IMG/VR virus record: IMGVR_UViG_3300006805_000092
Location: 1 to 32,404 of that record
Direction: 5' to 3' (one strand)
From: a virus
Length of the DNA: 32,404 nt
Part shown: positions 1-32,404 of the stretch, piece after piece
Numbering within the stretch: the first letter of the stretch is position 1
How the letters are laid out: each line of letters opens with the position of its first letter
Translations under genes and position numbers: made by a program
The notes under the pieces: generated by a model
Databases searched by the model: none
Told to the model about the DNA's origin: nothing
The model's input: the letters and a program-made list of their open reading frames with translations, nothing else

Positions 1-66
1 ATGCCGAATTTTCGGGGCTGTTTTGACCAAGCAAATTTCCGCCAGCGAAAAAAGGTGGTAAAATAA
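1..66 (+). CDS. 3' end of an upstream reading frame (partial)
   Basis: The frame is open from the first base and ends in TAA at 64-66, overlapping the next start codon as TAATG. Only 21 codons are visible and they match no family I know. The overlap with the following gene is the tight spacing this phage uses between cotranscribed genes, which is the only support for it being coding. An ATG occupies bases 1-3, so it could be a complete short frame, but no ribosome site can be judged at the edge of the window. Confidence 0.3.
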   Translation: MPNFRGCFDQANFRQRKKVVK

Positions 67-407
67 TGCTTATGAAAGGCATGACACTCACGTTTACAAA
101 AAAGGTAGCTGGTATTGCTGATGCTCTTGGCAACCCAACGTATACCAACACTCAAATCATTATTGATGATTGTTTGGTAGCACCAATTTCTGAGCCTGCT
201 ACTGCACGTGAGCAGCAAGCTAAAGAACAAATGCGAGACCAAGTACGTGTACACCTGCCCAAAGCCACTACTGCTGACGTAAGCGACAGCGATTTTACGT
301 ACAATGGCAAGGTATTCCATACCGACAGTGATAGCGTTGTGTTCATGGCTGAGAATACGCCTACTCGCTGGAATAGGTACTTTCGATCGGAGTGTGTAAA
401 TGGCTAA
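66..407 (+). CDS. Head-tail stopper (head closure) protein
   Basis: The 113-residue product resembles the small head-closure/stopper proteins of siphoviruses (SPP1 gp16-like, actinophage head-to-tail stopper). These sit under the connector and hold DNA in the capsid until the tail docks. Family-like traits are an N-terminal beta region, a conserved 'DCLVAP' strand near residues 35-40, and a C-terminal 'YNGKVFHTDSD..' to 'PTRWNRYF' stretch that matches the usual final strands and Trp. AAGGTGG at 52-58 lies 7 bases before the ATG at 66, which favours this start over the in-frame ATGs at 72 and 81. It overlaps the next gene by 8 bases. The assignment is from family look, not a database search. 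Confidence 0.6.
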   Translation: MLMKGMTLTFTKKVAGIADALGNPTYTNTQIIIDDCLVAPISEPATAREQQAKEQMRDQVRVHLPKATTADVSDSDFTYNGKVFHTDSDSVVFMAENTPTRWNRYFRSECVNG

Positions 408-762
408 TGTTGAAACTATCGTAGTTGCATGGCTCAAGGCTTTACCAGTTGCTAATGGTTATTCAGTTAGTGGCGATATTCCCAAAGAGCGACCAGAGAA
501 ATTTATAACGGTTGATCGTACTGGTGGTCCACGTGAGGCAATGGTACTCGACCGTGCTGAAATACTTATTGAAGTATATAATCGTAACAGCCGACTTGAT
601 GCCAGTGAAGTAGCAAACCTGATTGCTGACCACATCATTGAGCTTGAAGCCTATGATGATAACATTACCCACGCTTCTGTTAATTCAGTTGTAAACCTTG
701 ATGACATTATCGGGCAATATAGCCGATACCAAGTTTATTGTGATGTCTACCTACGCAGGTAG
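400..762 (+). CDS. Tail terminator protein
   Basis: This 120-residue protein has the pattern of siphovirus tail-terminator/neck proteins, which cap the tail tube and join it to the head: an N-terminal helix ('VETIVVAWLKALP'), then strands 'KFITVDRTGG' and 'AEILIEVYNR', then a helix with 'ASEVANLIADHI'. Its C-terminal 'SRYQVYCDVYLRR' is typical of the last strand in actinophage versions. It follows the stopper with an 8-base overlap, the usual gene pairing. It is the last gene before an intergenic region holding a promoter. Confidence 0.6.
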   Translation: MANVETIVVAWLKALPVANGYSVSGDIPKERPEKFITVDRTGGPREAMVLDRAEILIEVYNRNSRLDASEVANLIADHIIELEAYDDNITHASVNSVVNLDDIIGQYSRYQVYCDVYLRR

Positions 763-785
763 AACACAAAATTTGTTCAAAATAG

Positions 786-815
786 TTGTTGCATTTAACA
801 CGGTTATGGTATATT
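786..815 (+). promoter_or_regulatory. Promoter of the scaffold-capsid operon
   Basis: TATATT at 810-815 is preceded by TGG, giving an extended -10 element. A weak -35 candidate, TTGTTG at 786-791, is 18 bases upstream. It lies in the 104-base gap between the tail terminator and scaffold genes and should start a leader of about 45 bases. Confidence 0.5.
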
Positions 816-824
816 TGAATTAGT

Positions 825-866
825 CAGAGAAACAAACGGTATACGCACCGGAAAGGAAAAGCGGCG
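825..866 (+). promoter_or_regulatory. Scaffold-gene leader with small hairpin
   Basis: The leader holds CGGT-atacgc-ACCG, which can form a 4-bp hairpin just upstream of AAAGGA (852-857), the probable ribosome site, 9 bases before the ATG. The order AACAA, ACGG, ACCGG, AAAGGA loosely resembles the portal leader, which has the same elements with different spacing. The likeness is weaker than that between the portal and tape-measure leaders. Confidence 0.3.
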
Positions 867-1343
867 ATGGCTGAATATTTTACAAAAGATGGCGATGATT
901 ATGTACCGGTCGAGGGTGAACTGCACACACAGGAGCACGTAGACCAGATCGTAAAGCAACGTGCAGAGCGTTTAGCAAAGCAAAATTACGGTGATTACGA
1001 TGACCTCAAAGCGAAAGCGGCAAAGGTAGACACAATCTCACAAGAATTTGAAGATAAGTTAAAAAGCAAAGATGATGAGCTTGCCAAAATTACTGGCGAC
1101 CTTACAACTGCAAAGCTTGAGACTGATAAGGTCAAACTTATGCAAGAATTCGGGCTATCTGATGACTTAGGTGAGTTCGTAACTGGTACGACTGTCGATG
1201 AGATGCGTTCGAGAGCTGAAAAGCTGTCGAAAGGTGCAAAGGGCGGCAAAGTTACTGTTACTAAGACTGGTAAGCCAGACGAAAAAACGTCTGACACCCA
1301 AAAAATCGCCAAAGGTTTATTCAAGCGACAATCTGACGACTAA
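867..1343 (+). CDS. Capsid scaffolding protein
   Basis: This 158-residue, highly charged protein sits directly before the major capsid gene, the usual place for a scaffold. A central predicted coiled coil (about residues 45-95, 'AKVDTISQEFEDKLKSKDDE' onward) is followed by a glycine/lysine-rich linker and a basic C-terminus ('KIAKGLFKRQSDD'), the end that in known scaffolds contacts the coat protein. The N-terminal 'HTQEHVDQIVKQRAERLAKQ' segment is typical of actinophage and Firmicutes scaffolds. No protease domain is visible, so scaffold removal would have to be passive or done by another protein. Confidence 0.75.
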   Translation: MAEYFTKDGDDYVPVEGELHTQEHVDQIVKQRAERLAKQNYGDYDDLKAKAAKVDTISQEFEDKLKSKDDELAKITGDLTTAKLETDKVKLMQEFGLSDDLGEFVTGTTVDEMRSRAEKLSKGAKGGKVTVTKTGKPDEKTSDTQKIAKGLFKRQSDD

Positions 1344-1381
1344 TTAATAATTAATCGTTTAAGAAAGTGAGATAACCAATA

Positions 1382-2296
1382 ATGGCTACTCCTCTTCGCC
1401 TTGAAGTACTTGACCTAGCAAACCACACTGGCAAGTCATGGCGTAAAAATATTCGTGGTGGTGTTTTATCAAGGCTAACTCCGGGTGATCCTGAACTAAA
1501 GGTTGGTAGTACCGACATCTTTACATTCACCGGCACACCAAAGGCTGAGCTTGTTGGCGAAAGTGCAAACAAGTCATCTGCTGACGGTACTCCGGGCAAA
1601 GCAACCGTTAAGACTTACAAGGTACAAATTACCTACCGTATGTCTAACGAAGTTCAGTGGTCTGACGAAGATTACCAAACTCAAATTGTTGAGAACTTGG
1701 TAGCTAACGTTGCCACAGCACTTAGCCGTGCACTCGACTTGCTTGCTATTCACGGTGTGAACCCAGCAACAGGTGATGTATCTGCTAGCGTTTCTCAGTA
1801 CTTTACTAAGAGCGGTAACAATGTAAACCGTGTTACGACTACTGCCGATGCACAAGCCGACATTGAAGCTGCTGCATCAGCTCTGCAAGGTGCTGGTTAC
1901 ATTGCAACTGGTATTGCACTTGACCCAGCGTTTGCTGGTCAGTTGGCTCGCACTAAGGATCAGGACAACCGACCGTTGTACCCTGAACTTGGTCTTGGTT
2001 TCGCCTTTGATAGCTTCCAAGGTCTGCCTGCTGCATCAAGCGACACTGTTTCTGGTCGTCAGGAACTCGATGCCGAAGATGCAACCGTTAAGGCACTTAT
2101 GGGCGACTTTGAAGCCTTTAAGTGGGGTATTGCTCGTGAAGTACCACTTGAACTCATCGAATTCGGTGATCCAGATGGTAATGGCGACTTGAAGCGTACC
2201 AACGAAGTTGCGATCCGTGCCGAAAGCGTACTTGGTTTCGCAATTCTCGATGAGACTGCCTTTAGCCTCATTGATGGTGCAACTCCATCAGCCTAG
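1382..2296 (+). CDS. Major capsid protein, HK97 fold
   Basis: The 304-residue product is an HK97-fold coat protein. An N-terminal arm leads into an E-loop-like region (residues 30-75, Gly/Thr/Lys-rich), then 'ITYRMSNEVQWSDEDYQTQIVENLV' spine-type sequence, an A-domain around 'GYIATGIALDPAFAGQLARTKD', and a C-terminal 'EVAIRAESVLGFAILDETAFSLI', the strand and helix typical of phage capsid families. It follows the scaffold and ends at a strong terminator. Ribosome-site signal before the ATG is modest (AAAGTGAG). Very efficient terminator placement fits a highly expressed gene. No delta-domain or protease precedes the mature-like N-terminus. Confidence 0.85.
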   Translation: MATPLRLEVLDLANHTGKSWRKNIRGGVLSRLTPGDPELKVGSTDIFTFTGTPKAELVGESANKSSADGTPGKATVKTYKVQITYRMSNEVQWSDEDYQTQIVENLVANVATALSRALDLLAIHGVNPATGDVSASVSQYFTKSGNNVNRVTTTADAQADIEAAASALQGAGYIATGIALDPAFAGQLARTKDQDNRPLYPELGLGFAFDSFQGLPAASSDTVSGRQELDAEDATVKALMGDFEAFKWGIAREVPLELIEFGDPDGNGDLKRTNEVAIRAESVLGFAILDETAFSLIDGATPSA

Positions 2297-2313
2297 TTTC
2301 GGCTAGCAACAAT

Positions 2314-2339
2314 AAACGCCCTAGCAATAGGGCGTTTTT
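2314..2339 (+). terminator. Rho-independent terminator after the capsid gene
   Basis: A 10-bp perfect stem (AAACGCCCTA with TAGGGCGTTT) closes a GCAA tetraloop and runs into a T tract. It ends just before the next promoter, isolating the capsid transcript. Confidence 0.9.
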
Positions 2340-2343
2340 GTTG

Positions 2344-2352
2344 TGGTAAAAT
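2344..2352 (+). promoter_or_regulatory. Extended -10 promoter for a leaderless gene
   Basis: TGG-TAAAAT lies directly after the capsid terminator. The -10 hexamer ends 6 bases before the ATG at 2359, so transcription should start at or next to the start codon. No good -35 element is seen, as expected for an extended -10 promoter. Confidence 0.6.
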
Positions 2353-2358
2353 AAACTT

Positions 2359-2580
2359 ATGGCTAAACGATTAATACCCTACGTGAACAGATTTAATGGC
2401 GATGTGAAAGTCGTTACTAAGAGCGGTGCTAAAAAGCTAAGCGAAGATTATACCCCTGTGAAGTTCGTACAAAACCAAGAGGGCGAAGCTGTTATGCGGT
2501 TTGAGCTAGAGGGTGCAACAGTCGATATATCTGAAAACAAAACAGAGGCGGTAGAAGATGGCAACAGAAGCACAAAGTAA
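2359..2580 (+). CDS. Small protein of unknown function, probably leaderless
   Basis: A 73-residue protein with a basic first half and an acidic, Glu-rich tail; it matches no family I recognise. It starts 6 bases after a -10 hexamer and has no ribosome site, so translation would begin on a leaderless mRNA. It overlaps the next gene by 23 bases. Position between capsid and minor head genes fits a head accessory or a short tail-completion protein, but nothing in the sequence proves it. Confidence 0.6.
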   Translation: MAKRLIPYVNRFNGDVKVVTKSGAKKLSEDYTPVKFVQNQEGEAVMRFELEGATVDISENKTEAVEDGNRSTK

Positions 2581-2872
2581 ATTCATCTCTGATTTGGTTG
2601 TTTTGAAAACCAAAGAATTTAAAGAGGTTAAAGAGATGCTATTTTCGAGCGGCATTATTACGCCAGAAGCAACACTTGTGGCTGAGGCACAGTCCATTGC
2701 CGAAATTACCCATGCCCTAGATGATTTACAGGCTTCACGCTTCATTGACCTACTCACATCGGCAAAAGAGCCTGCACGTGGTCGTGTATACTCAACAAAA
2801 CGTATTGAGGGGGCTACCGCAGCCGTTGAAAGCATTAAACGAACAATAGATAGTTGGGATTTCAGCTCATGA
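2558..2872 (+). CDS. Conserved-looking phage protein, function unknown
   Basis: 104 residues, mainly helical. The arrangement 'EAQSKFISDLV' followed by 'IAEITHALDDLQASRFIDLL' recalls small phage domains (DUF3072-like) in which 'kQ..yI..L' is followed by 'AS.lI..L', often found at the ends of phage nucleases and helicases; the likeness is by eye and weak. GAGGCGG about 9 bases before the ATG is a fair ribosome site inside the preceding gene. It ends in an ATGA overlap with the next gene, so the two are translationally coupled. Confidence 0.6.
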   Translation: MATEAQSKFISDLVVLKTKEFKEVKEMLFSSGIITPEATLVAEAQSIAEITHALDDLQASRFIDLLTSAKEPARGRVYSTKRIEGATAAVESIKRTIDSWDFSS

Positions 2873-3411
2873 ATTACGCAGAACTCAATAACTCGATCAT
2901 AGATAAGGTAATGGTGGCTCTTGCTATCATTAATAACCCTGAAATCGCCCCTGATGTGCGACAGCTTAATCAAGAAATTCTTTTTAGAGAAGTCGGCACT
3001 GCTATCTACGACAAAGTATATGATATGAATGCGTTTGATTTTGAGATTGAGCGTACACGTGGCAGAGGTATTGACGATAGGTACTACGGTCTAGCAAAAG
3101 TAACTGCTGGTAGTGTATCTACCGGCTCACTTGGCATGCGTGAATATGTAAAAAACTATCTTGACCACGTATCAAGTAAGGCACAAAGTGATGCAATGCG
3201 TAATGCTGAGCAAAGCGGTAAGCACCCAAGGGTCATACGTAAAACAAATGGCGAGACATGCAAGTGGTGTCGCTCACTTGCCGGTGAATATAGTAACCCA
3301 TCAAGTGATGTATTCAGACGACATGGGGGCTGTGATTGCCCGATTATTACTCAAGGCTATCGATCACGAAATGGTCAGCTCAATAACTATGTCAAGCCTC
3401 AAGATCGCTGA
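2869..3411 (+). CDS. Minor head protein, MuF / SPP1 gp7-like
   Basis: 180 residues. The C-terminal half carries 'GETCKWCRSLAGEY' followed by 'RRHGGCDCPIIT', the Cys-x-x-Cys ... His-x-x-Cys-x-Cys pattern that ends MuF/SPP1 gp7 minor capsid proteins. These bind the portal and are carried inside the virion, and some eject with the DNA. The N-terminal half is helical. It is shorter than full gp7 proteins (about 300 residues), so it may be a minimal version. The start is the ATG in the ATGA overlap at 2869. The portal gene lies just downstream, an expected partner. Confidence 0.65.
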   Translation: MNYAELNNSIIDKVMVALAIINNPEIAPDVRQLNQEILFREVGTAIYDKVYDMNAFDFEIERTRGRGIDDRYYGLAKVTAGSVSTGSLGMREYVKNYLDHVSSKAQSDAMRNAEQSGKHPRVIRKTNGETCKWCRSLAGEYSNPSSDVFRRHGGCDCPIITQGYRSRNGQLNNYVKPQDR

Positions 3412-3826
3412 GATACGCCTTACTGGCAACGTACCTAGTAAAAAGAACCAACGCATTAATCGTGGTGATGGTGTAAGCTTTCCGAGTAAAAAATTTGTTC
3501 AATGGCAAAACGATGCAATAAGCGAAGTACGCATACAAACTCGTGAGCGGTTTTATAAACCAGTTGGTATAGAGGTAATTATATATTTTGCGACATTAGC
3601 AAAAGCCGACTTAGATAATAGATTAACCAGCATTTTAGACATGCTTGTTGAGGCATTGGTTATTCGTGATGACAAATGGGAAAATGTACCCTATGTCAAG
3701 TTGCAGGCTGAATACCGACCACGTAACGCAGGGGCATTTATTCGCATAGAAGAGCTTGAAGATGGCTTTTTTGGCGAGCAATATACCCTTGACCGTGCAA
3801 AACTCGATAGAAAAAAGCATCATTAA
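3389..3826 (+). CDS. rusA: RusA-family Holliday junction resolvase
   Basis: From the ATG at 3389 the protein has 145 residues. It shows the RusA order: N-terminal strand 'AEIRLTGNVPSKKNQRI', then 'KADLDNRLTSILDMLVEALVIRDDKWENV', which supplies the paired acidic residues of the Mg-binding site, then a final strand pair. RusA dimers cut branched DNA; phages use them to debranch replicated DNA before packaging. Its place among head genes agrees with a packaging role. An in-frame ATG at 3371 is also possible; the frame is open further upstream but there it overlaps the minor head gene. No strong ribosome site is seen, so coupling to the overlapping upstream gene is likely. Confidence 0.85.
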   Translation: MSSLKIAEIRLTGNVPSKKNQRINRGDGVSFPSKKFVQWQNDAISEVRIQTRERFYKPVGIEVIIYFATLAKADLDNRLTSILDMLVEALVIRDDKWENVPYVKLQAEYRPRNAGAFIRIEELEDGFFGEQYTLDRAKLDRKKHH

Positions 3827-3834
3827 ACTACTTA

Positions 3835-3864
3835 TGTTACAATTACAATATAGTTTGATATAAT
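3835..3864 (+). promoter_or_regulatory. Tandem extended -10 promoters before the portal gene
   Basis: Two boxes are visible: TGT-TACAAT (3835-3843) and TGA-TATAAT (3856-3864). The upstream box and its flanks (CTTATGTTA.AATT..CAATATA) closely match the tape-measure promoter at 8584-8606, so the two operons share promoter sequence and leader. Confidence 0.65.
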
Positions 3865-3874
3865 ACTAATCAAT

Positions 3875-3920
3875 AACAAATACGCTTACGGGGCGGCATA
3901 ACCGGCTTAAAAGGACAGAG
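3875..3920 (+). promoter_or_regulatory. Structured leader of the portal gene
   Basis: The leader contains ACGGGGCGGCATAACCGG and then CTTAA and AAAGGA. It aligns with the tape-measure leader, ACGGTTGCGGTAAAACTGG then TTTAA, with C/T swaps that keep a small CGG/CYG hairpin possible. The ribosome site AAGGA lies a few bases before the ATG. Confidence 0.4.
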
Positions 3921-5267
3921 ATGGATCAACAGCCGGAAATTACCATAGAAAATATCGCAACTCAGCTCGCAAATAAGGGCATTTATTCATTGACTGAGAA
4001 GCAAGTAAAAGTACAAGATAAGTACGACTACTATAATGCTGACAACGATATTAGCGACTTTGGCATCTCTACCCCTATTCGCATGCGTAACTTACGACCC
4101 GGCATTGGTTGGGCAAGCCGTGCCGTAAACACTCTATCTGACCGTGTTGTATTCGATGGCTTTGCAAAAGATACATTCGGTATTAATGACTACCTCGAAA
4201 GCATTAACGGTTATAGTGTTATTAGCAAGGTAAAGCACGATGCATTTATTGCTGGCTGTGCATTTATAGCGGTGATTGATGACCCACTTACAGACCGCAA
4301 GGTTTTAGTACCGTTCACTGCCCAAGAAGCTACTGGCGAGGTTGAGCAAACCACAGGGCTTCTCAAATGGGGTCTCGCAGTTACTAAGTGGTACGAGCCA
4401 AAGCCTAAAAAGGGCGGTATGCGTTTTGCACCAAAAGACTATGTGCTATTCACACCTGAATTTACAGCAGTGTTTGTCAATCGCATGGTCGCTGAAATCA
4501 TACCAAATAATACTGGTCGTACTCTGTTGCACCCTATTACTCACCGTGCAAGTGCCGACCGACCATTAGGTAAATCTCGCCTTACAAACACAGCTCGCAG
4601 AATTATTAACGAGGTTGGGCGACTTAAACGCAGGGAAGAAATTGCCGAAGAGTTTTATGCCTTGCCGCAACGCTATATTAGCGGTCTTGCTGAGGGTGCT
4701 GAAAAAGACGATAAACTAGACAGTGCTATCGGTAAAGTTTGGGCTATCAACAAAGATGAGGACGGTGAAAAGCCTGAAATTGGGCAACTTGCTCAAATGA
4801 GCATTGCTGGCTTTGAGACCGCCAAAAAAGACAAGGCACGTGATTTCTGTGCTGAAACTGCTTTGACACTACGTAACCTTGGGTATGAAACCGGCAACCC
4901 AAGTAGTGCCGAGAGCCTTGTGGCGATGTCTGACGATTTATTGCTTGAAGCTCAAAACAGCCAACATGAAATGGGCAAGCAAATTAAAGAGGTCATCATT
5001 ACATTACAACTTGCGATCAATGAGTACGACACCATACCAGACCAGCTTAACGACATGATACCTGCATGGAAGCCTATTTTTCAAACTGACATTGGTGCGG
5101 CTGGTGATGCCATCTTTAAGATTTATCAGGCAATGCCTGAGCTTGTTGGTACTGTTGAGGGCTACCAAATGCTAGGAATTGGCATTAGGCGAGCAGAGGA
5201 GCTTGTAACGTTGCGACAAACAGCACGTAACGCTAGTTTTATGAATAACGGAGGGGCACAATCATGA
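3921..5267 (+). CDS. Portal protein
   Basis: 448 residues, the usual length for actinophage/SPP1 gp6-type portals. These form the 12-fold ring at the packaging vertex and bind the large terminase. Family-like segments include the N-terminal 'KQVKVQDKYDYYNAD' clip/stem region, 'MRNLRPGIGWASRAVNTLSDRVVFDGF', 'PLGKSRLTNTARRIINEVGR' (the helix before the stem) and 'NPSSAESLVAMSDDLLLEA' near residue 330, a pattern typical of actinophage portals. It overlaps the connector gene by 4 bases. Unusually, the gene lies downstream of capsid and scaffold and far from the terminase. Confidence 0.85.
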   Translation: MDQQPEITIENIATQLANKGIYSLTEKQVKVQDKYDYYNADNDISDFGISTPIRMRNLRPGIGWASRAVNTLSDRVVFDGFAKDTFGINDYLESINGYSVISKVKHDAFIAGCAFIAVIDDPLTDRKVLVPFTAQEATGEVEQTTGLLKWGLAVTKWYEPKPKKGGMRFAPKDYVLFTPEFTAVFVNRMVAEIIPNNTGRTLLHPITHRASADRPLGKSRLTNTARRIINEVGRLKRREEIAEEFYALPQRYISGLAEGAEKDDKLDSAIGKVWAINKDEDGEKPEIGQLAQMSIAGFETAKKDKARDFCAETALTLRNLGYETGNPSSAESLVAMSDDLLLEAQNSQHEMGKQIKEVIITLQLAINEYDTIPDQLNDMIPAWKPIFQTDIGAAGDAIFKIYQAMPELVGTVEGYQMLGIGIRRAEELVTLRQTARNASFMNNGGAQS

Positions 5268-5707
5268 CAGTCGTAGTACCAGTCGAAGCACCAAACCCAT
5301 ACGCTGACGTAGCTGACTTAACTGTATTTTGGCAAGCACCTACCGATAGTGCTAGGGCATTAGAGCTTTTAACGCTCGCTAGCAACCGCTTACGTGTTCG
5401 TGGTGGTAATGTTGGCGTTGATATGGACAGTAGGGTAAATAGCGAGCCTGCTTACTTTAAGACCGTCCAGTGGGTAGTTATGGAAGCAACAAAACGTGCT
5501 CTATTAACACCAACCGATCAGCCACCAGTAGAGACTTGGCAACAAACTGCCGGTCCATACAGCGAAAACATCAAGTACGCAAACCCTGCTGGCGATTTGT
5601 GGTTTAAAAAGACTGAGCTTAATGACCTTGGACTTTGGGGAAACCAGAAGCTTAATAGCATAAGCACATCTCAAAGAGATATTTATAGTCCTTACGGAAG
5701 TGCCTAA
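5264..5707 (+). CDS. Head-tail connector (adaptor) protein
   Basis: 147 residues, overlapping the portal gene by ATGA. The pattern 'PYADVADLTVFWQAP', then 'ALELLTLASNRLR' and 'AYFKTVQWVVMEATKRALLTP', followed by 'AGPYSENIKYANPAGDLWF', is that of actinophage head-to-tail adaptors (HK97 gp6 / SPP1 gp15-like): helical ring proteins that attach under the portal, with a C-terminal arm that contacts the stopper. The stopper and terminator are encoded about 5 kb upstream, not next to it as usual. Confidence 0.75.
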   Translation: MTVVVPVEAPNPYADVADLTVFWQAPTDSARALELLTLASNRLRVRGGNVGVDMDSRVNSEPAYFKTVQWVVMEATKRALLTPTDQPPVETWQQTAGPYSENIKYANPAGDLWFKKTELNDLGLWGNQKLNSISTSQRDIYSPYGSA

Positions 5708-5709
5708 AC

Positions 5710-6000
5710 ATGAGTGAAGCACAAAATATACTAGCTTCTGGCAACGTGGTAGCTATCTTGGCTCTCATTATTGTTACTCTGGCAGCAACGCTCGTTACAG
5801 TAATCGTTTACTTTACAAAAAAGGTTGATGGCAAAGACTTAAAGATTGAAGAATTAAATAAGCTTGTATTTAGTGAGCAAAAAGCACATGTTGCCGACTA
5901 CAAAACGATGGCTGAAAAAGACCAAGAAGTTTTGTTAGGAAACGCACAGGCAAACCAGTTACTTGCCGCTAAAATAGAAGCTGTAAAAGGTGGACGCTAA
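5710..6000 (+). CDS. Single-pass membrane protein with coiled-coil tail
   Basis: 96 residues. One strong transmembrane segment (about residues 9-35, 'VVAILALIIVTLAATLVTVIV') is followed by a charged helical tail rich in Lys, Glu and Gln ('KIEELNKLVFSEQKAHVADY' onward). The topology resembles phage holin-like or spanin-like components and some tail-module membrane proteins, but no family motif is visible. It follows the connector after 2 bases and precedes two more small genes in the same operon, all between head and tail modules. Confidence 0.6.
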   Translation: MSEAQNILASGNVVAILALIIVTLAATLVTVIVYFTKKVDGKDLKIEELNKLVFSEQKAHVADYKTMAEKDQEVLLGNAQANQLLAAKIEAVKGGR

Positions 6001-6002
6001 TT

Positions 6003-6236
6003 ATGGGTATCTTCAAACGTAAAAAGCAAAATGTTTCGCCATTAGAGATAACGCCCCCAATTGAAAGCAGGGTGGAGATTGAGCTACACAAAAACGCTAG
6101 CGAAGAGGCCGCTGAAAAGGCAAAAGAGGTAAATACTCACTTAAACGACCTATTGGTACAAAATGGTTTTACCCTTAAAATAGCACTAGCGGCAGGGGCA
6201 GAACTCCGGCACAAAAAGACAGGTGGAAAAAAATAA
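6003..6236 (+). CDS. Small charged protein, unknown
   Basis: 77 residues: a basic start ('FKRKKQNVSPLEI'), an acidic helical middle ('KNASEEAAEKAKEVNTHLND') and a lysine-rich end. There is no membrane segment and no recognised domain. It lies 2 bases after a membrane protein and overlaps the next membrane protein by one base as TAATG, so the three are probably made together. Confidence 0.55.
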   Translation: MGIFKRKKQNVSPLEITPPIESRVEIELHKNASEEAAEKAKEVNTHLNDLLVQNGFTLKIALAAGAELRHKKTGGKK

Positions 6237-6637
6237 TGGACATTCAATTACTAGCATTCCTACTACTTATAGGCAGGCTCATTTCTGAGGCTTTTATTAT
6301 TGCTGTTTTGCGTAAGCAATGGAAAATTAGGAATAAGCCTATACACCCTCGCCTACGAAATTTGCGTAAAGTATTAACCCTACTGGCGGTACTCGTGTTT
6401 GTTGGTAACATATACCCACTGGCACTTGATTTATTTACTTTGTTTGATGCAGGAATTCGCACTAGCGGTTACGTGAACCTAGTGGGTGTTGCTTATTCAT
6501 TAGATAATAACCTTACATTCATGTTTGCATCGATCCTTATTTGGACGTTATACAAGCTCTCAGATGTCGTAATTGAAGTAGCAGAGCTGATTACCGGCAG
6601 TGATCCTACCAAAGACCCTAGCAACACGAAAAAATAG
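6236..6637 (+). CDS. Multi-pass membrane protein, unknown
   Basis: 133 residues with three probable transmembrane segments (roughly residues 3-22, 42-68 and 83-103), separated by a basic loop ('RKQWKIRNKPIHPRLRNLRK'). The positive loop would face the cytoplasm. The C-terminus is hydrophilic. Membrane proteins are not expected between connector and major tail protein genes; candidate roles are superinfection exclusion, a second lysis system or DNA entry. No family is recognised. Confidence 0.6.
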   Translation: MDIQLLAFLLLIGRLISEAFIIAVLRKQWKIRNKPIHPRLRNLRKVLTLLAVLVFVGNIYPLALDLFTLFDAGIRTSGYVNLVGVAYSLDNNLTFMFASILIWTLYKLSDVVIEVAELITGSDPTKDPSNTKK

Positions 6638-6646
6638 TGCTATAAT
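6638..6646 (+). promoter_or_regulatory. Extended -10 promoter of the major tail gene
   Basis: TGC-TATAAT overlaps the end of the upstream reading frame. It gives a leader of about 60 bases without a clear ribosome site (only AAGG about 11 bases before the ATG). Confidence 0.65.
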
Positions 6647-6712
6647 CAAAAGCATAAGCAGAGCTACCCAAGAGGTGTGTTGTGCCATAAATCTTAAACA
6701 AGGTTTATTACC

Positions 6713-7273
6713 ATGAATAATGACGCTACTAAGGTATCGTTTGGTAAGCCAAAAGCCACCGGGGCAGTATGGGTCGCACCAGAGGGTACAGCTGTACCTA
6801 CTAGTGCAAACTCTGCACTTAACGCAGCATTCAAATGCTTGGGTTATATTTCCGAAGATGGCTTGGTAAACTCTGTTGAGACTGACACCGAACAAGTTAA
6901 TGCTTGGGGTGGTGATCTCGTTTTGGTTGGTCAAACCAACTTTAACGAAACCTTTATGGTTAATCTCTTAGAGACCAATGCGGAAGCCCTAAAGGTGTAC
7001 TATGGTGAGGACAATGTAGAGGTCTCAGGCGACAACATCACTGTTACACAAAACAGTGCAGCACTGCCACGCTGTGTAGTTGTATTTGAGATTGTGCTTA
7101 CTGGCGGTCGTGTAAAGCGTATCGTTGTAGCTAACGCACAAATCGTAGACCGAAGCGGTGAAATCACTTACGTTGATGGCGAAGCAATCTCGTACCCTGC
7201 TCTTTTTCAGGCATTCCCTGATGAAGATGGCAACAGCCACATTGAGTACATTGCAGTTGTCGCATCGGCTTAG
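6713..7273 (+). CDS. Major tail (tube) protein
   Basis: 186 residues, the size and style of siphovirus tube proteins. It opens with 'TGAVWVAPEGTAVPTSANSALNAAFKCLGYISEDGL', the hallmark N-terminus of actinophage-type major tail proteins (a GAiyvAP.gt..Pt... pattern), followed by beta-rich sequence with 'WGGDLV', 'RCVVVFEIVLTGGRVKRIVV' and a final 'YPALFQAFPDEDG'. Subunits stack as hexameric rings around the tape measure. The gene has its own promoter and terminator, as befits the most abundant tail protein. Confidence 0.85.
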   Translation: MNNDATKVSFGKPKATGAVWVAPEGTAVPTSANSALNAAFKCLGYISEDGLVNSVETDTEQVNAWGGDLVLVGQTNFNETFMVNLLETNAEALKVYYGEDNVEVSGDNITVTQNSAALPRCVVVFEIVLTGGRVKRIVVANAQIVDRSGEITYVDGEAISYPALFQAFPDEDGNSHIEYIAVVASA

Positions 7274-7287
7274 TACCAGCCCAAAGC

Positions 7288-7314
7288 AAAAAGCCCCTAC
7301 ATTGGGGCTTTTTT
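7288..7314 (+). terminator. Terminator after the major tail gene
   Basis: AAAAAGCCCC pairs with GGGGCTTTTT around a TACATT loop, followed by further T residues. The next promoter begins 5 bases later. Confidence 0.9.
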
Positions 7315-7318
7315 GTTG

Positions 7319-7327
7319 TGCTATAAT
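7319..7327 (+). promoter_or_regulatory. Extended -10 promoter of the tail-chaperone genes
   Basis: TGC-TATAAT immediately follows the major tail terminator. The transcript then carries AATGGAGG (7353-7360), a strong ribosome site 9 bases before the start at 7370. Confidence 0.7.
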
Positions 7328-7369
7328 TATGCTTACGATAACAGAACACCTTAATGGAGGGTAATAGAA

Positions 7370-7705
7370 ATGGCTGAAACAACAGCACCAGACACAATCA
7401 AAACACTTGAATTAGATGGCTACCAATTTGAGGTCGATACCGACCTGCTTGATGACGTAGATGCCTTTGCACTTATCAACAAGATTGAAAACCAAAACCA
7501 AATTACTGCTGTTGTGCCACTTATGCTATTCCTAGTTGGTCAAGAAGAGTGGAATAAAATGCGACAGCACTTTATTGATCTTGATGCCGAAGAAAACAAA
7601 GACCGCAAGCTCAGCAATGGTAAGGCTTACAAACCACGTATGCGTACTAAGAAGCTTGGCGAAATTTACCAAACAATCATCAAGAATTTTGACCCAAAAG
7701 ACTAA
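7370..7705 (+). CDS. Tail assembly chaperone, short (G) form
   Basis: 111 residues. The protein lies between the major tail protein and the tape measure, like lambda G and actinophage chaperones, which coat the tape measure during tail assembly. The body 'LDGYQFEVDTDLLDDVDAFALINKIEN' to 'VVPLMLFLVGQEEWNKMRQHF' is typical. The last codons contain the slippery heptamer C-CCA-AAA (7693-7699), and the stop at 7703 follows at once; the G form is the product when no slip occurs. Confidence 0.8.
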   Translation: MAETTAPDTIKTLELDGYQFEVDTDLLDDVDAFALINKIENQNQITAVVPLMLFLVGQEEWNKMRQHFIDLDAEENKDRKLSNGKAYKPRMRTKKLGEIYQTIIKNFDPKD

Positions 7706-8097
7706 CCCTCGCTAGGGTACGCTGGGAGTACCCTGACCAGCTTGAGGCAGACTTTCAACAATATTACGGCTTGGACATCGCAGAGGTATCGCCAGCACGA
7801 GCCTCACGTTTACTATTCCAGTTACCAGCAAGTTGCAGGCTGTTTGCAGCGATTGAACCGGCAATGCAGTGGGGCACAATGGAAGCCTTTACAAACAAGA
7901 TGGTATATTTGCTTGAGACTTTGGTGTGGCAAAATGGTTACGACCCTAAGAAAAAGGCTCAGCACAAAGCCAATAAGCCAAAGTTATTTGTACCGCCTTT
8001 TATGCAAAAGCCGGGCATTGATGCTGATAAGGTAGTGCATGATATTGATGACATTAAAGGCATTCTCGCCCGACCAAGGAGTGAAGCGGAGGCTTAA
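7370..8097 (+). CDS. Tail assembly chaperone, frameshift (GT) form
   Basis: Slipping by -1 on CCCAAAA (7693-7699) joins the G form to the downstream frame: after residue 110 the reading resumes at 7699 as 'RLTLARVRWEYPDQLEADFQ', then 'YYGLDIAEVSP', and ends at 8095-8097, giving about 242 residues. The WEYPDQLEADF...YYG segment is the usual T-domain signature of siphovirus chaperones. The downstream part has no ribosome site of its own at 7771, its first ATG, and its conserved sequence starts well before that ATG, which supports frameshifting. The GT form bridges tape measure and tube protein. Confidence 0.8.
7693..7734 (+). promoter_or_regulatory. -1 programmed frameshift site and downstream hairpin
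   Basis: The heptamer C-CCA-AAA fits X-XXY-YYZ in the zero frame. Downstream, AGGGTAC (7714-7720) pairs perfectly with GTACCCT (7728-7734) around a 7-base loop. A smaller CCCT/AGGG stem (7706-7717) could form instead, nearer to the slip site. The zero-frame stop lies between slip site and stem. Confidence 0.75.
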
Positions 8098-8101
8098 AAA
8101 C

Positions 8102-8247
8102 CACTCCCCTACTGTATACTTGACGAAGTAGTGAAAATATGGCAAAACGCTATATATGCCCTCCCCTACCGCCACTGGCACACTAGATATTGTGAAAAGC
8201 CCCAAAATAGGGGCTTTTTTGGCATATCAGTAGTGAGCAGGGGAGTG
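8102..8247 (+). repeat. Inverted and direct CTCCCCTAC repeats in an intergenic region
   Basis: The 192-base gap between the chaperone and gp10-like genes holds CACTCCCCT (8102-8110) matched by its complement AGGGGAGTG (8239-8247), and a direct copy of CTCCCCTAC at 8104-8112 and 8161-8169. A terminator hairpin sits inside. The long-range pairing could fold the whole region. A 15-codon frame starts at 8139 but lacks a ribosome site. Confidence 0.45.
8195..8220 (+). terminator. Terminator after the tail chaperones
   Basis: AAAAGCCCC (8195-8203) pairs with GGGGCTTTT (8210-8218) around AAAATA, followed by a T tract. The stem sequence is nearly the same as in the major tail terminator. Confidence 0.9.
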
Positions 8248-8276
8248 CCCCAATAGCATTGTTATGAAGAGTGCAC

Positions 8277-8282
8277 TATACT
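8277..8282 (+). promoter_or_regulatory. -10 element for a leaderless gene
   Basis: TATACT ends 7 bases before the ATG at 8290. There is no ribosome site, so the transcript should begin at the start codon. Confidence 0.5.
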
Positions 8283-8289
8283 AAGTGGT

Positions 8290-8580
8290 ATGAGTAAAGA
8301 TGTTGTATTCATACTAGATATTGAAGCCGCTTCTGTGATCCTCACTGACATGGTTGCACCTACGATTGAAAAGTCTGGCGAGGCTATTGCTTCACGTGCT
8401 CAATCAATGGCAGGTAGTATGAGTAGCGACCCACCGAACATCAGCGTATCAACGTCAGTGGGCACTGTGAAGCGTGGTAAACGTGCTATCGCCACTATCA
8501 CATCAACTGGCAATAGTGCCCATCAAAACTATGTAGGCTACATGGCTTTGCAAAAAGCTAAAGATGCTGGGCGTGTCTAA
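8290..8580 (+). CDS. HK97 gp10-like neck / head-tail protein
   Basis: 96 residues. It starts with 'FILDIEAASVILTDMVAPTIEKSGEAIASRAQSMAG', a helix typical of HK97 gp10-family neck proteins, followed by a beta region 'ISVSTSVGTVKRGKRAIATITSTGNSAHQNYVGYMALQKAKDAGR'. The final part matches the 'RarA.v.t.t..A...EA...aL..A.dAgR' ending of actinophage homologues. It is expressed from its own leaderless-type promoter and is separated from the other connectors, which is odd for this family. The assignment is by pattern only. Confidence 0.6.
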   Translation: MSKDVVFILDIEAASVILTDMVAPTIEKSGEAIASRAQSMAGSMSSDPPNISVSTSVGTVKRGKRAIATITSTGNSAHQNYVGYMALQKAKDAGRV

Positions 8581-8587
8581 CAGCTTA

Positions 8588-8596
8588 TGTTATAAT
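8588..8596 (+). promoter_or_regulatory. Extended -10 promoter of the tape-measure gene
   Basis: TGT-TATAAT with the flanks CTTATGTTATAATT..CAATATA, nearly the same as the upstream promoter of the portal gene (3831-3851). Confidence 0.7.
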
Positions 8597-8607
8597 TTGC
8601 AATATAA

Positions 8608-8667
8608 AACAACACGCCAACGGTTGCGGTAAAACTGGTTTAACTAACTGAAAGAAACGCAAACCAC
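8608..8667 (+). promoter_or_regulatory. Structured leader of the tape-measure gene
   Basis: Holds ACGGTTGCGGTAAAACTGG then TTTAA, aligned with the portal leader. A CGG/CTG stem with a G-U pair can form. The region before the ATG has only a weak ribosome site (GAAAG), so the leader itself may matter for translation. Confidence 0.4.
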
Positions 8668-10593
8668 ATGGCAGATATTGGATCAGCAACAGTACGAGTT
8701 ACCCCGAACATGTCGGGTATTCAGTCGAAAATTGCGGCTGGTTTTAAAGGCTCTGCTGGTCCAGCCACAGCCGCTCTTGGCGATGAGGTGGAAAAAAATA
8801 GTGGTCCGTTTCAGTCAGCTCTTGGCAAACTAGGCGGTTTTGCTAAGGCTGGTGGTGTCGCTATTGCGGCTGGCTTGGCTGCCGGTGCGGCAGGTCTCGC
8901 AGCACTTACTGGCAAAGCTTTAATGGCAGGTGCAGAGCTTGAACAGCAACTTGGTGGTGCTGAAGCTGTGTTTGGCGAATACGCAGATGGTATCAAGCAG
9001 GCTGCCGAAGATGCCTACTCGCAAGCTGGTTTGAGCCAAAACGAATTCTTGCAAGGTGCAAATAAAATGGGGTCGCTATTTCAGGGTGCAGGCTTTGACG
9101 TTCAAAGCTCTATGAAGATGTCAGCCGAAAGTATGCAACGTGCATCAGACATTGCCTCAATCATGGGTATAAGCACCACAGATGCACTTGAAGCCGTAAC
9201 CGGCATGGCTAAGGGTAACTTTACCATGATGGACAACTTAGGTGTTGCCATGAATGATACCGCTATTGGGGCGTACGCTGTCTCAAAGGGCATCAATAAG
9301 TCTACCGCTGCAATGTCTATTCAAGAAAAAGTTGGCTTGGCACAGCAGATGTTCATGGAAAAAACGGCAAAATATGCTGGTAACTACGCCAAAGAAAACC
9401 AAACACTTGCAGGGTCTCTTAACTCAACCAAAAAGGCATTTGAAAATCTTATGTCTGGTCAGGGTGATATTAGTGGCTTCACAGAGCTATTGGTTAATAC
9501 TATTGAAATCGCCATACCTCAAATTGTTGCCATACTGCCTAAATTAGTGCAAGGCATCGGTGCAACTCTTACCGCACTCGTGCCAGCAATATCAGCCGCA
9601 ATACCAACGCTTATACCTGCTCTCGTCAGTGCAGTTACAAGTCTTATTACAATGCTTGTTCAACAAATGCCTACGATTGTACAAACACTGCTACAAGCCC
9701 TCCCTACGGTCATTCAGGCATTCGTGCAGCTATTCTTAGCTATCGTGCAGGCTCTACCTCAAATCGTTACTGCAATCGCAAATGCCCTACCTACAATCAT
9801 TGAGACGATTGTTACTACCCTAACCTCGCCTGATTTCATTACATCTCTTCTCGAAGCGGCTATTAAACTGTTGCTCGCAATCGTTGAGGCAATACCAAAG
9901 ATTATTGTAGCATTGGTAGAAGCAATACCTACTATCATCGACAACATCATCAAGACGATTACTAAGCCTGCATTTATTACCATGATGATTGAGGGCACAG
10001 TTAAGCTCTTTATGGGTATTATTCAAGCAATACCGCAAATTATCGTCGCCATCGTAAAGGCTCTACCTCAAATCGTTAGGAGCATCGTAAATGCGTTTTC
10101 TAACCCCGATACTATTAGGCAACTTGCAAATGCTGGTGGCGACCTTATTAAAGGTTTGTGGAATGGCATTAAAGACCTTGGCTCATGGATCATGGACAAA
10201 ATTAAAGGCTTCTTGGGCGGTATTGTCGATGCCGTTAAGGCATTGTTTGGCATTCACTCACCATCAACAGTATTTGCTGACATCGGTGTAAATCTTAACA
10301 AAGGTCTCGCTAAGGGTATTGAGGGCAGTGCAGGGCTTGTTACGAAGTCAATGAATAACATGACAGATGATGCACTTTCTGCTGTTGTAAACCCTATGCT
10401 AAGTCCATCGGTCGCATTTGGTGGCAACTCAATGGGAATTGGCACAAGTAGCGGCAATACTACCACTCAAACAACTGCTATTGAAAATGTATACTTAGGT
10501 GATGCTAGTGCTGTAAAAGAGTTCTTTAATCAGCTTAACCAAGATACAATAAACGTAGGTATGGGTATTACACCGATACAGGGGGCAAACTAA
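8668..10593 (+). CDS. Tape measure protein
   Basis: 641 residues, the longest tail-module protein after the tail-tip gene. The N-terminus 'GSATVRVTPNMSGIQSKIAAGF' and the 'LEQQLGGAEAVFGEYADGIKQAAEDAYSQAGLSQNEF' region are typical of actinophage and TP901-like tape measures. Residues about 270-480 are hydrophobic with repeated 'LPxIVxAIxxAIPxI' units, the membrane-active part. Near residue 530 is 'GIHSPSTVFADIG', a common tape-measure motif (HSPS). At roughly 0.15 nm per residue it would give a tail near 100 nm; that figure is an extrapolation from other phages. Confidence 0.9.
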   Translation: MADIGSATVRVTPNMSGIQSKIAAGFKGSAGPATAALGDEVEKNSGPFQSALGKLGGFAKAGGVAIAAGLAAGAAGLAALTGKALMAGAELEQQLGGAEAVFGEYADGIKQAAEDAYSQAGLSQNEFLQGANKMGSLFQGAGFDVQSSMKMSAESMQRASDIASIMGISTTDALEAVTGMAKGNFTMMDNLGVAMNDTAIGAYAVSKGINKSTAAMSIQEKVGLAQQMFMEKTAKYAGNYAKENQTLAGSLNSTKKAFENLMSGQGDISGFTELLVNTIEIAIPQIVAILPKLVQGIGATLTALVPAISAAIPTLIPALVSAVTSLITMLVQQMPTIVQTLLQALPTVIQAFVQLFLAIVQALPQIVTAIANALPTIIETIVTTLTSPDFITSLLEAAIKLLLAIVEAIPKIIVALVEAIPTIIDNIIKTITKPAFITMMIEGTVKLFMGIIQAIPQIIVAIVKALPQIVRSIVNAFSNPDTIRQLANAGGDLIKGLWNGIKDLGSWIMDKIKGFLGGIVDAVKALFGIHSPSTVFADIGVNLNKGLAKGIEGSAGLVTKSMNNMTDDALSAVVNPMLSPSVAFGGNSMGIGTSSGNTTTQTTAIENVYLGDASAVKEFFNQLNQDTINVGMGITPIQGAN

Positions 10594-11384
10594 TGAACGG
10601 CAATGTAACATTTGACAGTCATGACTTAAATACATTCGACCCTACTACAAGGGTGGGAATTCTTATTAATGCAATCAACCACGCTAATATACCTACGCAG
10701 AATACTCCCCTTTTTGTAATTGCAGATGCTAATAAGAGTTCAATACCAGCCATTACACACGATAACAAGATTATTACCCTCTCTGGCTCGCTCGCTCACA
10801 CCACAGAGGCTAACTTAGATAATCTCATTGATACTTTTAAGGGCTACTTTAATGGCATCTCTAAAACGCTTTCTATCGCCTACGGCTCTGGCAATCGCCT
10901 CTATACGGCAACTAAAAACGCACTGACTATCACCCGACAGAATACAGCAAAATACGCAAACTTTGAACTTACGTTTATTTGTACTGATCCGTTTGGTCGT
11001 GATGAGGCAATTACAAGTATTACCAATAGCCTAAACTACACATCTGCAACCCTAACTGTAACACCGACAATTGGTGGTAACGCTCCTGTTCAGTACCCTA
11101 TCATTACACTTACTATTGATGCACTGACCGGCACTGGCGACTATGTGCAAATAACCAATAACAACAACGACCAGCAAATGCTTCTCTACGGCTTCAACCT
11201 CACAGCAGGTGCGGTGATTGTAATTGATACCTTTACTCGTATCGTAACCATCAACGGCGATGAAGTTGATTACAGGGGTACATTCCTAGAACTCTCGCCG
11301 GGTGCACAGTCTATTACGTATACAGACGGTTTTACTACTCGAACTGTAGATATTGTGATTGGCTACTACAAGAGGTGGTTGTAA
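10593..11384 (+). CDS. Distal tail protein (Dit)
   Basis: 263 residues, directly after the tape measure with a one-base overlap (TAATG), the standard place for Dit. The sequence has the Sipho_tail two-domain look: an N-terminal beta domain with 'DSHDLNTFDPTTRVGILINAINHANIP', 'FKGYFNGISKTLSIAYGSGNRLYTATK', and 'YANFELTFICTDPFGRD' closing the first domain near residue 135. A C-terminal galectin-like domain follows. Dit hexamers form the hub that links tube and tail tip. Confidence 0.8.
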   Translation: MNGNVTFDSHDLNTFDPTTRVGILINAINHANIPTQNTPLFVIADANKSSIPAITHDNKIITLSGSLAHTTEANLDNLIDTFKGYFNGISKTLSIAYGSGNRLYTATKNALTITRQNTAKYANFELTFICTDPFGRDEAITSITNSLNYTSATLTVTPTIGGNAPVQYPIITLTIDALTGTGDYVQITNNNNDQQMLLYGFNLTAGAVIVIDTFTRIVTINGDEVDYRGTFLELSPGAQSITYTDGFTTRTVDIVIGYYKRWL

Positions 11385-11385
11385 T

Positions 11386-13605
11386 ATGCAACAGAATTTT
11401 GAAATTCGTGTACTCCCAACGAGCGGTACACAAGCCGCTGGTGGCTATTGGTCAAACCCTAGCAGAATTACCGCAGACGATGGCTCGGAAGCAAGCTATT
11501 TTCAAGGGTCTGGTAGCCCTGCTAAAAACCTCATAGCCTCTGGCTTCCCTATTCCTACTTTGCCGCCCGGTGCAGTTGTAGATGGTCTTGCCCTAAATAT
11601 TAAGCAAGTTATCACATCAATACCGCCAGAGATTACCGTTTTGCCAGTTGCCTTGAACATAGCAGGCTCATCAACAAAGACAATTGTATTTAATGGTCTT
11701 ACAGGTGGTCCAGAAGATAAATGGGGCTTGAGCACCATTACTCAGTCTGACCTCAATAACCTACAGGTACTCATTAACGCTACGTCAATCGGTGGTGTGA
11801 GCGGTAGCCTTTATATCGACTGTGTTTACGTTATTGTGTACTGGCATATCGAGTTGCCAAATGCACCAGCAGATGTACCAACGAGGGTTGATTACAAGGT
11901 TTACTCAAACGATATGGTTTACCTAGGCAACCTACCAGATGTATCTAGTAGGCTTGCTTTCAGCCAAGACATCAACAGTGCAGGCTCTTCTATTGAGATT
12001 AACTGTGGTCGCTTTATTCAAAACGAAATCATCACAGATGTACTACAAACAGAGGCGAGTACCGATATTCTCACCGAAGATAACGAAACAATCTTAACTG
12101 AGTTCAATGACCAAAAGATTGCATTAGGTAGTTCAGATGATCGGGTGCTCTATAAGAATGGCAACCGTATCAAGGTGGTGTTGTATAACTACTGGTATCC
12201 TAATGGCAAGATTATGTTTAGCGGTCAAGTGAACAAACTTTCACTATCTTATGGTGGCGACTATAGCGTAAAGATGCTTGTTTATAGCGATGGTATTGAC
12301 CTCGATAACTACCTGCTTCAACCCGAAAGCTCATTTTCATATACAAATGATGCAGTACAGACTACCAGCAATGCTACGTATGATGTTACTGGTGCGATCA
12401 TGGGCGGTGGCGGTAAGGGTGGTGGTCTAACAAACTGGACTATCATAGGTCAGAAATTTAGAACAGGCAGTATTGAACGTATCGGTGCTATTAAGGTGTA
12501 CGGCTACGGTGCGGCAAACCTTATATGTACTCTTTATGATAGTGCTGGTTTGGTTGTGCTTGCTACAGCAAAAGCCTCAGCACCGTCTGTTGCCGGTCAA
12601 ATAACATTCTACTTTACAGTGCCAGTTGAGGTGTCGCAAAACACCCTCTATTACTTTGCCATTTCAGTAGACCCGGCAGGAATGCCAAAAGATACTAGCA
12701 CGAGTGCAACTCTGTACAGAAATACTGCAAATGTCTATGCAGATGGTGATGCATACATCTCTACCAACACTGCCCCTACGTGGTCTACCTCAATCGGTGG
12801 CGATATGTATTTCATCACTCAAAGTGCATCACTTGGTAATACTACTGTAACCTACACGAGCCAAGACCCAATTACAGGAATGGTAGCACCAGCTCTTGCT
12901 GGCTACAATGTAAAGGGTGGTCTAATTACTGCACGAGACCTCACACCAGCAGGCTTAACGCTCACGTATGCATTTAATAGCAGTACAATCTTTGAGGTGA
13001 TAAAAAAGGCACTAGAGCTTTCGCCAGTTGGCTATTACTCGTACATCGACTTAGGTACTGCCGAAATAGACATTGATAACGCTTCAACAACCGCAGACTT
13101 TGTAGTTACGAGGGGCAAGAACATTAATAAGCTCGATCTTGTGCTTACTATCGAGAACGTGAGCAATATATTGTTGCTCGCTGGTGGTGATACAGGTGGT
13201 GGCGATAACCTGCTACGCACTTACAATGACCCAATCAGTATTGATAAGTTTGGCTCTCGAACACGCTTTAAGTCAGATAATCGTGTAACACTTACCGCTA
13301 CCGCAGATGCAACTGGTGAAACCTATATTGAAGAAAATTCAAGCGAGCAACAAGAAACAAGTATTACTGTACTTAATACCGATATGGACATCACACTACT
13401 TACACCGGGCAAGACAATCGGCTTTAGGAACTTTGGGCAGTTGATAGATAGCCTTGTGCTTCAAATCTCTAGGCGTGAATACAACCCCGACAGTGTAACA
13501 CTTACGCTTGGTCGCTTGCCGGTCCGAATGAATGACGTTATTGCTGGCATTAACCTAGCAATGAAATATCAAGAAACTTACAATAACCCAACATCGCCAA
13601 GTTGA
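11386..13605 (+). CDS. Tail-tip / baseplate protein with jelly-roll domains
   Basis: 739 residues from the ATG at 11386, preceded by AGAGGTGG at 7 bases; the frame is open further upstream but only across the Dit gene. Residues 1-165 form a beta domain ('GGYWSNPSRITADDGSEASYF', then 'FPIPTLPPGAVVDGLALNIKQ') of a type found on surface proteins. Then comes a Tal-like hub region ('DMVYLGNLPDVSSRLAFSQDIN'). An inserted beta domain (about 345-440, 'SIERIGAIKVYGYGAANLIC') resembles carbohydrate-binding modules. The C-terminal 'LVLQISRREYNPDSVTLTLGRLP' is typical of tail hub proteins. It probably contacts the host surface. Confidence 0.7.
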   Translation: MQQNFEIRVLPTSGTQAAGGYWSNPSRITADDGSEASYFQGSGSPAKNLIASGFPIPTLPPGAVVDGLALNIKQVITSIPPEITVLPVALNIAGSSTKTIVFNGLTGGPEDKWGLSTITQSDLNNLQVLINATSIGGVSGSLYIDCVYVIVYWHIELPNAPADVPTRVDYKVYSNDMVYLGNLPDVSSRLAFSQDINSAGSSIEINCGRFIQNEIITDVLQTEASTDILTEDNETILTEFNDQKIALGSSDDRVLYKNGNRIKVVLYNYWYPNGKIMFSGQVNKLSLSYGGDYSVKMLVYSDGIDLDNYLLQPESSFSYTNDAVQTTSNATYDVTGAIMGGGGKGGGLTNWTIIGQKFRTGSIERIGAIKVYGYGAANLICTLYDSAGLVVLATAKASAPSVAGQITFYFTVPVEVSQNTLYYFAISVDPAGMPKDTSTSATLYRNTANVYADGDAYISTNTAPTWSTSIGGDMYFITQSASLGNTTVTYTSQDPITGMVAPALAGYNVKGGLITARDLTPAGLTLTYAFNSSTIFEVIKKALELSPVGYYSYIDLGTAEIDIDNASTTADFVVTRGKNINKLDLVLTIENVSNILLLAGGDTGGGDNLLRTYNDPISIDKFGSRTRFKSDNRVTLTATADATGETYIEENSSEQQETSITVLNTDMDITLLTPGKTIGFRNFGQLIDSLVLQISRREYNPDSVTLTLGRLPVRMNDVIAGINLAMKYQETYNNPTSPS

Positions 13606-13614
13606 TGATATAAT
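13606..13614 (+). promoter_or_regulatory. Extended -10 promoter of the fibre gene
   Basis: TGA-TATAAT overlaps the stop codon of the tail-tip gene. AAGGA at 13621-13625 serves as ribosome site 9 bases before the start. Confidence 0.65.
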
Positions 13615-13634
13615 AACCATAAGGAATAAAAACC

Positions 13635-14324
13635 ATGCCAAAGATTAGTGCTTTACCCAATCTTACGACACCTGACGGAGCTGATGAGCTACCGATTAAT
13701 GATGTTAGTGCAACGACTACTAAGAAGTTTACGCTAACCATTCTTAAAGAGTGGCTACAGGCTATCACATCATTCGTTACTCGCACAATGATTACGAATG
13801 CAGCGGTTGATAAAACAAAGATTGACTTTACTACCGCTGGTGGCGTTTGGTGGGAAGAGCTTGCACGTGTTACGGCATCTACCGCAGTATCATCACAGAC
13901 GACACCGACCTTTACCGCCAAGAAATACCTTATGATTATAAACGTGTGGATACCTAGCGGTGGTGGTAACGCTGCAAACATTCGATTTAATGGCGATAGC
14001 GGTAATAATTATAACTTTAGGTATAACAGTAATGGTGGTACTGAAAACAGTTCAGTTAGCCAAAATACCATGTCATCTGGTAGTGCAGACAGCGGAACAA
14101 TAGGGCTTGATATTCGAGAAATTATTAACATTGCAAATAAAGAAAAGCTTGTTGTATATCATGAAGTTGTTAGCAAGGCAACTGGTGCCGCGACCTCACC
14201 AGACCGTTACGAACTTGCTGGCAAATGGGTGAATACCAGTGCAGCTATTACATCTATTACGCAGTTTGCATCTGGTAATAACTTGGGTGCAGGCAGTGAA
14301 TTAATTGTATTGGGTCATGATTAG
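13635..14324 (+). CDS. Tail fibre / receptor-binding-like protein
   Basis: 229 residues. The N-terminal 'KISALPNLTTPDGADELPINDVSATTTKKFTLTILKEWL' is the collar seen on many phage fibre and tailspike proteins. A beta-rich Gly/Ser/Asn region follows, and the C-terminus 'GAGSELIVLGHD' is a frequent ending of compact receptor-binding domains. It is short for a fibre, so it probably forms a trimeric head on the tail tip. Its own promoter and position after the tail-tip gene fit adsorption. Confidence 0.7.
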   Translation: MPKISALPNLTTPDGADELPINDVSATTTKKFTLTILKEWLQAITSFVTRTMITNAAVDKTKIDFTTAGGVWWEELARVTASTAVSSQTTPTFTAKKYLMIINVWIPSGGGNAANIRFNGDSGNNYNFRYNSNGGTENSSVSQNTMSSGSADSGTIGLDIREIINIANKEKLVVYHEVVSKATGAATSPDRYELAGKWVNTSAAITSITQFASGNNLGAGSELIVLGHD

Positions 14325-14335
14325 GAGTAAATAAA

Positions 14336-14629
14336 ATGAGTACACAATCATTCGGAACAGCACCAGAAGCACCACGAGACTTTGCACAAGAGCTTATTGA
14401 CCTTGTTGGCTTTAGCTTCCCTTTTAATATTACTACTCAGGCTGGAAAGCTATACACCGTTGATTATGAGACTGAATGGAAATCTGGCGGTACTGAGCCG
14501 GTTGAAGTAATTGATGAAAAGACCCAAGAGGTTACTACAATCTATCAAGAAAACTACGAAGAGCGTAAGTTATCTAAGTCTGACATTAAGAAAATCAATC
14601 AGTGGATTAACGATAACATCGAGCAGTAA
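14336..14629 (+). CDS. Small tail-region protein, unknown
   Basis: 97 residues, acidic, with no membrane segment. AGGAG at 14323-14327 lies 8 bases before the ATG. The mixture of 'FPFNITTQAGKLYTVDYETEWK' strands and a helical, charged end ('KSDIKKINQWINDNIEQ') does not match a family I know. It sits between the fibre and an HNH gene and is abutted by the HNH start codon, so it may be a fibre chaperone or a minor tail protein. Confidence 0.55.
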   Translation: MSTQSFGTAPEAPRDFAQELIDLVGFSFPFNITTQAGKLYTVDYETEWKSGGTEPVEVIDEKTQEVTTIYQENYEERKLSKSDIKKINQWINDNIEQ

Positions 14630-14941
14630 ATGGACGTACCAGAGCGTAAGCCGAAGCTTAGCGGTCGTGAATGGGACGCAGCAAGAAAACGTGCTATTGC
14701 CAGCCTTGATGCCGTATGTGCTATCTGCCATCGCCCCATTGACCTTGAAGCCCCTATGCATACAGCCTTTGCAGTTGAGGTAGACCATATTGTGCCTCGA
14801 TCACGTGGCGGTGCTTTATACGCACTTGATAACCTGCAACTCACCCACCATTCATGCAATCGCAAGAAAGGTGCTAAGATGTCATCTGATTACGATGGCG
14901 AGGCTAGCGTAAACCCATTCCCCCACTCTCACGACTGGTAA
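14630..14941 (+). CDS. HNH endonuclease
   Basis: 103 residues with the complete HNH core: Cys-x-x-Cys ('CAICHRP'), 'VEVDHIVPRSRGG' (catalytic Asp-His), 'ALDNLQLTHHSCNRKKGAK' (Asn and the second zinc ligands). The N-terminal 'LSGREWDAARKRAIASLDAVC' is the usual lead-in of phage-type HNH nucleases that work with terminase in cos cleavage. Here the gene is 3 kb from the terminase genes and next to tail genes, so a packaging or a homing role are both possible. Confidence 0.85.
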   Translation: MDVPERKPKLSGREWDAARKRAIASLDAVCAICHRPIDLEAPMHTAFAVEVDHIVPRSRGGALYALDNLQLTHHSCNRKKGAKMSSDYDGEASVNPFPHSHDW

Positions 14942-14951
14942 TTACGATACG

Positions 14952-14960
14952 TGCTATAAT
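14952..14960 (+). promoter_or_regulatory. Extended -10 promoter of the lysis operon
   Basis: TGC-TATAAT in the short gap after the HNH gene. It drives the 28-residue peptide, the endolysin and the holin. Confidence 0.7.
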
Positions 14961-14989
14961 GCTTATATAAAGCTAATTGGAGGGTTTTT

Positions 14990-15076
14990 ATGTCTGACGT
15001 AGAAAACAATACACCAGAAATCAGCGAAGAGGCACTTGCTGCTTACGTACCTGAGCAAGAAGAGGTAGAAGAATAA
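14990..15076 (+). CDS. 28-residue acidic peptide ahead of the endolysin
   Basis: Starts with ATG 7 bases after GGAGG (14979-14983), reads 'MSDVENNTPEISEEALAAYV' then a Glu-rich end, and stops in a TAATG overlap with the endolysin start. It contains eleven Glu or Asp residues and no basic ones. The strong ribosome site and the coupling suggest it is translated and sets endolysin synthesis. It could be a leader peptide or a small regulator. No family is known. Confidence 0.6.
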   Translation: MSDVENNTPEISEEALAAYVPEQEEVEE

Positions 15077-15933
15077 TGGCACGTTCTAAACAAGAAATTA
15101 GGGACTTTCTCAACAGCCAAGTTGGGCAAAAAGTGAATGCAAAAGCCGGTATCTACAACGGTCAATGTGTTTCACTCGTCAAGGCATTACTTGAGTTTTT
15201 GGGAGTAGAAAACCCATACGGTGCTCGTGGAAACGCTAAAGACGTTGGCGACACTCTATTAAGGCAAGGTATTGCTCAACAAGGTGCTGGCTGGCTAACA
15301 GTAGCCGTAAACCGAAGCATGGGTGTTATTGGTGGTGTGAACTATGGTCATATCTGGCTCGACCTTAAAAATGAAGCCAACTATGAGCAGAATGGTGCAA
15401 AAGCCTTGCACACCACAAAGAACACACGCCCAATTCAGCAAGCTCAGCAACTCATCAATCTTGATAAGTATGTTGCACCTGATGCACCACGTAAATCAAA
15501 CGAAGTGATTGCTAGCGAAGTTATTGCTGGGGCGTGGGGCAATGGCGATGACCGCAAGGCACGGCTTAAAGCGGCTGGCTACGATCCTGCTGTCATTCAG
15601 TCAATTGTTAATGGAAAAGTATCAGGTAGCAAGCCTGCACCAAAAGCAAGCAATGATGAAGTAGCACAGCAAGTAATCAACGGTGCTTGGGGTAACGGAG
15701 ACGACCGCAAAAATCGTTTGTCTGCTGCTGGTTATGACCCTGCAACCATTCAGGCACTCGTAAACAAAAAGCTTGGTGCTGGTAACACTGGTCGCAAGTC
15801 TAACGAAGAAATTGCGAACGAAGTTATTGCTATGAAGTGGGGCAAAGGTCAAGAGCGTAAGGATCGTCTAGCTCAGGCTGGCTATGACTACAACGCAGTA
15901 CAAGCAATTGTTAATCGAAAGTTAGGCTTCTAA
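15076..15933 (+). CDS. Endolysin: CHAP amidase/peptidase with three Cpl-7 repeats
   Basis: 285 residues. The N-terminal CHAP domain has the nucleophile in 'GQCVSLV' (Cys31) and the catalytic His in 'YGHIWLDL' (His92). Three Cpl-7 (CW_7) cell-wall-binding repeats follow at about 141-180, 191-232 and 242-285, each with the family pattern 'evI.g.WGnGddRk.rL.aAGYD...vQ.iVN'. Cpl-7 modules bind the peptidoglycan muropeptide rather than choline, which gives wide range among Gram-positive-type walls. There is no signal peptide, so a holin is needed; one is encoded next. Confidence 0.9.
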   Translation: MARSKQEIRDFLNSQVGQKVNAKAGIYNGQCVSLVKALLEFLGVENPYGARGNAKDVGDTLLRQGIAQQGAGWLTVAVNRSMGVIGGVNYGHIWLDLKNEANYEQNGAKALHTTKNTRPIQQAQQLINLDKYVAPDAPRKSNEVIASEVIAGAWGNGDDRKARLKAAGYDPAVIQSIVNGKVSGSKPAPKASNDEVAQQVINGAWGNGDDRKNRLSAAGYDPATIQALVNKKLGAGNTGRKSNEEIANEVIAMKWGKGQERKDRLAQAGYDYNAVQAIVNRKLGF

Positions 15934-16292
15934 TGTTTGCGGTATTTGCAGCTATTACAAACGCCCCTGTCGTAGTATTCTCGCTTGATTGGGCTATCGT
16001 AGTACAAATCTTGCTAGCAGTGGTTATGCCGTTGCTCGTGGGGCTTGTAACAAGCCGTGTAACAGCAGGAAACATCAAGGCATGGCTACTTGCTGGTCTC
16101 ACGCTTATTACATCGCTTCTGACAGGCATTGGCGGTGCAATAGCGACTGGCACACCATTTGATATTGGTTTGGCACTCCTAGCGGCTATACCAGCGTTTA
16201 TCGTATCGGTTGGTACTTACTACGGTCTTTGGAAACCTACCGGCATTGCAGGCAAGGTACAAGACATCGAAGCCACCACAATTACTGAATAA
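15933..16292 (+). CDS. Holin
   Basis: 119 residues with three hydrophobic segments (about 21-41, 49-70, 76-98) and a short charged C-terminus. It starts in a one-base overlap (TAATG) with the endolysin stop, the classic lysis-cassette arrangement. 'VVMPLLVGLVTSRVTAGNIKAWLLAGLTLI' has the style of actinophage holins (LydA-like). It should form the membrane lesion that frees the endolysin. Function rests on topology and context. Confidence 0.75.
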   Translation: MFAVFAAITNAPVVVFSLDWAIVVQILLAVVMPLLVGLVTSRVTAGNIKAWLLAGLTLITSLLTGIGGAIATGTPFDIGLALLAAIPAFIVSVGTYYGLWKPTGIAGKVQDIEATTITE

Positions 16293-16307
16293 ATTATTTA
16301 TTCAAAC

Positions 16308-16335
16308 AAAAACCACTCTAGCACGGTGGTTTTTT
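16308..16335 (+). terminator. Terminator of the lysis operon
   Basis: AAAAACCAC pairs with GTGGTTTTT around a 9-base loop and runs into T residues. The next promoter overlaps its end. Confidence 0.85.
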
Positions 16336-16336
16336 G

Positions 16337-16345
16337 TGTTATATT
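16337..16345 (+). promoter_or_regulatory. Extended -10 promoter for a leaderless gene
   Basis: TGT-TATATT, whose last base is 6 bases before the ATG at 16352. Confidence 0.65.
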
Positions 16346-16351
16346 CAATGT

Positions 16352-16528
16352 ATGAGCGAGCTATTGCATTCCACACCCGAAGAGAAGCCTACGGTAGACC
16401 GTACACATTTATCGAGTGAGCTTGCAAGCTTAGCACTGTCCTATGGCGTATATGATGCCTCTGGTGATACTTACGAAATTACTGAGCACCCTGATGATGA
16501 GAAGTGGCTTATCGTAAGCAATAACTAA
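16352..16528 (+). CDS. Small acidic protein, leaderless
   Basis: 58 residues starting 'MSELLHSTPEEKPTVDRTHL'. The start was chosen because a -10 box ends 6 bases upstream; an in-frame ATG at 16334 lies upstream of the likely transcription start. The product is acidic, ends 'DEKWLIVSNN', and has no recognised domain. It sits alone between two strong terminators, with its own promoter, as an independent transcription unit typical of phage morons. Confidence 0.65.
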   Translation: MSELLHSTPEEKPTVDRTHLSSELASLALSYGVYDASGDTYEITEHPDDEKWLIVSNN

Positions 16529-16530
16529 CC

Positions 16531-16561
16531 AAAAAGACCGCCCTCGCAAAGCGGTCTTTTT
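16531..16561. terminator. Bidirectional terminator
   Basis: AAAAAGACCGC (16531-16541) pairs with GCGGTCTTTTT (16551-16561). A tracts and T tracts flank both sides, so it can end both the small + strand gene and the antisense HNH gene that converges on it. Confidence 0.9.
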
Positions 16562-16601
16562 ATTGGTCCAGTATGTTTGTTTTCCTAAAACTGTATACCG
16601 T

Positions 16602-17000
16602 TTATGTTACAACACTTGGCTTCACTTGGTCAAGTGATTGGCTACCTTTTTTCTTATTGCAGTAAATACATGCAGGTTGCAGGTTATCTTGGCTGAAACG
16701 TAAGCTGGGCGTGTTTGAGCGAGGTATAACGTGGTCCAGTGTAAGGTTTTTTATCGTGAGCCGGTACGGACACCATTCATGTATTCGCAAATAGCAATAC
16801 CAAAAGCCCTCTTTATCTGGTGGGTTATTTCTGATCCATGTCTCACGAGTGAGTGCCCATTGCTTGGCATATTTACCATTTTGCTTGATGCTTCTGTTAC
16901 TGAAACTGTTTTTGGGGTTTTTCTTGCACATGTACGAGAAGTGCCCCATGCCACCGCAAAACTTGCAGGGCTTCTTTGGAAATCTGTCTATACCACTCAA
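16602..17000 (-). CDS. HNH endonuclease with N-terminal zinc knuckle, antisense
   Basis: 132 residues from a TTG start that follows GGGAGG at 5 bases. Residues 12-25 read 'CKFCGGMGHFSYMC', a CX2CX4HX4C zinc knuckle as in nucleic-acid-binding proteins. The HNH core follows: Cys69 and Cys77, 'LTLDHVIPRSNTP' (His90), 'FSQDNLQPACIYCNKKKG' (Asn106, Cys111, Cys114). The gene is inserted on the opposite strand between the lysis and packaging modules with its own promoter and terminator, the sign of a mobile homing-type gene. A role in DNA end formation beside the ParB/terminase genes is the alternative. Confidence 0.8.
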   Translation of the reverse strand: MSGIDRFPKKPCKFCGGMGHFSYMCKKNPKNSFSNRSIKQNGKYAKQWALTRETWIRNNPPDKEGFWYCYLRIHEWCPYRLTIKNLTLDHVIPRSNTPSLRFSQDNLQPACIYCNKKKGSQSLDQVKPSVVT

Positions 17001-17023
17001 TTTTACCTCCCTTGAATAACTAA

Positions 17024-17032
17024 ATTATACAC
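17024..17032 (-). promoter_or_regulatory. Promoter of the antisense HNH gene
   Basis: On the minus strand TATAAT (17029 down to 17024) is preceded by GTG. It is divergent from the ParB promoter only about 18 bases away, so the two polymerases would compete. Confidence 0.55.
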
Positions 17033-17044
17033 CCTAAATGCTTG

Positions 17045-17053
17045 TGTTATAAT
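17045..17053 (+). promoter_or_regulatory. Extended -10 promoter of the ParB-terminase operon
   Basis: TGT-TATAAT. The leader of about 55 bases contains a CGAG-CACTA-CTCG hairpin before the ribosome site GGGGAAG. Confidence 0.65.
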
Positions 17054-17113
17054 TACCACATAAACCAACCATACATATACGAGCACTACTCGGTTAAGAA
17101 AGGGGAAGATGGC

Positions 17114-17602
17114 ATGGCAGAGGTTACACATAAAGAGTTTGTTGCTGCAATCAGCGATTTAGTACCAAGTGAAAACAACCCACGTAAGATTGGTCGCAAA
17201 GCTTATGAGGCTTTGAAGAAATCACTTGAGGAATTCCCTGAGATGAAGCAGATACGCCCTGTGGTCATTGACGAACATAATAACGTTTTGGCAGGGCATC
17301 AACGCCTTTATGCCTTAGAAGATTTAGGTATCAGCGATGTGCTGGTATTGCAGGTATCGGGTCTAACCGAAAAGCAAAAGCGTGAGTTCATGATTAAAGA
17401 CAACGTGAGTGCTGGAGATTGGGACACCGACATTATTGCTAATCTTTGGGAGCTTGACGAGCTTGAAGATTTTGGCGTACCTGCATTCAAGTTGCCCGGC
17501 TCTGGTGGCAGTGGCGGCGGTAGCGGAAGTGCTTATAAAAACCACGAGGTAACATGCCCTGAGTGTGGGCATCATTTCGAGCTTTCGGAAGCTGACGATT
17601 AA
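17114..17602 (+). CDS. ParB-like nuclease-domain protein with C-terminal zinc ribbon
   Basis: 162 residues from the ATG at 17114, chosen for the GGGGAAG site and because the upstream frame crosses the leader. The N-terminal ParB/Srx domain shows 'LVPSENNPRKIGRKAYEALKKSLEEFPEMKQIRPVVIDE' and the 'AGHQRLYALEDLG' box (GxxR-like). The C-terminus carries a 'CPECGHHFEL' zinc-ribbon half. Phage ParB-like proteins of this type often neighbour methyltransferases or terminases and bind or nick DNA using CTP/ATP-type folds. Here it directly precedes the terminase genes, which suggests a packaging or DNA-marking role. Confidence 0.75.
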   Translation: MAEVTHKEFVAAISDLVPSENNPRKIGRKAYEALKKSLEEFPEMKQIRPVVIDEHNNVLAGHQRLYALEDLGISDVLVLQVSGLTEKQKREFMIKDNVSAGDWDTDIIANLWELDELEDFGVPAFKLPGSGGSGGGSGSAYKNHEVTCPECGHHFELSEADD

Positions 17603-17616
17603 GTAGGCTATTATCT

Positions 17617-18408
17617 ATGCCAAAAAAGGGTACTGAGACTAGCACTGCAAAGGTCGCTAAGACCAGCGATGCCGTTGTTAAGAACGCCCCAAAAAAGGCA
17701 AATGCTACCACTGTTAAGAAGCCTGTTAAGGCAAAAAAGCCACCTGCTAAGACCGCCAAAAAGAAAGTGAATAAAAAAGTTGTTCAACAACAAATCACCG
17801 ATGAAGCATTTGCCAAGTGGTTTTTCAAATTATCGTTTAAGCAGTTTGTAGAATTAACAAAAGACTGGAATGACGAAAACCTAAAAGTAAAGATACAGAT
17901 GCACGATAGTTACGATGCATGGCTCAATTACTTTAAGACACTTTCACCTAGCCAAATCAGGCTGTTAGCACAAACAGGGCTTGATATTCTACCCACTGAG
18001 GGGTATGCGGCACTCTCACGTTGGCATGATATTATTAGCAACCCATCACGAATTGATAAGATCCACCGCTCAGGACTTACGACCGGCAAAACCGATAAGA
18101 CAATTGTTGATTTCGCAAAAGCTAATGACCGCCTAGGGGTACTTGAAGCCATACGAGACCAGTTGGCACTTAAACTACAACAAGGTGCTGGTGCACGTGA
18201 TGCAGGGCAGTTATCGGCTCAAATGATGGAAGTGATGACCCAAATAGATATTCAAACCCGAAAGCAAGCCCCAAAGCCTGAAACACCGTTAGGCTCGCTG
18301 ATGTCTGATATTCCCGACATTAAACGAAAACGCCCAAGCAAGAACGGTGGTGGCTCACGCCACACAAGCTTTGCATCAAGAGTAACAATAGAGGACGTAG
18401 AGAAATAA
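17617..18408 (+). CDS. Terminase small subunit with histone-H1-like N-terminus
   Basis: 263 residues. Residues 1-58 are a lysine/alanine/proline-rich tail ('KKPVKAKKPPAKTAKKKVNK') like histone H1 C-termini. The folded part is helical, and residues about 185-230 ('NDRLGVLEAIRDQLALKLQQ' to 'DAGQLSAQMMEVMTQID') match the actinophage small-terminase pattern 'drl..L.alRd.La..l....rd.a.L...l..v...i'. It ends 1 base before the large subunit. The basic tail should bind DNA without sequence preference. Confidence 0.7.
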   Translation: MPKKGTETSTAKVAKTSDAVVKNAPKKANATTVKKPVKAKKPPAKTAKKKVNKKVVQQQITDEAFAKWFFKLSFKQFVELTKDWNDENLKVKIQMHDSYDAWLNYFKTLSPSQIRLLAQTGLDILPTEGYAALSRWHDIISNPSRIDKIHRSGLTTGKTDKTIVDFAKANDRLGVLEAIRDQLALKLQQGAGARDAGQLSAQMMEVMTQIDIQTRKQAPKPETPLGSLMSDIPDIKRKRPSKNGGGSRHTSFASRVTIEDVEK

Positions 18409-18409
18409 C

Positions 18410-19912
18410 ATGGCTAATACGAAAAAGAAGCGATACGGTAATCAGAAACCCCGACTAGACCAATTTACCAATGGTGATATTTGGCTTGCTGATAAAACAA
18501 TACGCCTCATGGAAGCATACGGCTGGAAGTTCCTAGAGTGGCAAAAGGCTATCATTTATCGTTGGCTGGCTGTTATTTATGATGAAGAGCAAGAGCAGTG
18601 GGTGTGGGCTAACCCGAAAGCTGGCTTGCTCGTGCCTCGCCAAAATGGTAAGACAGAAATCATTATTGCTCGAATTATCGGTGGTATGGTGTTCATGAAT
18701 GAAGCATTGATTTATACTGCCCATGCCGACAAAACTGTTGATGAAACAAAACGTCGTGTGCAACGCTTCTTTTACGATGCAAAGGCTGAGGTGCGTGATT
18801 TGCTTACTGATGAATTCGACAAAGAGCCAAAGAGCCTTGATTATGTTGAGTTGCGTGAGGGCGGTCGGTGCGTATTTCGTACCCGAACTCGTACTGGTGG
18901 ACTTGGTACAACCAATGATGCCCTTATTCTCGATGAAGCACAAGAAGAGACCGATGCACAGCAAGAAGCCCTATTGCCTACCATTTCAGCAGGTAAGAGC
19001 CAAAACCAACAAATCATTCGTGCCGGTACACCGCCTAGCGGTGGCGGCAATGGTACGGTATTTATTCGTATTAGGCAAAACGTTGTGGACGGCAAAGACC
19101 ATGAGACTTGCTGGCAAGAGTGGTCAGTTGAATTGCTTACCGATCCTAGCGATGAAGATGCGTGGTTTGCAACCAACCCTAGCCTTGGCTACCACCTAAT
19201 GATTACTGCGGTCCGAAATGAAGCAAAAGACATGGCAATCGACAGCTTTAACAAGATGCGTTTAGGCTGGATCGCTGGCGTAGAGAGTAAGCGAGCTATC
19301 ACTGATGGTCATTGGTCCGAACTCGCCATAAAGCCACCAAAGAAATTCAAAATGCCAGAAGATGCATCATACGTGTACGCAATTAAATTTGCCCCTGACG
19401 GCAGTGCGGTAAGCCTTGGCATTGGCGTTAATATGCCTGATGGCAAGGTACACGTTGAGATTATCGAGCGTAAGCCAATGAGTGCCGGTACGCACTGGCT
19501 TACTAACTGGCTATTCGATAAAAAGAAAAACAGGTGGCGTAAGGCATCTAAAATCATCATTGACGGTGCGAGTGGTACGCAATTGCTGGTTGAAGAGCTT
19601 ATACGTACTGACAGGCGTATTTCAAAGCGAATACTCACGCCTAACGTGCGTGAAGCAAGTGCAGCGTATGCATCGTTTCAAAATGCCGTAGAACACGCTG
19701 AGATAACCCACAGCGACCAATCAGGCTTGAATATGAGTATTAAGACGGTCAAGAAGCGTAGCATCGGCAAAGACGGTGCATTTGGCTATGCCAGTATGAA
19801 TAGCGAAATACAGAGCGACCCAACCGAATGCGTGGCTTTTTGCCAATATGGGGCAGTTCGTTTTAAAAATGTCCGTGTAGGTGGTGGAAGCAGTCAGCGT
19901 GTCATGTTATAG
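18410..19912 (+). CDS. terL: Terminase large subunit
   Basis: 500 residues with an ATPase and a nuclease domain. Walker A is 'VPRQNGKT' (75-82), the actinophage-style variant; Walker B is 'ALILDEAQ' (171-178) with the catalytic Glu. 'QQIIRAGTPPSGGGNGTVF' supplies the coupling motif. The nuclease half has 'YAIKFAPDGSAVSLGIG' and 'KIIIDGASGTQLLVEELI', providing acidic metal ligands. The motor pumps DNA through the portal. The preceding small subunit is separated by one base. It is remote from the portal gene, which is unusual. Confidence 0.95.
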   Translation: MANTKKKRYGNQKPRLDQFTNGDIWLADKTIRLMEAYGWKFLEWQKAIIYRWLAVIYDEEQEQWVWANPKAGLLVPRQNGKTEIIIARIIGGMVFMNEALIYTAHADKTVDETKRRVQRFFYDAKAEVRDLLTDEFDKEPKSLDYVELREGGRCVFRTRTRTGGLGTTNDALILDEAQEETDAQQEALLPTISAGKSQNQQIIRAGTPPSGGGNGTVFIRIRQNVVDGKDHETCWQEWSVELLTDPSDEDAWFATNPSLGYHLMITAVRNEAKDMAIDSFNKMRLGWIAGVESKRAITDGHWSELAIKPPKKFKMPEDASYVYAIKFAPDGSAVSLGIGVNMPDGKVHVEIIERKPMSAGTHWLTNWLFDKKKNRWRKASKIIIDGASGTQLLVEELIRTDRRISKRILTPNVREASAAYASFQNAVEHAEITHSDQSGLNMSIKTVKKRSIGKDGAFGYASMNSEIQSDPTECVAFCQYGAVRFKNVRVGGGSSQRVML

Positions 19913-19913
19913 T
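19905..19913 (+). promoter_or_regulatory. Extended -10 promoter at the end of terL
   Basis: TGT-TATAGT overlaps the terL stop codon. Its likely product is the short untranslated region 19920-20016, not a gene. Confidence 0.45.
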
Positions 19914-19919
19914 TATCAC

Positions 19920-20016
19920 TAGGGTTAAACGGAGTAAGACACGTTTAGCAATAGGCATACCTCCATTTGCCGACAATTACCACCGTGGGGTTATGAGCCT
20001 AGCAGGTGGTTTTTGT
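19920..20016 (+). ncRNA. Candidate small RNA with an anti-ribosome-site loop
   Basis: The stretch has no good coding frame but three foldable elements: TAAACG/CGTTTA (19926-19931 and 19942-19947), GGCA/TGCC (19954-19957 and 19968-19971) with the loop TACCTCCATT, and ACCACC/GGTGGT (19979-20010) followed by TTTTTGTTTT, a terminator. The loop is complementary to the AATGGAGG ribosome sites used at 7353, 20448, 23207 and 28309 and on the minus strand near 32225; for the gene at 23221 the match extends to 13 bases. Expression and activity are inferred. Confidence 0.4.
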
Positions 20017-20020
20017 TTTA
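19979..20020 (+). terminator. Terminator after terL or the small RNA
   Basis: ACCACC and GGTGGT enclose a 20-base loop, and a T-rich run follows directly. Confidence 0.65.
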
Positions 20021-20032
20021 CCTCTATGGGGC

Positions 20033-20061
20033 TTGACAAAAAGGCAACTGTGTGCTAATAT
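20033..20061 (+). promoter_or_regulatory. Consensus sigma-70-type promoter, leaderless
   Basis: TTGACA (20033-20038) is a perfect -35 box; 17 bases later stands TAATAT (20056-20061), preceded by TGC. The start codon follows 6 bases after the -10. This is the clearest promoter in the window. Confidence 0.85.
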
Positions 20062-20067
20062 ATAAAC

Positions 20068-20256
20068 ATGATTAATTCAATCAAAAACAAATACAACACA
20101 TTTACCCCCGGCGAATTCCTACCTATCTACGTAGATGGTAAACTTGCCAACCGTAACGCCTTTCACGCATACAAAGCTAAAACTACCCTTAAACTTATTG
20201 GTACAGCACTAGCCCCTGCCGCACATCGTATTGATGATTTCTTTGTAAATCACTAA
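20068..20256 (+). CDS. 62-residue basic protein, leaderless
   Basis: The product starts 'MINSIKNKYNTFTPGEFLPI' and is basic, with no family I recognise. A near-perfect promoter places the transcription start on the ATG, so it should be strong and leaderless. It sits alone just upstream of a candidate replication origin. This combination recalls an immediate-early phage protein or an initiator accessory, but there is no motif to confirm that. Confidence 0.65.
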   Translation: MINSIKNKYNTFTPGEFLPIYVDGKLANRNAFHAYKAKTTLKLIGTALAPAAHRIDDFFVNH

Positions 20257-20277
20257 GCCACCTCTGTTATTCAAGTC

Positions 20278-20332
20278 TTTTTATACACTATATAGAAATG
20301 TTTAATAAAACATTTTTACATACTATATAGAA
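20278..20332 (+). repeat. Two 20-bp direct repeats, each with a CTATATAG palindrome
   Basis: TTTTTATACACTATATAGAA (20278-20297) and TTTTTACATACTATATAGAA (20313-20332) differ at two positions and are 35 bp apart. Between them AAATGTTT-AATA-AAACATTT forms a perfect 8-bp stem. The AT-rich block precedes the DnaA-like boxes. Confidence 0.75.
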
Positions 20333-20364
20333 GCTACCCCTGTTACTATGTTCAATTGAGCACG

Positions 20365-20395
20365 TATTGCACATGTTTTGCACACGTTATTCACA
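20365..20395 (+). other. Candidate replication origin: three in-phase DnaA-like boxes
   Basis: TATTGCACA (20365-20373), TTTTGCACA (20376-20384) and TTATTCACA (20387-20395) are separated by exactly 2 bases, an 11-bp period. The third is a perfect match to the DnaA box consensus TTATnCACA, the second has one mismatch and the first has two. Two-base spacing of 9-mers is the geometry of cooperative DnaA arrays in bacterial oriC. An AT-rich repeat block lies immediately upstream. Confidence 0.5.
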
Positions 20396-20422
20396 ACTAG
20401 TTTGCTAATTAATTATGGTTGG

Positions 20423-20431
20423 TGGTATATT
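20423..20431 (+). promoter_or_regulatory. Extended -10 promoter after the candidate origin
   Basis: TGG-TATATT, followed by a strong AATGGAGGG ribosome site (20448-20456). Confidence 0.65.
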
Positions 20432-20462
20432 GAATATCAGACAAAGAAATGGAGGGTTTTAA

Positions 20463-20966
20463 ATGTCTTACAGTGTTGGTGAACAACGAAAACAAACAAT
20501 GATTAACAGATTAGGGGAAGCGGTTGCACTGATTGACGATCAGCGTTTTTTGCCATTCTATCGCTCTGTACAAATAAAGCTTGAGAAGCGTGGCAAAGCT
20601 GACGAATGGGGCAAAATGATTGCCCTTGCCAAGACCAAAGAGAATGCCAGCAGGTATTTCGCAAAGCTCTGCAAAATGGTCCGTGATGAAACGTACAAAT
20701 TTGTCGAGGCTGTTAAAGAGGTCAAGGCTGAGTTGCGACTATACGTGCACGACAAGCTTATCAAGTTCAAATTCGGCAAGTACCATAAGTTTTGGGTGCG
20801 TAAGGCTCAGGAATTCATCAACGTAAATGGCGAAAGTGGCTTTGTAGACCTGCTTGAATATGCCGAACGCAAAGGCATTAATCAAAAGCAGATGGCTACT
20901 GCATTGAAAAACTGCAAATCGCCAAAGCGATACTACAAAGAAAACATATTGGGGGCGGCACAATGA
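20463..20966 (+). CDS. Basic helical protein beside the candidate origin, unknown
   Basis: 167 residues, rich in Lys and Arg and mostly helical. The C-terminal part 'GFVDLLEYAERKGINQKQMATALKNC' resembles a helix-turn-helix or similar DNA-binding unit. No enzymatic motif is evident. It is the first gene after the DnaA-like boxes, driven by a good promoter and ribosome site, and overlaps the next small gene by ATGA. A replication-initiator or origin-binding role is possible from position alone. Confidence 0.6.
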   Translation: MSYSVGEQRKQTMINRLGEAVALIDDQRFLPFYRSVQIKLEKRGKADEWGKMIALAKTKENASRYFAKLCKMVRDETYKFVEAVKEVKAELRLYVHDKLIKFKFGKYHKFWVRKAQEFINVNGESGFVDLLEYAERKGINQKQMATALKNCKSPKRYYKENILGAAQ

Positions 20967-21142
20967 TCGATCTTGAAAAGCAGAAACGTATTGGCATCAA
21001 GCAAGCCAAAAAAACCATCGCTAATATTTATAAGCAAAAGCGAAGCGGTAAACTTACTCACGAGCAACAAAACGAGATTGCCCGACAGAATGAAATAATT
21101 GCTAGGTGGCAACGTACCAGTGCAAAAGGCTGGAAAATTTAG
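20963..21142 (+). CDS. 59-residue basic protein, unknown
   Basis: Starts in an ATGA overlap with the preceding gene and ends one base before the C5 methyltransferase start. It is helical and basic, opening 'MIDLEKQKRIGIKQAKKTIA' and closing 'RWQRTSAKGWKI'. The tight packing on both sides supports it as real. It could be a DNA- or RNA-binding small protein. No family is known. Confidence 0.7.
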   Translation: MIDLEKQKRIGIKQAKKTIANIYKQKRSGKLTHEQQNEIARQNEIIARWQRTSAKGWKI

Positions 21143-21143
21143 C

Positions 21144-22322
21144 ATGAAAGTATTTAGCACATTCACCGGCATTGGTGGCTTTGAAATTGGAATAAACAAC
21201 GCTGCAATTAATGCCTACGGTTTAGGCAGCGATGTTATTGATGTAGTTGGGTATAGCGAAATAGATAAATATGCAATCTCTGTTTATGAGTATTGGTTTA
21301 AGGGGGTAAAGAACTATGGCGACATTACAAAAATTGATGCGGAAAGCTTACCAGACTTTGACTGTTTGGTTGGGGGTTTCCCATGCCAAGCGTTTAGTAT
21401 TGCCGGTAGGCGTAAAGGTTTCGATGACACCAGAGGTACGCTCTTCTTTGACCTTGCGAGAATTTTGCGAGCAAAACGACCTCGACTATTTGTATTTGAG
21501 AACGTTAAAGGGCTTCTCAACCATGACGGTGGAAACACTTTTAGAACCATCATCGCCACCATTAATGAACTGGGGTATGACTGCCAATGGCAGGTGCTTA
21601 ACAGCAAAGATTTCGGCGTTCCCCAAAACCGAGAGCGAATTATCATTGTTGGACATCTTAGAGGATCAGCCCGACCCAAAGTATTTCCTATCACCAGAGC
21701 AAACAAGCAAGCTGTTAAAACAGATGCCATCAGAGTAGGCACTTTACGCACTCACAAAGACGGCAACGGTTTCCGTGAGATGAAAGCAGGAATTGCCCCA
21801 ACCATACCGGCACGTGCTCGTAATGATGGCAGTGGGCAACCTGTTATTTACCAACGCTCACGAGGTAATAATAAAGGTGGTATGAAAGATATAGCACCAA
21901 CCGTAAGTACTCGAGCATATCAGCACAATAACCATGTTGTGATGCCTGTAATAACACCAGACCGTATTAACAAGAGCCAGAATGGTAGGCGTTTCAAAGA
22001 AGATGGCGACCCTGCTTTTTCAGTTACAGCAAGCGACAGGCACGGTGTATTAATTAGCAAGACTGTACGTGCTGGCGGTCGTAACTCGCCACATGGCTCA
22101 AAGCAAAACTGGGACAGTTACGAAGTGAACGGTGTTATTCGCCGCCTGACACCATTAGAGTGCGAACGCCTACAAGCATTCCCTGATAATTGGACTAAGT
22201 TTGGTGTTGATGAGAGCGATAATATTATTACTACCTCAGACACTCAACGTTACAAGATGTGCGGCAATGCCGTTACTACCAACGTAATTCAAGCTGTATT
22301 TGAGAGAGTATTTACATCATGA
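21144..22322 (+). CDS. DNA (cytosine-5) methyltransferase
   Basis: 392 residues from the ATG at 21144. All main motifs are present: 'TFTGIGGFEIGI' (I), 'GGFPCQAFSIAGRRKG' with catalytic Cys81 (IV), 'FVFENVKGLL' (VI, Glu119), 'QNRERIIIVG' (VIII), a target-recognition region of about 150 residues, 'RRLTPLECERLQAFPDNW' (IX) and 'KMCGNAVTTNV' (X). It methylates cytosine in DNA, most likely to evade host restriction or mark phage DNA. No cognate nuclease is adjacent. It overlaps the Dam-like gene by 4 bases. Confidence 0.95.
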   Translation: MKVFSTFTGIGGFEIGINNAAINAYGLGSDVIDVVGYSEIDKYAISVYEYWFKGVKNYGDITKIDAESLPDFDCLVGGFPCQAFSIAGRRKGFDDTRGTLFFDLARILRAKRPRLFVFENVKGLLNHDGGNTFRTIIATINELGYDCQWQVLNSKDFGVPQNRERIIIVGHLRGSARPKVFPITRANKQAVKTDAIRVGTLRTHKDGNGFREMKAGIAPTIPARARNDGSGQPVIYQRSRGNNKGGMKDIAPTVSTRAYQHNNHVVMPVITPDRINKSQNGRRFKEDGDPAFSVTASDRHGVLISKTVRAGGRNSPHGSKQNWDSYEVNGVIRRLTPLECERLQAFPDNWTKFGVDESDNIITTSDTQRYKMCGNAVTTNVIQAVFERVFTS

Positions 22323-22699
22323 ATACTGGCGTACATTTTTCAAGTGCCACTGATAATTGGGCAACACCCCAAGATTTTTACGACAAGCTAAATGCTATAT
22401 TTGATTTCACACTAGACCCATGTGCGAGTGATGAAAACCATAAAGCCCCAAAATACTTTACCGTTAAAGATGATGGGCTTGCTCAATCATGGAATGGCGA
22501 GCGTGTATTTATGAACCCCCCTTATGGCAGGGAAATAGGCAAATGGGTGCAAAAGGCGAGTGAGCAGGTTGGCGGTTTAGTAGTGTGCTTGCTACCGGCA
22601 AGAACTGATACGAAGTGGTGGCATGATTACGTTATCGGGGGGGGGTGCAACTATTTGGCACTTACGAGGTCGCTTAAAGTTTGGTGGTCAAAAGAATAG
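22319..22699 (+). CDS. Phage Dam-like adenine methyltransferase, broken in a poly-G tract
   Basis: The first 106 residues are a clear phage DNA N6-adenine methyltransferase (Dam, T1 type): 'WATPQDFYDKLNAIFDFTLDPCASDENHKAPKYF', then the catalytic 'FMNPPYGREIGKWVQKA' and 'VCLLPARTDTKWWHDYVI'. After nine G residues (22637-22645) the frame runs into unrelated sequence and stops at 22697. In the other frame the lost end 'RGRLKFGGQKNSAPFPSAVV' is intact to 22754. Removing a single G restores an approximately 144-residue enzyme. It is either a sequencing artefact or a phase-variable gene caught in the off state. Confidence 0.85.
   Translation: MNTGVHFSSATDNWATPQDFYDKLNAIFDFTLDPCASDENHKAPKYFTVKDDGLAQSWNGERVFMNPPYGREIGKWVQKASEQVGGLVVCLLPARTDTKWWHDYVIGGGCNYLALTRSLKVWWSKE
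22637..22645 (+). repeat. G9 homopolymer inside the Dam-like gene
   Basis: Nine consecutive G residues, the longest G run in the window. Poly-G tracts inside methyltransferase genes are the classic substrate for slipped-strand phase variation. Confidence 0.9.
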
Positions 22700-22754
22700 T
22701 GCCCCATTCCCATCGGCAGTTGTAATCTTTTACGGTGGAAAAATAGTACAGTAA
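22646..22754 (+). other. Out-of-frame 3' part of the Dam-like gene
   Basis: Read in frame from 22647, this segment gives 'ATIWHLRGRLKFGGQKNSAP' and continues 'FPSAVVIFYGGKIVQ' to a TAA at 22752-22754, the conserved end of phage Dam methylases. Conservation of this part argues that the shift is recent or reversible. Confidence 0.85.
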
Positions 22755-22784
22755 TTTTTGCTTAACCTGTTTTACAATAAGCAT

Positions 22785-23144
22785 GTGCATGTTAAATCAG
22801 ACAAACACCATATTCTGCATAATCGTTTAGAGTGGTCGGCTAGACCGCAAGCATTAGCGTTGCGTGAACGCCCTGAGCTTGTGCCGACTATTGACCGTGA
22901 TGTACACAACGAACTGCACCGCATAGCCCCTGCTGTGCCTTTATTGGGCTATTACGCACTCAACCGCATTCAAGCTGTCTACGAGCCACAGGAGGGCACG
23001 ATAGCAAGCATTGATAGCCTTATTAAAGCCATAGACATTGCAGGCAACCACCGCAGAGCACACCACGTTGAACGTGGCATGGCAGACCTTGCAATACAAG
23101 CAATACAGATACAGCGAGCCATTTTAAGGGGTAACGTAAAATAG
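22785..23144 (+). CDS. Small His-rich protein of a phage family, function unknown
   Basis: 119 residues from a GTG at 22785. TACAAT (22773-22778) ends 6 bases upstream, the same geometry as the leaderless ATG genes; an upstream TTG at 22758 would lie before the promoter. The N-terminal 'HHILHNRLEWSARPQALALRE' and 'HNELHRIAPAVPLLGYYALN' have the look of a family I have seen in phage genomes without known function; conserved His residues suggest metal binding. It ends 'ERGMADLAIQAIQIQ'. Confidence 0.6.
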   Translation: MHVKSDKHHILHNRLEWSARPQALALRERPELVPTIDRDVHNELHRIAPAVPLLGYYALNRIQAVYEPQEGTIASIDSLIKAIDIAGNHRRAHHVERGMADLAIQAIQIQRAILRGNVK

Positions 23145-23156
23145 TAAAAAAAGTAC

Positions 23157-23185
23157 TTGTAAAACGGTGTACCGTTTTGTATCAT
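23157..23185 (+). promoter_or_regulatory. Promoter with an operator-like inverted repeat in its spacer
   Basis: TTGTAA (23157-23162) and TATCAT (23180-23185) are 17 bases apart. AAAACGGT (23161-23168) and ACCGTTTT (23171-23178) form a perfect 8+8 inverted repeat with a 2-base centre that fills the spacer, so a bound protein would block polymerase. Confidence 0.6.
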
Positions 23186-23220
23186 TAGAGTATCAAACGT
23201 AAGCAAATGGAGGTAATTAC

Positions 23221-23598
23221 GTGTTGGAGTTTTTGAAAAGAGATAAGGTAAAGACAAGTGGCAAGGTTGAATTGCCCGAAGCGTTTATGCCAGAAGATCC
23301 AGTAAACTATAATTCCGTACTCGACTACTTGGTTGGTCTGTCCGACAAGGACTACAAGAAAATGACCGGCTCAGTAGATATATACCGTGAGGCAAATAAA
23401 AAGGTAGCAAAGCTTGTCGGTATCAAAGATGAGCCTACAACGTCTATCACGCCACACAGTGAAGTGAGTGAGCAGCAACTTGATGAAATGCTTGAGGCTG
23501 ACCCTAAAGAGCTTAAACAAGCTTTCATTGATGACGGTCCAGTGAGCGAAAAGCCTAAAAAGGCACAAGCTACCGAGAAAAAGGTAGAGGTTAAATAG
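23221..23598 (+). CDS. Acidic protein heading the early gene cluster, unknown
   Basis: 125 residues from a GTG start 7 bases after GGAGG. The N-terminal half is basic ('FLKRDKVKTSGKVELPEAFM'), the middle contains 'VLDYLVGLSDKDYKKMTGSVDIYREANKKVAKLVG', and the end is a Lys/Glu-rich disordered tail. No family is recognised. It is the first gene of the long early-type operon and follows a promoter with an operator-like repeat, so it could be among the genes under control of a phage or host regulator. Confidence 0.65.
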   Translation: MLEFLKRDKVKTSGKVELPEAFMPEDPVNYNSVLDYLVGLSDKDYKKMTGSVDIYREANKKVAKLVGIKDEPTTSITPHSEVSEQQLDEMLEADPKELKQAFIDDGPVSEKPKKAQATEKKVEVK

Positions 23599-23600
23599 TC

Positions 23601-23873
23601 ATGAAACTTTACCTCGATGTATTCAAGAAACCAATTACTAAAACAGAGGTAGTAACCGCTATCAAAACAATGCTTGATGCAAAGCGTATCGACACCATGC
23701 TGTTTGTCAGACGTATTGGTTGGAGTTATCACAAAGCATCAACAGTAATTCGTTTACTAGAAGATGCCGATGTTATATCACTCATGCATAACAACAAACG
23801 CACTATATTGCTAAACGATATAGACATGGCAACGAACGCAGCTCTAAGGCAACTACGAAAGGGAAATGCATAA
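23601..23873 (+). CDS. Winged-helix protein resembling FtsK gamma domain
   Basis: 90 residues. Residues about 28-72 ('KRIDTMLFVRRIGWSYHKASTVIRLLEDADVISLMHNNKRTILL') line up with the FtsK gamma pattern 'iS.lqRr..igY.rA..lid.LE..giV.......r.vl', a winged helix that binds KOPS DNA sequences. Here the domain stands alone, without the FtsK motor. Possible roles are a small regulator or a DNA-binding decoy of host segregation. It overlaps the next gene by one base. Confidence 0.6.
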   Translation: MKLYLDVFKKPITKTEVVTAIKTMLDAKRIDTMLFVRRIGWSYHKASTVIRLLEDADVISLMHNNKRTILLNDIDMATNAALRQLRKGNA

Positions 23874-24046
23874 TGGGTCTCGCTGGCTATGTTATCAAAG
23901 GTAAATTGTTCATCAAACATGAGGGTGTATTGTACCCATTAATCAAAAGCAACGCCAAGGCGGTAGAAGCCTACCTGCACACAGGCGATCAATCATATTT
24001 AGTGGCATTAGCCACAGGAAGAGAATTAGCACGTTATGGCAACTGA
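23873..24046 (+). CDS. 57-residue protein, unknown
   Basis: Starts in a TAATG overlap and ends 11 bases into the next gene. It begins 'MGLAGYVIKGKLFIKHEGVL' and ends 'ELARYGN', with no membrane segment. Overlaps on both sides make it a credible gene despite its size. No family is recognised. Confidence 0.65.
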   Translation: MGLAGYVIKGKLFIKHEGVLYPLIKSNAKAVEAYLHTGDQSYLVALATGRELARYGN

Positions 24047-24347
24047 GCTACTAACAATCAAAAAATACGAATTCAGTGATGGTACAATCATCAACGTAAA
24101 GATTGACTACCCAAACAACCGTGTATCTATCGTTGATAAAAACGGCAGTAATACCAATTTCAAATTTGCAGAGCGTGGTGTTGAGTTTATGAATGGCTGG
24201 ATCAACATACTAAGTGCTATGCAATATGCCATTCGTGCTGCACGTGATGAACTCACAGCATGGCAAACCGCTCAAGATGAAAAGAAAGCCCAACAAATCA
24301 TTGACATTGCAATTGCACTTGGCGAGCTAGAGGAGGGCAAAAAGTAA
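24036..24347 (+). CDS. Small protein, unknown
   Basis: 103 residues. An N-terminal beta region ('KKYEFSDGTIINVKIDYPNNRVSIVDKNG') precedes a long helix ('MQYAIRAARDELTAWQTAQDEKKAQQIIDIA'), so the fold may be a small mixed domain with a coiled-coil tail. There is no known motif. It shares overlaps with both neighbours and so belongs to the same operon. Only structure prediction could indicate a role. Confidence 0.65.
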   Translation: MATELLTIKKYEFSDGTIINVKIDYPNNRVSIVDKNGSNTNFKFAERGVEFMNGWINILSAMQYAIRAARDELTAWQTAQDEKKAQQIIDIAIALGELEEGKK

Positions 24348-24445
24348 TGGAGTGGCAATTATTCTGGCAGATTATTGGGCTTATGTCCTATGCGTTCATT
24401 CTCGTACTATGGGGAGTATTCGCAGTTAGGAATGGTAAGAAGTAA
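24347..24445 (+). CDS. 32-residue single-pass membrane peptide
   Basis: Reads 'MEWQLFWQIIGLMSYAFILV' then a short hydrophobic stretch and 'RNGKK'. The membrane segment spans about residues 5-26, with a basic end facing the cytoplasm. It starts in a TAATG overlap (after AGGAGGG upstream in the prior gene) and ends in another. Coupled phage micro-membrane proteins can act in exclusion or membrane-potential control. No family is known. Confidence 0.65.
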   Translation: MEWQLFWQIIGLMSYAFILVLWGVFAVRNGKK

Positions 24446-24834
24446 TGGCTAGGGAAATTACAGAAGATAATTACAAGAAGCTCATCAGCCGAATTAGTAA
24501 TATCGTAATCATAGCATTTATCGTGGGCGGCATTGTAGGTTGGGTGGCTGGTTACATTACAGCCAGTAACAACAATACTGTGAGTGCACAACAAGCACCA
24601 TTTGACCATAGCAACTGCCAATACCCTGATCGCTGGTCAAACCCTGCCGATGGTTGCGACAACAGCGACCCTGCCGTACCTGAATGCATAAAGGCAATTA
24701 GTACCCAGCAGGCAGAGCAAGAGTGTATCGCTAACTTTGTTAAGCAACACGATCAAGAAGCGGAAGCAGAGCCGGTAGCCACCACACCGGCGACCGCTGA
24801 ACAAAATATTTATTCAACATGTGGAGGCAAATAA
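24445..24834 (+). CDS. Membrane-anchored exported Cys-rich protein
   Basis: 129 residues. A transmembrane anchor at about 19-42 ('IVIIAFIVGGIVGWVAGYI') is followed by an outside domain with the segment 'HSNCQYPDRWSNPADGCDNSDPAVPECI' (written in two parts here: 'NCQYPDRWSNPADGCDNS' and 'DPAVPECI') and later Cys residues, then a Pro/Glu/Ala-rich tail. Such Cys/Asp/Pro segments are, to my recollection, common in Saccharibacteria surface proteins; that is inference. The topology suits a cell-surface exclusion or host-interaction factor. Confidence 0.65.
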   Translation: MAREITEDNYKKLISRISNIVIIAFIVGGIVGWVAGYITASNNNTVSAQQAPFDHSNCQYPDRWSNPADGCDNSDPAVPECIKAISTQQAEQECIANFVKQHDQEAEAEPVATTPATAEQNIYSTCGGK

Positions 24835-24835
24835 C

Positions 24836-25330
24836 ATGCAAGTACCAGAAAAAGGCGAACATTTTTACATGCTCAACAGCCGTTTCGATGTTATACAAAC
24901 GGTAAATAGTGGCTCAGAGAAATCAAAAAAGCGAATTGCAGTAGGCAACTGGTTTTGGACTAAAGAAGATGCTGAGGGCTTTAGAAACCACGTACTCTCA
25001 GGCACTACCCAATACATACCACCAGTTCATATACCTGTGCAGTACGATGATAAGCCGCAAGTTGTGCCGGTCCGAAAAAGGGTTGCCAAGATTAAAGTAA
25101 CCGATATGAGCAAAGAAGCTATTGATGTACACTTTGCATCGCTACTGCTTAACAACTCAATCAGCCATTCAACGGAAGTTATTAAATACGCATCTATGGT
25201 TATTTCTGCTGGTCCAGTAAGCACCAAACGGCAAATACGTAACATTGTCGATAACTTTAAGAAAATTCATAAGCAATATGCCGAACGTGAGACCGAGCTT
25301 ATCGAGCACTATGAAAGGTTTGCAGAATGA
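24836..25330 (+). CDS. Hypothetical phage protein
   Basis: 164 residues from the ATG at 24836, 8 bases after GGAGG. The N-terminal part 'EHFYMLNSRFDVIQTVNSGS' and 'IAVGNWFWTKEDAEGFRNHV' is a pattern seen in small phage proteins ('GN.F.TkeeAe') of unknown role. The remaining two thirds are helical and charged. It overlaps the next gene by 4 bases. No catalytic or binding motif is visible. Confidence 0.65.
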   Translation: MQVPEKGEHFYMLNSRFDVIQTVNSGSEKSKKRIAVGNWFWTKEDAEGFRNHVLSGTTQYIPPVHIPVQYDDKPQVVPVRKRVAKIKVTDMSKEAIDVHFASLLLNNSISHSTEVIKYASMVISAGPVSTKRQIRNIVDNFKKIHKQYAERETELIEHYERFAE

Positions 25331-25554
25331 ACTTACTAGATGCACACGATGAGCTGGCTAAGAAATACGCAAGCACACTCGATCACGCTACCTACAAGTA
25401 CATTACTGAGACTATTGGTTGGCTTAAAGAGCAGGGTAAAAACCCCGAAGAGTATGAGCTTGCAATGGTATCAAGTCGGCACGTTGATGACCCACTAATG
25501 ACTGAATGGACATTAAGTATTCGTAAAAAGGGTGAAAGGAAGATTGTAGACTAA
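25327..25554 (+). CDS. Small acidic-helical protein, unknown
   Basis: 75 residues, opening in an ATGA overlap and closing in a TAATG overlap. It contains 'DAHDELAKKYASTLDHATYK' and 'WTLSIRKKGERKIVD'. There is no membrane segment and no motif I recognise. It belongs to the chain of coupled early-type genes. Confidence 0.6.
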   Translation: MNLLDAHDELAKKYASTLDHATYKYITETIGWLKEQGKNPEEYELAMVSSRHVDDPLMTEWTLSIRKKGERKIVD

Positions 25555-25832
25555 TGGACGGTAAAAGCCAAGCATGGCGTGATGCGGCTGATAAGCTACT
25601 CGAAGCCCTAGCACGTGATAATCAATACATTGTAGCCGACATGGTGCAGATATTTCTCGAAAGTGCAGGCTATGGCTTAGATGACTACTCACCATTAGGC
25701 GGTGTATTCAAACGAGCCGCTAAAAAGGGCATCATTAAGCGTATTGCTCGCCCTACACGCCAAGCACTATGGAAAAGCGAATTATATAAGCCAGTAGACT
25801 ATGAGGGTCTGGCAGATAGGATCGGTTGGTAA
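25554..25832 (+). CDS. Small winged-helix-like phage protein
   Basis: 92 residues. The order 'DAADKLLEALARDNQYIVADMVQIFLESAGYGLDDYSPLGGVFKRAAKKGIIKRI' followed by 'WKSELYKP' resembles small phage winged-helix proteins in which a 'LGavFrrAakkGlI' helix contacts DNA. It may be a replication or transcription accessory protein. It is coupled to the preceding gene by TAATG and separated from the next by one base. The assignment is by pattern only. Confidence 0.55.
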   Translation: MDGKSQAWRDAADKLLEALARDNQYIVADMVQIFLESAGYGLDDYSPLGGVFKRAAKKGIIKRIARPTRQALWKSELYKPVDYEGLADRIGW

Positions 25833-25833
25833 T

Positions 25834-26151
25834 ATGCCACAAGTTATACCACCAGCATTAAACAAGCTCACTCAACACCAAAAGATAGTAGCCACCATGT
25901 GTAAAACGCCCGAAAAGCGTTGGTGGCTCGCCAGTGATTTCATGAAAGATGGAATGGGTGAATTCTTTGTAGGCTATGAAGCCACAGCAAGGCTTGCCGA
26001 ATTGGTAGGCGACAACCCCGAAATGTTTGAAACAGAGCGACAGGGGCGATTTAGGGCGGTCCGTATTAAGTTCGAGACCGGCAAAGAGTGGTACGCCACT
26101 ATCAGCCCTAAGCTACAAGTAATGGTAAAGCAATATTATAAGGGGGAGTGA
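25834..26151 (+). CDS. Putative DNA-binding protein, unknown
   Basis: 105 residues from the ATG at 25834, one base after the previous stop; the frame is open from 25801 but that start lies inside the neighbour. 'LTQHQKIVATMCKTPEKRWWLASDFMK' and 'GYEATARLAELVGDNPEMFETERQGRFRAVRI' look like a winged helix (helix, helix, wing). Upstream neighbour also looks winged-helix, so the pair may act together. No experimentally known family comes to mind. Confidence 0.55.
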   Translation: MPQVIPPALNKLTQHQKIVATMCKTPEKRWWLASDFMKDGMGEFFVGYEATARLAELVGDNPEMFETERQGRFRAVRIKFETGKEWYATISPKLQVMVKQYYKGE

Positions 26152-26597
26152 TGAAATACAATAAGTACGATACTGTATTTAGTGATGGCGGTCTCACGCA
26201 ACTCATGATCGTTGAAAAGGCAGGTAAACAATACCAGCCAAAGCGACTTGAATACCCGATTTATAAGCTATTAAAGTCATTCTTAAACAATTATGGCATC
26301 GGTTTTGGCGGTGCTGTGATGATTGGTGAATATCAGGTGCGAGCGGTATTTATAGATAAAACCTTTGACCTCGATAACGAACCAATACTAAGGCAACTCT
26401 ATAGCTTTACAAGCGGTACAGTAAACATTCAATTGACGGTTGAAAAAGCAGATGGCAAATACGCTATGGCAATCGACTACAACCTTAAAGACTATAGCTG
26501 TACGCTGCAAAAGTATGTTAATGGGGCAACTGTCGAAAGCACCCCATTTGTAAGCCTCGCTGGTGTTATCGGCTATCTGAAAGAGAATAACCTATAA
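26151..26597 (+). CDS. Hypothetical protein
   Basis: 148 residues. AGGGGGAG just upstream lies very close to the ATG at 26151, and the GTG at 26148 is an alternative start. The sequence is beta-rich ('GGAVMIGEYQVRAVFIDKTF', 'TSGTVNIQLTVEKADGKYAM') with a short C-terminal helix. No family is recognised. It overlaps the P-loop gene by one base. Confidence 0.6.
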   Translation: MKYNKYDTVFSDGGLTQLMIVEKAGKQYQPKRLEYPIYKLLKSFLNNYGIGFGGAVMIGEYQVRAVFIDKTFDLDNEPILRQLYSFTSGTVNIQLTVEKADGKYAMAIDYNLKDYSCTLQKYVNGATVESTPFVSLAGVIGYLKENNL

Positions 26598-26911
26598 TGT
26601 TGTTCATTAATGGAGGTCGCCAGAGCGGTAAAACATCTAAGCTCATTAAGATGTGTGCTCGAAACGGTGGTTATATCGTATGCCGTAGCAAAAGTATGTG
26701 TGGCGAAATAATGAACATGGCACGTAAGATGGAGGTTAGTATTGCATTCCCCCTCACTTACGAAGAGTTTATTGAGCGTAGGTACTTTGGCAAGGGTATT
26801 AGCAAATTCTATATTGATGATGTCGATGCCCTGCTAGGCTACATGACAACAGTGCCTATTGAGGCTGTAACATTCACAGGGAGTTATGATGATGGCAAAG
26901 CTATTAAGTGA
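26597..26911 (+). CDS. Mini P-loop NTPase
   Basis: 104 residues. Walker A is 'GGRQSGKT' (residues 6-13), and 'ISKFYIDDVDAL' near residue 75 is a Walker B with two Asp residues. It is far shorter than helicases or packaging ATPases, with only one half of a RecA fold visible, so it could be a small kinase-like or regulatory NTPase that needs a partner. Several phages carry such mini NTPases of unknown role. It overlaps the next gene by 23 bases. Confidence 0.7.
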   Translation: MLFINGGRQSGKTSKLIKMCARNGGYIVCRSKSMCGEIMNMARKMEVSIAFPLTYEEFIERRYFGKGISKFYIDDVDALLGYMTTVPIEAVTFTGSYDDGKAIK

Positions 26912-27209
26912 TAAAGAGCTAGTTGCAGAGATTGACGTTATTACCGATAATTTGCTTGCAAACGGTGTTGCAGCCAAAAGCGTATACGATGCTCAAATAT
27001 ATAAACTGGTCCGAGATCAAAAAGAAGCGTTGGTACTTACCCATAATTATCATGGCGGTGTTGATACTCTTGGTCTTAGTAATGGCACTTTTTACCAAGC
27101 ATGGGTAAGGGTAATCGGTAATAAGAATGGCTGGTGGGGCGAAATTCGTGATAACTACGAGGCAGCAAAGCGTGATTTAACGCAAGAGCTGATGATAGTA
27201 GCACAATGA
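26889..27209 (+). CDS. Small protein, unknown
   Basis: 106 residues if the start is 26889; three consecutive ATG codons (26886, 26889, 26892) are available, and AGGGAG at 26878-26883 best fits the second or third. 'LLSDKELVAEIDVITDNLLA' and 'YEAAKRDLTQELMIVAQ' are helical; the middle has Gly/Trp-rich strands. No motif is recognised. It overlaps both neighbours. Confidence 0.6.
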   Translation: MMAKLLSDKELVAEIDVITDNLLANGVAAKSVYDAQIYKLVRDQKEALVLTHNYHGGVDTLGLSNGTFYQAWVRVIGNKNGWWGEIRDNYEAAKRDLTQELMIVAQ

Positions 27210-27574
27210 TTGTAGCATTTGACGTAGACGACACCCTTATCGTGCCCTCAGTAGCCGTTGGCTTTGGCAATGACGTACCTAACTACGAAATGGTAAATAT
27301 CGCCCTGTGGCACATCGCACAAGGTCATACGGTCGTTATTTGGTCTGGCAGTGGCAAAGATTGGGCAACCAGATGGGCTGAGAAGCTAGGGCTGGTTGGC
27401 GACAATGTACGTATATGGACAAAAGAGCGTGTACTAAACGATGCCCTTGAGCCGTTGGTAGATATTGCCTATGATGATTGCGATGTCGATTTAGCAAAGG
27501 TAAATATCAAAGTAAAGCGTATTAATAACCACGTGAGCCGTGCCGTGTGGAATAAAACAAAGAGGGCTGAGTAA
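27206..27574 (+). CDS. HAD-superfamily phosphatase
   Basis: 122 residues. It starts 'MIVAFDVDDTLIVPS', the HAD motif I with nucleophile Asp6 and acid/base Asp8. 'VVIWSGSGKDWATRW' is the Ser/Thr motif II, and 'DIAYDDCDVD' supplies motif IV acids. It resembles the small phosphatase domain of phage polynucleotide kinases without the kinase, so removal of 3' phosphates from nucleic acids or a nucleotide phosphatase role is possible. It is coupled to both neighbours by overlaps. Confidence 0.8.
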   Translation: MIVAFDVDDTLIVPSVAVGFGNDVPNYEMVNIALWHIAQGHTVVIWSGSGKDWATRWAEKLGLVGDNVRIWTKERVLNDALEPLVDIAYDDCDVDLAKVNIKVKRINNHVSRAVWNKTKRAE

Positions 27575-27765
27575 TGTTTAATTGGGAATGGTTTTTAAAC
27601 TTTTGGGCAGTCGTGGGCTTTATAGCTCTTGCTGGTACGTGGCTTATAATAACGATAATGTGTGCGACCGGCTGGTTTAAAAAGTCATTTAGAATAGCAT
27701 GGCTTATAGGCTCATTCGTTTTAATCGTAATAAGTACTATCATCATCGGCTTTACGGTAAAATAG
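27574..27765 (+). CDS. Two-pass membrane protein, unknown
   Basis: 63 residues with two hydrophobic segments (about 9-30 and 41-61) separated by a basic turn ('GWFKKSFR'). It could be a small holin-like or exclusion protein. Its last codons contain the TAAAAT -10 box of the next, leaderless gene. No family is recognised. Confidence 0.6.
   Translation: MFNWEWFLNFWAVVGFIALAGTWLIITIMCATGWFKKSFRIAWLIGSFVLIVISTIIIGFTVK
27758..27763 (+). promoter_or_regulatory. -10 element for a leaderless gene
   Basis: TAAAAT ends 5 bases before the ATG at 27769 and lies within the end of the upstream gene. No -35 element or TGn extension is clear. Confidence 0.4.
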
Positions 27766-27768
27766 CTA

Positions 27769-28131
27769 ATGTCGCAAAATACTTTGACACCAGATAGAGC
27801 AGTAGAATTGCTAAAAAGGCAGTTTCATATAGATGTCAGCCGTGAAACAGCCGAAGAGGCTATTGCAAAGCTAGGCGAATATGAAGAGGGCACATTTGAG
27901 ACATTGCAACTATGCTACAAACGCAAAGGCTCTACGTACATACTGCTGGCTGTTCAAAACCACGTTATGCACAATGGAGCGTGGCAAAGGTATATAGATC
28001 ACCTAAAAGCCAACTACGATACCATCGTAGTAGAGACAATCGTTAATATCAGCCTCATGCAATGGTTTCTACGTAACGGCTTCACTCAAACCAAGAAGCA
28101 CAAAGATTGGGCTATCTGGCGTAAAATATAA
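27769..28131 (+). CDS. Possible GNAT-like protein
   Basis: 120 residues. The C-terminal 'NISLMQWFLRNGFTQTKKHKDWAIWRK' has the 'N..m..fl.knGF' helix and strand seen at the end of GNAT acetyltransferases; the acetyl-CoA-binding loop is not obvious, so a diverged or defective member is possible. The N-terminus is helical ('ELLKRQFHIDVSRETAEEAIAKLGEYEEG'). It is the last gene of the early run, with a -10 box 5 bases before its start, and is followed by a noncoding gap. Confidence 0.5.
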   Translation: MSQNTLTPDRAVELLKRQFHIDVSRETAEEAIAKLGEYEEGTFETLQLCYKRKGSTYILLAVQNHVMHNGAWQRYIDHLKANYDTIVVETIVNISLMQWFLRNGFTQTKKHKDWAIWRKI

Positions 28132-28232
28132 GGGCAGTACCCTGCTGTGGAATATGGGGTAATGAAGAAATAGGTATATAGCCTGCTGCATTCAATAAGG
28201 TTGAGAGCCTTTATGGCACAAAAGCACTAGCA

Positions 28233-28260
28233 AAAAGCACCTGTTTCGGTGCTTTTGTGT
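28233..28260 (+). terminator. Terminator of the early operon
   Basis: AAAAGCACC (28233-28241) pairs with GGTGCTTTT (28248-28256) around TGTTTC. The T run is short and interrupted. Confidence 0.8.
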
Positions 28261-28288
28261 TTACAAACGGTCGAGGGTTTTATATAAT
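28260..28288 (+). promoter_or_regulatory. Promoter of the last + strand operon
   Basis: TTTACA (28260-28265) and TATAAT (28283-28288) stand 17 bases apart. Confidence 0.7.
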
Positions 28289-28320
28289 CAATACATACTA
28301 AACCTACCAATGGAGGAAAT

Positions 28321-28773
28321 ATGGGTTTATTCGGTCCAAGCAAACAAGAGATGCAAGATGCGGTAGCTGATGGCATACATCAGTCTATACGTACAAGTAC
28401 CAGCCGAACTTATCATATTAAACAGGGCAAAAAGATGGTTGCCGGTGAATATTATGTTGTGCCGCCAGAAATCAGTGTACAACTGTACTCAGCCGATGAA
28501 TTGCCAGTTATGCCAGCACCACGCAAAATTAGAATGCCTAATGGCTATTTTATAATTTACGATGTCATCTACCGTACAACTAAAACACGTTATAACCCAT
28601 TCACTGACGTAACTACTACTGACGTAGTGAGCGAAGATAATGTAGCGAGATATTACAGTTACGATGGCTATGATTTAGACAAAATTAACCGCTTTATTCG
28701 TTTTGCTCGTGAGAACGGCTTTTACCCTACCGAGAAACACCTTGAAAAGTGGGCATTGAGTGAGCACAAGTAA
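28321..28773 (+). CDS. Hypothetical protein
   Basis: 150 residues, started by AATGGAGG 4 bases before the ATG. A helical N-terminal part ('SKQEMQDAVADGIHQSIRTS') is followed by beta-strand-rich sequence with 'IRMPNGYFIIYDVIYRTTKT' and a helical end ('KINRFIRFARENGFYPTEKHLEKW'). It resembles none of the families I know. It overlaps its downstream partner by one base. Confidence 0.65.
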   Translation: MGLFGPSKQEMQDAVADGIHQSIRTSTSRTYHIKQGKKMVAGEYYVVPPEISVQLYSADELPVMPAPRKIRMPNGYFIIYDVIYRTTKTRYNPFTDVTTTDVVSEDNVARYYSYDGYDLDKINRFIRFARENGFYPTEKHLEKWALSEHK

Positions 28774-29183
28774 TGGGTATCATTCAAATGGGCGATGTTA
28801 TAGTACACGGCAACTTTGCCGAAGTGCTACCAGAGAAGCCCAAAGAATTCGATTATAACAGCGATGCCAAATGGATCGAGCCATACAGTATGGAGTGGCG
28901 AGAGGTATTAGGCGATGCCGTATGTAACTGTACTACGGTTGAAGTTCACTTTGCACCATACTACGGTTTTAGCTTTTTCCATCGTGATACGTGTAATCTA
29001 ATGCGTAAGATCGAGGCACAGCCCGGCATCGCTAACTTATACGAGGTATATCTACCCTCAATGACCCAATACCACAATGCTGTTGAGAATACTGGCAAGT
29101 TGTCTATATGGGTGCATAAAAAGCCTAGCCGTGCTAAGAAGATAAAAGTAAAACGAATATTAAAGCAATTATCGCTAGTTTAA
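28773..29183 (+). CDS. Hypothetical protein
   Basis: 136 residues, starting in a TAATG overlap. It contains 'GDAVCNCTTVEVHFAPYYGFSFFHRDTCNLMRKIEAQPG' (given in parts: 'VCNCTTVEVHFAPYYGF' and 'FHRDTCNLMRKIEAQPG'); the Cys and His residues could bind a metal. The C-terminus is strongly basic ('KKPSRAKKIKVKRILKQ'), as if for nucleic-acid contact. It converges on the opposite-strand cassette. Confidence 0.6.
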   Translation: MGIIQMGDVIVHGNFAEVLPEKPKEFDYNSDAKWIEPYSMEWREVLGDAVCNCTTVEVHFAPYYGFSFFHRDTCNLMRKIEAQPGIANLYEVYLPSMTQYHNAVENTGKLSIWVHKKPSRAKKIKVKRILKQLSLV

Positions 29184-29208
29184 AGGTAACGAATTCGTTA
29201 GGTTTAAA
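29179..29208. repeat. Palindrome covering two convergent stop codons
   Basis: TAACGAATTCGTTA (29187-29200) is a perfect 14-bp palindrome flanked by TTTAAA on both sides with a GG mismatch. It spans the stop of the + gene and that of the - gene. It lacks a T tract, so its use as a terminator is uncertain; it might also be a protein-binding site. Confidence 0.6.
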
Positions 29209-29845
29209 TAAACGTGCTAACTGGTCGCCATTCAATCGGTCCAGTGGCAAGCGTATGTGCCCTGCGTGGCTCATAATCAATATCACGCCCATGCCCTGCA
29301 ATAAGGCTATCTAAATCATCGTCATGGTCTACTAGGCTAGGTACAGTGTAATAAACAGGCAAGCCATTGCGTGTATAGAACTCGCCTATTTTGTTATCGT
29401 ATGGCAACTCGATCTCTTCAACGAATTCTAGCATTGCTTCAATATGGCTCACCGGTATAGCCAACCCAACGCCCCACATAAGGGTATGAGTACGTAGCCA
29501 TGTACCATTTTCTGAACGTTCAACCGCTGCTTTAACCCTGCCCGGCAATGGGCGAGCCGTACCAGTGTAGAGCGAAAATAATGTTTTTTCTGGTATACCT
29601 TGTATAGCATTAACAAGGTTTTCGTAGAAATTAGGGGTAAGCAGTGCATCATCTTGCACCACAACGTGATAATCACTAGCAGGGTGATAAGCCTTTAGGC
29701 AATTCTTGCCATTGGTCCATTCATCATTTACTTTATCGAATATAAGGGTGCATTGATTGAATGGCATACGTTTGAGCTTGCTATATAGTATTCCAGCTTG
29801 CTTACCACGCTTAGGGTGTGCCATGATTGCTATGCTAATTCTCAT
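29204..29845 (-). CDS. Glycosyltransferase (GT-A type)
   Basis: 213 residues. The N-terminal 'ISIAIMAHPKRGKQAGILYSKL' and 'YHVVVQDDALLTPNFYENLV' (acidic DD for metal and nucleotide-sugar) are typical of GT-A transferases found in actinophage genomes (GT25-like region). 'ENGTWLRTHTLMWGVGLAIPVSHI' and 'VPSLVDHDDDLDSLIAGHGR' supply the acceptor region. It is the last gene of the minus cassette and overlaps the HNH gene by 4 bases. Its product may glycosylate virion proteins or DNA. Confidence 0.75.
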   Translation of the reverse strand: MRISIAIMAHPKRGKQAGILYSKLKRMPFNQCTLIFDKVNDEWTNGKNCLKAYHPASDYHVVVQDDALLTPNFYENLVNAIQGIPEKTLFSLYTGTARPLPGRVKAAVERSENGTWLRTHTLMWGVGLAIPVSHIEAMLEFVEEIELPYDNKIGEFYTRNGLPVYYTVPSLVDHDDDLDSLIAGHGRDIDYEPRRAHTLATGPIEWRPVSTFI

Positions 29846-30285
29846 TTCGCCAACTCCTCATGCTTTCTAAATGCTTCAAGTGTCATATTACCCTTTTTAA
29901 CGTTGCAGATGTCATGTACAAGCTTATAATTGCGGTACTCATCAGCACCGCCTTTGGCAAGCGGCATAACGTGGTCAATGGTCATGTCATCACGAGGCAT
30001 CGTTAGATTGCATAAATAGCAGACATTACCATCACGCAATATTAGGTTTTCTACAATCTGCTCTTTTTCATGTTTATGGAGGCTTTTGCGTACAGGTAAA
30101 AGCTTATCGCCATATTTCTTTTTCAAATAAAGCTCTAGTATCGGTATAGCCCACTCTAAAGCACTTATTTCGCCCCATTGCCCCTGTGATTTGTTGCGTA
30201 CTTTTAATAACTGTCGCAACCGCCTTTCGAGGCGTGATACACGATTTATTTCACGCCTTGCACTGTCGCCACTAGGCTTAGACAT
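29842..30285 (-). CDS. HNH endonuclease inside the glycosyltransferase cassette
   Basis: 147 residues. The long helical, basic N-terminus ('SRLERRLRQLLKVRNKSQGQ') may bind DNA. The nuclease core is 'GNVCYLCNLTMPRDDMTIDHVMPLAKGG' (in parts: 'CYLCNLTMP', 'TIDHVMPLAKGG'), then 'EYRNYKLVHDICNVKKG', with zinc Cys89, Cys92, Cys127 and catalytic His105. It is coupled to both neighbours, so it moves and is expressed with them. It may be a homing-type passenger or a nuclease that tests the modified DNA. Confidence 0.8.
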   Translation of the reverse strand: MSKPSGDSARREINRVSRLERRLRQLLKVRNKSQGQWGEISALEWAIPILELYLKKKYGDKLLPVRKSLHKHEKEQIVENLILRDGNVCYLCNLTMPRDDMTIDHVMPLAKGGADEYRNYKLVHDICNVKKGNMTLEAFRKHEELAK

Positions 30286-30809
30286 TATTTAATATCACCC
30301 TGTACTAAGAAGTAGGCACAAATATCACCTACGATTTCTGATATTTTACGGTCGCCAATAAACAGTCGCATTTCTTCTGCGGTCCAGTGATCTACGTGGG
30401 TCTCGTAATCGTTGCCCTCAGCACCGGCATGTTGGTCATGATGTACCATTGGTACGCATACCAATAATTGCTGTGTGTGAACAAGTAATTTGTTCATTAC
30501 GTCTTTCGCCTCTTGCTTTTTCATGTGTTCAAGCATATCGGCTGCAATGATAAGGTTATAATCACTAATTATGTTTGCTTGTCTAATATCGGCAACAAAA
30601 ACAGCATCGTATTTGTTTTCTAAGTTAAACATTTCGACATAAGGCTCAAATACCTCTACTGCTTCCCAATGCTGTTCAGGAAATCGCCCCATTAGAGCAT
30701 AAGTGCCAACACCAGCCCCAATATCGAGCACTCTTTGAAATTCGTTACGATTTTCAATAAGCCACTTTCGTATTTCGTGCTTATTTTCCATATCTGATAC
30801 ACCTGCCAT
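30285..30809 (-). CDS. SAM-dependent methyltransferase
   Basis: 174 residues, with AGGAGGG before the ATG. Motif I is 'VLDIGAGVGTYALM' (27-40); 'WEAVEVFEPYVEMF' is motif II; 'DYNLIIAADMLEHMKKQEAKDVM' holds the motif IV/post-I acid; 'LLVCVPMVHH' and the HxD ending close a Rossmann fold. Such small class I enzymes occur in sugar and O-antigen clusters, and probably methylate a sugar or small acceptor rather than DNA. It lies between the two glycosyltransferase genes' transcripts, with TAATG coupling to the HNH gene. Confidence 0.8.
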   Translation of the reverse strand: MAGVSDMENKHEIRKWLIENRNEFQRVLDIGAGVGTYALMGRFPEQHWEAVEVFEPYVEMFNLENKYDAVFVADIRQANIISDYNLIIAADMLEHMKKQEAKDVMNKLLVHTQQLLVCVPMVHHDQHAGAEGNDYETHVDHWTAEEMRLFIGDRKISEIVGDICAYFLVQGDIK

Positions 30810-30820
30810 AATAAACCCTC

Positions 30821-32218
30821 CTATTTATGCCTAAACCACGCTGTGCTCTCTGGCTCATAGCGTTTGAATAATGTTGTTACTTTCCTGCCGTATTCTATGC
30901 TATCAGCGTACTTAGTGTGCATTAAGTAGTTAAATGCACCCATATCTGTTTTTTCGGTTGGGTTTGCATAGTAATAAAGGTACATATCTCTGCACAATTC
31001 CATTACCGTTAGCCTGTCGCCACCAACCACGCCACAGTTGAGCAGTTGCAACTTTGGGTGCTTGAAAAAGAACTTACGCACAACAGGGTCTTTGTGGTTA
31101 TTGATAAGCCACTTATTCGTTAAGTCTTGCATCGGCTCATCGCCAACATAGAGCTTACCTTTTTGAAGATGGCTAAATGGATCGTGCAGCATATCTACAT
31201 CAGTGGCATCTGTAACAAATACGTAATCAACCTCTTTATGGTCTCTTAGGTATTGCCATTGCCTTAGCCACCGCTCGAAATAAGGGTTGTTTTGTATAGT
31301 GGTCCGATTAGGCAGGTCAAAGCAGTTATGAAGCAATACCAGCTCATAGCCATGCTTCTCAACAGATGTTTTAAGCTTATCAACGGCAGATATGTCTGCT
31401 GTCCATCTTTGATTGCGTTGGGTGTCTATAACACCGGCAAAGTAGCTTGTTAGCACTATGTTCTTTCCAAATGGTGCGAATTCAGCAGAGTATTCACTAT
31501 CTTCAAGTAGTTTGGCGTTTTCAATAATTCCCACACGCCTTTTGATAGCATCAATGCTACTCTTAACCTCTTGGTGTTGATCCATTGAGTAAATTAGTTG
31601 TTCACTATTCACAACGTCCATATACCTAAATGTAGTAAGCCCAGCATTGTGAATGCGGTTAGACCAATCAAGATGCTCATGCATTGCCTTGCCATACCTG
31701 ATGTCCATACCACCAACGGCTTGCAATACGTCTTGATTAACGTATATCATACAGCCCCTTGCGTGTTCATGTGCCCTTATACGGTCGTCTCGGTATATAA
31801 CCTTATCATCGCCAACAGGTCTACCATTAGCCCAATTCTCGAATAGATACATCAAGTGAGGCTCTTGACTGAGCACGTATGGCTTCCACCATTCAGCCGC
31901 AATAGGGTAAGTATCATCGTCAAATAAGAAGATATGAGTGCAGTCTATCAATAGCTCAAGGCATTTATTCTTTGCCGATGCGATACCAACATTAGTATTA
32001 AACCTATATACATCAGCCCCATCTATCTTAGTAGGCACATCGCTTGCATCATCTACCACCACTATCTTTGCATCAGGCGTAAGCTTCTTGATACGCTCAA
32101 ATGTACTGGCTACCAGCTCGTTGCGGTTGTGTGTTGTGATACCTATGCCGATAGAAAAACTATTTTCATTTGGTGTTTCTTTTATGTAGCGTTCGCCATT
32201 AATCAGTACATCAATCAT
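30821..32218 (-). CDS. Two-domain glycosyltransferase
   Basis: 465 residues. The N-terminal GT2 (GT-A) domain has 'IGIGITTHNRNELVASTFER', 'KIVVVDDASDVPT' and 'FLFDDDTYP' (DDD at 100-102). A second domain (about 252-465) contains 'VLTSYFAGVIDTQRNQRW', 'YVFVTDATDVDML' (336-344, a DxD-like acidic site) and 'LLNCGVVGGDRLTVMELC', as in nucleotide-sugar transferases. The pairing of two GT-A catalytic units suggests that it makes a disaccharide. It is first in the minus operon, with GGAGGG 3 bases before the ATG. Confidence 0.8.
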   Translation of the reverse strand: MIDVLINGERYIKETPNENSFSIGIGITTHNRNELVASTFERIKKLTPDAKIVVVDDASDVPTKIDGADVYRFNTNVGIASAKNKCLELLIDCTHIFLFDDDTYPIAAEWWKPYVLSQEPHLMYLFENWANGRPVGDDKVIYRDDRIRAHEHARGCMIYVNQDVLQAVGGMDIRYGKAMHEHLDWSNRIHNAGLTTFRYMDVVNSEQLIYSMDQHQEVKSSIDAIKRRVGIIENAKLLEDSEYSAEFAPFGKNIVLTSYFAGVIDTQRNQRWTADISAVDKLKTSVEKHGYELVLLHNCFDLPNRTTIQNNPYFERWLRQWQYLRDHKEVDYVFVTDATDVDMLHDPFSHLQKGKLYVGDEPMQDLTNKWLINNHKDPVVRKFFFKHPKLQLLNCGVVGGDRLTVMELCRDMYLYYYANPTEKTDMGAFNYLMHTKYADSIEYGRKVTTLFKRYEPESTAWFRHK

Positions 32219-32221
32219 ATA

Positions 32222-32253
32222 CCCTCCATTTGATAACTATGTGTAGTATAACA
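32222..32253 (-). promoter_or_regulatory. Promoter and ribosome site of the glycosylation cassette
   Basis: On the minus strand TGT-TATACT (32253 down to 32245) is followed by AATGGAGGG at about 32230-32222, then the ATG at 32218. Confidence 0.7.
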
Positions 32254-32404
32254 TTTATTTTTCTATGTCAGCCACCAGCTAGCCGACAGCCGGTAAACCA
32301 ACATGTTTTTGTATAAAAAATTTATTCAAAATAAAAAAATAAATAAATATCTTTTTTGAAAAATAACAGGGGGGGAGGTCGCCCTTTCTTTTCATTTTGG
32401 GTAC
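32254..32404. other. Noncoding end of the window
   Basis: About 150 bases without a convincing gene. The first part is AT-rich; near the end lies a G7 run (32369-32375) followed by AGGTC and a pyrimidine run. Joined to the first base of the window, a short open frame would cross the junction, but I cannot tell whether the window is circular. Confidence 0.5.

Follow-up and report, generated by a model that had tools for sequence, protein, structure and literature searches.

Several classes of replication origin share parts with the phage locus described here. The basal unwinding system (BUS) of bacteria consists of DnaA-boxes and DnaA-trios (PMC8287927), while A+T-rich repeats, DnaA sites and helical phasing are described as working parts of both oriC and the iteron plasmids (PMC5043065). 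On the phage side, the lambda origin is activated by transcription that DnaA stimulates (PMC3985674).

The window, the whole stretch of viral DNA analysed (32,404 nucleotides), carries the following features, from an A+T-rich block to a small open reading frame:

20279-20296, plus strand: repeat copy 1, TTTTATACACTATATAGA, with the invariant core ACTATATAGA
20297-20314, no strand: inverted repeat AATGTTT-AATA-AAACATT between the repeats, its stem varying symmetrically in relatives
20314-20331, plus strand: repeat copy 2, TTTTACATACTATATAGA; the two copies together form the candidate unwinding element
20365-20373, plus strand: DnaA-like box 1, TATTGCACA, one mismatch to TTWTNCACA
20376-20384, plus strand: DnaA box 2, TTTTGCACA, fitting TTWTNCACA, the form of the inferred host
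20387-20395, plus strand: DnaA box 3, TTATTCACA, the exact consensus TTATNCACA
20402-20431, plus strand: candidate early promoter, with -35 TTGCTA (20402-20407) and extended -10 TGGTATATT (20423-20431)
20451-20456, plus strand: Shine-Dalgarno-like GGAGGG
20463-20966, plus strand: 167-aa two-domain helical protein, directly downstream of the module in relatives

As in a BUS oriC (PMC8287927), the boxes are tandem, of the same orientation, about one helical turn apart and close to a weak duplex, and they share their motif with the dnaA region of the inferred host. Unlike in a BUS oriC, no CTA/TTA trios follow the boxes; the repeats are placed at the opposite side of the array, and their invariant sequence is unrelated. 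With the iteron plasmid origins of the P1, RK2 and F type (PMC5043065), the module has in common phased sites, A+T-rich opening repeats, DnaA sites and a conserved gene directly downstream; it differs in having two repeats only, with a symmetric stem between them, and no known Rep protein. The likeness to the lambda origin (PMC3985674) consists of DnaA sites in phage DNA and a promoter near the origin.

Lambda supplies both an initiator (O) and a helicase loader (P) from its own genes. Nothing like O or P was detected among the proteins of these phages that were scanned, nor was any polymerase, helicase, primase, SSB or known initiator recognised. The scan covered part of the window ORFs (against Pfam and PHROGs) and ten further proteins from relatives (against Pfam), and its outcome agrees with the lack of replisome genes noted in the first-pass annotation. 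The proteins recognised included terminase, a ParB-like protein, C5 and Dam methyltransferases, RusA, HNH nucleases, a lysin with CW_7 repeats, a LysM/CHAP protein, S-adenosylmethionine synthetase and HAD proteins.

The three boxes of the window (20365-20395) are real and exceed chance. They lie on one strand with 2-bp gaps at an exact pitch of 11 bp, just as the first-pass annotation had described three DnaA-like 9-mers; its mention of an exact DnaA consensus holds for TTATTCACA, while TTTTGCACA fits TTWTNCACA and TATTGCACA departs from it at one position. Dinucleotide shuffling of the whole window, repeated 60 times, never produced a same-strand triplet at exact 11-bp pitch, and for three or more boxes within the local 131 bp P was about 0.001. 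Single TTWTNCACA sites, numbering 4 in the window against 5.2 expected, are not enriched and were discarded as evidence. Tandem boxes near consensus, as in this array, are what marks the boxes of a BUS origin. A search of viral contigs for the exact window array gave no match. Three TTWTNCACA sites at exact 11-bp pitch were nevertheless found in at least 120 stretches of viral contigs (L105-L224), so that DnaA arrays appear to be common among phages and an array of this kind is, by itself, not new.

The main significance of the array is its conservation across a phage family. With the 167-aa gene as query, 15 loci were found in viral contigs, and a scan for the repeat pair gave 44 stretches; pooling of both yielded 29 distinct family modules, the window included, while 11 further matches to the repeat pattern came from viruses without the 167-aa gene, mostly very A+T-rich ones. 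The 15 loci retrieved with the protein alone carried both ACTATATAGA cores without exception, and since these loci had not been selected for repeats, the conservation is not an artefact of the search. The order is constant: two near-identical 18-bp direct repeats around a stem, one to three DnaA boxes, an extended -10 promoter and the 167-aa gene. A search of related phages for the array, as had been proposed at the outset, thus gave a conserved, oriented module in 29 loci, its boxes nearly all in one orientation and about one helical turn apart.

Related phages were treated as independent, and for this reason the following enrichment and phasing figures overstate certainty somewhat: the 4,073 bp between repeat 2 and the start codon held 42 perfect TTWTNCACA on the coding strand and one on the opposite strand, whereas the remaining 367,023 bp of the same loci held 9 and 17, respectively; 28 modules (L007 left out) held 41 perfect boxes, where shuffling gave 0.64 on average and 4 at most; and the offsets of the boxes from repeat 2 clustered at about 11, 21, 32, 44, 54 and 66 bp, with a Rayleigh vector of 0.84 near the 11-bp period, a phasing that, with one box taken per locus, was reached by 0 of 2000 random placements. 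In 12 of the 14 near-complete genomes no box cluster ranked above the array. A few loci, such as L026 and L027, hold only degenerate boxes.

As judged from sequence, the relatives are a coherent family of phages of about 32 kb, with terminases 66-79% identical to that of the window, near-complete contigs of 30.8-35.2 kb and, in four of them, 127-bp terminal repeats. Between the terminase gene and the module, L001 (11968-12774) and 17 other loci have an opposite-strand gene for a LysM/CHAP lysin-like protein, which is missing from the window; a gene for S-adenosylmethionine synthetase occupies this interval in L009 (5218-6174), L010 (3063-4019) and L011 (7946-8902).

The host of these phages is probably Candidatus Saccharibacteria, as the terminase and homologues of the 167-aa protein suggest. 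When bacterial and archaeal genomes were searched with a terminase profile, two contigs of Candidatus Saccharibacteria MAGs came first (43% and 42% identity), followed by Coriobacteriia at 31%. A 58%-identical terminase is encoded on a further contig in one of these Saccharibacteria genomes; neither there nor in the surroundings fetched was the module found. In 32 Saccharibacteria dnaA loci (L073-L104), TTWTNCACA occurred 148 times, against 10 times for the reversed control motif, with TTTTCCACA as the commonest form, and the degeneracy of the boxes was the same as in the phages. One reading is that the phage boxes act as a decoy that titrates DnaA and halts host replication. The boxes are indeed conserved and of the host's type; titration, however, needs neither fixed positions relative to promoter and repeats nor so small a number as one to three boxes per genome, and we consider this reading very improbable.

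Downstream of dnaA, many of the Saccharibacteria loci contain boxes in close pairs, 9 bp apart, and behind them runs of CTA/TTA trios, for example L097, L103 and L074, and these sequences clearly indicate that many Saccharibacteria carry an origin of the basal unwinding type. DnaA-trios are trinucleotide runs (3'-GAT-5' type) that lie no more than about 16 bp from the boxes; for these, the host loci had a median score of 7.5, with runs such as CTA-TTA-CTA-TTA-CTA-CTA. After the phage boxes trios were absent, with a median score of 3.0 and a single CTA as the best run. The boxes of the host loci point towards the trios, while those of the phages point away from the repeats.

The A+T-rich block had been reported to contain 20-bp repeats; repeats are present, each of 18 bp, the two copies of the window being identical at 16 of 18 positions. 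Throughout the family the ACTATATAGA cores are invariant and the stem between them changes symmetrically, as TGTTT/AAACA, TGTTC/GAACA, TGTAC/GTACA or TTTCT/AGAAA. All 29 of 29 spacers contained a stem of 5 bp or more, compared with 6.8 in shuffles, and the covariation score exceeded those of all 500 shuffles and of all slid versions. The symmetry could come from a hairpin that forms once the DNA is melted or from a symmetric site for a protein. By nearest-neighbour energies, no 60-bp duplex is less stable than the cassette in 26 of the 29 loci, and the cassette of the window ranks among the least stable 0.05% of its stretches. The module therefore presents a box cluster adjoining an A+T-rich element of the unwinding type, a general property of DnaA-dependent origins.

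Several other identities for the repeats and their surroundings were rejected. They are not hidden DnaA boxes, since the positions that would match vary while ACTATATAGA is fixed, nor an element of the host oriC, as CTATATAG was absent from the 32 host dnaA loci. They are not a general partner of phage DnaA arrays: in a comparison set of at least 120 other 11-bp triple arrays in viral contigs, CTATATAG lay within 400 bp in 1 of the 120 listed. An attP site was rejected because the tyrosine integrase family PF00589, a search that covers tyrosine-type integrases and whose control was positive in all 14 genomes, was absent from 26 family records, and a structured RNA because no Rfam match was obtained in 19900-20500.

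Other sequences accompany such repeats. ACCYCTGTTA occurs on either side of the cassette of the window (20260-20269 and 20336-20345), and in L005, L018, L019 and L056 the upstream copy is inverted at about the same distance. In an unrelated A+T-rich phage (L038:6480-6950), a long array of TTATCCACAGC-type DnaA boxes at 11-bp pitch sits about 100 bp after its own ACTATATAGA repeat pair, and in L035 DnaA boxes lie about 300 bp from ACTATATAGA repeats.

The boxes are also tied to the promoter. The extended TGNTATATT form is present in most relatives. In most relatives, too, the array stops shortly before the -35 and keeps helical phase with the -10, the last box lying mostly 38-40 or 49-51 bp from the extended -10. 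Since the boxes keep such fixed helical distances upstream of an early promoter, part of the layout is accounted for by DnaA acting on transcription. In L007 (7889-8206), a 105-aa ORF with an HNH-like zinc pattern separates the repeat cassette from the boxes, which remain at the promoter. The whole locus might then be an early promoter and no origin, with DnaA activating or repressing the early genes and the repeats serving another regulator. This reading accounts for the position and phasing of the boxes and for L007, and keeps its standing because trios are lacking, because the boxes point away from the repeats and because none of the 14 near-complete genomes has a GC-skew switch at the module, where the first-pass annotation had proposed to look for one. 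By itself it leaves unexplained why hardly any of the genomes has a duplex less stable than the adjoining cassette and why the boxes are phased to the repeats, and it deprives the phage of a candidate origin; we regard it as unlikely, yet as a serious rival.

The product of the downstream gene, modelled as two helical domains with the C-terminal part also modelled alone, is a candidate partner of the repeats, we infer. It had no Pfam match over the cut-off and no match in PHROGs or NCBIfam, and fold searches with the whole protein and with the C-terminal domain gave no credible match in the PDB; in none of these searches was a recognisable Rep initiator found. The fold search yielded one weak match, to the viral protein A0A2H4PI59 (E 0.007). 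Against phage and plasmid collections nothing was found at E 0.01, the matches at E 10 being at chance level, and a scan of genome contigs with the alignment of the protein detected no relative. The N-terminal domain was found in 2 of 393 genomes of the Candidatus Saccharibacteria class, as ORFs of 131-133 aa beside tyrosine integrases in prophages (L230:128-523 and L231:9570-9971); the regions fetched around them contained no such DnaA array.

These observations bear on a plasmid-like origin that would be opened mainly by an initiator of the phage, possibly the 167-aa protein, bound to the ACTATATAGA repeats as iterons, with DnaA only assisting. Invariant repeat cores beside a conserved gene would fit such an origin, and phased DnaA sites beside repeats are typical of iteron plasmids (PMC5043065). 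There are, however, two repeats only, the protein is without a known initiator fold, and the relatives of its N-terminal domain adjoin prophage integrases with no array in the regions fetched, so that we hold this reading to be improbable.

A+T-rich repeats, phased boxes, a promoter and the lack of recognised replisome genes are together explained most simply by a DnaA-recruiting phage replication origin joined to an early control region, an interpretation to which we give slightly better than even chances. Bound to the boxes along one helical face, host DnaA would form an oligomer, which would melt the repeats with the aid of transcription from the adjacent promoter and probably also of a protein recognising ACTATATAGA, possibly the 167-aa product; the host helicase, primase and polymerase would then load and copy the phage genome. 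The original proposal that the phage recruits host DnaA for replication gains from the conserved, oriented array, the weak duplex alongside, the host type of the boxes and the absence of any recognised replisome gene. It is weakened by the missing skew switch and host-type trios, by boxes that point away from the repeats and are phased to the early promoter, by the split in L007 and by the loci with degenerate boxes. A more specific version, amounting to a new origin architecture, in which the invariant ACTATATAGA pair and the enclosed hairpin of a Saccharibacteria-phage origin, trio-free and promoter-coupled, are opened jointly by DnaA on the phased boxes and by the 167-aa protein as initiator, is put forward tentatively, as a possibility that we would not yet expect to hold.

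What appears to be new is the conserved composite module, unlike the origin of the host, in probable Saccharibacteria phages; no description of it was found in the few searches made of the open-access literature, which covers part of the literature. If the interpretation as an origin is true, small phages of ultra-small episymbiotic bacteria would replicate without recognisable replisome genes, by way of the host initiator at a purpose-built site. The module would then be a candidate for a small Saccharibacteria replicon and would allow one to test how DnaA can open DNA when DnaA-trios are absent.
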